64,000 bases of DNA from Meloidogyne chitwoodi (Eukaryota > Nematoda > Chromadorea > Rhabditida > Meloidogynidae). Location: the NCBI GenBank assembly GCA_015183035.1, contig JACZZP010000002.1:2818272-2882271 (forward strand), read 5' to 3'. Position numbers and translations under genes: made by a program. This document shows positions 1-64,000 of the stretch, piece by piece (the stretch's first letter is position 1; the number at the start of each line of letters is the position of its first letter). The notes under the pieces are model-generated. The model was not told where the DNA came from and made no database searches. It saw nothing but the letters and a program-made list of their open reading frames with translations.

Positions 1-130
1 TTTAATGAGACATATATCATTGGAAAGAGCTCAAAAAATGGAGTCGAATGAGCTATGTATATTCAAAATAATACAACCAGGATTCGAGAAAATGGCCCAT
101 AAACATCCATGAATTCGATTATAATACAGT
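1..130. repeat. Diverged satellite fragment
   Basis: The stretch carries a block reading ATCATTGGAAAGAGCTC followed by GAGTCGAATGAGCTATG. It is a diverged copy, in the same orientation, of the repeat found at 63430-64000. The opposite-strand form of the same consensus makes up the satellite at 62150-63010. The copy is partial and runs off the window edge. Confidence 0.6.
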
Positions 131-235
131 AAGAAAATGTTAAATTAAAATCTCAGTTGGCAGTGAAACGTCTGTTTATAATTAATTAATTTTGTTAAAT
201 ACCTTTTCAGTGCAAATGATAAATTGGGGAGATGT

Positions 236-1010
236 TTATACAGTATTTTTTGACTTTTTTTCGAAAAGTCAGATTAGTCTGAATTTTACATATTATTTAG
301 AGCTCGAAAAACTGATTAAAATATCAAAAAATTAGAATATTATAACTTTTATAAGTCGAAATAAAAGCCCCTAAACATTAAACAATTTTATGTGGGAAAT
401 GTCTAAAACTGACTTTTTCGAAATTTTTTTCTAAAAGTCAGATTAGTCTGATTTTGATATATTTTGTAGAGTTCGTTAATTTGAATCAAATATCAAAAAA
501 TTAGAAAGTTCTGACTTTTAGAAGTCGAGATAGGTTACTGTATTTTTAGCGTTTTCAATGAATTTTTAAGATTTTTTTCTAAAAGTCGGATTAGTCTGGA
601 TTTTATATATTATTTAGAGTTCGAAAAACTGAATAAAATATCTAAAAATTAGAAATTTTTGACTTTTAGAAGTCGAATTAAAAGCCCCTAAACATTAAAC
701 AATTTTTGTGGGAAATGTCTAAAACTGACTTTTTCGAAATTTTTTTCTAAAAGTCAGATTAGTCTGATTTTGATATATTTTATAGAGTTTGATAATCTGA
801 ATCAAATATCAAAAAATTATAAAGTTCTGACTTTTAGAAGTCGAGATAGGGTACTGTATTTTTGGGCTATTTTTACTTTTTTTGACTTTTTTTCTAAAAG
901 TCAGAATTGTCTGAATTTTATAAATTATTTAAAGCTCGAAAAACTGAATACAATATCAAAAAATTAGAAAATTCTGACTTTAAATGTCGAAATAAAAGCC
1001 CCTAAAAGTT
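236..1010. repeat. Dimeric satellite, ~316-bp higher-order unit
   Basis: The motif AGTCAGATTAGTCTGA and close variants begin at about 267, 436, 584, 752 and 899. Spacings therefore alternate at about 169, 148, 168 and 147 bp. This makes a two-monomer repeat of about 316 bp in roughly 2.4 copies. Each monomer also holds a GAGYTCGAAAAACTGAAT-like core also seen in the satellite at the right end of the window, so the two families may share an ancestor. No coding potential is credible here; the short reading frame at 770-967 is a chance product of the repeat. Confidence 0.8.
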
Positions 1011-1031
1011 TAAAAATCAGCGATTTATCGG

Positions 1032-1196
1032 CGTTTTCTCCCAGCGGCGAAATTTCTCCCAGCGACGAGTTTTCTCACAGCGACGAGTTTTCTCCCAGCG
1101 ACGAGTTTTCTCCCAGCGACGAGTTTTCTCCCAGCGGCGAAATTTCTCCCAGCGGCGAAATTTCTCCCAGCGACGAGTTTTCTCCCAGCGACGTTT
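1032..1196. repeat. 18-bp minisatellite, CCCAGCGACGAG type
   Basis: About nine tandem copies of an 18-bp unit, TCTCCCAGCGACGAGTTT or its variant with GGCGAAATT. It runs straight into the next minisatellite, which has the same period and the same T-rich spacer, so the two are probably variants of one array. Confidence 0.9.
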
Positions 1197-1457
1197 TTTC
1201 GTCCACGGACGTTTTTTCATCCACGGACGTTTTTTCATCCACGGACGTTTTTTCGTCTACGGACGTTTTTTCATGCACGGACGTTTTTTCGTCCACGGAC
1301 GTTTTTTCATCCACGGACGTTTTTTCATCCACGGACGTTTTTTCATCCACGGACGTTTTTTCGTCTACGGACGTTTTTTCATGCACGGACGTTTTTTCAT
1401 CCACGGACGTTTTTTCATCCACGGACGTTTTTTCATCCACGGACGTTTTGTCGTCCA
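1197..1457. repeat. 18-bp minisatellite, CCACGGACG type
   Basis: About fourteen tandem copies of the 18-bp unit TTTCATCCACGGACGTTT, with variants having GTCC, GTCT or ATGC in place of ATCC. Because 18 is divisible by three, frames stay open on both strands; on the minus strand the array would encode a DEKTSV hexapeptide repeat. There is no start context, splice signal or flanking coding sequence, so I do not call a gene. A lone copy of the unit core reappears at about 3207-3215. Confidence 0.9.
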
Positions 1458-1473
1458 CGGAGGGAGCAGTTCA

Positions 1474-1481
1474 GTTGAGTC
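1474..1481. repeat. Left target-site duplication of hAT element
   Basis: The 8-mer GTTGAGTC lies immediately before the left terminal repeat and recurs exactly at 2838-2845 after the right terminal repeat. An 8-bp duplication is the hAT hallmark. Caveat: GTTGAGTC is also the unit of the local minisatellite, so a pre-existing repeat could mimic a duplication. Confidence 0.75.
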
Positions 1482-2837
1482 TAGAGAGCGGAATTTTGGA
1501 AAAACCGGGTCCGGGTTCCGGGAAATTGAAATATGAAATGACCGGCCGGGACCCGAACCGGGAAAACCCGGAATTCCGGGTCACGTTTTCAACCCGGTGG
1601 AAAAATGACCGGGTCCCGGCCGGGTTCCGGGTAATTTTAAATTTGTTAAAAATAGTGTAAAAATTCAAAATGGTTTGAAACAATTGTTTATATGTAGTGT
1701 TATTCAATTAAATAAATTTATTATTCATATAAACATAAAATTTAATAAATGTAATTAAGTGACGGGATTGCTTTGTTCAAAAATATAACCATTTCAGCAG
1801 TTTCAGGTGTCAAATTTGATCTTTTAAAGTTATAGGTATCACGTGCAGTACTGAACAATTGTTCACTAGCAACGCTAGTGGCTTGTGCCGTCAGAAATCG
1901 CCGAGCAATTGAAGCCAGTTTAGGAAAATTTTTTTCATTATCTCGCCACCAATCTAAAGGATCTTTTCTTTGTTCCAAATTCGGCTGCTCCGAATAAAGT
2001 TTTATTTCTTGTTCTAATGCTTTTTTTGCTTGTGGTTCTGTTTATTATTTTAAATTATAATATAAATGAAAGATAATTTACCATTATCCTTGCTGGTACA
2101 TGCAAATTCCTCAACTTCATCAAGAAATGTAAAATGTTTTTTTGAAATTGGACTAGAAATCTCAGGCTCATTCTCAAAAAGAACATCCTAAAATGTGAAA
2201 CTATTTTTAATAGTAATTTTCTTACATCATCCTCTTTCTCCAAAAGCCAAGTAGTAACTTTCGCAAGAAATGTAATTCTGTCCCTTGCAAAGTAATGATG
2301 AAGATAAATGGCGAATGAATGCTGAGACACTGTGATCAGAAATTTTTAATACTTTATTGCAATCGCAGCATTTAATCTCGCCATCAACTCGTTGAAACAA
2401 TTTTTCTCCGTCTTCTCGTTCAACACTCCAAATTGGATGTTTGTTAGACATATTACTAGATAACAAAATTAATTTTAGGAAAGGCATGATGTTTAGGATT
2501 ATTTTAAAGAATAATAGTTGATTTTATTTTTAATTTTTAAAAAAATGTATATTTATCCTAGACTCTAATTTATTTTTTATGTAGAAACGCATCGCCAAAC
2601 TAAAAATTGCGCCAAACTGAAACAATTTTATTTAAATATTTTTTCCCGGTTTCCCGGTGCAAAAAAGTCCGGGACCGGGAACGGGAAACGGGAATTGAAA
2701 GTTGACCGGCCGGGACCCGAACCGGGTAAACCCGGAATTCCGGGTCCCGATTTCAACCCGGTGATCCCAAAAAAACCGGGTAAAGGGACCCGGAAACCGG
2801 GAAACGGGACCGGGTCCCGGACCCGTTCCGCTCTCTA
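1482..2837 (-). mobile_element. Internally deleted hAT DNA transposon
   Basis: The element is 1356 bp long. It starts TAGAGAGCGGAA and ends with the exact reverse complement, giving 12-bp perfect terminal inverted repeats that fit the hAT TAGNG-type terminus. Both subterminal regions (about 1500-1640 and 2640-2830) are packed with CCGGG/CCCGG words, typical of hAT subterminal transposase-binding repeats. Inside are remnants of a minus-strand transposase: an N-terminal zinc-finger piece and the C-terminal dimerisation domain. The catalytic core between them is missing. It is flanked by an 8-bp direct repeat. It cannot be autonomous, but the intact ends suggest recent mobility in trans. Confidence 0.9.
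1742..2487 (-). pseudogene. hAT transposase remnant
   Basis: Read on the minus strand, 2487-2227 encodes a piece with CxxC and a later histidine (IKCCDCNK ... FIRHL), like a BED-type zinc finger. Around 2190-2080 is an acidic linker, and 2030-1742 encodes the hAT C-terminal dimerisation domain: [29 protein letters not shown] and FLNK. These match the conserved order DPLxWW, FPxLAxxAR, ATSVxSE. The RNase H-like core with its catalytic DDE residues is absent, so this is a deletion derivative rather than a working enzyme. Small gaps between the pieces may be introns or deletions. Confidence 0.85.
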
Positions 2838-3194
2838 GTTGAGTCAGCACGGTTGAGTCAGCACAGTTGAGTCAGTACGGTTGAGTCACAGCACGGTTGA
2901 GTCACGGCACGGTTGAGTCAGACACGGTTGAGTCTGGAGTTCTGAATTTTGAAAAATCCAGGAAACGGGAAATTTAAGAATTGAACGACCGGGAGTGACC
3001 TGGGATAGGGAAAACCGGGAATTCCCGATACCGGTTTCATCCCGGTGACTCAAAAAAAGCCGGAAAAAAGGACCGGAAAACGGGATCGGGACCTGGTCCC
3101 GTTCCGACCTCTATTTATAACGGTGACTCAACCGTGTCTGACTCAACCGTGCCGTGACTCAACCGTGCTGACTCAACCGTGCTGACTCAACTGA
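2838..3194. repeat. Inverted-repeat minisatellite (foldback)
   Basis: The left arm, 2838-2934, is a run of GTTGAGTCAGCACG-type units. The right arm, 3124-3194, is the reverse complement, a run of GACTCAACCGTGCT-type units. The pair encloses a small transposon-like core at 2935-3113. Similarity continues outward: CCACGGAGGG ... TTGAGTC at 1455-1481 mirrors GACTCAACTGA ... CCCTCCACGGACG at 3184-3215. The hAT element at 1482-2837 therefore appears to have landed inside the left arm of a larger foldback. Confidence 0.75.
2935..3113. mobile_element. Degenerate hAT-related MITE
   Basis: A 179-bp segment beginning TGGAGTTCTGAATTTTG and ending GTTCCGACCTCTA, with internal CCGGG/CCCGG words in the same order as the ends of the hAT element at 1482-2837. 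The right end resembles that element's terminal repeat (TAGAGGTCGGAA against TAGAGAGCGGAA); the left end has decayed. No exact target-site duplication remains. Confidence 0.6.
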
Positions 3195-3615
3195 GGTGTA
3201 CCCTCCACGGACGTTTTTTCCACCGATGTTCGCCGATGGATTCGCCGATGTCGATGTTATTCGAGAGCACAAAAAACTGACCCGAACTAGTTTTGAATGA
3301 GTCAAAAGCTATAGAGCAAACTAGAGAAAAGTTTTACGAATCTTACTGTTTTCCCATTGAAGTGAAAACTATTCTTCATCCATTTTTTCTTTAAAAATCA
3401 ATTTAATTATGAAATATTTAAAATTTATGCCAATCTAATCCACGTAGCTTTATTAATTAAATTTTTCTTTGACTCTCTCTCTTTTAAAAATCCATCACTT
3501 AAGTTAATTTTCTAAAATAATTAAACTTTGTTTAAACAACTTTTTGAGCTAGAAATAATTTTTTTATTTTATTTTACTCTTCGTTCTACTAAATTAAAGA
3601 ATTTAAATAAAACCC

Positions 3616-4732
3616 ATGTTTCATAATAATATTGCCAAATTATTGTTGATTGACTCTTTATTTATTTCTTTTTTAATTAATTGTTGTGATTCAGAACAAC
3701 CTCTCAATGAAGGTATTTTGTTAATTCTTTGAGTCTCAAGTTTTCTCAAAATCTTCTAGAAAAAGAAGAATATAATGAAAGTAGCCACTGTGAGTCATCG
3801 AACCTGCGACCTCACAGTGATTGCTAGGGAATTCTCTCACACATAATCGGGTGCTCTACCGACTTAGCTACCGGTGCAATACTTTCATTTCCTCTTTTAA
3901 TAGATCTTATACCCCCTTTCTAAGCATTCTACAGCTAGCAACGATCTCCTTACAAATTTTTTAAAAGAATAAAATAATTTTTAAGGGAAATTTAATCAAA
4001 AAATTTTAAGGTCTATCAAAACTCGAAAATACCGTTAAAAATCATCTTGATGATGAAACTCAACCTAAAGAAAGTGAACGAAAAACTTTGGTAGAGGAAA
4101 GTAATGAAGATAAAGGGGAAAGCCACGGATGTCTTGAAGGATGGTTAAATTACAGAAACGAACTTTGTTTTTATGGTGCTGATACAAAGGGAAGTTTTTT
4201 TGAGGGTGGAGAACAGTGTGGAATATTCAACGCCAACTTTACTTCTATACATAGTAATCGTGAATTTAAATTTATTATTGACAATTTTGATCTGAGAGAA
4301 TATTGGATTGGCTTAGTTTATGGATCAAAAAAATTTGAAGATGGAACTGATGTAGGAAATTTTTAATTATTAAAAATAATTTAAAATTTAAAGGTCAACC
4401 CAAACGTTTTTTGGCAAATCGCAAACAGAGTACCCTGGGCAAGTCCATACACATCAAAAGGTTATATTTGCAAAGCTGTAGCAGATGCCAATCGCGGAGT
4501 CATAGGTATCTAATTTGAAATAAAGGGTAATTCTCGTAAAGTGGAATGACAGAAGAAGGAAAATTTTTCAAAAATTCTAACAAAAAACCACTGAGAAAGA
4601 TTGAAGGCTAAAATTCGGGAGAATTAGTAGAAAAATCTTAAAATTAAAATAAAATAAAAAGAAAAACTTTAATAATATTTACTAATATTTTATCCATTTT
4701 CAGATTATGATGACTTTAATGAGGATATATAA
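3616..4732 (+). CDS. Secreted C-type lectin domain protein
   Basis: This looks like a small secreted protein with one C-type lectin-like domain, a family that binds carbohydrate or protein ligands outside the cell. Exon 1 (3616-3712) encodes a hydrophobic signal peptide ending ...LINCCDSEQPLN. A 298-nt intron carrying a SINE follows. Exon 2 (4011 to about 4353) has an acidic spacer, then GCLEGW, the tryptophans of the lectin fold (REYWIGL) and FEDGTD. A short intron leads to an exon with NPNVFWQIANRVPW and GYICKA. The last exon joins at 4505/4704 and gives a short acidic tail, DYDDFNEDI. All junctions keep frame. The EPN/QPD sugar-binding motif is not obvious, so ligand binding is uncertain. 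Secreted lectins are common among parasitic-nematode secretions. Confidence 0.75.
3782..3950 (-). repeat. tRNA-derived SINE, copy 1, intronic and antisense
   Basis: On the minus strand this holds a tRNA-like head with A-box TAGCTAAGTCGGTAGAGCA and B-box core GGTTCGA, preceded by TATAAGATCTATTAAAAGAG. The second copy at 14965-15117 shares the head, the flank and GTTGCTAGC. It lies in intron 1 of the lectin gene in antisense orientation. It is not a plausible working tRNA: the T-arm is replaced by a longer hairpin (3786-3794 with 3811-3819). Confidence 0.75.
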
Positions 4733-5338
4733 ATTAAAATTTAAAAAGTATTTTTATTTATTATCGAAATTTTTTTTTCTAAAAATTTAAGAATCGCATA
4801 AAGTATTGAAAATGGTAAAATATAATAAAAGGTATAAATTCTATTTATATAAATATTTATGAGAGTCACGCATGAAAAATGTATACTTTTTGGGACATTT
4901 AAAAGCAAAAACAAATATTTTAAAAAGAAAATTTTTAAATACAATTTTTAAAAAATTTTAAAATATGAAGAAGAGGGAATATTAGGACTATGAGAATGAC
5001 AATTCTTCAGTAACAAAAAATTGAAAAAAAAAATATTTTTTTTTAAATTCAAAGTCATTGATTGTCATTCTTTTTTTTTGTCCAAACACTCTAAACAATA
5101 AAAAAAATAATAATTTTGTCCAATTAAATATATAATACCAAAATATATAATATATAAGGTAAAAATTACGAAGAAAGAAAGAGAGAGGTTTTTTAGATTG
5201 TATAAAACTTAAATAAATGTCATAAAAATGGGAATATTATATATAATTAAAATTAACATATTTTCTTTGTCAATTTTGTCTAATATGGTTTTTAATTACT
5301 TTAAAAAAAACCTTTTTTTTGTCATTTGTCATCTTCTT
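4733..5338. other. Intergenic, AT-rich
   Basis: Convergent 3' flanks of the lectin gene (+) and the next gene (-). Homopolymer A/T runs dominate. I see no credible gene, RNA or repeat. Confidence 0.6.
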
Positions 5339-7734
5339 TTATTTATTCGCACAAATATTATTTGACCGTTCAAAAATACGTCCACCACGCACATAAAATT
5401 GGAGATGCTTTCTCTGCTTCTTACCGCCTTCTTCACTAATATTAGGAAGTTCATCAGCTTCCTCCTTATTATAATATTCATAAGAAGATCCGTTTTTTTC
5501 CTAAAATTTTTTTAAAATAAATTTAAAAAATTAAAATAACCCGGCAAAAAATACGAAGTGAATAACCCAACGCAAGTTCAGGTGGTGTCAAGTCTCGATG
5601 GGCAAAAGCATTCGAAAATAAAGAAGCTTTTGAATGTTTACGCTCATTTTTATTCGTTAGTGTTTTATTATTTACTCCTTTTCCAAGAAATATTTCAGAT
5701 TCTGATAAATCGGAATACGAATCGCAAGTTGAATTTCCATCATCATGAATAGCATCATATTCCTTCTGTTCCGCTATCTTTTGACATTCCTTTAAAAAAA
5801 AAAGTAAAATTAAAACAAAAGGATCTTCATAAGCACTTTTCAAATTATAGTCAAAATAGTTAGAAATTATTTAAACCTTGAAAAGCTGACAAAATGCTTG
5901 GGCTGCTTCTTTATTGCGAAACGATGCACGAATAAGAGGAGGACGTCCACCACTTTTTTGATTCTTGTATGGAGAATTATTAGCATTTATATCATTTTCA
6001 ATTGTAGTAATATCGCCTTTTCTTTCTTTAATTCCTTTATGATGACGTTCCACACGCTCAATACGAATAGGCAATAAAGTATTTAAATTTGTTTGAGGTG
6101 AAAATAAAGCATTATTACGCTTCTAGATAGTTTAAAAATTGTTTAAAATAAAATTAAAAAAAAGAAACTTGAAGAGCATGAAATCGATCGCGAAATAGTT
6201 GCGTATTAACTACATTATAGACCATAGTAGTAATTCTCTCAACATCCATTTCATTACCACCATTATCAAGATCAACATTTTGAATAATTACAGAACATCT
6301 AAAATGTAAAAAACATTTAAACATGTCCGCAAAAAAAAGTTCGAGGAAAAACAACGCTTCTGCTCCAAAAGTTATAGTTGGAATTAATTTTTAAAAACCC
6401 AAAGTTTCTGAAATTTATAATATTGGAAAGTGATCCAATAAAATTTGAAAAGGAATGTAAAAATCGAAAAAATAAAAACAAGGATCGCATAAAAACACAA
6501 AATAATTACTCTTTCTGATTAAATATCAAAGCAAATTTGCGAAGAGAAGCGACCACAACATGCAGGTACTGCAACTCAGAAAAGGGTTTAAAAGGCACAG
6601 GCTCTGTATGTCTGCTTGGATATTCCTATAAAGCAAAAAATTAAAAAAAAATATATATAAAATAAAAAACCTTATAAAGTTGTATGCCATTATGGAAGTA
6701 ACGCTCACCACTTTGACAGAGATTTCGATAATAAGCATGGCTATATTGCTCATTTTTACCATGTATTGGAGGCTAAAATTGATAAAATTAAAATATTGCT
6801 GCATATACATAGGTAATTCATTCCCTTTAGAAATACGAAAGAAGAGTCAGCACTTATTTCCTAAAAAGTCAATCATGGCTGCTAGCTTTAACATAACTGC
6901 TTGCAGAATTAAAACAGTAAAATCTCCCACAATAATTTAAAAAATATAATAAAATAAAAAACCTTAGAGCCAAAACGTCCAGCATTCTTTTCATGACAAA
7001 TTTGCTGCAAACGGTTACGTAGAATACGTTCAGGTCGAGTCAAGTCTGAGTGAACAAATGGGACGCGCACAGAATTTCGGTCAAATATACCAAAAACAGC
7101 TCTTCAAAATTAAAGATTTAAATATTAATTTAAATAAAAATAAACCGATTAAATGTTTGTAAAAAATAGAGAGCCACTTCTGCGCAATTAAAACGAACAC
7201 GCAAAAGTACAACATCTGTCAAACGGTCATGTGGAATATAAATTGGCACACCAAATGGCAATGGCGATAATACTATTGGAGTGCAAGAACCCTGAAAATT
7301 TCATATAAAAAGTTTACAAAAATTTTTAAAATAATACATTGCATGATTGAAGAAGAATAGGTGAAATGTCTCCAGCAAAATTAGCGCGTGAAAACTGGTT
7401 GACGGAAGAAATTGAATTGCGGATTAGCTCATAGACAATATTCATATAATAGTCACTCTTAAATGGAAAACAGCGAACAATCACTGAGCCACTAAAAAAT
7501 AGGGAAAAATCTGACATTCAATTTTAAAGTTTAGACATACCGATTATGAAGGTAGGAATCTGCATCGCGATGAAGGGAACGTACAACCTGTTGAAGCTGT
7601 CCAATTTTTGTCTCCCATGGAGGTATAAATTGTACTTCCTTATCAGATGACGGTTTCTGTGCTCCTCGATCAAAATTAAAATTTTTGAATAAGCGATTTA
7701 AATGCTCAACTGGAGTAAAATCTTGTTGATTCAT
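5339..7734 (-). CDS. Unrecognised conserved-looking intracellular protein
   Basis: I do not recognise this family. Translation from the ATG at 7734 starts MNQQDFTPVEHLNRLF and continues through at least seven exons with consistent frame. Junctions include HNR/GSVIVRC, SCN/GSCTPIVL and FNR/AVFGIF. The last exon ends ...FYVRGGRIFERSNNICANK with stop at 5339-5341. Well-formed segments include VQFIPPWETKIGQLQQVVRS, IPHDRLTDVVLLRVRF, KNEQYSHAYYRNL, YFHNGIQLYK and ELQYLHVVASLRKF. The C-terminal quarter is basic, then acidic and serine-rich (TCDSYSDLSESE). There is no signal peptide or clear membrane segment, so it is probably cytosolic or nuclear. The density of aromatic and charged motifs and orderly splicing argue for a real constrained gene. 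The exon around 6840-6960 is the least certain. Confidence 0.65.
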
Positions 7735-8610
7735 AGCTTATTGAATGCAACTGTGAACATAAAAAAATATTTAAAAAGTTAAAAAACTTTTTTTAAAAAA
7801 TAATTAAAGGACCAAATAAGAAAAGCTCTTTCAGCGCTGCGCTTAACTTTTATTACTTTTTCTTTTAAAATCCAAGGCTATTTAATTTTAAAATTCATAC
7901 ACAATCACAGAATTAAAGCACTACCTCAATCCCCAGTAAGAGATTTCTCTTTTTTATTAAAAAAGAATATAGAATAATTGATTGAAATTATGGATTTGAA
8001 TCACATTTAACTTCATTCTTAAACATAAGTGAAAAATTTTAGTTTCCTCGCGTGCGAGCAGACAGAAAAAACCAATTTCAATTATTTAAATTAAATAAAA
8101 AATATAAATTTTGTTTAATTAAAACAAAAATTGATAAAAACAAATATATTTAGTGCTTAACTTTATTCAAAAAAAATACATGCTGTATAAAGGTACTTTT
8201 TGTTTAAAATTTGAAAGTGATATATTACACAAAATCATTGAAGAATAATGAAGAGAAAAACTTATAAGATTATTGAAATATATTTGTATGAAAAATGCTA
8301 GAAAATATGATTTTTATAAAAATATAAGTACATAGCTGTGTTTTTGATAATATAATAAAAGTAGAAGATTCAATATAAATTGATGATTGAATTTTATCCC
8401 GAAATATTCACCCCTATTTCAACACCATTTTTTTAACTTTATAAAACATAATCTTAAATTGGAGAGACCTAAAATTACTGATCAATAACACAATACTGGA
8501 AATCTCGAATATTGTGTTATTTGATAATTAAAAATGATTGAAAAATGAATTTAATACAATAATGTATCAATAGTTCATCAGACACATAAAAACCTTTTTA
8601 CAAATTAAAT
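7735..8610. other. Intergenic region with one small hairpin
   Basis: Upstream flank of the unrecognised gene and 3' flank of the atg-18 gene, both on the minus strand. AT-rich. The only structure I see is a near-perfect hairpin at 8484-8521, listed separately. Confidence 0.6.
8484..8521. repeat. Short hairpin downstream of atg-18
   Basis: AATAACACAATAC at 8484-8496 and ATATTGTGTTATT at 8509-8521 pair over 12 of 13 positions across a 12-nt loop. It lies about 90-130 nt past the stop of the minus-strand atg-18 gene, so it could fall in the 3' UTR. Confidence 0.55.
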
Positions 8611-9129
8611 TTAACAAATTGGATTTTTTAAAGGCGGAAATTCTTCCAAATCATCCAAATCGGCTGGTGGAAGGTTTGCTTGATTAGCAATCGACCCTGA
8701 ATATTTGAATTTAAAATACAAATTAAAAAACCTTTAGCATTGTCTAAATTAACAATTTCATCTTCATCCAAAGGAGTGACCAAATCCTCCATATTGAAAG
8801 GGTTTGTATCAGCTAAATTAAAACAAAATTAACAAAACTCAATTTTATTAAAAAAACCTTTTAAATCCTTTGAAGGAAAAAATTTATTAGAAGAAAGCCT
8901 CTTTGTTGGATTAGAACCAGAAGTTCCGAAAATAGAAGATCCAGTTGATTTAACTGAACTACTTGCATGTGAAAACTTTGTTGGTGTATGAATGTTTTGT
9001 GTATCATGATCCTAGAAAAGATAATTTGAGAATGATTCTATTAAAAATATATTAAAATCTATTATTTTTATCCAAAAAATTTAATAATGAACAAGAAAAA
9101 ATTAATAGCACCGGATGGTTTCGATCCAT

Positions 9130-9161
<32 letters not shown>

Positions 9162-11095
9162 ACTGCGCCACGGTGCTCGTTAGAAAAATAAGAAAATTAT
9201 CTACTTTAAGCAACAAATTTTGCCTAAAAATACTAATAAAAAAGATAAACCAAAGATTTGTGTGAGCTTGATACTGGTATCCCTCCAATTTCTCCATCAT
9301 CTTCATCTTTTTTGGAACTCTTTTTTGGTCCAATTTTATATTGGCGTAAAAGTTTGCATTCACTAAGATCACTGGATATAGGTAGAGAATAACCAAAAAG
9401 ATAGCCTTCCATACTTGCAACAAGCAAATAATCAATTCCCTAATTTTTTTATAAATATATAAAAATTATTTAGTGAACCTGAATCCTTGGCATCGCTACA
9501 ACGGTTCTTTGTCCAAGTATTGGCAATTTAGCAATTGCTATACTTTTTCCTCTCAGCATTAAATCATTAACTTGTTGTGGCAAATAGGCACTTGCATGTT
9601 GTGAAAAGTAACTCATCCAACTAACATTTTCTTGGGAAGAATCATCAGCTCTAAATTTATAAACAATAAATGTTTGGGATAAAATACGAAAAAACGTTTA
9701 TACTTTGAATGAATATGATCTTGTTGCTGTTGTTCACGCTTAGTCAAAGAAAAAATATGTACAGTTTCCGTATTTGAAGAGAGACATAAAAAGCGCGAAT
9801 CTTGAGAAAAAGCTAAAGAGCTAATTTGAACACAGCGACTCACACCACGGACAAATTCAAATAAACGTTCGCCACCAGTTATTGAAAAAACACGAATTAC
9901 TGTTCCCTTAGAATTGAAGAATTATACTTTTTTAGATATTTTTAAGAAAATTTATTTTAATCGGACTCATACAAGCTAACTATCAAAGCGTGAAACACGC
10001 TCAATCTCGTCGGCTAAATTATATAATCATTGTCCTACTACAAACTAAACCACTTAACCAGCAACAATATCACTATGCCACACAAAAATTTGCTCAAAAA
10101 CATTGAATCTAAATTTAGTAAAATAACAAAACCTTCTCCGAGCCAGTAGCAAGTTTGTTTCCTTCAGGATTAAATTTGACAGCAGCAAGTACACTATCAT
10201 GTGCAGTAATTTGACAGACTGTGTTCAAATTTTCCGCGTCAAAAATATGCCTGAAAAGAATCAAAAAGAAATTTATTGAAAGCCGAAATTGAGCAAAGAA
10301 AGTTTTTAGCACACATCTTACTACAATAATCAAAAAATAATTAAAAAACGGTTTACACATGGCCAGTACTAGACGAAGCAGGAAAAGCAAGGAAGCAATT
10401 GTTGTCATCAATAGAAAGATCGATTATACCTTGAGTATTTGAAGGCGTATCTTTTAGCATATGTAACAACTAAATTTGAATGTTAAATAGGCAAATTAGA
10501 AAAATAAACCCTCATATCTCGAACATTGTGAATGTGAATAGCGTCTTCTAAACAAACGACTACTCTCTAAATATTTTTTTCAAATTCGGATTGGAAGAAA
10601 AGATAACCTTTCTGTTCATTCGCACAGCTATAATTGAACTAGCATAAGTGTGAGAACAAATTTCGTTCTCCTTTGAAGAGTGATACACCTACAATATAAT
10701 AATTAAGGATTAAAAGGACAGCAATTGAGTAAAAATATTCTTAGGTATAAATAGATTTCCTAGGGAATATAAAACAAAGTCAGATTTGGAGATGCCTGCC
10801 AAATATAATGAAAAAATCAAACCTGTAATTTCCTCGTACTTTTCATCGAAACCACAATTATCAGTGAACTATTAAAAAGTTTCTCAACAATACAGGCACG
10901 TTCAGGAGCTAAAAAAGAAGTTTGAAAAATAAAATAAAAATTTAAACCTTTAGCATCTTGAATTTTCTCAAGTTTATCAAGCGATCGAAGAGAATAGAAG
11001 CTGTATCCATCTTCATGCCCAACAGCTAAAGAAGTGCAATCCTGGTTGAAAGAAATTGAATAAATCCTTTTTCCTGCAGTCTGTTCATTATCCAT
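8611..11095 (-). CDS. atg-18: ATG-18/WIPI-type PROPPIN autophagy protein
   Basis: A WD-repeat beta-propeller of the WIPI/ATG18 family, which binds PI3P on forming autophagosomes and recruits lipidation and lipid-transfer machinery. It begins [19 protein letters not shown]. Blade motifs include [29 protein letters not shown] and [25 protein letters not shown], the last two being family signatures. The C-terminal tail after about residue 350 is serine-rich and acidic and ends [13 protein letters not shown] (stop 8611-8613). The lipid-binding motif, normally FRRG in the context LFEFRRGV, reads LFEFVRGV (codons at about 9840-9860), so the first arginine is valine. The gene has about ten exons; one intron holds the initiator tRNA. 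Membership is confident; PI3P binding may be weakened. Confidence 0.9.
9106..9177 (-). tRNA. Initiator tRNA-Met (CAT)
   Basis: 72 nt on the minus strand. It has a 5' AGCACCG acceptor strand pairing with CGGTGCT at the 3' end, A-box TGGCGCAGTGGAAGCG, anticodon loop with CAT in GGGCCCATAACCC, and T-arm GATGGATCGAAACCATC. The GGATCGAAACC T-loop and the GGGC/CCC anticodon stem are features of eukaryotic initiator tRNA rather than elongator tRNA-Met. All four arms pair cleanly. It sits inside an intron of atg-18 on the same strand. No intron is present in the tRNA. Confidence 0.95.
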
Positions 11096-12000
11096 TTCGT
11101 CTAAAAAAATTAATTAAACATTTTAAAAAACTGGAAATATTGAAAATTTCAGAAACCATCCTAGAAAACAAAGATATTGAAAAGAAATAACACATGTTTT
11201 CATTCCCTAATCATTCTTTAAGGTCATTAGAGTCTGAAATTTGTAAGTGCACTATAGCCAAGGTCGCTATTCCTCGAGTGGAATGGGAATATTATCCTAA
11301 TTTGTAAGTTTTAATAGTTGGATATAATTTTCCAGACGATTCAATATTACAAAAAACCATATTACTATGCAGTAAAATTATACCTAAAATCGCTGGAGTG
11401 GAAGAAGTCAGATAATGACCCAAAATTTGTTGTGTATATTGAAAACTAGTGTCTGCAATATTCCAAAAAGAAGTTGGAACAATTTGATTTGAAATATATT
11501 CTGCAGCAGAAGAATACATGCATAAAAATAAATTATAAATCCAAAAACAAAACTTGTACTATTATGAGATAAAAAGAAATACAACCTAAGAGGATTTTTT
11601 CTAATAAATAGACATTTAACTAAAAAACTCATTTGTCAGTCCACCTTTAGATTGTAAATCGATAACATTCTCATAAGAGAAAAATAGATGTTTTTGGTAA
11701 AGAAAACAGTAAGGAAAACCGATACTCTTTAATCGCCTGCAATCACCGGCCGTTTCATCTCCAAACTTTTTGACACTAACCTTTAAAAGCTCTTAAAAAC
11801 ACAAACAAATGTCGCCTACATGGCGTAGTGGTTTACCTCCTATGTCGGCTCTTCCTCAATTAATACCATGTGGGAAAGTTGTTTTTATTAAGATTTTCCA
11901 GTTTTATTTTTTAATTTTTGTTTATTCAAAAATGAATTTATAAAAATTAATTTACAAAAAATATTATTATATGTTTATATCATAAAAATATTATTATTAA
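11096..12000. other. Intergenic region with unresolved small frames
   Basis: Between atg-18 and the kinase gene, both minus-strand. Two competing readings exist. Plus strand from 11194 starts MFSFPNHSLRSLESEIC and continues past one in-frame stop into VGYNFPDDSILQKTILLC. Minus strand from 11632 starts MSFLVKCLFIRKNPLR with a possible TGCTGCAG acceptor into a second exon. Neither gives a clean, recognisable protein, so I call no gene. A fragment at about 11814-11845 resembles a tRNA A-box only. Confidence 0.4.
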
Positions 12001-13357
12001 TCAACTTCCCAGTCCATTGATTGATTCCAATTTAATTCACGTGCTGTCATCATTTTAAAAAATGCCTGTTCAATTCCAACATAATCGGGTATTTTATAAT
12101 AATCCAAAGTTCGTAGATAATTCAAGATTGTTGAGAAAGCTACTGGACAACTCTTAAAGAATTTTTTAATTTAATTGGAAATTTTATTTTTTACCTGCAT
12201 ATATTCAAAATCCATTAATTTAGTCTTTATTATTCTTGTTTTACTTCGAGACCTTCCAATCCATGGAAGATCGCCAGTTGCCAATTCGGTAAGCATATAA
12301 AAAATTGACCTGAAATTTTTACTTAAATGTAATGAAAAATTTTGCGGGATATTCTGTCATTCTATTTTTGGAAGAAATAATTTTTCAAAAAATAAATTTC
12401 AAGTTTTATCTTCAAACTCACCACAAATCATCATGTCTCCCATGCTCCTTTCTGTTATGCACTAAAATGATAAAATTTAAAAATTCTAGATAAAAAAATT
12501 TTTTACCGTTCAAGCTGCAGTAATTTGAAGTTCCTCGAAAGGAAACATCTTCTCTCATTTTACGCAAACTCATTTCGCCACGTTTTTTTATTGACCTTGA
12601 AAGTCCAAAATCGAATAAATAAATCCTTTTAAAATTATTTTGTCCAATAGCAAAATTGCTTGGCTTGATATCCCGATGGACAAAATATGTGAAATGCACA
12701 AATGAAACTGCCTAAAAAAATTTTTTTAAACAAAATTGAGTCAACGCCTAAAGTCACACCTGTAATGCCTGAATTCCAAACTTTAACACTGTACCCATTT
12801 TGAAACGGCCTTTAATCTGTTGTTTTCGTAAATCATCTATGGAAGGTCCAAGTAATCCCATTATGAGAGCATGAAGGCCTATGCCTTTGCCTAAAAATAA
12901 TAAAATCTATCTTGCCCTAAAAGTTACAAAATATACTTTGACAAGTGCCATATTGAATAAACGGAACAGTGAAAGGAGAAAACTGCAAACGTTTAAGAAC
13001 ATGTGCTTCTATTCCAAGAAGTTGATCAGATTTGTCCAAATCTTTGCGTTCAATCTTCATTGCATAATTTATACCATTTGCCATCACTTGATAGACGACT
13101 CCACAACCACCTTTAAAATTGCGAAAATAAAAATAAAAAATTGTAAAACCTGCCCCAAGACGTTTCATCACCTTGTAATCACCAACAAGTTCACCTTTGG
13201 CAATCTCAACAATTTTGCTGTTTTCGTCAGAGAAAGTTGAGGCATCTGTCTCCACTGAAGATTTTGAAGAGTCTGTCGAATATTCATTAAAGTCTGTTGA
13301 ATGATCTGAAGAGTCTTGAGAGTCCGCCATTTTTGGCTTGCACACTCCCCACGGCAT
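12001..13357 (-). CDS. Tau-tubulin-kinase-like/CK1-family Ser/Thr kinase
   Basis: A soluble protein kinase of the CK1/TTBK branch, greatly expanded in nematodes and often sperm-associated there. From the N-terminus: an acidic, serine-rich leader (SQDSSDHSTDFNEYSTD); glycine-rich loop RLGAGGCGVVYQV; catalytic lysine in YAMKIE; LIMGLLGPSIDDL; catalytic loop VHRDIKPSNFAIG; DFG in LFDFGLSR; activation-segment RGTSNYCSLNVHNRKEHGRHDDLWS, here cited across an intron; and a short C-lobe ending NQSMDWEVD (stop 12001-12003). All residues needed for catalysis are present, so it is probably active. Two starts are possible: 13357 or the internal Met at about 13330, which directly precedes the acidic leader. 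Confidence 0.85.
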
Positions 13358-14491
13358 ACCTTAGCAATAAGATTTATTAGTGAGAAAGTTTTATTTTAAT
13401 ATACGCTTTTATAGTCTCTAAACAAATCAGAAGAAGCATAAAATTGTTAGCACGATCTCTGGAAATTATTTTTATTAGATTTTTTTTTTAATTTTATTAT
13501 CAAAAATAGAAACAAATTTTAATTTAAATAATTTTGTATAAATTTGCAAAAAATTTTTTTTATTTTTTTAGATTTTTCCCTTCATTTAATATTTCGTAGC
13601 TTGATATTTAAAAGAACTGCTAAACACACAAATAAATTTTATAATCGCTTTCTATTTAAAATTTAGTATTCAATCTTTGTTACCACATTTTTAATTTTTT
13701 TAAATTTCAAAATTTCCCTAAATCTAAAATTATTTTTATTTTTCTTCGAGATATCATAATTTTGTGATTATTCCATTTTTCTAATCAGTTTTTACTTTTT
13801 TGATTATGACAGTAAAACTTGTTTTTTCTCACCTCTCATAAACATTGTTTGTCTTTTAAATAAAACAATCTATTCCCCCACCCACACCAATCCCCCGCTG
13901 TCGCTAAAAATACAATCCTCTTAAATTTTTTTCTACGATTTTTTTGTTCTTTCAAAAACGTTTGCTCAATTTTCAGAAATAAAATTTAATAAAATTTGTA
14001 ATTTTTTACTTGTATGGATAAAAATATCGATTTTTCTCAATTTTTTATACACAAAAATGTTTCAAAAATTTATTAAAAATTTTTGAATAAAGTGGAGTCT
14101 TTCAGATATTTTTTGTTTGTTTTCCTTTTTAAACTTAGTAAGAAAATATTTTCTTCCCAAAGTTATAAAAAATTGTTTTCTATGAATCATAATACCAGTT
14201 CGCCTATTTAAATTCCCCGTTGCGATATTTTTCTTTTTTTGTTAAACATTTAAATCGTAAAATAAAATTTTAGGCAATTTTAGTATAAATTTTTTTTCAA
14301 AATGAAAGTTTGTTTTATTAGAAATCTTTTAAGAATTTTACCTCAAGAAAATTCGAATAAATAATATTTTGCCGTAGACAAATTTCCCTTTGTTTCACCG
14401 AACAAACAATTCACCGAAACTAGTTCACCTGTCGAGACTGACTCAATGATACCTTTATTAAAGATTATTTATTTCAGTTTCTCAAATCAAA
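13358..14491. other. Intergenic, divergent promoter region
   Basis: Between the kinase (-) and lipase (+) genes, so it must carry both promoters. Poly-T and poly-A tracts dominate. No repeat or gene is visible. TTTCAG at 14472-14477, 14 nt before the lipase ATG, is a probable trans-splice or 5' UTR intron acceptor. Confidence 0.55.
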
Positions 14492-16235
14492 ATGAGTCTT
14501 GCTGCTGAAGCATTAATTTTATTATTTAAAAATCTCAATATTTTCACATATTTTTTCTACATTCTAATACTTTTGTTTTTCCCACTAAACACTTTAGCAG
14601 CAAGATATAGGCGTCAGTATTACCAACAGCCTGAAGTTTATTCAACTTTTAATTCAGAACAATTTACACAACAACTGCCTCAACAACAGCCTCCTTCCCC
14701 TACAACCCAGAGGCAACAATTTACAGCTTATAATGAACCTTATGCGAGAATGTTGCTTGCCCTTGCCGCTGGCGCTTATTCACCGACACCTCCAAATGGA
14801 TGTGAAAAAAGGCATAAAATAAGGATTTTATTTAATAATTTTTTTTAGTTTTTAGATGGATGCCAGATGCTCATTTATGGAATACTCCTATTAACCAAAG
14901 CTGTGATGCGTTGGATAACACTTGTTCTACTTATACGGTAACAAATAGAGAGAGAATAGACCATTAGCCACCGGGAGGCATCGAACCTGCTACCTCCCAG
15001 TGGTCGCTAGTGCAAATAGTCGAGTGCTCTACCGACTGAGCTACCGATGTGACTTTTTCACTTCCTCTTTTAATAGATCTTATACGTTAAGCGATTGACT
15101 GCTAGCAACAGCATCTTAAATAGAAATTTTTTCAAATTCTCAGGTTGTTTCTGAACCACGCTGTGAAATTATTATTATCTTCCGAGGAACAAAAACTAAA
15201 GAACAATTGTTTTTGGAAGGTTGGCAAAGTTTTCAACCAGGAACTGATTTTGATGGAATTGGAAAGGTAAATTAAGCAATTTTTATAAAATTTATTTTAA
15301 AAATTTAAGGTAAATAAATACTTCGTTAGGGCATTTAATACACTTTGGCCAAGTGTAAAAGCTTCGTTGGAAGATCCCCTGCATGCTGTTAGTTTTTATA
15401 GCTTTTAATTTCTTATTCATGTCTTTAAAGGGGTATAAAGTAACATTTACTGGACATTCACTAGGTGGTGCACTTGCCTCTTTAGCATCAGTACGAACAG
15501 TTTTGGATAACCTGAGAAGGTGCATTTTGTAAAAAAATCTAAAAATATTTTTTAAATAAAACCGAGGCTACCTATTTTCTAATTTTTATTATTTAAAGGA
15601 GTGATCAAGTTCAATTATATACATTTGGCCAACCACGTGTGGGTAACGTTGATTTTGCATTTCAGCATAACAAACTAGTTCCATTAAGGTATTAAAAAAT
15701 AAAAAATTATAATTTAATTTTCCTCATCTAGTTTTCGAGTTGTACATCGCATGGATATTGTACCTCACATGCCTGCTTGCGACAAAACAGACAATTGGCC
15801 TGGAGTAAGGCCTAAAGATGATAGCAAGCCATGTGATCCTACTGTAAAGGGAAAGGCTTATCATCATGGAACCGAAATTTGGTATCCTTATGGAATGAAG
15901 CCTGGTGACCCTTTTTACGAATGTCTGCAGGATCCAAAGAATGAGGATTTTACTTGTAGTGATTCGCTCTCGTTTGAAGTTGCAAAATACAAAACTTATA
16001 TAAATGATCATAGGCATTATTTTGATCATAAGGTAATTGGCTTTTTGTCGAAAAAATTTCAAAAAATTTTAAGGTACCAAGATTCGGTAAATTAGGATGT
16101 GACCCAAATCTAAAGGAATTGGAAGAAGCCGAAAAAATTGAAACGAATGGTGTAGAGAAAAAAAGTTCGGGTGGATTCTTTGCTAATTTAGTGAATAAAG
16201 TGCAAACATTGGGAAAACTTATAAAAATATTGTGA
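14492..16235 (+). CDS. Secreted class 3 (alpha/beta-hydrolase) lipase
   Basis: A secreted lipase_3-family enzyme predicted to hydrolyse acylglycerol esters. The N-terminus has a long hydrophobic signal segment (FTYFFYILILLFFPLNTLAA), then a Gln/Pro-rich spacer and YARMLLALAAGAYS. The core follows in small exons: RCEIIIIFRGTKTKEQ (oxyanion region), the nucleophile elbow GHSLGGALASLAS, YTFGQPRVGN, the acid residue in HRMDIVPHMP, and the catalytic histidine in DHRHYFDHK. Ser, Asp and His are all present. The C-terminus is a short Lys/Glu-rich tail ending KVQTLGKLIKIL. Cysteines flanking the core suit a secreted protein. An intron at about 14939-15143 holds SINE copy 2. Confidence 0.9.
14965..15117 (-). 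repeat. tRNA-derived SINE, copy 2, intronic and antisense
   Basis: The minus strand reads TAGCTCAGTCGGTAGAGCA (A-box) and GGTTCGATGCC (B-box), preceded by TATAAGATCTATTAAAAGAG and GTTGCTAGC, matching copy 1 at 3782-3950. The hairpin that replaces the T-arm (14968-14978 with 14993-15003) is kept through paired base changes relative to copy 1. It lies antisense in a lipase intron. Confidence 0.75.
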
Positions 16236-16836
16236 TTTTTTTAAATTTTTGATTTTAATCTTTTTTTGTAAGAATTATTTTATTTTTAAATAAACTTTTA
16301 GCAGATAAGTTAAAAATAATTTCAATATCTCGAATACTATATCTTTGAGTATTTTGAATAAACTAATCGTATGCGTGTTTTTCAATCCAATTTACTGTAT
16401 AACTATTAAATATATAAAAAATCGAAGTCTAACAAATTTAGACGTAGAATATATATAATATTTGTGAGATTTTGCAAAAATAAATAATTTTAGATCAACT
16501 CAAGCTGAGGTTGATTTATCAAAATTATATTTTCAAGTGATTAAATTTTAAACTGCATTTTAATTTTACTAAAAATAAGAAGGTATTTAATTATTAGGGA
16601 AAAATATAACGAAAAATCTTTTATAAAAAATTTCAATAAGAAATTAATCTTATAGAGTAAACTTATGCTTAGAAATATTTAAAATTAATTTTTGAATTCT
16701 TTTTATTCCATTAATAATTTTATCAGTTAAAAAATATATTTAAAATTTTTTAGAAAAGTTCATTTTTCCTTTGCTAATCATAACATTTTAATAGAAGAAT
16801 AATATCATTAAAGTTTACAAGGCTTACTTTATTTTT
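16236..16836. other. Intergenic, AT-rich
   Basis: Convergent 3' flanks of the lipase (+) and the cysteine-rich gene (-). I see no gene or repeat. Confidence 0.6.
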
Positions 16837-17639
16837 TTAGAAAGTATTATCGGAATTAACACGAGAGGTGTTGGAAAATAAAGAATAGCAACTAAGTTTA
16901 GGACCGCTCATCACTAATTCTATTGCTTTTGAACAACCTGCAAGTGAAAAATGTAATGAAGTGTTCTTTCCAGTTTGACAAATTTCGTGACCATAGTCTA
17001 CTATGGTCTCTGAAAGTTTTTTACAGCTCGATCGGGGCCATACATGTTTTAGCAGAATATCTATATTATTTAAACAAATATCAGTTGTCGGAAACCATGT
17101 TGTTTGACATTCATCAAGTTCTTTAAGACATTTATTTTCTATTGTTTCACCATATATGTTCCATCCTTCTACGCACGAGACTTTGTTAAAAAGTAATACA
17201 ATCGCCGCTCTGCATAATTTTAGTGCTGGGTAGGAAATGACGTCCATGAAGATATCACAAATAAGCAAAACAAGATTATCCTCTGTTTTATCGGCACACT
17301 TTAAAAGTTATTTTATTATTTCAGAGTTTGACACTTGCGGTTCGCCTTTGAAGACGACAATTTAGAAAAAATATTATAAAAAAAATATTTAAGTTAAAAC
17401 TTGTAATATGATATAACCTTTTTTACAAATTAATTTTTTTTTCATAATTATAATTTAAAATTTTATTAAACTTTTTGATTTTTTAAATTTCTGCTTAATT
17501 TTCGGGCCTCATGTGTTGTATTTGACTTACTATTTTGCGCACGGCACGTTTTCCTTCTAATTGAGTATGATGTCGAATTCCTCCTATTTCATACAAGAAC
17601 AGGCTTAATACTAAATAAAAATTGAAGAAAAACTTCATT
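16837..17639 (-). CDS. Secreted cysteine-rich protein, nematode type
   Basis: A probable small secreted protein. The ATG at 17639 opens a signal peptide (MKFFFNFYLVLSLFLYEIGG) and a short basic stretch. A GTAAGT donor then joins, in phase 0, to an exon after TTTTAAAG that encodes CADKTEDNLVLLICDIFMDV and runs to the stop at 16837-16839. The mature part has about ten cysteines with spacings like the nematode DUF19/T20D4.11-like repeat (for example SCVEGW, NKCLKELDECQ, DICLNN, SSCKKL, HEICQTG, AGCSKAI). That family link is a guess from cysteine pattern. The C-terminal SNTSRVNSDNTF is polar. A small extra exon near 17366 cannot be excluded. Confidence 0.6.
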
Positions 17640-19156
17640 TTCAAATTGGAATAATTAATAATTATTATATCTATTGGCCAACTATAATTTAAACTAAAAA
17701 ATTAATGTTTAAACATAAAAGTTTAGGTTAGAAAAACCAGATTATGGCTTAATTTGATTTAGATAAAGAAAATATTTTACATAATTTTGGTAAAAAAGAA
17801 ATTTTTTAACTAAGAATTATTTAATTACTACTGTCCAATAATTAGGTCAAGAACATTTATAATTTATTTATTATATACTACATATTCTAAGTTATTTAAA
17901 TATGCAAAACTAAATAAAAGTTAAAATAAGAGAGAAGAAAGTTGATAAATTCCATTAATTACATATAATTATATTATATACCTAACATAAATAAATATAT
18001 AGTAGAATGAAGTAAAACCTGTCTTATTTTCAAAGTACTAAATTCTGAAATATTTTATACACATGGAGAGCAAAATAAGTGCGGAAATAAAAAATCAGAA
18101 CTTAGATTTGATCATAAGTCAAGATTTTGACTTAAAAAATTTAGGAATACTTAAACAAGTTGAGAATTTAATTTTATTTAATTAATTTATAAAATATAAG
18201 TAAAAAATATAAATTTATATGTTTAAAGTGATTTTTTATCTTCTTTTATACAAATAATCCAATGTAATAAATTTATAGTTGCCCAGTTTAATATCAAAAT
18301 TTTAATGTCAAAATAATTTAATAATAATTTTTAAACAATTTTATGAAATGCCACAGTAATTTACTCATCAAATTCATAAAAAGACAAAAAATTTGTCACT
18401 TTAAAATAAAATATTTAAACATTTTTGATTAGTAAAATAAAATGTCATAGAAAAATTTAAAATGAATAAGTTTTTAAAAAAATGTTTTTATTCAACATTC
18501 TATTTAAAATGATAAATAAAAATATTATAAAATATTGCAACATTTTTTTAATAAAAATTCCAATTAGCGTTGGATATACTTTATAATAGTAACCAGTGTT
18601 CTCCTGACCGGGTTTCGGTCATGATCAAAAGTGACCTGACCTGACCTGACCGGGCTCTCTGGTCAGGTCATTTTTTTGACTTAAAGTCCGGTCAATTCAG
18701 ATCAGATTTTTTGACCGCAAAAAGGCCGGTCAGGAGAATACTAAGTAACATGTGTAATAAATTCGTCCTTAACAATATTATCGAATAAAAAAGTTCCTCT
18801 TTCATCTTCGAAATATGAATTGATCTTTAAATAAAATATTAATTAAAAAATGAATATTTAAAATTGAAATAATTCTGATATGGACCTCAAAACTTGACTC
18901 AGAACTTGGCCTCAGAAAACCGAACAATCTACTTCAGAGAAGCGAAATAATTCCTTGCAAAAAATTATTTTATTTTATATACTTTAAATAAAATACATAC
19001 AAGTGAGATCAAAATTTAATTACATGAAAACATGATAAAAAAAGAAGAAAAAGATATTAAAATATGAAAAAAAACTAGCAGTCTAACAATAGCATGTCAA
19101 GTTAAATAAAACGTAAATAATTCGCGACTAAACAAGAATAAAAATTTTCCAGTGTT
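17640..19156. other. Intergenic, AT-rich, with one MITE
   Basis: About 1.5 kb of A/T-rich DNA upstream of the cysteine-rich gene and downstream of the ArfGAP gene. Apart from the hAT-like MITE at 18594-18742 I see nothing coding. Confidence 0.6.
18594..18742. mobile_element. hAT-like MITE
   Basis: A 149-bp element, markedly more GC-rich than its surroundings. It begins CAGTGTTCTCCTGACCGG; the right end read on the opposite strand is AGTATTCTCCTGACCGG, giving terminal inverted repeats of about 17 bp with one or two mismatches. The flanks share AGTAAC, consistent with a worn 8-bp duplication. Internal GACCTGACCTGACC direct repeats resemble subterminal binding sites. It has no coding capacity. 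Confidence 0.75.
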
Positions 19157-22100
19157 TTACTCTATACTTAATCCTGCACGTTTTAAAATAGAGACACAGT
19201 CAACAGAACCATTTAATTGAGCATGCCAAAGCGCTGAACGCCCTTGATCATCAAGTGCATTGATACAAGCATTGTACTTGAAAAATGAAAAAAATATAAA
19301 CGAAATTTTGAACTTTTTCCATTTAGATATATTTTAAAAATTTTCTAATATACCCAAATAAGAAGTTGTAAAATTTCTGGAGCTCCAATTCCACAGGCTA
19401 AATGTATAGCTGTTCTTTTATCATTATTTCCTCCAATTGGGGTATTAATATCATTCTGAAGGACTCAAATATTAATAAAAAAATAAAAAAAAAACCTTAT
19501 CCAATCTTGGTAAAATAGACGATAAATTTACAACATTTCGAGAAAGTACAGCATCTACAAGCTGTTCAATGGGTGTTCTATCAGTTGACAATGGTGGAAG
19601 AAATGCTTTTTCAACATATTTCATTTGAATCCATTTTTCTTTTTGTTCTCTGCTGTGAATTTTTTAAATTATTAAAGTAATTTACAATTTTTTTACCTTG
19701 ATATATCATTAATTGAAGTTGGTGAAACATTATATTCCCAAATTTGTTTCGCTAGTGTATTTCCAATCGATTGCATTACGACAATATGCTCAAACCTATT
19801 TACAAAATTTCAATTATAATAATTTAATCAATCCATTTATGCATCCCAGGGATAAAAAATGTCAAAAAATTCTATACATGTAAAATAAAAGTTCAATTCA
19901 TTAATTAAAGCTTACGGCCAATCATCAAGTTCCAGTGATCTAACTCTGCTAATATGTGAACCCAACTTCCTATGAATTCCTGAACATTCAATGCAAATAA
20001 GTATTCCCAAATTTATTGATGCCCAATCCGGATGAAATGAATTGCAATCAGCACATTTATCATTTCCATCAATTTGCCGTAATGCCTGGATCTCAGCTCT
20101 TCGATTTTCAGCTTTAATTGCACTATCTTTTGTTGAAATATCACATTTATTTTTGCCATTTCTTTGATCTACATAATTTAGAAAATTTGTAACAAAACAA
20201 TTTTCAATAAAAACCTGTTAATTGCTGCTGATCTTTTAATGAAAGTTTTTGTTGTAAGCATCTTTCTATTTCACGTTCAATAAAGGAAACCCATGTATCA
20301 CGTTCTTCAACAGATGAAGCACTAAATTCCCAACTTTTTTGATCACATGTAACAATTTCAAATTCACAGCATTCCTCGTCTAAAAATTAAAATACTTAAT
20401 GTTAATTCATAATAAAAATCACAACCTTCATCATTTTTTAAACCACTTCCAAGTCTTTTAGCTCTCTTCTTTTTTTCTTTATGATTTTCCTTCTTTTCAA
20501 CAAATTTATCTTTATCAAAGCCACCGCCAATCAAAACACTTGAGCTTGTTGAAGTAACCATTCCACCAAAGTTTTCAATATTTTCCGCACCATCTGTTAT
20601 TCCCTCAGAATTTTCACCAGTTGGTGATTTAAGATTATCCTTAAAAAACGAAATATGTTTTATAAATTTAAAAAATATTTAAAACCTCAACTTCGTACGG
20701 AAATATTGAACTGCTAGGTATTTGCCGGTTATTATTTATTTGTTGCCTGTTAATCTCTTGAGGTAGTAGAGAATTACGATTTCCTCCTTTTTGTTTATGT
20801 CTATCAGAAGTGCGAACAGTTGCAAGACCCAAATAAATCTCTTTACCACGAGAATCTTTTTCCATATATTCCTACAGATAAATTCAAATAAGTTTAAAAT
20901 AAAAATAAAAAAACCTTCAAATTTTGATGATAACAAATTCGCCCATCAGAATATAGGCAAACATATTTTTTCTTCCATTCTTTGTTTAATCCATTTTTTG
21001 AACGTTTGTACAATTGTCCTTGTTTTAATGGAATTGCTCTTCCAATTCCCAAATTTAGTTCAGCAGAAATTTCTTTTTTCCTTTCTTCAGATGAAGGAGC
21101 ATGTTCTTTTCGCTAAATTTAAAATTGACTGAAAATAAACAACTTTGTTGGCTTATGATAGTATAAAAGCCAGTCTAACAGTTAGTCAAGGGGGCACATA
21201 CTATAGATGGCCTAGTCCCTGTCCTCCGTCATCAGCACCAGACCAGTGACCGATGCCTTCTTTCGTTAGCATTGTTACTATCTACTTTTATGATAAAGCA
21301 CTGTCGCTAGCCTTATTGTTATTCTACGATACAACAAACTTAAAACTCACAAAAATATTGGATATCCTTTTGCTTTTTCTTTCAATTTTTGGTGTACTTC
21401 CAGGTGTCGGATTTGCTACTAATCCATTATTAACAGCCAAAGTGCATGATGATGCGGCAGAGAGAGTTTGAGGAAGTTGATTATTAGATTGTTGAATAAT
21501 AATTTGCTCATTTTCAAGTCGAGAAGTTGGAGAATGTGAACCATTTGGATCACTACATGGACGATGATGGAAATAATTTTGTTGGAACATATTAGAGAAA
21601 GAACGGGTATAAGGTGTAGCATTTAATGCTAGAAAAGAAAAAAATTATTTTTATTATAATTAGATTATGAATGAAAACTGTTCAATCATAAACTTACGAT
21701 TAACAGGTATTTGACAATGTGAAGAATCAACTAGGCTACAATGGCTAAAGGCAGGAAAAATGCTTTGTTCTTGTTGTTTAAAACAATTATTGTAACGCTG
21801 TTGATCATTTGGGATAAATCCTAAACATTACAGATATTTTTGAAGAAAATAATCACTTACTCTTATCACAACGGTCATGTTCAGTTAAAGAAAATGAATC
21901 AAAATTAATAGGGGGTTCTGCGACGAAAGAATATTGTTGGTTATTTTGAATGTTGTTAAGTGGCAAGTAACAATACTGTTTGCTAGAAATTTCTTCATAT
22001 CGAGGAGGACGATCTAATTGAAAGATGTTGCTATTATGGGAGGAATAAGATGAAAAGGAAGGAGTTGCGTTGTTAATTGGCATTACAGATATTGAGCTAA

Positions 22101-23299
22101 AAACAAGCAAATTTTGAAATTAAAGAAAAATATTTTAGACCGGTGAAAAAAAATTTAAAAATTAATTTTCCCAAAAAATACATCCCACAAATTTCTGATA
22201 AAAAATAAACAAACCGTTGATGACGATAATTGTTGGGTGGAATTGGTAGATGGAAAGAAGTAGAAGGCATTGCTTGATCAAAAGGGATAGCATCTTGTAT
22301 AGAACCAACATTTGTTTGCCTAGAAAAGGAAGAACAACATTTGGAACTCATGTGTCGAACAATAAAGTTACAAACTAAAAGAAAATATAAAAATAACTTA
22401 AAATTTAATACCATTGTTAAACATTCTATGAACATTATTTCCATCTAAGCATTCGAAATATCCGCACATTTTGCGCATTTTTGCAGTTCGATATGCTTCA
22501 TCCTCACTAACCGTACGTTGAAAATTCATTTTGGCCATATTCTATAGAAAAATTTTTTAATGTAAGTATATTAATAAAAAATCCAATTTTAAGTGATTAA
22601 CTGGAATGCTGGGAAACCCGAAGGTAAAAATTGGTTATGAGACATTAAATTAAACTTGAAAATTTACACACTTTCATTCCAACAAGAAATATCGGAACAT
22701 TATCAATTTGTAAGGAACGATGTTTGTCTACCAAGTCTAACAAATCTAAGGCATCTTGTAAACTTTTACGATTTTCAAGAGCAAAAACAATCACAAGAGC
22801 ATCTAACCATTTGGCAAACTAAAAAAACAACAAATAAAAAAAGAATTAATAATTAAAACCTGAAAATTTGGTTCACGAGAACCTTCATCTCGAATCAATA
22901 AAAGATAACTTTGTCCCCCAACGTCAACTTCTTTTTTAAATCGGCCTCCTTCTGGAGCATCATCCCAATTCCAATTTCGAGTTAGAAAATGATGAATCAA
23001 AGAATTCTTGCAGCTTCCCTCAGAACCAATAACTCCCTTAATAAGAAGGATGAATCATTAAATTAAAAATGTCATACAAGGTTAATTCCATTAATTTCTT
23101 TTCCAAGTGTCCACTCTTGGCTGTTGACAAAAGCATCTTCAATATGTACAAGTTGCTGCCTGATAAGATCACCAACATGTTTATTTTCAATTTTTTCAAT
23201 TAAATCATAAATTCGATAGATACATGGATGAACAGATTCAAAACGTTGGATTTCTTCATTTATCTGAACACCATTTTTATCAGAATTTTGGTGTTTCAT
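19157..23299 (-). CDS. cnt-2: AGAP/centaurin-gamma ArfGAP (GTPase-like, PH, ArfGAP, ankyrin)
   Basis: A multidomain regulator of ARF GTPases in endosomal traffic. Domain order on the minus strand: a Ras-like GTPase domain ([55 protein letters not shown]); a long Ser/Asn/Gln-rich linker; a PH domain split by an insert ([21 protein letters not shown] ... [15 protein letters not shown]); an ArfGAP zinc finger with CADC ... CIEC and the finger arginine in [15 protein letters not shown]; then ankyrin repeats ([41 protein letters not shown]) ending LKRAGLSIE. The order is diagnostic of AGAP; C. elegans has CNT-2. The P-loop is degenerate: GSEGSCKN against GxxxxGK[ST]. About fifteen exons. The start at 23299 is the first Met before the GTPase domain. 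Confidence 0.9.
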
Positions 23300-23937
23300 A
23301 TAAAAATAGATCTAAAAAAATTTTAAAAATGAATAATAGCCAAAAAAATAGAAAATGTAAAAAGGTTATGTTGATTATTCAGAAAAAACGACACAATTTC
23401 GTTAAGAGGAAAAACAGGAAAACATGGGACACGCCCGACTGTGCCGACCGCAAGTAGTCTCTAGTTCCACTTTATCTCTAATTCTCTTTGTTTAACATGC
23501 TATTGCGCGTCCAAACGGCCCGCGTATAGTCGGGCTGTACACGGTAAATCCAAGTATATTTAGAAAGTTCGTCATTTTCAGACTCTATTGTTCTCTCTCA
23601 AAATATAAAATTTTAAAGTGAGAGAAAGTTAATAAAATTTAAAGAGACATGCCAGTTTTTAGAAAACACACTGGTTAGTCGCGGCCCAAATAAATGATTT
23701 GCTAGAAAACTGAAAATTTGATAAAATTTTGTGTATGTACATTAAAAACATACGCCCATTTCGCGAAATTCTTCACCTAGTTTCGTGCTTAATTCTGCGA
23801 AATTCTGTTCTGCGCCCAATTTAACAATTTTCTCTAATTTGTATGATCTAAAAATTATTTTTTTTAATTTACGTTGAAAAAGTTGTTTTTTCGTTCCCTA
23901 TACAATACCTATTTTTAGTTTCAGCCTTTATAACAAT
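23300..23937. promoter_or_regulatory. Divergent promoter region, cnt-2 / TMEM256-like
   Basis: The gap separates two divergent genes, so both promoters should lie here. At about 23430-23560 there is a locally GC-richer patch with GCCCGACT and its reverse complement AGTCGGGC about 100 nt apart. TTTCAG at 23919-23924, just before the ATG at 23938, is a likely trans-splice or 5' UTR acceptor. Confidence 0.4.
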
Positions 23938-24529
23938 ATGACTGATGTATTTGATCAATTTCTGCAATTTGGATATGAATATCAAAAGTTATGTGCTTCA
24001 ACACTTTATAATGTTTATGCATCAATATTGGGAACAAATGTTGATAATCGAATCATGACGACTAAAGGAGGCAAGTCTTATAAAGTATCAAACGAAGAGC
24101 GGCTGACATTTTTTGAGCATAAATGCGGATCTACAAGTTATGTTAAATTAGCTGGAATTTCTGGAGCTGCTGCTGTTGCTTTGGCGGCTTATGGAGCACA
24201 TTTTGGTTTAATTTTAACTCTTAACTCTTTGGATTTATTTTTAAAAGACCAAATTATTTTTAGTGGCAGACAACCCAAATTTAAGCGCAGAGCGTAAGCG
24301 TTCTATGGAACAAGCAAATAAACACCATTTTCTTAATACAATTGGAATTGTTCTTTCGTCGGTGGCGTCTCGTCATCCAGCAATTACTTCGACGCTTTTT
24401 GCTTTGGGTGCATTATTGTTTTGTGGACCAAGCTACGCTTATGCAATTAAGGCAGACAAAACCTTTCGTGCAATTACACCACTTGGAGGAGTTCTTTCAA
24501 TGTTTGCTTGGCTCAGTTTTATTCTTTGA
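23938..24529 (+). CDS. TMEM256/DUF423-family membrane protein
   Basis: A small multi-pass membrane protein of the TMEM256 (DUF423) family, whose biochemical role is unknown. Exon 1 (23938-24205) encodes a family-atypical N-terminal part, then KLAGISGAAAVALAAYGAH, the signature first helix. A 58-nt intron (24206-24263) joins in phase to VADNPNLSAERKRSMEQANK, HHFLNTIGIVL, then ALGALLFCGPSYAYAI and ITPLGGVLSMFAWLSFIL. ANKHHFLH-like and TPLGG motifs match the family consensus. The N-terminal extension of about 75 residues before helix 1 is longer than in the vertebrate protein. Confidence 0.85.
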
Positions 24530-24725
24530 GTTAATTTTTAAAGACATTTTTTCACTGAATCTATGTTCCATACTACGAACTTTTTTTATTTCATGTCTCA
24601 TCATTTGTATAAGCTAGTAAACTATAAATTTATTCTTCTTTTTTCCTATTATGACGTTTTTAACTATTTTGATTTTTAAAAATTTAGTTTTATAATTTCA
24701 TTATATTAATGATTTCAATACTTTT

Positions 24726-27222
24726 ATGAAAATTTATGCAAATAAACAAGATAAACGTGCCATGAACAGAATACGCAAACGAAATGCCGAATTGGCACTC
24801 CTTTATGGTTCTGATGTCCAATTAAACAGTGAGCTTGATAATGTGAAGAAACCGAAATTGATGCAAGGAAATGAGCATGAAAACGATGATGGTTTATTTA
24901 ATTTTATATTGATTTATTTTTAAATAATTAAGCTTCCATTCCTGGTACTAGCGAGCACGTCGATTTACCTGCGTATGCTCGTATACTTGGCCAGCAAGTT
25001 AAGGAAAAATTTGCTGATCGTGAACTGAAGAGAGGATTTAATGTAGAACCTGTAATACAACTGTACAAGTTACAGGGGCGTACTTTAAGTGAGCATGAAA
25101 TTGCAGCTTTTCTTCATAGAATGATTCTTGGAGGTAACAACTGTGGAAAAGCTGGATCTGATTGGATAAAGTTTAAAGGAGGGAAGAAGCCTCTTCAACT
25201 TGTTTTCATTCGCATTAATACTGATGATCAAGATATGGTAAGAAATTCCTTTTTAAAATATAATTCTCTTCAAATTGGTAGTTTGTGTTTATAAATAATA
25301 ATTTTAGGTTAATACGCTCAGTGGGGCTTCTTTTATGGAAGGATACTTCAAGCATTGGATTAAACTCAAACCTAGTGCGGCAAACAGGACAAAGTTTTGG
25401 CAAACAATTTCTACAGTTACTCGATCAAAATATGAGATGCTAATACAGAAAATAAAGGTTTTTTTTTCGCTTTTTTGTGTGACTCTTTTCATCTTTTAGA
25501 TTAATGGTGATCCTCTTCTTCGCATTGATTTATCACAACGAAAGGCTCAAATGTTAATGAGTTTAGAACAAATGGCCACTTCAAAATTTCCTTTTCCCAC
25601 TGATTTTTTTGCCGAACAAGCTTGTACTGGGCCGAAGATTCGCTCAACACGAAAGATTTATAAACAAGTTACTGAAACTTCTCCTATCTTTATTCTAGAT
25701 TGTGAAATGTGTCATACATCGGTGCAACAACTTGAATTAACTCGAATTTCTGTGGTAATTATTTAAATAATTTTTTCAATTAAAATTAGAAGTTTAGACC
25801 AATTTTCAAACTTTTTTAGGTTAATGAAAATGGTGAAACTGTTATGGATGAATTGGTAAAGCCTCACAACAAAATTACAAACTATATTACATTTAAAAGT
25901 GGAATAACTGAGAAAATTCTTCACAATGTTTTTGTATGATTTTTTATTATTATTCTATAATATATTTTAGTCTTAATTTTTTAAGACTAGACTAAAGGAT
26001 ATTCAACATAGGCTTTGCACTTTATTACCTCCAGATGGGATTCTTTGTGGGCACAGTATAGAAAATGATCTCAGGGCGTTACAACTTTCTCATCCGTTAG
26101 TTTCTATTTAATTTTTAAATTTATTAAAAATTTAGTTATTGTATTGATACTTCACTTCTTTTCAATTTCTCCGGTCGTCTACATATTCGAAGTGGTCTTA
26201 AAGCATTGTCAAAAATTTTTTTAAATGAGGATATACAAGACTCAAATAATGGGCACTGTTCTTTACAAGATGCTTTAGCAACTTGGAAATTATTGAAACT
26301 TAAAATTGAAAAAGGGTTAACTTATCATTTGTTTATTTTTTAATTTTATATTTCTAGTCTTCAATTTGGAAATGTTGCGTTGGGATGGAGATTTGCTGAA
26401 TGGGCAAAAGAAAATGGTCTTTCAATAACTGGAACAAAACTTGAAAGTATTTCTTCAATTAAAAGTGATGATTCGAGAACTGAAGACGATAGTACTCTTG
26501 ATATTAAAGAGGCTGAATTAAAAGAAGAAATTAATACTTCTGATATTTTGTTGAACGATGAAGTAAATGTTAGTGAAACATCTGAAAATGAAGATAAAGT
26601 AAAAGAAGAACTCAAAAATGAAGATTGTTCTAATCAATGTCCATTAGAAGATGTGGTTCCTAATGGATCCTTCAATTTTGAGTATTTTTTAATTTTTTTC
26701 ATCATTTTATTTTATATTTGTAAGAGAAGCACTTCGGATAGAAAATGGAATGCAGTTTAGTGCTCCACTCACCGAATTTTTTCATCAATTAAATACTGGA
26801 GGAAAGTATGCGAAAAAGATGTTGATTGCTATGAATGATCCTAATGAATTTTTCAGTGCAAATGACTGGTGGGTTAACTCTAATTTTTCCATTATAAATT
26901 GATTAATAATATTTTTAAATTTAGTTGTACTCTAATAAATTTTGATCAACAAAAAAACTCTCAAATGCCTCAACCGTCAACTAAAAAGGAAACGTCCAGT
27001 TTTTTGTCTGCCTTTGAAAATGTGTCTGCACAACTTATTAATTTTGACTACGCTTTTCTTGAGCTTAACTGTCCTAAAGGAATGTCAAAACAAAAATTAG
27101 ATGAAGAATTCAAGCTCCTTACAAATGGAGTCTGTAACAACGCTTTTGTTTTATCAATGATCTGTACTAATGGCAACCATGGAAAGGCAATTTTGTATGA
27201 ACGTGTCCATAGAAAGAAGTAA
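24726..27222 (+). CDS. REXO-type 3'-5' RNA exonuclease (DEDDh)
   Basis: An RNA exonuclease of the REXO1/REXO5/Rex family, which trims structured RNAs in the nucleus. The N-terminal half begins MKIYANKQDKRAMNRIRKRN (basic) and carries the family region YARILGQQVKEKF and LHRMILGGNNCG. The nuclease core has DEDDh residues: D and E in FILDCEMCHT, D in GHSIENDLRALQL, and H plus D in HCSLQDALATWKL. A Glu/Ser-rich linker follows, then a C-terminal domain (APLTEFFHQLNTGGKYAKKML ... KAILYERVHRKK, stop 27220-27222). About ten short introns; all junctions I checked keep frame. Catalytic residues are intact. Whether it is closer to REXO1 or REXO5 I cannot settle. Confidence 0.85.
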
Positions 27223-28161
27223 GAAATATTTATTAAAAATTATTTTACTAAAAAAATTTTTCGATTAGTTTGAATTTTGATAGGTAGAATAATTCTATCG
27301 CTTCTTGTGTTATTCTGAGTCATTAATAAATTTTAATTAAAATTTTAATGAGATTCTAATATTAAGGTTTAATTTATTTGAAGAACTAGTGGAAGCGTGC
27401 ACAACTCAGTAGTGTAGTACATGGGGTGTAAGAATAGCATAATGTATTTAAAAATTTGGAAAGTTAAAAAAATTTTTGGGTAAAAAAAATTTATGGGTAT
27501 TGAAAAGCCCTAACGGGCTTTGGGGCGCGCTTCGCGCGCTGCTAGATTTTTAGAACAAGAAGAGGGGGGGGGTGGTAATTTTTTTCAAATTATCTAAAAT
27601 AAGTAATAGAATGACGTGTAAAGTTGTTCTACGTCCTTATTTGTTTAGTAAATTTAATTGTGGGGGAGGAGGATAGGAAGTTAAAACAATGATTTCGTCA
27701 TTAAAATTTCCATTATTTACTTTATAAAATTAGTAATGATGAAACAATTTTTAAATTTCTCTAATGGAATAATATGTGGGTGGAGGTCTTTCGATAAATA
27801 AATGTTGAAAATTTTTGTGGAAATTCGTTTTAATTGAAAACTAAACAGTAAAATATCGTTATGGAAAGTGTGTCCTTCAGAGTCGTTAATAGTTTAAGTT
27901 TTTACTTATTGTTAGAGTGACAAAGTATGAGAAACGTGAGAGAGAGAGAGCCTGTTATTTTGTGATTGCCCCCAATTTTATTATTATTTTAATCAATTTA
28001 TAGAAAAGTTTTCAAAAATAATGAGCGAATCTTTTGTGTTTTTTACTTTAAAATATACATTTTCTTTGTTGATCTCCTCATCCAAAAATGTCCACAGGAA
28101 ATGAATAATTTATAGGGGATTTATCTTAAAAATACGAGTTTTAACTATAGCATTATTTCCT
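27223..28161. other. Intergenic region with GC-rich double hairpin
   Basis: Between REXO (+) and the EGF gene (+). It holds a GC-rich hairpin pair at 27504-27540 in otherwise AT-rich DNA, and GA/GT-rich tracts (about 27560-27800). No coding sequence is visible. Confidence 0.6.
27504..27540. repeat. Two adjacent GC-rich hairpins
   Basis: AAAGCCC-TAAC-GGGCTTT (27504-27521) is directly followed by GCGCGC-TTC-GCGCGC (27525-27539). Both stems are perfect. The composition is in sharp contrast to the flanks, which suggests a dispersed repeat or a structured RNA. Confidence 0.7.
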
Positions 28162-28952
28162 ATGGAACTTGCTATTACTAGCCTGATATTGCCTTTTTTA
28201 TTATTCTTGTTTATTCTACATTCTAATACCGTTGCACAACGACACCGTTATCCGCATCAGAAAGGCGGTCATTTTAGTAGACAAAAGTTACAAGAAGTTC
28301 GGAGAGAAGAACAAGATGCCGAGAATTCTTTACCAAAAATTTTGTATGTCATAAAAATAAAAGCATTTAAAATTTAAATTTAAGCTGCGCACATGGTGCG
28401 TCAGTAGGTGATCGTTGCATATGTGATCAGGGATGGGCTGGGACAAATTGTCAACGTGAGATGCATTGTGCTACATTTGAGAGAAGTCCAAATGGAAGGT
28501 TAATTTTTAATATTTTCTTATTTTTGGGTCTATCCCTTTCTTCTTTGATTACAGCTGCCCAGTCTGTCAATCCAATTTCCAAGGGGATCGATGTGAATAT
28601 ATTGAATGTCAAAATGGAGGTGAAGAGTTACTAGAGACTCAGAGTTGTAACTGTCCAAAGCCATATTCTGGCCGTTTCTGTGACGATTTACTTACAAGGA
28701 ATGTTTACTACTATTACAATTCTAAAGTAAGAATTAAAATGAAATTTTTAAAGCTGGATTTTTTCATTTAATGTTGCAACAATCGGTCCTCTTGGGCTTC
28801 TTTCTGTTATCCCTATGATCTGTCTTTATGTTCTATGTGAAAGATTTGCAAGAAAAAGACAAGTAAAAAGGATCGAAAAAACCTGGAATTTACAAAGCCA
28901 GAGAAGTGTAAATCCTGCAAATATTGAATTATTATTAAGAGAAAAGAGTTGA
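28162..28952 (+). CDS. EGF-domain protein with C-terminal membrane segment
   Basis: A probable cell-surface protein. It begins with a signal peptide (LILPFLLFLFILHSNTVAQ) and a basic spacer. Exons 2-3 encode cysteine-rich EGF-like modules: CAHGASVGDRCICDQGWAGTNC, cited in part, then CPVCQSNFQGDRCEYIECQNGG and CNCPKPYSGRFCDDLL. The final exon encodes a hydrophobic helix (TIGPLGLLSVIPMICLYVL) and a basic cytoplasmic tail ending ELLLREKS. Oddity: the junction into this last exon does not work with standard GT-AG rules. The donor after NSK is phase 0, while the only nearby acceptor (AAAG at about 28753) puts a stop six codons later; the membrane frame needs a one-base shift. Either a non-AG acceptor, an indel or an error. 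Confidence 0.65.
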
Positions 28953-31900
28953 TTAATTAATTTAAAGAGAATACTTTTACGGGTGTTTTAGCACTCTAGT
29001 AGCTTTTTTAATTCGTTTAATGTATTATCCCATAAAGCACTGAAAATTATACATTGTGTTTAAAAAAATACATTTTTGTTTTTTGTGTGGTATGGCATAA
29101 AACAATTTTTATTTGTATGTAGTAATTTAAAGGAGGGAAATCTTTAACTCAATTACCAGAGCCTATACAAATCTTTATTTTCTTAAAAAATTGTTTTATT
29201 CTTTTATTTTCTTTATTTAATGATTCACATATGTAATATTTTATTATAAAAATATATTTAATATTATTACTATTTCGCTAAATATTCATAAATAAAAGAC
29301 CTTTAAAAATATTCCGTAGCATAAAATGCAAAAAGTATTCAAAATCCATAAAGTTATTTAAAATTTGTGAAACTTATTTTTTATTTTAATTTAATATCAT
29401 TTTTTCATATAGTAATTTTCTTTTTAATCAATTTTCCTTTTCAACTTTGCATAAATTGAATTCCTTACAACTTCCATATACTTATGCTCTATTTTGTGCA
29501 GCAATTTACTTGGCGCTTTTTAACTTTTAGAATTTATATTGCCAAAATATTGTGGCGCACAAACCATTTACTGACTCTTAGGGGAAAATTGACTCAGAGG
29601 ATGGATGACGACAACGGTGGCATTTATTGTCTTTCAATCACTCTTTGAGTCATTTCCTCTAAGATAATATACTTGAAAACCTTCACTCAAGTATTTTTTC
29701 CAATTTTAATTAAAGTATACTTTTTAGTTAAAAAAATTAAAGAAAAACAAACTGTACATTTTTAAAAATTAAAAAAAATCCGTAAATGATATTTTTAAAT
29801 TATTTAAAATGTTAAAAAAATTAAATTTTATTATTATTTCATTTAAATATTCTTATTAATTAAATATTCTTTCAAAAATAAATTTTCCTTCTTAAATATA
29901 ATATTTTTTTAAATTAAATATTTATTGTTTCAAATTAATTTATATTTAAAAAAATCCCATTAAATTCTTTTCATATTTTCAATACCTATTCTCTAAAAAT
30001 AGAGCATAATAAATAGCTAACCACAAAAAATAAAGCTACTAGTCTATGTATACATAAATAAACTTAAATATATCCTTCCTCTTCTACTATAATATTTATA
30101 TAATTTTGTCTTCAATTTCAATCAAAGCTCTTACATTAAGTTTGTCAAAACTCAAAGAAAAAATTTAAGTAAAATACTATATAGTTTTTTTAATTTTAGT
30201 TTATAGGAATTTTTATTCAATTGTACTTGAAGAAAGTTTTAATAGTTTATTTGTGAATTAAATAAGAGATATAAAACAAATTAAAATTTGTTTCAAAAAA
30301 AGGACTATTTGTTTATTCATGACCAGACATGGATGATTTTATTATAAAATTTTATGCTTTAGTCTTTTTAAGTTTAGTTAAAATATAATTTAAAAGAGTT
30401 TTTTAGGTTAATCTAAAATTTTATCAAATTTATTTAATTTATTTTCTCTTCAATGGTTTAACTAAAAAATAAATTAATGATTTTCAAGTCTTTCATTTTA
30501 TTTTTTAATTTAAAAAGGATTATTCCAATTGATGTATCTTTACATTTAAGTAAAATAAAAATATAAACAAACAGGCAAAAGAACATTTGAAAAAAAAAAT
30601 TTTCTTCATAAATATTTATTTTTTTAAAGTACTTAAATACCTTATTTGATGTCTTATATGTTTATTCTTTTCAATAGAAAAAAAAATAAAAATACTTTTT
30701 AAGGTTGTTGACATTTTTTCTGGGTACAATTTGATATTTTATAATAATAAAAGTGGTAAATATATACAGATTTTATTTTTCAATTTTTTGAGTTAAAAAT
30801 TATTAAAAACATTTTACTTTTTTAATAAATAATTTTATACTTAAGAATTTCCGCCATTTACTTTTTTTTTAAAAAAAAGGGAACAATCATTATTTAATGG
30901 TTTTTGAACTTGAAAAAATTTGAAAATTGCATTTTACCGGCACATATTTAAGTATCACATTTCATAAAAAAAGTATGAAAAGGACATATAATGGACTTGA
31001 ATAGAACAAGATAAAGTCCCATGAATAACTAAACAAGTATACCTATAAATATTCTTTGACTAGGATCAATAATATATTTTTTTATAATAATTTAAAAAAT
31101 CATTGAGGTTGTCAAGACATAAGTAAATTTTTCTTTTTCTATTTAAAGAATTATATAAACACTTTTCTTTAAAATTAACTTTTAAAATTAAGGATAAAAT
31201 GTATAGCTACTGATTTAATAAGTTTTTAGAAATTGTAATTATTCCGTTATGTTGTAAAATAATTCCGCCTGATTTGTTTATTTTTACAAATTGTAATTAT
31301 TACAAAATATTTAATCATAAATTTATACAAATATCATCATTGTTTATTAATGCTTTGTAAAAATAATGCTTATATATTCTTTATTATTTACTTTAAAGTT
31401 TTGTCGTTTTTTAGTTAATCATTCTCACATCATAAAAGCTTCATTTCTTTTTTTAAAAATTGTTTATCTACTCCCTAGTCTCATCTTCCCTTTTCATTTA
31501 GTCCAAACATTTTTGTTAGCTTTTAAAACTTAAAGTTAAATGAAAGAAAAAATTGTCAAAGGTGGTCGGTCCTTTTCTTTCCTCACATAACTCATATTTA
31601 TTCTTAAAACTTTATGAGCCCATTTTTTATATTATTTATAAAAAACACTTATATTTTTCAATTCTGAAATGTTATTGATTTAAAATTTAATGTTGATCTT
31701 ATCTCTAAATTTTATTTAAAAAATTTTTGCATTCTTTTTTAGATTTATTTTAAATAATGACTTTGTTTAAGAAAAGTTTTTTCATTTAATATTATTTAAA
31801 TGCCAAAATTATTATCTTTGTATAGAGTAGAGGTTTTGCGTGAAATTATTTACAATAATTTTAACATTTCCTTATTAGAAGAACAAAGACACATTTCAAA

Positions 31901-33786
31901 AAAATAAAAAGCTTTTTTTTGAGTAATAATTTTTGCAACTTTTTTTTAATTTCTCAGAAATGTTTTTCTTTAGAAAATTTGCTTATAATTTTGCTTTTAA
32001 ACTCAACTAAAAAAGTTAAGTTTTATTTACTTGTTCTAATTAAAAAATTATTATTTTTTATAAAAAATAAAAGGCTATTTAACAATGTTCTATATCTTAT
32101 TTCTTTCTTAACTAAAAATAGCGTCTTCAAGTGGCAATTGCTTGTTTATTCTACGTCATAGGTGGCGCAATAAATATCCTTATTTTTTTATTTTAATATT
32201 TTTTTGCAAATAAATGCTATGTTTTCGTGCTATCCCCTCATAACATTTTTAAATTTTTATTAAATTTTAATATCCTTTTCCACCAATTTATTCTTTTAAC
32301 TTTGTTATAAACGAAAGGATTAAGTTATCTACATATTCCCCATTATATATTTTATCCCTCCCCTTTTAAACATTTAAATTTCCGTTTCCTTTATATTTAT
32401 CTTTGTTTTGTACTTTATTTCTAATAATTTAATATTGTAAGTGCTTAATGAGTGAGCGAAAAAAACTCACGGTTAATCTCGACAGACTTTTTAAACCAAT
32501 ACTATTCATATTCCACATACTGGAGGTAGGGTATAAATTAAAACAGTAAAAGATCCGCATTATTTTATTTATTCCCTAATTTTTATTCTCAAATGATAGA
32601 TCAAACTTTGTTTTTTCTTTATTATAACCAACATTTACTCTTTCCTAGAATGTAATAAACACACAGTTAAACATTTTTTGTATTTTTCCTCACGTTTTCA
32701 AGAATATAATAAATTATTTCTCGTTTCCAGGCAACAGAAATAAATAAACGAGTAGGCGATTGTGACGTGTAATACAAGTAGTAGGTGTTTATTGCCTGTG
32801 CAAAGAATTAACAAAACGATCTCATTTTATCAAAATGTTGAGAGAAAAAATTTAAAAAATTTATTGGCAGGGCGTAGAAATTTATATTGTTCACTTTTAG
32901 TGGGATGACGATTTCCCGCAGCGAGAAAATTGGCTTAAAAAGTTTTTAATAAAAGAATTTTCCAATTTTAATTTTTTATTTAAAGCAACAACATATAAAT
33001 CTTTTATCTCAAATATTAAAATAAAATTGAGTCAGATTTGCCTAAGATTTCCAAAATATATCGCAGACTTTGAAACTCAATAATCCAGTATTCATCGAAA
33101 TTCTATCATTTTAGCTTTTATCTTTTGTGAATTCAATTGCTACAGTAATTTAAGTGTCCTTCTTGTCTCAATAGCTTAGTTTTAGCAGTATTCCTTCAAA
33201 TTATTTAAAAATAAAAAATATTTTTGTTAATTTACTATATTCACAATATTTAGGTAATAATAGATAACTAATTGAAACATTTTCCTTTTAATTGTGCTAT
33301 ATAAACAAAGCAAGAAATTTTAATTAAAAAAGGTAAAAAAGACTTGCTAATACAAAATACTTGGAAATACGTCATTTTCCATAGAAAACGTTTTTTTTAA
33401 TTTTTATTCAAGACTGATTGACACATTCTTTTCAATAATTTTTACAAAATAATATGCACAATTTTTATACAAATAGCTATGAGAAAGGTGTTAAGCTTGA
33501 GAAAATAAAATGACTATTAGCTTATTTAAATAATACAAAGTATATATGTTTTATTTTAAAAAGATTATTTTTTATTAATATTTAGATACCCGGTGATTAT
33601 TTTATTTTTTCTTCTTAAATTCCTACCATTCCCAAAAATTTTATTTTTTGTCGGCATGTATTCGCCAGAGAAAGATTAAAGAATTCCAAACTACTTTTAA
33701 ACTTTCTTTTCCATTTTTTGGCTTAAAAGTTTACAAAAATCAACATTTTAATCTTCAATCTTTTTCCATTTTCACCCTCACTCATC
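28953..33786. other. 4.8-kb AT-rich gene desert
   Basis: No credible coding region. The plus-strand frame at 31919-32161 is low-complexity and unsupported. Structures seen: an imperfect inverted repeat at 29576-29596 with 29646-29664, and CAGGCAA ... TTGCCTG pairing at about 32730-32800. The region lies upstream of the potassium-channel gene, so long-range regulatory DNA is plausible but unproven. Confidence 0.55.
29576..29664. repeat. Imperfect inverted repeat
   Basis: TCTTAGGGGAAAATTGACTCA (21 nt, 29576-29596) is mirrored by TGAGTCATTTCCTCTAAGA (29646-29664), differing by an internal substitution and a two-base gap. The spacer of about 49 nt is richer in GC than the flanks. It could be a worn MITE or a foldback. 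Confidence 0.5.
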
Positions 33787-36194
33787 ATGTATAGAATAAA
33801 TATGAGGGAAAGTGAAAATGAGGGGCTTCTTCATAATAATCATCATCAACAACAACAAAATAATAATAATAAAACATTTGAATTGGAGCATAAACAAAGG
33901 CACGTAGAGTTGGGAGATAATGAGGTTAAAAATGAAAATTAAAATTAATTAAATAAAAATTAATTAAATTAAAATTTTAAGAAACCTCCATTGGAAAGAT
34001 GTACTATTATCACAAAAAACAATAATACAAAAAATAATAAACCGTCAAAAACTTGCTGGAACTGTTTTAGAAGTGGCAAAAAATATGCCGCTAATTCTAT
34101 GATGAGGGCAGGTGCTTGGAGAGGTCAACAGCCTAGATTAGTTGATAAAGAGGGTGAATGTATTATTAAACCAAATAATCTGCGCGGGTCATTTAGTATT
34201 TGGTTAGTTGTTTTAAAAAATAATACATAAAGAAATTAATCTTTTAGCCTTCGAAATTGGTTTCATCTAGTTATTGAGCATAGTTGGAGACGTATTTTTA
34301 TACTCTTTTCGGGGAGTTTTGTTATTTGCTGGTTTACTTTTGGTCTTATATATTATTCTATACAACATTTCTCTGTTAATATTCAGGTTAATCTAGTTTA
34401 TAAAAATTTTATTTTATTTTTTAGCATCTATCAGAACAACATCAATGTATAGCCAATGTTCATTCCCTCACAAGTGCCTTTCTTTTTAGGTTAGCAATAC
34501 AAAAAAAAAATTTGTAAAATTTTTTTTTTAAATTTTTAGTCTTGAAAGTCAACATACAATAGGTTATGGTACTCGTTATATGACTGAAACTTGTCCACTT
34601 GCATATATCGCTTTATCACTTCAATGCATTGTTGGAGTACTTTTACAAACAATTTTGGTAGAATTTTTTAAAATTTGATAAAATTGTTTTTAATTTTCAG
34701 GCAGGCATTGTAATTGCTAAAATTTTGAGGCCTAAGAAAAGAAAACAAGAAATGCGTTTTAGTCAATGTGCAGTAATTGGCCCAGTTGATGATGAAGATC
34801 AGAGACCAGCTTTAATGATTAGATTAGCGGATATTCAACATAGGCTATATATTGCTGAGTCACATGTACGACTATACATGGCAACTACAAAAATAAACCA
34901 GGTTTGTTTAAAAAATGGCAAAATCGTTTAAATAAATGGCTAAATATGCAATTCTTATTTGCCAATTCTATCTTCATATTTTTAATATTCTAGAGAGGCG
35001 AATGTGAGTTACTTGGAGTACAAGACATGAATGTAGGTTATGATACCGGAATGGATAGAGTATTATTATTATGGCCAGTTGTCATCAGACATATTATTGA
35101 CCAAGAATCGCCTTTATGGGAAATAACAGAGGAAAAATTGAGAACATGTCAGTTTGAGTTGATAATGACTGTGGAAGGTATAGTAGAAGCTACGGGAATG
35201 GCATTTCAGGTAAATTAATTGTGGACTTTAGAATCTAATTAAAATAAAATTAAAGGCTCGTTCTTCATTTTTACCCGATGAAATTCACTGGGCAAAACGA
35301 TTTGTGCCTATGATGAGGCTAAATACAAATACAAATCAATTTGAAGTAATTTTAAATAAATTTGAGAATATTTTTGAATATTCAAATTTATTTTTAGGTT
35401 GACTATAATTTATTTGACGTAACAGAACTTCACCCATTAGAGTCATGGTTACCTTCAAATGAATGTAACAACGAACAAAATGAAGACGAATGTTCCCAAA
35501 TGCCTTACTCCACAAAATTATCTGTTATTTCTGAACTCAATTCAATAGCTATACAAAATCAAACACAACATATAAATTATAATAATATTCATTGTGGAAT
35601 AATACCAAATGGAATAGCATTTCCGACATTGTCAGAGCCATTACCTTCTTCATTCCACAATCAACATTTCCTTTCACATCATCATAATCATCTAACAGAT
35701 CAACAAAATCAAATATCACAGTTACGAAGAAAATCAACTTGCTCAATTGCTGATTCTATCCGTAGTGGAAAATTTATTCCAAATAATAATTCGTTGTCTG
35801 ATGAGGTTGGTAAATCACAAATATTAAAATAAAATTAAAATAAATTTTTTTATAAGTGTGGTGAGTCGGTCCTGTTTCCTCCACCTCTTATTTTCCTCCA
35901 AAAATTGAAAAATTTTTTATTTAGAAGAATGGCGAAAACATTCGGCAAAGGAAAAGTTCTCGGGGATCATTACTTCATGTGCTACTTAGGCGAACACAAA
36001 CTAACGACAGTAGCCCTCTTGTAGGAAATAATGGAACTGGCAACAATAACAACATTTCTCAAGAAGAAAATGAAGAATTTAATGGAGGAGAAAGAACAGG
36101 AGGAGTATTAAGTTCTGCGTGTTCTCCACTTCCTCCATTATCTTCAGCAAGTCCTTATGTTGTTCATACACTCCAGCATTCTGGATTTACTTAA
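33787..36194 (+). CDS. irk: Inward-rectifier potassium channel (Kir)
   Basis: A Kir-family channel subunit; four assemble to set resting potential and carry K+ inward. The N-terminus is cytosolic and Gln/Asn-rich, then RLVDKEGECIIKPNNLRGSF precedes helix M1 (HSWRRIFILFSGSFVICWFTF). The pore loop has the selectivity filter TIGYGTR. M2 reads QCIVGVLLQTILAGIVIAKI. The large cytoplasmic domain has the expected KRKQEMRFSQCAVIG, LMIRLADIQHRLYIAESHVR, ELIMTVEGIVEATGMAFQAR, SFLPDEIHWAKRF. The C-terminal tail is Ser/Asn-rich, ends HTLQHSGFT, and has no classical PDZ ligand. About ten exons; frames join cleanly. The start at 33787 gives MYRINMRESENEG. C. elegans paralogues are irk-1 to irk-3; I cannot say which. 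Confidence 0.92.
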
Positions 36195-36891
36195 ATCTTA
36201 CGAGAATTATTATCTCGGCTACAAAATTTAATGTTTTAATCCTTTCGGATTAATAGAATGGCATTTACACTTAAATTTAATATAGTAGCTTTCTTTTAAA
36301 ACTCCAACTTCCTTTAATTTTATTAATTTTTATTTGATACATAATAACTCTTTTAAAATACAGTAGACTCTCATTTAATTAGGGCATAAATGAGCAAATT
36401 GTGTACCATAATCCTAATGTATTTACTCTGGGTCGAAATTTCGATTTCGAACTTTTTACAATTTCGACCCAATCCTGCTCTCATTGTATTTTTTAACGAG
36501 AGTCAATTGTACTAGTTTAAAATGATTCAAACTTGTAGTATTTTATCCTTTTATTTTATCTGAAAACATCATTGATCTCCTAATCTTTTAAATTAATCAA
36601 GTGGCCTTATAAAAGCAGACATTTACAATCAATAAAAATTTTATTCTTTTTCTTTATTTTTAATAAAAATTTTATATTTAAAATGTTATAAATTTATATA
36701 AAATAAAAAAATGTAAATATATTATTAGATCAAGTTTGATTTATAGAAAATATGTATTTTTATTATGTGAAATAAATAATCAGAAATTTTTTTAACATGT
36801 TAAAAGTACAAAGTGGAAAAACGAATAAAACATTTCTTATTAATGATATATTTTTGCAGTCACACCCGTCCAAATATTATTTATATTTTTT
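36195..36891. other. Convergent intergenic region
   Basis: 3' flanks of the Kir gene (+) and globin gene (-). It contains the MITE at 36361-36509; the rest is AT-rich with no visible gene. Confidence 0.6.
36361..36509. mobile_element. pogo/Tc1-like MITE
   Basis: A 149-bp element flanked by TA on both sides (36359-36360 and 36510-36511), the target preference of Tc1/mariner/pogo elements. The left end reads CAGTAGACTCTCATT; the right end on the opposite strand reads CAATTGACTCTCGTT, matching at 12 of 15 positions. The CAGTTGACTCTC-like terminus resembles pogo elements. Inside is a second inverted repeat, GGGTCGAAATTT with AATTTCGACCC (about 36431-36471). Non-coding. Confidence 0.75.
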
Positions 36892-39498
36892 TCAGAAGAA
36901 TTCTGCTTTACGGAGATGTTTCTGGAAGAAAAATAAATTTTAAGAAAAAATCTAAATAATAAAAAACCTTTTCCCCAAGTTTTAAATTTTGTTGTTGAAC
37001 TCCAGTAGTTAATGACGTTTTTTGTTCTGCAAATTTAAAAGTATTTGTTTGAGATCCATTTCTTTTTACAGGGGATTGGAGTTCATTCGCAGAAGCACTC
37101 TTTTCTACTCCAGTTAAGGAATGTTCTCTATTTTCTATATCTACATCCTCTTCTAATCGAAGTGAAAGCTCTCGTTGCTGAACGTTTCTGTGGCGTTGAG
37201 AAATTCGTTGAGCACGCATTGCTTGATAATAGCCGTCACGGACAGCACTGAACATTAATGAGACAAGAAGAGACCAAGCAATTATTGTGTCAGAGGGCTA
37301 AGAAATTATGTAAACATATTAATGAAAAAATATCCAAAGAATCCCAAAACTGGGTAATTATTTTCAACTTAACATTAGAGAGTAATTAATAGAGAGATAG
37401 TAATTAATAGAGTAAATACGGTATATACTTTATAAAAATACCTGATGTGTAGCCTGATCTAGAATAATGCATTCAACTGTCATTGCATCGGCTAAGCTCA
37501 CCCAAAAATCAGGCTTGAACCCATAGCATTTTAACTCAACATGTTCCTCTCCATATCTTCTAGCCAATTTTTCAACAGCCTCAACACTATCTACCTTAAA
37601 TTGGTAAATTTTTTATTTTTTTCTAAGTATAAAGAACCCATACCCTTCGAACAACATTGTCCAAAAATTGTCTTAAGCGTGTAGTTAATTGCAGCCAACG
37701 TTCTTTACCCATTGAATAAACAAAATTTCGAAAATCTGGTCTTTTCTCAAGTAATCGGGAACAAATACGAGCACCTGAAACATGCATTTTATTTTATGTA
37801 AAATACCTATGTAGAGATTAAAAATCATTTTTAAATTTAAACGTACCAATATCATTATGTGGCTGTTCAAAACATAATTGAATAATTTCCCTTCCGCTTG
37901 CCGAAATTGGATTTAAAGTAACTGCAAGGCCTGCATCAGATTTTCGAATTGATTTTTGTGCTCCTAATTGAGCTAAAAGCGGTCGACCTAATGAGGCGCG
38001 TCTTGAGAGGGCATTAACCAAACTAGTAGAACTATGAAGTTTATTGGCATTTGATGGGCGATGAACAGGTGAAGGCCATTCATTTTGCTGTTGGCTAACA
38101 CTTCGATTTATCAAACTAAAAAACAAAATAAATTTTTAATTTTTGTTATTAAAATTATTATTTTTGCCTCTATTCTAAATAAGAAAAATAATTGTCTATT
38201 TCCATTAATTATTAAATTCTCTTAATAATTCCTATCTTTAGCACAACCAATTAATGTTTTTCCAGAGCTATAAATAATGCCAAAGGAGAGATGACGTAAA
38301 TAGTAATTTGTAAGCTATTTTTGGGAGAAAAAATAACAGCTGTCTTATTTACTTTGAGGAATGAGATAAGACAAAAGATCAACTTAACTTACAAGATCTA
38401 CCCTATATATTCTAATTGTGTGGGTGTTAATTGATTTTCAAATTAAAAAGACTATGAATTACTAAATTAATAAAAGTGAATGATTTTGACAGATCTATCT
38501 CAAATTTTTCCCATCAATCATTAATCATGTTATTTTATGGATATAAATAGAACTAAAATCGATTTAGAATAAATAAAGTATTTTTAAAAGATATAAAATT
38601 TTTTGAATTAAAAGGTTATAAATTAAAAAACCTATTGCCAGCCTTAAGTGATCGCCTTCTCGTTAGAGTCATCCTATTTGGAACATTTCTCTTTTCGGGA
38701 CCATTAGATGTAGAAGAAAGGCTAACTTCATGACCACGTAGCCACGCCCATGTAAGGGTCCTTCGTTTTTGTCCTTGTTTAGAATTTGTTGTTTCGATAG
38801 AAGTTTCAGATGAAGCAGCTAGACCAGCCGGGGAACTATTTGGTTGGGGTGAATTTGGTGTAGTTGAGGAAGAACCTGCAAACACAGCCGCAGCTAGTTG
38901 AGCTGATTTAGCTGCTGCAGATGTTGTAATATATCCATTTTTTGGAGAGGAGCTTGGATTTGTTTTTGAATTTTTTGTTGATTTATTTGTAGTAGCTTTA
39001 TCTGTAGGGATTCTTTTTGTAGTGATGAGTAATCGACGATTAGGACTATAAAAATTTTAAAATGTTTTATTTATTAAAGAAAATACAGTATAACCTTCTC
39101 TCTTTTATTTGCTCAGGTTCAACTTGACCTAATATACTTCCATTTTCTTCCTTCCTCTCAATAGTTCCCAAATTATTAATGGACACAGCAGTTGCCTTTA
39201 TTGCCTCAAAGGATCGTTCACGTTGCAGATCATACATTGACAAAGCTTTACCTTTACAATTTTCTGTGTCTTCATTTAAATTTTCATCAATGGCACTGGA
39301 CATCCTTCGTCTACATTAAAATATTTTTTATTAAAAAATTTCCAATTTAATAATATTTTTTCTATATTTTTTATATGCACTTTAATATTAAAAATAATAA
39401 AATTCCGGAAAAAAGTTTTGCCACTCAATAAACGAAATATAGAAAACTTGCCTGGTTTTGTCAAAACTATTATTTATTGTTGATGAAGTAGCACCCAT
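36892..39498 (-). CDS. Nematode globin with N-myristoylation signal
   Basis: A single-domain globin within a long polar protein; nematode globins act in oxygen, NO or redox sensing. The N-terminus MGATSS fits the N-myristoylation consensus, and a basic RRR follows, suggesting membrane attachment. A long Ser/Thr/Asn-rich region comes next. The globin core begins near NPISASGREIIQLCFEQP and includes ICSRLLEKRPDFRNFVYSMG, RLRQFLDNVVRRVDSVE, and helix F GEEHVELKCYGFKPDFW with the likely proximal histidine. The distal E7 position appears not to be histidine. After the globin fold (ending AVRDGYYQAMRAQR) a polar tail ends KHLRKAEFF. Exon 1 joins exon 2 through a GC-AG intron (AG|GCAAGT) to keep frame. 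Confidence 0.8.
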
Positions 39499-42058
39499 TA
39501 TGTTTAACAATATTTTTTTTATTTTAATAAAATTACGTCAACTATAAAATTTTAAAAAATTATAATTTGTTTTCAAGTGTTTGGTAAAAAAACATCGAAG
39601 AAAAAATTAATAAAATAAATTTTAGGAAAGGATAAGAATAAAATATCAAATATTCTAAGATTTATTTGCTTTTATAATTTATTGCTAGCTAGCTACTTCA
39701 TTAAAAATACTTGGGGTAGGTTTATTTAGCAATAAGAATCGAAAAAAGATTAATGAAGGCCCTAGGGAGTGCAAAAGACAATTAACCTTCTAGTGACAAA
39801 GGAAAGGGATAAAGCCTCATTATTTTACTCGGGAAAAAGAATTCTTTTAGAATGGATTAAAAATAACTCAAAACAGTATTTCGAAAAAAACGAAAGTCGA
39901 AAAAAAACGAACATAAAACTTTTTTCTCTCCTAACGAATCCTGAGATACTAAAATTATTATTATTATTTTCTAATGCGTAAATGAATAATTTAAAAATAA
40001 TTTTAAATATTAACTAAAAAATGAATAATAAAAAAGCAAAAGATTAAATATAGAATTATTTGTTTTTTAAAAAATAAAATACCTCCAGCTGTGTTAATTG
40101 TTTATTTTGTTAACATTAAAAAACAAATGTCAAAGCAAAATAAACAAAAAATATAAAAAAGCTAAAAAAGCGTTTAACGGCATAATTTACTCAAAATGCT
40201 ATTAAATGTGAAAATAAAGAAAATTGAAAGGAATGAGAAAAGAGAAGATTTTTTAGATTTCTATTACTTTTCCTACTTTTTCAGCTGGCATTTTTTTGTT
40301 CTGCCGCATAATAGTCTTTTTTTTATTTTTTTTTTCACATCATTGACATTAGACATGCAACTCTTCTATACGTAAAAATGAAAAATCTCGACAAAAGAGG
40401 TTGGCGCTTGGTGTGAATTTAAAAATGAAAGAGGGAAACATTGCCGTCAGCAAAGGCCAATTGTCTCTCCTCTTTGAGGGGCGCCTTGGGCGTCATATCC
40501 TCTCAAATGCCAAGAAACTCTTCCAAAGAAATAAAAGCTGTGACCCGTTAAAAGAATAAAATTTAGTAGTATAAGAAGAATATGAAGGACAAAAACAGTT
40601 GTTTTATTAAAATACTCTTTGAAGTGTAAACTAGAGAGAACAGAAGAATAATTTGAAGGATTTGAGTGATAAAAGAAATGACAAGCGGCCAATTTTAAAT
40701 ATATTTTTTTTATTAATATGTTTAATTTTAAATTACAACTTTCAGACGATTATTTAAGCTTTTTTTAACCACAAAATGATGTAAAGCTTAATTTAGCAAT
40801 AAAATTAAAAAATTCTAAATCTGAGTTAAATCAAATTAAAAAAGAAAGATGACACAATTATTAGATTTGTAATTAAAAATTGCAACTTTATAGTATAAAA
40901 AAATTTTTTCCAATAAAACTATCATTTTTTATTTGACGTTTACTTCCAAAATTTTTATTTATTATTCTCACATTGCAAAAAAGGAGATTTTTCGGATAAA
41001 ATATGAGAATAGCCAACAGGGATTTATTTGGAAAAATGAAGAAAGACTTAACAAAGAAAGCAAAAGAAAAGAAAAAAGGAAACGGGATAGTGACGTAAAA
41101 GGTTAATTTCTTAGTCCTTTGAAATTGGATATTTTTGGACAAATGAGCAAATTTGTTGGTTGTTGATCAGCCAACCACATGTAAAAATTAAAAAGAAGGA
41201 ACAAATGCACAGAAAATTTATTGGCTTTACTAAATAAATTATAATTATTTAACATACATTTTTGAAAAAGGATATAATAATAATTAATAAATTAAAGAAA
41301 AATGGAATGAAATTATTCTGTAAATTTTGGTCTTTACTTTTATGCGGAAAAAGTCCGCAAGTTTTGTCCGCATGTTAAACTATTGACAGCTAATTATGTG
41401 AAATTTTGTTGAGGAAGGTGAAAAGAAGAGTTTGATGAATTCAAATATATTTGCGGACAAAACTTGCGGACTCTGGGTAGCATAATGGGGAACTACAATG
41501 CAATCCGCAAAAGCGCAATGCGTTGTAGCCAGTCCTAAATATTAGTAGCAACTTTATTTGAGAAAAGCTGATTTCTTTTAAATTAGCACGGATATTTACT
41601 AATGATTTCATAGAATATAGCTCCAAGAATTTTTTCCATTTTTAATTAAATAAATAACGATCAATTCGAGTGTTTCTTCGGCTTTTGGTTGCCTTTATTT
41701 TCATTTATTTATTCTCTCATCATTTCCTTTCTCACATTCCGAATTTAATGTGCGCGAAAGCTGTGCATAAATGCTGAGTGGACGAGATCCTGAAAACTAG
41801 AACAAAAAAGAGAAAAACAATTCTCCAAACATCGATCAAGTTTATCCTCCTTTCATTTTCCTTTACCAAAACAAGAGTAATATTTATTGTAAATTTCTTT
41901 TATTTATTGAAAGCTTTTTGAATTAGATTTTACTTTCTATAGCGTAAAAAAAAGCTCTTCAATATTTAGTTAAAGCACATTCCCTTTTAAAATTTTAGAA
42001 AAGCTTAAAAAATAAAAAGAAAATATTATTTATTTATTATTTAATAAGTTTACTACAA
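39499..42058. other. 2.6-kb intergenic region with perfect inverted repeat
   Basis: Divergent promoters of the globin (-) and PTR (+) genes should lie here. Short frames at 39769-39981 (+) and 40447-40692 (-) lack support. The notable structure is the 21-bp perfect inverted repeat at 41352-41372 and 41452-41472. Confidence 0.55.
41352..41472. repeat. 21-bp perfect inverted repeat
   Basis: AGTCCGCAAGTTTTGTCCGC plus one further base at 41352-41372 pairs exactly with 41452-41472 across a 79-nt spacer. The arms are GC-richer than the surroundings. The total size would suit a foldback or a small-RNA precursor; expression is unknown. Confidence 0.75.
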
Positions 42059-45000
42059 ATGCCATCAAACGATTTATTTCAGAATAAAATTAATCCGTTT
42101 GGATTACTGCAGGATTTACTTGCTAGACTTTTCTTTAGGTTAAATTTTACAAAATTTAATTTTAAAATAATTTTATATATACGTAGATATGGATTTTTTA
42201 TTGCAAAGCATCCCCGTCCCTTTATAATTATACCTGTTGTAAGTAGAAATTATTTATTTTATTAAATTTAATAATTTTAAAAATAATTTTAGCTTGTTAC
42301 TTTTTTACTAATGTTTGGCATTCTCAATCTTCGAATAGAGGTAAAATTAAAGATAAATATTTCCTTAACATTTTAATACTAAATAAAGTTTGTAAATTTT
42401 ATAGGATGATCTCAGATTATTATATTCGCCTGAACACTCAATGTCACGTGTTGAATATCAAATTCATAAAGAATTTAGTGGAGATACAATTAATAGGTAA
42501 TTTAAACCAAATATTCTTTTTAATTTAAAATTTGGTTAGTTCTTATGTTGCTATAGCTTTAGAAGCGGCACCCCCTAATTCACAGTTTGAAGTTAACGAA
42601 GAATCCTCAACTGATCTTTTAAAGGCAAGAATTTATTTTATTTAATTATTATTTTATTTTTCAGCACAGTTCAACAACTCATTTTCCCATTAATTGGAGA
42701 AATATGCTAAGGCATGAAATTGCTGTCTCAATTACTAGCTTACAGCAATTTATAATGCATAATATGACCATAGATTTGCCCGATGGCAGTTATCACTTTG
42801 GCAATGATATTTGCACTCGTAATGTCCTCTGCCCTTTAAGCAATGTTCTTGTTCAGCTTTTCTTTGATGCTTATTTCAGTGAAAAGGTAAATTAATTGAG
42901 TATATTCCTTAAGGAGTAACCTTAATAATATTTCTCTCCTAACTAAGAGTACCCTAATTATTCAAATCTAGATGAAATGAGATAAAATTTTCAGTTAAGA
43001 AAAGACCCTCGTATTGAACTTCATTGGCCTATTCTAAAATTCTTTGAGAATAAAATGTTTATGCCAACAAACTTTTATGGTGTTGAATTAAATACTAATG
43101 AGAGTAATTCTGATGGTTTTGATTCAATTCGCTCAATTCAAGTTGTTCATTTGGTCTATCATATTGCTGGAACTGAAAAGGTGTGTTGAAATGAATAAAC
43201 CTTTTTTATAAATTTTTTAAAGTATACAGCAGAAGAAGTAGGCATTGCCGTTGAAAAATCACTTAAACAAGCTTTGGCAGAGCGCGAGCATTTACTGCGT
43301 TACTCATTATTTTCTCTAGCTATTTTAAAATCTGAAATGCAAAAAAATACAACTTACACACTTCCATATATTTCTTTAACACTTATTCTGCTTATAACTT
43401 TTACAGTCTGCTCATGGTCTGCTATTAATTTAATAAAATTTAATGATTTTTAGCATGACTGGTGACTGCATAACCAGTAAACCCTTAGAAGCTTTACTAG
43501 GAATTTTTTCCTCTTCACTTGCTATTGGTAGCTCTGCTGGGCTTCTTCTATTGCTTGGTGTGCCTTTTATCCATCAAGTATAAATTTATTTAATAAAAGT
43601 CAAACAAGCTTATTTTAAAATTTTAAACAAATTTTAAGGTAACAGTTGTACCTTTCCTTGCTTTTGCAATTGGTGTAGACGATACTTATGTAATGCTAGG
43701 GGCCTGGCAAGACACTAAACGAAATCAAAGCCCTGAAAAGAGAATGGCGCTAAGCTTGGAAGAAGCTGGTTCTGCAATAACTGTAAACTTCAAAATATTT
43801 TAAAATTAATAATAATTTTAATAAAAAATATTTCAGGTAACTTCATTAACTTCTTTTATTTCCTTTGGCATTGGAACGTTCTCCGCAACACCGGCAATCT
43901 CAATTTTTTGTAAATTCATTGCTATTGCAGTCCTCTTTGACTATATCTATCAAATTACATTTTTTGCTGCTGTTATGGCCTTAGGGGGTCTTAGAGAAGC
44001 TGCAGGGCATCACTGTGTTTTTATTTGGAAACGAATGCCAAAGGAGAAAATTTCCCAGGTATTTTTTAAATAAAATATTCTTTAAAAACGGATATTTTAT
44101 TGAGGATTTATCTTTTAGTGTTAAAATATAATATTTGTTTAATGTGGATTTTGGGTCATTTTTTCTTCAAAATAGCTAAAGTTTTTTAAAAGTGAAAAAT
44201 CTTAAAATAATTTTTTATCTCTATTTTACTTTTTTCAAGTACAAATCTTAACTTCATTCTCATTGACAGATTCCAATTTAGTAGTTTCTCCTTCAAGTAT
44301 TATCACTTTAGCATCATCTATTTTCGATATATTCTGTTGTGATGTATTGTTGAAGCCTCTAGTTACTGAAAAACTTATTCAAGTTTATGCTTAATTTTTA
44401 TTTTCAAAGTATTAAACAAAACCTTGACATTTTTGAACTTTTTCCAACATTTTATTATTCCCTTCTGTAGGCAATGGAATTTTACCAGTATCTTCCAAAT
44501 TCTTAAAATTTTCTAAACTCCTATTAAAATTTTTATTATCCCCTTTTCTATATGATTGTTCTGCTTCTTCTCCTTTAAAATCTTCTTTCAAGGTTTTTCT
44601 TTTTACTGCACTTACAACCAATTCTAAATTTTTTTCATTTTCTGTTAGCTTTTTATTTTTTAAATTTGGATCATCATCCTTGCTAATCTGAATATTTTCT
44701 CCAGCATGATTTGATTTATCTTTTCCCTCCTTTTTATCTTTACTTTTCCAAATTAACTTTTTTGTTTTTGAAGGCATAATTTTACTTGATTCTAAGCCTT
44801 TATTAAATTCTAGATTATTATTTTTGTTTCCATTTTTATTGTCCTCTAGAGATTTATTTTTGAAAGTTCTCACCGATTTCTGTTTTATTTCCTCGGGGTG
44901 TAAATCTTTTGGACTTTCTAAATCTTTCAGACTTTCTCCTAAAAAGTTGTAAGATGGAGTATAAGCATTTTGATTGAATTTGTCATATTTAAAAATTCCA

Positions 45001-48000
45001 TCTTGCCATTTTTTGTTATTCTCTTCCGAATTATTCTCAATGTCTTCTTTTAGTAAATCTTCATTATTTTTATTTCCATAAATATCATTTTCCATAAAAT
45101 AATTAATAGGGCTTCCAAATGGTTCTGCTTCAACTCTGTGTTTATTAAAACTTTCTTCATTTTCTATTTTTAGCAATTTCATAAATCCATTATCTTCATT
45201 AATTCCACTTTTAAAATTTCTGTTATCACGGATTTTGCCTTCTAAACATTTCTCCTTATGTTTTTCGATATTTTTAGATAATAATTCCTCCGTCTCAAAT
45301 TCATCATTTTTATGATTAACTTCATTAGTTTGAACTTTTTTTGATTTGATTTCTTCTGTTAAAAGTTGAATTTCTTCCTTATCATTTTCTTTTTTAAAAA
45401 CATTTCTTAAACAATTTGGTTTTTCAAAATTGCCCGTTTCTACTCTGTTTGAACATTCTTCATTTACTTCTGAATCTTTATTTTGACGTAGTTTTGCGTC
45501 AAATATTGTTGGTTTTTCAAAATCTAGATGAGGCGTCTCTAATATTTCACCAGGAAATTGTTCCAAAGTATTATCTGATAAGACAGGTGTATTATCTAAA
45601 TTAGGCGTTGATAACGTTTCGTTTGGAAGTTGTTCCAAAGTATCACTTGATGTTTCAGTACCATCTAAATTTTTTATTTTAATTTACATATAATTTAAAA
45701 TAATTAAATTTTTACTAAATAAATCGAATAATGTGTGTTTTTCTCTTTGATTCTTGTTTTTCTTTGTTATTTTACGTTTTATTAGATCACTAATATTAGA
45801 TAATGATGAAAATGATAAACCTTTTTCTAAACTTTTATTTCTTTTTCCATTAAACCAATTATTTGAATGTGACCTTTCCCTTTCTAATTAAAAAATTTTT
45901 TTTTAAATTTTTAATATGTATTAAAGTTAATTTACCTGTGATTTGTCTACTGAAATTAATATTTGAGTCTGATTTAGTTTTTCTATGATTGTTTGATTTT
46001 TCCTTGGGTTTTTCATTTATCCCCTCTATTTGAGGATACAAATCTTCCTGAAAAAATTATTTTCTATTTTTAAGTGTTTAAATAAACCTCAATATTTTCT
46101 CCAGCTATTATTGAATTCTCATTAATTGGTTTATGACTTGAATTTAAAATTCTACAATTGACACACAAATTTAGCCCAGAAATTACCTTTTTTAAAGGAT
46201 TATTATTAAAAGAATTTTTTCCACCATAGCAGTTATTATAAAATAGTAAAGTAATGGTCAATCCGATAAGTTTCATTTTATAAAAAAATTTTTAATTAAA
46301 AAAAAATTTTAATTTTAAAAAATTTTTATCCTCAGCTAATTTTCCTCCGGATAAGAAAATTATGTTTTTTCTTAAATGAGACTACACTCATAAAATATAT
46401 TTTTTTCTATATCATTCTCTAAATTTTACTCTCTAATTACAAAATAAAATGAGTTGGATAATTTCTCAAAATTCGGCGACTTAAAAGGATAATCAAGATA
46501 GCAAAACACACTAACTAAACTACAAATGTACTTTTCATAAAACCAAATTATGAAAAGTGCATTTGTAGATTTTTTCCAATGAAGATATTTTTAATTTGTT
46601 TGGAAATATCCTTTTACGTCCTAACATGCCAAATTTTTTATTCTTTAAGTTCACCCAGGAAGTCGAATTACTACAGCTGGACCCAGAGATATTTTAAATT
46701 AATTTTTTAAACAAAAGTTAATAAATTGTATGATCATTGTTAAAACTAATAAAATGCTCAATATTTTAAATAGATACTAAAATTAAACGTAACAATGGAT
46801 TATAATTGATAATAACTAAATAATAATAATTGTATAGTGAAGGATCGAAATCGGCAATAAAATATTTGGATTTTTAATAAAGTTAAAGGGATAAACTAAA
46901 TTAGATATTCACAATTTTATCTCATTTTTTAATCTTTTTTGGACATCTTGTTAATCTGATGCTGAAAAAATTTTAATTTTTCAAAAAAATCCAAGTTTAT
47001 TTATTTTCCCATCTCTTCTTTGTTTTCATTTTTCTTAATATCCTTCCCAATGTCATATACCATATACTCATCACTGTCCTCATCATCTTCATTTTCAATT
47101 CTATTTCCATGGGCTATAAAATTTTTTATTTAAATTTAAAATTTATTTTTTAATGTTTAAACAACATTCTGACCTTTTTCAATTTTTTCAAAATTATTCT
47201 TTCTTTTTTGTTTATGATTAAAAGTTTCAACACCATTATTACTTTCTAATTCTATAAATTTATCTGATTCACTATCCTCTAAATTTTCAAATTTATTAAA
47301 ATTTCCAAATACATTTTCATTTATAATTATGTATTAAAAAATATTTTTACATTTTTTGAACATATTTTTTGCTTACCTTCTTGATCCATAAGATTGCGTG
47401 GCGTCATCTCTAAGCTACCATTATTTAAATAAGGATGAGAAACAGGATGAGAAACAGAGTTTCTCGATGATGAGGGATATGAAGAATTATTGCTAGAAGT
47501 ATTGCTATTTCCTTCACTCAATTTTAATGAAGTTGTATATGTTGTATCCGTAAAGTTTGTTTCACTATAATCTGAGCTTTCGGATAATCTGCTTTCATTT
47601 TCAATATTATTATCTATAATTTCATTTTGTGGCATTTTACCCATTTTTTCATTTTTGTTTTTACGCAGTTTTTTCCAGCCTTGAACAAAAGACTCTTTAC
47701 CGAACTGAATGAATCTATTTTTTTCCAATGAGACTGGTATTTTAATCCCTCTAAAAGGGTTAAGTTTAGTTATTTTTTGATCTTTATTTTGACTTTTATT
47801 TTTTCCATTAATTTTTTCTTGTTCCAAATGAATATTTTTATCATTTCCAAATATTTTTCCGCTTTTAGTACTTACATCGCGTACAAATTTAATTGCTTTT
47901 TCTTTTGTGCTTAAATTAGATTCTTTTTTCGGAGTTTCTGTTTTGCTTTTATTGCTTAAATCACTTTGAAACAACTTGAGGGAATCCATTAAATCATATG

Positions 48001-50369
48001 TTTTGCCATTAGGGTATAAATCAAATATCTTTGATTTTTGTTCTGGTGTTTGTTGATCCAAACGTTTTGAACTTGTCAAACTGGAATTTTTTTTGTTTGC
48101 AGCAACTTCTTTTCCATTTTCTAAAATTTCTTTGAGAGAATCCTGTAAACTCTTAGGAACACCAAGGTCAAAAATTATTGGTTGCTGATTTTCCACCTCC
48201 TTTTTAGGATTTTGTTTTTTATTTTCCTTGTTAACGTTTCCATAAACCTCATAATAAATTTTTAAAAAGACAAAAATAATAAAAAGATTTTTTAAAAACT
48301 TTTTAATAAATTTTAATTCATGTGAATTAGATTTCTCAAAAATTGGGGAGAAATATAGAAAGGCTAATGCATTCACTTTTCACTTACCTTAAAGGTTAAT
48401 TGGTATCTTGTTCACATGACTTTATTTTCTCTCTTTGCGCAGCCTTAAAAGTACTCTTAATCGAAAAAAATTGATTTTATATCCATTAAATATTGCCAAA
48501 GCCTAGGCTAGACAAAATGCGGGAATATCTTTTGAATTTTAAAGTTTTTGTTTTTTCTGAAAGTAAATAATATAAAAAATTATTAAAAAATATTATATTT
48601 AAAATTAACTAATTTTTAATTATTTATCTTATTTCATTAAGGCAAAATCCACCAACTTTGTTTCACCCACTCATTACTTTTTTTCAAATATTCTTGCACC
48701 GTTTTTATGCCATCCTTTGACTCGTCTCAGCTTTTTGGCTATTTATGGGCTTTATATTTTTGGAGCATTCTACGGTTGTTCCCTTTTGCGGCCAAATTTA
48801 ACACCCAGTCGGTTGCTGGTTGATGATTCCCCGTTGACTCATTATATGAAACTAGCTGAACAACGTCTTTGGTCTGAGGGTGTTATTGGCAGAATATACG
48901 TTAATAATGCCCCTGACTTTGAAGCTAATCCAGAAAAGGTAAAATGGAAACTTTAATATAAAAAAACAAATTAAAGTTGGAACGTTTGCTTCAACTGGTT
49001 TCTGAATTGGAATCGACACCCTTTTCAATGGGTCCTAACTCAACCCAACTTTGGATTCGTGAATTTAATAATTATCGCCAATACTTTGCTGACAGCAATC
49101 AGGACTTTTACGAAACACTTAGAGCCTTTCTAAAAATATCTTTTAATAAACAATGGTCTTCTTTTCTCCATTGGATGCCTGGACCGGTTGGTACTAACAT
49201 TTTTAGTTAGCATAGAACAAAAAATTTTTTATTCTTTAGAATGGTCGAGAATATGTTAACAAATTTTACTTTACTACTGCTTTTAAAATACCTGACTGGA
49301 ATGTTAGAACACAACTTTTATTAATTTGGAGAAATATTACTTCAAAATATTCCGATTTTCAAGCAATGGTTTTTGACGAAAATAACTTTTTTAGCGACCA
49401 AATGCTTGAATTAAAGCAAACAACTCTAAGTTCTTTAGGAACAGCAATTTTAGCAATGATTATAGTATTAATTATTTATCAAAAGTTGACCTCAATTTAC
49501 TAAACTTTAGGTCTGTATTCTTTTTATCGCAGATTCAGCAATTGTATTTTGGGTTTCTTTTATGCTTGTTTCAATGGATATTGGGGTATGTGGGTATCTT
49601 TCTCTTTGGGGCAGAGAAAGCTCTTCAGGTAAAATAAAAATAATAATTTTTTATTTAATTTTTTAAAGCTCACAGCGATTTGGATCCTACTACAGTAGTT
49701 AACATACTTATGAGCATTGGTCTTTGTATTGATTTTGCTACGCATGTCGGTTACAGAACTTATAGATCAAGGTATGATTTTGTTTCAAACATAATAATAT
49801 ATCTCATAAATAGGTGTCGCGATCCAGATGAGCGAATTGCTGACTCTTTAGGAGCTATTGGATGGCCGGTTGTTCAAGCAGGGTTTTCAACCATGCTTTG
49901 CATTGTAGTCATGCTTTTAGTGCCATCCAACGTTGTCAGAATGTTTGCTAGGTTATTTATAAATAACAATTTTTTGGAATTATTTTAAATTTTCTCAAAT
50001 ATCTTATTAAGGACAAATATTCTCGTTGTGTGCACTGGTCTATTTCATGGCCTTTTTCTTCTTCCTATCATCATTCGATCGTTCGCCTTTGGAGTAGGTG
50101 ATTCAGTTAAGAAGGATTTAAAGAATTATCTAAAGACAATATCTGAGAATACACAAAATTCTTCTGTTGGGCTTTCAAATATCGCTAAAGTTGCACTAGT
50201 TAATGATTCAAAAAAAGAATTTGTTGGAAAAGAAGGAAGAAGAGATATTACTAATTCTACCAATGGAACAACAGTTAATAATTCTTATAATGGGAAAGAA
50301 GCTAAAATTTTGGCTAAAGTGGTAGAAGGGCAAATTAATCAAGCTTCTGGTACTTTTTTCTTTAATTAA
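42059..50369 (+). CDS. ptr: Patched-related (PTR) RND-type membrane protein
   Basis: A patched-related protein with two sets of membrane helices, a nematode-expanded family needed for moulting, cuticle and lipid or sterol traffic. It begins MPSNDLFQNKINPFGLL, then helix 1 (HPRPFIIIPV/LVTFLLMFGIL) and DDLRLLYSPEHSMSRVE. A first extracellular loop follows, then the sterol-sensing-like domain with AIGVDDTYVML, LEEAGSAITVTSLTSFISF and GTFSATPAISIFCKF. The second half starts AKSTNFVSPTHYFFSNILAP and has SRLLVDDSPLTHYMKLAEQRLW, then SIGLCIDFATHVGYR and LGAIGWPVVQAGFSTML. Both halves have the RND GxxxD-type motif. The halves join in phase 0 across a 4583-nt intron (44059-48641) that houses two opposite-strand genes. 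The C-terminal tail is polar and Asn-rich. Confidence 0.9.
44235..46276 (-). CDS. Secreted Lys/Asn/Glu-rich disordered protein, nested in ptr intron
   Basis: I do not recognise a domain. Exon 1 encodes a signal peptide (MKLIGLTITLLFYNNCYG) and a segment with CVNC. Exon 2 begins EDLYPQIEGINEKPKEK and has HRKTKSDSNINFSRQ. Exon 3 has ERSHSNNWFNGKRNKSL. A large exon (about 45.66-44.42 kb) follows, and a last exon ends TTKLESVNENEVKICT with stop at 44235-44237. All junctions keep frame. A 22-residue tandem duplication starts the large exon: SDTLEQLPNETLSTPNLDN then SDNTLEQFPGEILETPHLD. The rest is charged and polar, probably disordered. It is entirely inside an intron of the opposite-strand ptr gene. 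Candidate effector by secretion, composition and lack of known domains; that role is inference. Confidence 0.7.
46520..46568. promoter_or_regulatory. 21-bp palindromic stem upstream of the nested secreted gene
   Basis: 46520-46540 pairs with 46548-46568 over 21 bp with one G-T wobble and a 7-nt loop. It lies 244 nt upstream of the minus-strand ATG at 46276. The right arm contains AAGTGCA (46555-46561), which is TGCACTT on the gene's strand and matches TGCMCTT, the motif reported upstream of dorsal-gland effector genes in Meloidogyne. Hairpin and motif are seen; function is inference. Confidence 0.5.
47001..48376 (-). CDS. Signal-anchored disordered protein, nested in ptr intron
   Basis: I do not recognise the family. 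The first exon starts MNALAFLYFSPIFEK and has a hydrophobic segment (FLKNLFIIFVFLKIYYEVYG) followed by a polar Lys/Asn/Ser-rich chain, so it is a signal peptide with a long n-region or a signal anchor. Recognisable spots: PIIFDLGVPKSLQDSLKEIL, KIFDLYPNGKTYDLMDSLKL, LNPFRGIKIPVSLEKNRFI, SESSDYSETNFTDTTYTTS. Exon 2 (after ATTTAG) encodes EDSESDKFIELESNNGVETF and exon 3 ends YMVYDIGKDIKKNENKEEMGK (stop 47001-47003). IFDLG and IFDLYPNG with following SL(K/Q)-rich stretches look like two diverged copies of a short motif. Neighbour and orientation match the gene at 44235-46276; both lie in the same ptr intron. Confidence 0.65.
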
Positions 50370-50451
50370 ATTTAAAATTAAATAAATATAATAAAATATA
50401 TTTTCTTTTATTCTAATGGTCTTCCATCATTAATAAGCCTGATTTTTCTTT

Positions 50452-51031
50452 TTAACCACAGAATTTTGCATGAGAACAGTACCATTGTCTCTTGACCCGA
50501 TTGTTTTCTAAAAAAATTTTAAACTTTATTTTAATCAATAATTTAGAAAGAATTTTTGGCCAATTTTTACACTATCATGTTCCAAAATTTTTATCAATTT
50601 GTATAATCTGTTAAAATCTTTTTAATCATTTATTCCTCTAATTCTTTTTAACCACAAAATTTTGCATGAGAGCAATACACGCCAGGAAAATCTTGACGGC
50701 GTCTTCTGGCAGCTCTTCCCCAACCACCCCAATAATTATTATATCCACCTGGAATTTTGAAAATATTTTTTATAATTTTTTAAATTTAAGTAGGCGACTC
50801 GTTTAGTTTATATTTTTTATTTAAAATATATTTTTAATTACCATATCCATAATAATTGTTGTAGTTGTAGGGTGAAAATCCACCACCATTGAAATTGTTT
50901 GAATAATAACCATACGGATAGTATTGAGCCACACAAGGCTCTAAAAGCATAAATGTTAAAACAATTAAACTTCCAAAAAGAAGGAGATGGTTGGACTGAT
51001 AAAAACCATTTTGGAAAGTTTGAATTTTCAT
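50452..51031 (-). CDS. Putative cyclic amidated peptide precursor with two alternative last exons
   Basis: Exon 1 (50842-51031) encodes a signal peptide (LLLFGSLIVLTFMLLEPCVAQ) and a Tyr/Gly/Asn-rich spacer ending in phase 1. Two downstream exons both have good acceptors, both accept phase 1 and both end in the same peptide. Exon 2a (50648-50748) gives a Gly/Trp/Tyr stretch, then AARRRR-QDFPGVYCSHAKFCG-stop. Exon 2b (50452-50507) gives ENNRVKR-QWYCSHAKFCG-stop. Each has a polybasic cleavage site, an N-terminal Gln (could form pyroglutamate), two cysteines spaced CX5C, and a final Gly that could donate an amide. Predicted mature forms are QDFPGVYCSHAKFC-amide and QWYCSHAKFC-amide. The YYGYG spacer also recalls nematode antimicrobial/neuropeptide-like precursors. 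I know of no named family with this core. Confidence 0.7.
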
Positions 51032-51587
51032 TAGAAGGATTAAGAAGTTTATTAAGAGTTTTTTTTAACAAATTTTGGAATGAATTTAATTGGATTATTT
51101 GCCTGCTTAAATATCTCCCGATAGATCCGAGTTTAGGCGAGATTTTAAACAAAAGTCATATGGTTAATGAAGGAATTATTAAAATATTCAAACGACCAGT
51201 CGACGCCATTTGTGCCAAGGGCATAGAATTAGATATTAAAAAGGAATTTCTTAGTTATCCGCTAAGAGATTATCCGTTCCTTTAATTTTTTCTAAAAATT
51301 AATCACTCTTAAGTGTTAAATTATTTTTAGTTTAAAAAATCTGTCTTCCGCCGACCTAGTTTAATAAAAAAATTGACCTTCGTGACGACTGTTTGGTGCC
51401 ACTTTCTTTTTTCTTTTTAATTATTAAAAAAGGGTCGTATCTTTTAATATTTTTTACTAAATATTTTATTCTTGACGATATTATTTTTTTTTTAATTTTA
51501 AAAATCATTAAAAAATCTATTAAAATCAAGCAAAAATTCGACAAAAAATTTGTAAAAAATTATTATTTCAAAATTCCCAAGTATTAA

Positions 51588-51779
51588 AACAGATGAATGC
51601 TCTTCATTATCTTGTAACGAGAACGTAGAATTAAAAAAAAATACTGATCAATCTGAACAAAATAATCAGGAAAGGAACGAATTTTCTTGTCAAAAGGTAT
51701 TTTTTAAAATAAAATTATAATTTCATTTTTTTAGAAACCGAAGGAAAAATTATGCAATGAGAATTGTTATCAAAAATAG
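51588..51779 (+). CDS. Possible 3' exons of a small cysteine-rich protein
   Basis: Two exons with a clean GTATTTT ... TTTTTTAG intron give TDECSSLSCNENVELKKN ... NEFSCQK/KPKEKLCNENCYQK and a stop at 51777-51779. Five cysteines in about 50 residues suggest a secreted peptide. I cannot find a convincing first exon or signal peptide upstream; 51393-51587 is a low-complexity frame. It may be a fragment. Confidence 0.3.
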
Positions 51780-52109
51780 CAATATTTAATGATGAAAATG
51801 ATAGATAATATAATTAAATTCTATTAATGTGCCAATGATTTTCTAAATGATTTTAATGTTAAATTTTTAATAAATAAACCATTCAGATATTTTTATTTTT
51901 CATTAAAATTAGTATTTATGTATGCATTTAGTATATTTAAATTATTTCCAACCCAAGCACATTAAATGCTTTCATCGTTAATGGACATCCGGTTAATAAA
52001 TAATATACGTATTAATACGCTAAAATAGAATTTCTAAATATTTAATTTAGTTTTCCAAGTTTTATTTATTTGAATAAACTTTGTCTCAGTTATTAGTTTA
52101 TTTAGCAAA

Positions 52110-52415
52110 TGTACCAGCAATATCAACTGAAGGTAAATTTTAATATAAAGTAGGTATTTTTATGATTAGTTTTTAATCCTTAAACATTTCAAATAGGAGA
52201 GAATTTCTAATTCCAATCATCTTTCTCCTCGAATACATTATTCCAACTGCAAATCAACATCTAGAAGAAATAGTACAAAAAAATGTTCAATAAACTCGCC
52301 TTCACTTAATTCTGAGTTAAAACCAACTGAACAAAAGCTGTTTTCTTTTGATTATGATGATGAAGATACTTTATCATCTGTAACGCTTCGGAATGAGGCA
52401 AAATTTGGGCTTTAA
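52110..52415 (+). CDS. Short reading frame ending on the globin start codon
   Basis: The ATG at 52110 gives MYQQYQLK. A GTAAAT ... AAATAG intron joins in phase 0 to ERISNSNHLSPRIHYSNC and continues through a Ser-rich, then acidic stretch (FSFDYDDEDTLSSVTLRNEA) to a stop. The stop and the globin ATG overlap as TAATG (52413-52417). It could be an upstream frame, an alternative N-terminal exon of the globin, or a two-cistron arrangement. No known domain. Confidence 0.4.
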
Positions 52416-54391
52416 TGGGAAATAATTTAAAATTTTATAATAAAATTTTTGGGGGAGTGAACTTTATTAAAGATAATAGAAGATTTGAGATTAATTTATT
52501 TAAAAAGTTACTCGCGCCAAAGGCATCCACAGAAGATGATCAATTGTCAAGTACGATCGGGGATTTTAGTGATGATCAATTGCTTGATGATGATACAAGA
52601 AATGAGAAAAGAGAATCTAATGCCCAACAAGTTGATTATTATGGTGGTTTTTCTCAAATGCAATTAGCTAGAGCACATTGGATTCAGCTACATAAGACAA
52701 ATATGCAGGTAAATATTATGCGTAGTAATCCCTGAAGACCAATACAATTTAGTTACCAGTACTTGCAAGAACATTTGTTCGAATGCTTCAGCATCAGCCA
52801 CAGTTACGAGTTTTGTGGCCTTTCGCTCGTCAACTTGATGGTGGGGGTTGTGTTTTGCGTATGGTACACCTTCTGAAAAGCGAGGCATTTAGGTGAGAAA
52901 GTTATTTATGTAAATTTTTTCCTTATCTTTGCTTCTATTTTAGACACCATTGTCAATGTTATCAGGCTTCTTTTACAATGATTATGGATAATATTGATGA
53001 TGAGCCAAAATTAAGTCACATTCTTCAACAGTTTGGCTCCAATCATTTTTTCTATGATTGCATTGAGCCACATATTCGTGTATTTTTAATTTTTTAATAT
53101 GTATATTTATTATTAAAATATGTATAATTTATTAAAGACTATGCGCGAGGAGTTTTTCAATTCGCTTGTTGATTGTTTAATAGGAAGCGTTAATGAATTA
53201 GATGAGGAACTAGCTGAAGATTGGGATGCGGTAAAATTCAAAAAATATTTAAAAAATAAGTTAAAAATTACAACTAGCTTTGGAGCAAAATTGAATCCAA
53301 CATGAGGTTTGGATTAAAAGTACAAAGACACAATTATTTGGCACATTGTGTGACATCTGGTGAAATGGAAATTCTTAGAGCTCAATGGTATCGTTTAGCT
53401 GGAGCCGGAAGCGGAATTTCTCAATTAGCTACGAGCATTGGAACAACTGGAACGGAGGCAAAATAATAATATTGATTTTATATATTTATTAAATTTAGCC
53501 ATTTATTAACTCGCTAATCGCTTTTGGAATGATTGATCAGGATAATCATTTGATAAGTATTTCCTTCCGTCAAATTTTTATTAATTCTACTCGTGAAATT
53601 TTATTGGCAAGTTTTTACAAATTTAAAATTTAAATCTATACTTGTAATTACTATTAAAATTATTTAATTAGGCAATAGAAAAGGCAATAGCACTTTGGGA
53701 ACCAAGTAATGGATTTATTCGTTTATGTAATGAAATTGATTCCAAATGCCCTTATACTGATGAATTAATACAAAAAGCAAGTGCTCCATTGATAAGACGA
53801 GCGTTTATCGAGGGTACTAAGCTATAATCATAATTTTTATTTTGAAAATATTTTAAAGCGCTAAACAACGAATTGACAGTACTTTTAAGTAGAGACCAGC
53901 CTTCACCTATTGTACATATATTAGAAGAGGGAATTCCTATAGAAAACAGAGACAATGAAACAAATATTAGTACAAATGTGTCAATTATACATACTTGGAC
54001 AAAAGTCTATCGAGTAGTGGAACAGGTGAACGAATTGTTTTTTTAATTATGCATTGCGTTTACTTAAAAGTTTTTTGCTATTCCTCTTTTGATTTATTAT
54101 TTTACAGGCTATAATAGCTGATGAATTAAATCGAAGTGGAAGGTTATAAAAATAATTTAATATTTGAAAACTATTTTTATAATATATTATCCTGAATCTA
54201 AAAAAAATACTTTATGAGAATTTTGTAACATTCTCGACCTACAATTTTTGACACCTTTCATTGTTTAAATACTTATTTGTAATTTTGTTGCTTGTTTAAG
54301 CCGCAAAGAAGACAGAAAATTTAGTTGCAGTAAATCCTCAGATTTGGACACTTGGGTGAAATTAGAGAAAAAAGTAAAATTTTTAGGATAA
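52415..54391 (+). CDS. Nematode globin, possibly bidomain
   Basis: A globin beginning MGNNLKFYNKIFGG, which could be myristoylated. The first fold runs LARAHWIQLHKTNMQLPVLA, FVRMLQHQPQLRVLWPFA, helix E AFRHHCQCYQASFTMIMDNID with a distal histidine, helix F QQFGSNHFFYDCIEPHI with the proximal histidine, and helix H EELAEDWDALWSKIESNM. A second region starts GEMEILRAQWYRLAGAGSG and is helical in feel (SFRQIFINSTREILLAIEKAI); it may be a degenerate second globin lacking clear haem histidines. The tail joins through AAG|GTTATA ... TTTAAG to SRKEDRKFSCSKSSDLDTW and stops at 54389-54391. The start codon overlaps an upstream stop. Confidence 0.75.
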
Positions 54392-54791
54392 AGTATAAAA
54401 AATAAAATGATCGAAGATTGACTTTTAACATTAAAGCTGTATAAAGAAGGGCTAAATAGTATAATATAAAAGTTGTGGTCAAAAATCTTTGTTTACCTCA
54501 ATTCTCTTTCGCGCACAAAGCCTATAAACAGCTGCCGACAAAAAGTTAAAGGGGAATCTCTCCAAAAATCCTTCTCGCATTGTTTTCGGAGAACACTGAA
54601 AGTTAAAGTGGACAGAGTCCTTCATTCTTTTGGCCTTTTTTAAGAACAACAACTGACTTTTTTTAAGTTTATGAGTGAATTGCTCAGCTCAAAACAATCA
54701 TCATCTTAATTTTATTTTCAATAATATTTAATTTATTTTTTCGTAAAAAATGAAAATAATATTTTTTAAATTTATTTTATTTTTGTAGTCA
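54392..54791. other. Intergenic, promoter of the astacin gene
   Basis: 400 nt between globin and astacin genes, both plus-strand. TTTTTGTAG at 54780-54788, three nucleotides before the ATG, is a probable trans-splice acceptor. No other signal is clear. Confidence 0.45.
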
Positions 54792-57250
54792 ATGCCTCGA
54801 AGGATCAGTTTTTCAATAAAAAACGAAATATTGCTTTATTCAAATTTTCACTTTTTATTAATATTTTCTTTGTTAAGTTCTTTTATGGAAGGCATAAAAA
54901 TTGAAAAAGCAAGTGTGAGGGAAAAAGTTAGTGAAATAAAAAACAAACAAAAAGTAAATAATAAAGTATTAAATGAGCAACAACAAGATACACTTCAGGT
55001 ATTTTTTAAAAATGATTTTAAAATTCTTATAAATAATATTTTAGTTTTATGATTTAAATGTGGCAGCATATGAAACTGTTTTAACACCGACCGATTTTGA
55101 ATTAGCTATGGAATTGGATGATAGTCCAAATGAATCTGATTGGGACAGTGAAGCAATGTATAATTTGGATAAATTTGAAGGAGATATTGCTAATAATGTA
55201 AATAAATTTTAAAAATAAATAAAGAGAATTTTTTTTAATTTTATTTAAAGATTAATGCTACAACAGTTGCTCTCTTTATTCGAGGAGCTCCTGAAAAGGC
55301 AGATAGTAAAACAAATAAAGGCAGATTACAATTAAATGCCATAAGGGATCGGCGTCAATTATGGAACAATGGTCGTATTCCTTATGCTCTCAGTAGCCAA
55401 TATAGCAGCTATAGGTTAATAAATGATAAAAATTAAGCTTGTCTTAAATTTAGCCGATCTGTGATTGCATCAGCCATGCAAGAATATGGTTGGTATATTT
55501 ATATTTTAATTAACCTTGATTATATTATAAAATATATAGCTAAACACACATGCATTCAATGGACTCCAAGAACTGGAATGGATCGGGATTATGTATATAT
55601 TGTTCCTGAAAGGGGCTGCTACTCTATGGTAATAATAATTATTAAAAATAATTTAAAAAATAATTGTTAAAAAATTTTTAATTTAATTTTCTCCATGGCA
55701 AGTCGTAAAATTTTAATTTTTTTATAATTATTTGATGGTGTAGGTTGGAAGAACTACTGACAGACAAATACTTTCATTGGGAAATGGATGTATTCAGAAG
55801 GGCATAATAATTCAGTAGGTTCAAGTTTATTCAAATAAAAATTAATAATGACAGCGAAATGATGCATGCCGTCGGCTTCTTTCACGAGCAATCCCGTCCA
55901 GACAGGTACTATTATTAGTAAAAATTATTTATTTTGTTTAACAGAGATGATTATATTGCGATTCTATGGCACAATATTCTTCCCGGAATGCAGGGTTTTT
56001 ATTAATAATTAATTAAATTGATGTTGAATTTAGGCCAATTTGAAAAATATAGTCAAGCAACTATACAGACTCTAGGCAGCGATTATGACTTTGGATCAAT
56101 GTAAATTTGTATTTGAAATGTTTTAAATTAAAAATACGCTTTAGTATGCATTACGGACCGAATGCTTTCACAAGAAATGGTTTACCTACAATAATGCCTA
56201 GAAGACAGGCTTCTATTGGACAGAGGATCGGTTTTAGTAAATTAGATGCATGGAAAATTAATACACTGTAATATTAAAAATATTGTTATTTAACGTTAAT
56301 TTTACAGCTACGAATGTCCTAATTATGGGGGAACATATGGAAATATAGATAGTCAGTCATCAACTAAATCACCAATATTTCCACATCCACAACCAGCTAC
56401 AATGAAGCCACCATATGTTGTTCCTACAATGACTCCTCCTACTACGCCTAGAGTATATTTAGAAATATTTATGATAAATTTCTATATAACAGTTTGAACA
56501 TATTATTTTCTGCAGGTTTGCCGAAACACTCGTCCAGACTGTGATCTCTTAGCTAGTCAAGGATGGTGCTCCCGTAATCCCCAATGGATGCGAACAAATT
56601 GTCCAGTCTCTTGTCAAATGTGTCTAATTTCAAATTTGGAGACCAGAAGGCCACCACCATCTCCACCGCTTTCACTTCCATTTCCTTCACCTCGACCAAT
56701 TGTACCCTTAACAAGTACAATGGTAAGTGGGAAGAATATATTTTGTAAATTTATTTTTATTCAAGTCAACCACAACAAGTACCTCACCACCAATGCCAGT
56801 TTGCGAAGATTTACGTGTTGACTGTGCAGAATTAGCCAAACGTCGATATTGTATAACTGCTCCATCCTTTACCCAAACATTTTGTGCACGTTCCTGTGGT
56901 TTTTGTTTTGTTCCTTTGGCAACAGATTCTCCTAATAATCTACATGGTAGACCTTCAATTTTATCATCAAGTAAAATGCCACCAACAACATTTACACAAA
57001 GGCCAATGGTTACCTTTTGGCCTTATAGGTGGTTTTTTTATATTATAATTTTTTAATTGTTTTAAGGCCATTAAATTCGAATGAAACAAAACCACCGTTA
57101 TCTTCATTACTTGTTAAAGGAAAACCTCCTATGAGCAGTTGTAAAGACAGAAAACATTTCTGTAGTGTTTGGAAACATTCAGGTTTTTGTCAGGGTATGT
57201 TCCAAGGCTATATGAAAAAAAATTGTGCAGCAACTTGTGGCTTTTGTTGA
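54792..57250 (+). CDS. nas: Astacin metalloprotease with three ShKT domains
   Basis: A secreted zinc endopeptidase of the nematode astacin (NAS) family, implicated in cuticle and extracellular-matrix processing. It has a hydrophobic signal segment (NFHFLLIFSLLSSFMEGI), a prodomain, and the astacin start QLWNNGRIPYALSSQYSS. The zinc site HEMMHAVGFFHEQSRPDRDD is assembled across a 43-nt intron at about 55813-55855, with Glu as base. The Met-turn is SIMHYGPNAF. Three C-terminal ShKT six-cysteine domains follow: CRNTRPDCDLL ... CQMC, CEDLRVDCAEL ... CGFC, CKDRKHFCSVW ... CGFC at the stop, with Pro/Ser/Thr-rich linkers. There is no EGF-CUB unit, so it fits the NAS-13/14/15 group. All catalytic residues are present. 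Confidence 0.93.
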
Positions 57251-57608
57251 CATTTATAAAAAACATTTAATATTCTAACTAAATTTTTTTGTTTAAATTC
57301 ATATTTGTTATTTAAGAGATAATTTAAAATCATGATCCGATGATTAAATATTTATTCTAAATTTATGATAAAACTATTTATAAACCCAAATGTCAAAAAA
57401 ATTTAGAAAATATTAAAAATAATGAAAAATTAATTGATAGTACGTCTAATAAATTATTTTATATAATTAACTCAAGGATTGAATTGATTAAATTGTCAGG
57501 CAAAATTTTTACAATTTCAGTATAAAGAGGGCTAACATTGTACAATTATGAAAAATACGCTTGTTGCTGATTTTTGAAAAGTATTTTTCTTAAATTCCTT
57601 TGATAAAA

Positions 57609-59430
57609 TCAAGAACTACCCTTTCTTAGCAAAGTTCTTCTAGACTAAAACAAATAATTGTTTAATAATCTATAAAATAAACCTTTGGAGAAGTAGTCCT
57701 TCTAGCATTAGTCCCAACATTTCGATCTTCTACGTTACCATTAATGTTTAAATTTCCATTACCTAAACTAATTTTTTCATATTTTTTGGAACTAGACTTA
57801 CTAGAGCTTCCGATACTTCCATTTGTTTTAGCTTAAATTGAAAATATAAATCTCAATAATTTTTATATTTAAAAAAATTAATGGGTATGCTAAAAAATTA
57901 ATAAATATTTTGATAAATCTTACCTGCTTCCAATGCTTCATATTGGGATTTGCGTTCCCCGACAGTAGCACCATTTATTTTACGAAAATCTTTTATATTT
58001 ATTCCATTATTTGCTTTGTCTTTGTTTCGGTTTTCATCAATTAATGGTCTGCTTGAAAATTCTTCTTGTTTGTTATTAACTTCTGAAGGTTTATGTTTCA
58101 ATTGTGATTCCTCAGAGCTTCCTCGGAGTTCATTTTCATCCAACATTTCCCTTTGATCATTTAGCTTTAGTGATCTGTCTTTTAAAAGAAATTCTAGTTC
58201 TCCATTTTCGTTATCTTGTTGTATTTTTTTCTCCTCAACTGAATGAACTTTATCAATTTGTTTTTCAATATTATGATTGATACTTAATGGTTTAGGTGCA
58301 CCTCCAGTCTTATTATTCCAAGGAAGAGTATGCCATAATCCCTGAGGTTCACTATCAAAAGAATTTTTATTAGAATCTAATTGTTGATCTTGGTCATTAT
58401 TTTCTTCTGACGTTGAGTCTTGTTTTATAAAGCTAGATGATGAACTTTCAGCCATGTTATTTCTTTTTTTATTTTTTGGAAGCCTAGTTATATCTAAAGG
58501 AGAAACATCAAAATTTTCATTTTCCTCAATATTATTAAAAATCTGAAATTTATATTATTGTTTCTTTTTAATTGTGTTTTTTACCCCAGAATCCTCTTCT
58601 GTTGATGTGCCAACTGAAACTTTTTCTACAGTTGATAAGCGGGATTTGCCTATATAATTGACGTTTTAATTAAAAAATATTTTATGGGCTGGATGATTAC
58701 CTCTCAGTTTTAAAAGATTATTTCTAAATACATTTGGTGAAAATGGAGAGCAATTACTAGATCTAAGATTGCCGGAGGTACACGTATTATCTGATTTAGC
58801 TCTCAGGAGTCTACTTTCTCCTAAAAGTTGTTTTAGTGTTTTATTATTAGAACCATGTTCTTCGACTGGCTTACTATTATTTTTTTTCAATTTTGAATAT
58901 ATTTTAGTTGATTTATTTGATAAATAATTATGTAATTTTTTAAATGAATCATTTATTTTTAAGTTCTGTAACGTTAAACTTATACTTCTTAGAGGTGAAT
59001 TTTTATTATGAGAAAAACTTTTTGAGCCTTCCCCGTTTAAATTCTTCTCAAATTTATTGTCTAACTCATCTTTCATAATTAAAAAGTTTGCTTTATAATC
59101 TCGTTCAGTTACTGGTGACGATTTTATCCTTCTATGTTTACCTAATTTAGAATTATTGAATTGGAGTGGACGATATTCTACAATTTCTTTTCCTGTAATT
59201 TTTTCTTCCATTTGCTATAAATTAATTAGATAATTATTTTTAATAAGTTTGTCTACTTTTTTTCCTCGTTTATCCTCTTCATCATTAATTACCTCAATTA
59301 TCTCGTCTTCATTTGTTGTTGAATTCGAGCCATGCAACTTTTTGTTATTTCCGTGCTCATGATTCCTCATACCTGTCACATCAATAAGGAGACAAAACAA
59401 TAAAAGAATAAAAAATAATAAAGGTTTCAT
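57609..59430 (-). CDS. Secreted Ser/Asn/Lys-rich disordered protein
   Basis: I do not recognise the family. Exon 1 (59257-59430) encodes a clear signal peptide (KPLLFFILLLFCLLIDVTG) and an acidic stretch. A 42-nt intron joins in phase 0 to QMEEKITGKEIVEYRPLQF, GKHRRIKSSPVTERDYKANF, SPLRSISLTLQNLKINDSF and LGESRLLRAKSDNTCTSG. Further exons give STVEKVSVGTSTEEDSG, an acidic Ser/Gln-rich stretch (SSSFIKQDSTSEENNDQD), GLWHTLPWNNKTGGAPKPL, and a Ser-rich end closing SRRTLLRKGSS (stop 57609-57611). Composition and the HR[KR]xKS(D/S) motif resemble the secreted protein at 44235-46276 (HRKTKSDSN). TGCACTT lies 144 nt upstream. A secreted effector-like role is inference. Confidence 0.7.
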
Positions 59431-59938
59431 TAATGGGAGCTACTTAATTAAAAAAATTTAATAGTAAAAAAATATCTTTTATAACAAATAAAATATAAAG
59501 ATTGAGCGCTTTACTTCTCTCCTTTTTAATAGTGCTTTTTTGAAAATAATTTGCCATTTTCCCATCTATGTATTGCACTTTAATGTTTAATTAATTTATG
59601 AAAATTTCGCAACAAAATTTTTATTAAAAAATTTCGAAATATTTTCGGCAAAAAAGGACAAGTAATATTCAAAGAAAGGTCATTCATAATAAAAAGAAAA
59701 AATAGATTTTGTATAAAAAATTTATTTTTGTATTTCACGTGTAAAAACATTTTCTCACAGTAAATATTATTAAAAAAATAAAGTTTAAAATTTTATTCCG
59801 AATAGGACAAAAAAGTAATTTAACTTTATTAATGAAAATAAAAAGCATAAATTATAAAGAGTAAAAACTAAATTCAGAGAAAAATGAATTATCAAAATTA
59901 TTAGAAAGCTTAAATTATATTTTTCTTCTCATTTTATT

Positions 59939-60805
59939 TTACCAATTATCTGATTTTTTAATTTTTTTCAATCCTTTTTTCCAATTTATTTGATCTAATA
60001 AATCAGCCTTTTGTTCCCAATCCAAATCATTTTCAACATTTTTACCGTTCAATTTTACTAAAAATAAGAAAGATTATAAAAATTAATAAAAATAAACCAT
60101 TATTATTTTTGACCTCAACATTAGAGCTAACTTTAAATTTATTTTTTTCCACTTTGTGCTTGTTTTGTAAAGGATGTAGTGAAATATATGATTTCATTTT
60201 ACATTCACCTTCCCAAGCTTGATCAGAATTTTTAGGTGATTCACATTTTGTATTAGCTTTTGTTTGTAAATCTTTTTTGTCCTCTATTTTCCAATCAATT
60301 TCTCGGTCAGCTTTTTCCTCCCAATCTAGGTCAGAATCACTCTTATAGGCAATTTTTGCCTTATCATTGACTTAGTTAAATATAAATTTTTTTTTAACTT
60401 TTCTTTAACATAAATACCTTTTTTATTTAATTCACCATAATTTAATGTACATTCACCATCCTCCCATACATCCTCAGTTTCACATTTTATTTCATCTTTA
60501 ATTTCGATACTTTTAATTCCAAGACCCCAATCAACTCCCCAATCGTCTTTTTGCTCCCAATCAAATTCCTCTTTATCTGTAGGAATTTCTTTACCCTCGT
60601 TTTTGTTCTTACCTTTCCAATCCTTTTTCTTTTTTTCTTTATTATTTTTTATTTGTAAATTTTGTGCAATAAGTTTTGGAAATTCAGACAAATTAGACAA
60701 ACTCAAGATATCTTCCCTTTTATAATTATCTCGTTCTATTGGGTTGAAGGAAGAGAGCAAAGAAAATTTTGGTGAATTGGAAGAACTTGCTTTCTTATTA
60801 GCCAT
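59939..60805 (-). CDS. Protein with internal ~50-residue DWEQK repeats
   Basis: I do not recognise it. The start is MANKKASSSNSPKFSLLSSF; there is no signal peptide unless an upstream exon is missing. After a Lys-rich stretch come two copies of a module: FDWEQKDDWGVDWGLG ... IKCETEDVWEDGECTLNY, and LDWEEKADREIDWKIEDKK ... TKCESPKNSDQAWEGECKMKS. A third partial copy is LDWEQKADLLDQINWKKG. Three exons join in frame; the protein ends KKIKKSDNW with stop at 59939-59941. Each full module carries two conserved cysteines (KCE and GEC), which could pair. It lies between two secreted-protein genes on the same strand with small gaps. Confidence 0.65.
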
Positions 60806-60913
60806 TAAAATATTCTTAAAGATTCTTGTTTATTTATAAAAATAAAAGTATAATTTAATGTAAAGACGGGTCTTAAATAAAGGATTTAGATAGATTTATA
60901 CTCCTTTTTAATA

Positions 60914-61581
60914 TTAATATTTTTTAATTGCCTTATAATTTTGTTGTAATATTCCTCCCTCCATTATTTTAGTCGTGCTCCTTATAAGATTTGATGGAAG
61001 TGGAGGCTGTAAAAATAAAAAAATTAGAAAAAACGCATCTAAATATTTTTACTCAAAATTCTATTAAAATATATTTATACAAAAGGATCGGCATTTCCTT
61101 TAAGCTCTTTTCCTGCTGTAATTTTGGCCCAAGTTTTACATAATTTGTTTTCCCCGTTTTCATCGTGGACCAACTTTAAAGATGTAATTTTATCTTTTTC
61201 CTCATCTGTTTGATTATTCTTTTTGTCGTTTTCTTCATTTTTTGCTTGATAATATTGCAAATATTTTCTACTAGGCACAAACTCTTTCGCTATGATTTTA
61301 TAGAATTAAAAATATTTAATTAAATTAAGTCAAAAAACTCTTTTAACAAACTTTTGCTTTGCTAAAGAGATGCGTGACTTGTAAAAATAAAAAATCTTTT
61401 AATGATTGAACAAACCAAATGGATTTAATTTTGAATTGATCGTTGAAATTTTTTGAGGTTCAGCTTCAGCTTCAGCTACACCTTTACCTTTATCATTTAA
61501 ATCGCTCGTGTATAATGTTCCAAAAAGATGATTAAATAAAACAAAAAATAAATAAAAAGAGACTTTTATTGAGACAAACAT
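60914..61581 (-). CDS. Small secreted protein, pioneer
   Basis: I do not recognise it. The ATG at 61581 opens a signal peptide (FVSIKVSFYLFFVLFNHLFG). The mature part begins TLYTSDLNDKGKGVAEAEAE and the first exon would stop at LNPFGLFNH unless spliced; the exact donor is unclear. A later exon encodes KEFVPSRKYLQYYQAKNEEN ... SLKLVHDENGENKLCKTWAK ... NADPF, then a GTATAA ... TTTACAG intron joins in phase 0 to PPLPSNLIRSTTKIMEGGIL and the stop at 60914-60916. The exon 1 to exon 2 connection (about 61278-61450) is unresolved. TGCACTT lies 246 nt upstream. Same strand and style as its two neighbours. Confidence 0.5.
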
Positions 61582-62149
61582 CTGAATTTGCCTAAATATT
61601 TTCTAATTACTCATTGTATCAACGAATTCTGGATAATAAAAAATATGTTTAGAAACTATAAGGCTATTACTTTCCTTTCTTTATATCACATGGAGTAATG
61701 TAAATTTTAAAAACCCAGACATAAATATCGCTTTCATGGCTATTTTCTCATTAAAAAAGTACAAGCCGTCAATGAGCGCAAGTCTATTTGATTAATAAAC
61801 ATGACTTAAAAATTTTTAAGAGAAAATGCACTTTGATAAATTAAATTCCAAATCTATCTGTATGTATTTTATTTCAAAGTTATTCGTTGTAATTTCAAAA
61901 TAATTTTAACTAAACAATTTTCTTACTATTATAGATGGGATTTAAAATTCAGGTATTGAATAGAACGAGGTTTTAGATTTTTTAAATGATAGATTTTAAT
62001 AGAATAAATTATTAAATTAGGTTAATAAATAACATAAATATTCAAATTTAAACAGTTAAGGATTAAACTTCATTGTAAACAATACCAACATGTTTGAATT
62101 ACTCATAGCTCATTTGAATCAGTGTATCGAGCTCTATCAAATGATACAA
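61582..62149. other. Intergenic, AT-rich
   Basis: Upstream flank of the pioneer gene. It includes TGCACTT at 61827-61833. From about 62100 the sequence grades into diverged satellite (GAATCAGTGTATCGAGCTC). Confidence 0.5.
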
Positions 62150-63010
62150 TAAAATTTATGGATTTTCTGTTAGAACTTTTTTTAAAAATTTTCAAACAAA
62201 AATTTTTCAATGTTTTAAAATTTTCAAAAAATTTTTTCTCAAAAACTAGTCTATAGATTTTTAAATTTCAAAGCTCATTCGATTCAGCTTATCGAGCTCT
62301 TTCGAATGATACCAAAGTCAGCAAATTTCCAACGATGGAAATTTTTTATCGAACTTTGAATTATTCCTTCCCCCTAAATTTTTAAAATTTTCAAAAATTT
62401 TTTTCTCAAAAACTAGTCTATAGATTTTTAAATTTCATAGCTCATTCGATTCAGCTTATCGAGCTCTTTCGAATGAACCAAATTCAGCAAATTTCCAACG
62501 ATGGAAATTTTTTTATCGAACTTTGAATTATTACTTCCCGCTAATTTTTAAAATTTTCAAAAAATTTTTTCTCAAAAACTAGTCTATAGATTTTTAAATT
62601 TCAAAGCTCATTCGATTCAGCTTATCGAGCTCTTTCGAATGATACCAAATTCAGCAAATTTCCAACGATGGAAATTTTTTTATCGAACTTTGAATTATTC
62701 CTTCCCCCTAAATTTTTAAAATTTTCAAAAATTTTTTTCTCAAAAACTAGTCTATAGATTTTTAAATTTCATAGCTCATTCGATTCAGCTTATCGAGCTC
62801 TTTCGAATGAACCAAATTCAGCAAATTTCCAACGATGGAAATTTTTTTATCGAACTTTGAATTATTACTTCCCCTTAATTTTTAAAATTTTCAAAAAATT
62901 TTTTCTCAAAAACTAGTCTATAGATTTTTAAATTTCAAAGCTCATTCGATTCAGCTTATCGAGCTCTTTCGAATGATACCAAATTCAGCAAATTTCCAAC
63001 GATTGAGAAA
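62150..63010. repeat. ~167-bp satellite array, forward orientation
   Basis: ACTAGTCTATAGATTTTT recurs at about 62245, 62412, 62578, 62745 and 62912, so the monomer is about 167 bp in roughly five copies. Alternate monomers share variants (FATGATACC against FATGAACC, that is GAATGATACC or GAATGAACC; TTCCCCCTA or TTCCCGCTA), hinting at a two-monomer higher-order pattern. Each has CTCATTCGATTCAGCTTATCGAGCTC. The length is close to nucleosomal repeat size and to satellites described in Meloidogyne. Confidence 0.9.
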
Positions 63011-63429
63011 AAAATTTTTGAAAATAGAAGGAGTAAAGGAACACCCTTTTCTACCTTTAAGTTTCATTGGGTGTATAAAAAATTAAACTCCAAACCTTTA
63101 AGCTTCAAAAGGTACAGAAGAGACCAGATACGGTCACATCCAAGCATTAGAGCTTCAATAGGTGTAGAAGAGACAAGCCACTTCCACTTTGGAGAGCTTG
63201 GGTTTTGGATGGGTGTAAAAAGGGAGATGGGGGGAACAAATTTATTAACTTTTTATTTCTATGGTATTTCTTCAAATTTTTTTCTTTTATTATGATTCTC
63301 ATTCTATATTCTTCATTCTTAAGCAAAAATTATCAACTTTTAACAGAACAGTCAAAAGTTGCAAGTTGCTGAACATAGAAATATTTTGGGGTGAAAAAAT
63401 TTTTTAAATTGAAAAATTTTTTTATTCCA
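63011..63429. repeat. Spacer with short degenerate tandem repeats
   Basis: Between the two satellite arms. It has imperfect repeats of about 45 bp (AGCTTCAAAAGGTACAGAAG, AGCTTCAATAGGTGTAGAAG). The plus-strand frame at 63071-63295 spans these repeats and has no domain or splice support. Confidence 0.5.
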
Positions 63430-64000
63430 ATGTTAAATTATACTGAATTTGGTATCATTCGAAAGAGCTTGAAAAGCTGTATCGAATGAGTTATTTATTT
63501 AAAATTCTAACGAGTAGAATTCGAGAACCAGGTCCATGAACATTTGAATTTTTTGGGGAGAATAAATTTTTTAAATTGAAAAATTTTTTTATCCCTCTAT
63601 AAGATTATTCTAAATTTGGTATCATTCGAAAGAGCTTTGAAAGCTGAATCGAATGAGCTATGAAAATCAAAAATCGTATGACTAGTTTTTGAGAACCAAG
63701 TCCATGAACATTGGAATTTTTTGGGGGAAGGAATATTTAAAACTTCGATAAAAAAATTTCCTCGGAAGCATATTCGCTGTAATTTGTATCATTTGTAGAG
63801 CTCGAAAAACTGAATCGAATGAGCTATGATAGACCTCCTAAATAAGAAGGCTTTGAGAGATATGATTTTTTGAAGAAAAATTTGGGGGAAGGAATATATT
63901 TGAACTTTTATAAAAAAATTTCCATCGTTTGGAAATTTGCTGAATTTAGTATCATTTGAAAGAGGATGAATTACTGAATCGAATGAGCTATAAAATTCAA
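63430..64000. repeat. Same satellite, inverted orientation
   Basis: GGTATCATTCGAAAGAGCTT, then GCTGAATCGAATGAGCTATG, recur about every 170 bp and are the reverse complement of the 62150-63010 monomer. Copies are more diverged than in the forward array. The array runs off the window edge. Confidence 0.8.

Follow-up and report, generated by a model that had tools for sequence, protein, structure and literature searches.

The locus described here, found in a 64-kb window (the whole stretch of DNA that was analysed) of the Meloidogyne chitwoodi genome, raises the question of whether a single gene could, by the choice of its last exon, supply two cyclic, amidated peptides that share one ring and differ in what precedes it. 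Animal peptide hormones are cut from their precursors at polybasic convertase sites, their N-terminal glutamine can become pyroglutamate, their cysteine pairs oxidise, and a terminal glycine is converted to an amide. The gene lies on the minus strand, where one signal-peptide exon can be spliced to one or the other of two terminal exons, denoted 2a and 2b; both joins are in frame and each ends in YCSHAKFCG followed by a stop codon. The features are the following.

51031-50842, minus strand: exon 1, 190 nt, ending in phase 1 (after codon position 1), donor G/GTAATT
51031-50927, minus strand: predicted signal peptide, codons 1-35 of exon 1, from hydropathy, the C-x-A/Q motif and the relatives
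50841-50749, minus strand: intron 1, 93 nt, GTAATT...ATTCCAG
50748-50648, minus strand: exon 2a, 101 nt, encoding the end of the spacer, RAARRRR, QDFPGV-YCSHAKFC-G and a stop
50647-50508, minus strand: stretch between exons 2a and 2b, the last part of the alternative intron, 140 nt, ending in AAATTTTTTTAG
50507-50452, minus strand: exon 2b, 56 nt, encoding the polybasic site (E)NNRVKR, QW-YCSHAKFC-G and a stop
50634-50629, minus strand: AATAAA that may serve isoform a as its poly(A) signal, 14 nt past the exon 2a stop
50530-50525, minus strand: second AATAAA in the stretch between exons 2a and 2b
50412-50407, minus strand: AATAAA that may serve isoform b as its poly(A) signal, 40 nt past the exon 2b stop
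51217-51223, minus strand: TGCCCTT, one form of the Mel-DOG heptamer TGCMCTT; it starts at -192 relative to the ATG

The arrangement proposed in the earlier note, namely a signal-peptide exon followed by two phase-1 last exons, each with an AG acceptor, a polybasic site, a glutamine and an identical YCSHAKFCG-stop, holds at the level of individual bases. The putative signal peptide reaches a Kyte-Doolittle maximum (over 12 residues) of 2.6, compared with 2.6 and 2.3 in two of the homologous proteins described below (P0001 and P0004, respectively), and in all three the cleavage motif C-x-A/Q stands ahead of QYY. The rest of exon 1 encodes most of a Tyr/Gly/Asn-rich spacer that begins QYYPYGYY; residues 36-77 include 10 Gly, 12 Tyr and 8 Asn among 42, with no clear repeat discernible by eye. 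On the opposite strand, an antisense open frame of 110 amino acids (50953-51285, plus strand) spans exon 1 and the promoter region; it has no Pfam match and probably arose by chance.

A protein search detected three full-length relatives (6 candidates), all from Meloidogyne, namely, M. graminicola Mgra_00008447 (P0001, E 3.2e-42), M. hapla ACQ4LE_004458 (P0002, E 1.8e-32) and M. incognita A0A914L0R9 (P0003, E 1.1e-21). These proteins, which their sources name hypothetical, uncharacterised or, for M. incognita, candidate secreted effector, represent the same gene as isoform a and share with it the spacer, the ARTRRQ site and the YCSHAKFCG end. Since the join of exon 1 to exon 2a reads YGGYNNY exactly as in the three annotated relatives, isoform a is very likely a real gene. 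The predicted start, which preserves the signal peptide, agrees with that of the M. graminicola relative, which begins at the aligned methionine. A profile search yielded 5 proteins among 798 candidates, adding P0004 (E 2.0e-13) and P0005 (E 7.3). P0004, encoded on an 800-base contig, corresponds to the exon 1 part only; its frame runs through GYGKAY and then ends, probably by genomic read-through of a donor at the same place. P0005 was dropped as, by eye, an unrelated Tyr-rich protein. P0004 aside, no relative from outside Meloidogyne appeared among the named proteins in this search, which requires shared exact 5-residue words, and a search that used both terminal reading frames as queries and was restricted to short proteins returned P0003 as the sole match (1 of 1 candidate). 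Genome searches with exon 2a and exon 1 revealed no paralogues and returned the gene itself alone; the exon 2a search is low in sensitivity to short matches, given that exon 2b was not returned. With the exon 2b frame, one weak match on C5 (E 0.02, 50% identity) was obtained; it was rejected since, by eye, it is AT-rich sequence located between exons that belong to a different gene.

Conservation along the protein is uneven. The tyrosine, ring and glycine are identical at 9 of 9 positions in each of P0001, P0002 and P0003, so that the CX5C-G end, which the earlier note expected to persist in related species, is invariant in all three full-length relatives. The remaining segments, in the same order of proteins, show identities of 39/42, 39/40 and 33/39 for the spacer and 5/6, 6/6 and 4/6 for the N-terminal extension QDFPGV, whereas the signal peptide retains 19/34 in P0001, where the N-terminus is complete, and 7/17 and 4/9 in the annotated parts of P0002 and P0003; all these figures are identities over a few, related species and not a rate test. 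At the convertase-type site, exon 2a has ARRRR and exon 2b RVKR, and all three relatives have ARTRR. The proposal that selection acts on the ring only thus does not hold for the entire gene, because the spacer identities come close behind the invariant ring; the ring end is, rather, what the two terminal exons share. This pattern suggests that the ring is not the only part of importance, which would be unexpected for a plain hormone spacer.

The strong conservation of the spacer is what an antimicrobial or structural Tyr/Gly-rich secreted protein would display if the spacer, not the ring, were the active part, and C. elegans nlp-24 to nlp-34, which are Gly-rich, are thought to be antimicrobial (PMC8764417). 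However, this interpretation, which we regard as quite improbable, leaves unexplained both the invariant ring-Gly-stop behind a polybasic site and the duplication of the ring without the spacer. Nor does Pfam lend it support: among 6 proteins, including both isoforms and the relatives, none matched a family over the cut-off, the matches far under it being DMP19 (E 1, for P0001) and ARS2 (E 7.9, for P0003). A search of PDB sequences gave a single meaningless match (E 7.2).

Judged by its sequence, isoform a is a conserved Meloidogyne gene, with its function unannotated, that has the anatomy of a hormone precursor: there is a signal peptide on a conserved start, with a convertase site before, and a Gly-stop after, a conserved short peptide. 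We modestly favour the view that the gene, so far seen in Meloidogyne only, uses alternative last exons and encodes the precursor of a signalling peptide that is cyclic and amidated. Under this scenario, the preproprotein would enter the secretory pathway and a proprotein convertase would cleave behind RVKR or behind RRRR, whose place is taken by RTRR in the relatives, after which the new N-terminal glutamine could cyclise to pyroglutamate, a disulfide would form between the two cysteines of CX5C, and the terminal glycine would be converted to an amide. From these established processing rules we infer pyroglutamate, disulfide and amide in the product, a small cyclic signalling peptide in which the ring CSHAKFC would face the receptor. 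The tandem copy of the last-exon end would provide an alternative, shorter peptide, with QW- in place of QDFPGV- before the same ring, and the ligand made by a given cell would depend on which of the two last exons, each with its own candidate poly(A) signal, is chosen. The predicted products are pQDFPGVYCSHAKFC-amide for isoform a and pQWYCSHAKFC-amide for isoform b, each with one disulfide; the [M+H]+ values computed with pyroglutamate, disulfide and amide are 1581.66 and 1252.50, respectively. The layout of the precursor is suggestive of an endocrine or neuronal role.

The domains expected of the processing enzymes have matches in the genome. For Cu2_monooxygen (PF01082), two adjacent matches were found; the domain is also present in enzymes of the dopamine beta-monooxygenase type, so these matches do not prove the presence of an amidating enzyme. 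For P_proprotein (PF01483), there are six exon-size matches, one of which contains an in-frame stop.

The case for two peptides depends on the second copy of the ring. The ends of exons 2a and 2b are identical at 34 of 37 bases in an ungapped match that includes the nine bases from the stop codon onward, which supports the earlier suggestion that the exon end was duplicated. The three differences, which lie within the nine shared codons, are without exception synonymous third-position transitions; the probability that all would be synonymous by chance is 0.029 if transitions are assumed throughout and 0.008 if transitions and transversions are taken to be equally likely, although the support for exon 2b from substitutions comes from these three changes only, which are few. 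Within the window, in six frames, CX5CG-stop with no further internal cysteine occurs at these two places alone. The genome searched comprises 47,477,280 bases (47.48 Mb) in 30 contigs, with the window on contig 12, and in it the exact ring pattern likewise occurs at two places, exons 2a and 2b. When up to 3 mismatches to this pattern were allowed, one further site emerged, on C23, reading CSNPKFCA-stop; it was rejected and looks like chance, given that alanine replaces the glycine, just TFQ separates it from an upstream stop, and the basic site is absent. The bare CX5CG-stop DNA pattern, by comparison, is near chance level, with 80 genomic sites and 68 for the reversed control. When 30 of these 80 sites were read, the gene's own two lying outside the 30, 5 had an upstream in-frame [KR]R and none of the 30 had KRQ or RRQ upstream. 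One part of the genome is rich in such matches, namely a cluster of near-identical Cys/Gly-rich repeats at C6:214133-214540, with five CX5CG-stop matches in about 400 bases.

The sequence upstream of each ring was compared with 400,000 random 90-nt pieces drawn from the window. Of these, 1,764 contained RX[KR]R followed by a frame that stayed open, and 169 of the 400,000 had a phase-1 pyrimidine-rich acceptor in addition; the stretch upstream of the ring in exon 2b has both, whereas that in exon 2a has the first only, its tract AATTCC falling below the pyrimidine cut-off used. Between the exon 1 donor and the end of exon 2b there are 17 AGs; an all-T tract precedes a single one of them, at 50509-50508, and the phase of this AG is correct. 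The gene as observed is real and better than chance. Exon 2b, with its all-T acceptor tract, RVKR-Q and AATAAA, is a well-formed but unproven candidate for an alternative last exon, and its use we infer from these signals.

A more sceptical reading is that the gene normally ends in exon 2a and that exon 2b is a relic of the duplication, rarely or never spliced in, in which case a single peptide would be made. In agreement with this possibility, the tails of the three annotated relatives that have one are all of the 2a type, with none of the 2b type among the proteins found (0 of 3), and the block matching between the two exons is just 37 bases long. However, the copy in exon 2b is intact in its frame, ring, stop, convertase site and acceptor, and all three of its changes are synonymous, so we consider a relic possible but rather doubtful. 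Alternative last exons are often missed by gene callers. Another variant, which we deem very unlikely, holds that exon 2b is reached not from exon 1 but from a phase-1 GT inside exon 2a, so that some of the spacer is kept and the first ring is skipped. There are indeed five phase-1 GTs within exon 2a beyond the GT at its first base, for example, TGGG/GTGGTT at 50727, but by eye, without scoring, none of them makes a strong donor compared with the G/GTAATT of exon 1.

Where the peptide would act is a separate issue. In the main rival to the hormone reading, the product would be a secreted effector: the pharyngeal glands would make it and deliver it to the plant, so that the ring acts on the host, not on the worm. 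The label 'Candidate secreted effector' attached by its source to the M. incognita relative (the basis of the label was not seen) and the restriction of the named relatives to Meloidogyne both point in this direction, as does the single TGCCCTT at -192, which falls within the zone from -150 to -500 where the Mel-DOG motif TGCMCTT has a broad positional peak (PMC8158474). No second TGCMCTT is present within 1,000 bases upstream, on either strand, but the heptamer is weak evidence because chance alone would give approximately 0.10 in 1,000 bases of a single strand (the chance mean is 12.73 over both strands of the 64 kb). Moreover, among 46 known dorsal-gland effectors, TGCCCTT alone is present in just 3, compared with 20 that have TGCACTT alone and 4 that have both variants, and 20% of all putatively secreted genes carry the motif (PMC8158474). 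A 2026 review of nematode peptide effectors names mimics of CLE, CEP, RALF, IDA and PSY in its abstract, and in its text the terms 'amidat', 'cyclic', 'cysteine' and 'neuropeptide' are absent and 'disulfide' occurs once, in connection with RALF (PMC12825991). On the whole, an effector released into the plant appears unlikely. Glycine-directed amidation, which is a signature of animal hormones, also speaks against it. A combination of the two roles, whereby a lineage-restricted peptide of two lengths, carrying pyroglutamate, disulfide and amide and produced via alternative last exons, is also secreted by the gland, so that one hormone-type molecule of the animal would act as a signal outside the worm, strikes us as quite improbable.

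Among known peptides, the closest in layout is CCAP (PFCNAFTGC-amide; PMC4422128), which, like the predicted products, is small, C-terminally amidated and terminates in a CX5C ring. By contrast, the rings CNAFTGC and CSHAKFC share, in register, the two cysteines alone, and neither CNAFTGC nor a close form of it is present, in full accord with the earlier statement that the layout, not the sequence, is that of CCAP. CCAP signalling has been reported to be lacking in C. elegans (PMC6660194). The nematode allatostatin-C-like peptides (nlp-55, -62, -64, -66, -67, -71, -79 and -88 to -96) are similar in being short, secreted and equipped with a cysteine pair, which in that family forms a disulfide. 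Nine novel members of the family carry RNCFF(S/T)P(V/A)QC or (K/R)NC(F/Y)F (PMC8764417); these motifs, as given for the nine, are absent here, where the peptides read VYCSH and WYCSH.

With regard to gene structure, a parallel, for which we claim no homology, is provided by the calcitonin/CGRP gene, in which the choice of the 3' exon within one precursor gene leads to different hormones. Here too a single precursor gene would yield different peptides by 3' exon choice, but the exons of calcitonin/CGRP encode different hormones, whereas those of the present gene encode the same ring behind different N-terminal extensions.

We found no published description of the gene: 'SHAKFC' and the identifiers of the three relatives are absent from the literature searched, and nothing matching appeared among the titles and abstract openings listed for cyclic nematode neuropeptides. 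The table of M. incognita unamidated peptides, which covers unamidated ones only, includes no such peptide in the portion available (PMC5344539). For M. javanica, 74 neuropeptide genes have been listed (PMC11204336), and the present gene could be among them. Two surveys of neuropeptides that cover plant-parasitic nematodes took C. elegans sequences as their queries (PMC8764417, PMC11204336; the latter also used another method), and one of them warns that divergent genes may be missed (PMC8764417). A precursor seen so far in Meloidogyne only would easily escape searches based on C. elegans. If processed as predicted, the gene would add a cyclic amidated peptide to the complement of root-knot nematodes and would offer a clear-cut example of how duplicating an exon end can place the same ring behind two different N-terminal extensions. 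This is a neat architecture, so far in one genus, and not a new principle; a peptide system confined to parasites would be of interest for selective control.

Several observations concern the surroundings of the gene. The convergent neighbour (49240-50369, plus strand) may be the end of a sterol-sensing or Patched-type membrane protein; one of its exons matches Sterol-sensing (PF12349) with E 0.012, which is under the cut-off, and by eye its acceptors end in TAG too. Ten neighbouring frames were searched against Pfam, two of them short and the other 8 drawn from the 24 that reach 120 amino acids; none gave a match over the cut-off, and Rfam identified one tRNA in the window. At positions 968-1660, the window contains tandem repeats (SSTDVF, SPSDEF and VDEKTS units) that are open in several frames on both strands, and at 15718-16095, on the plus strand, there is an open frame of 125 amino acids with a regular, protein-like composition.
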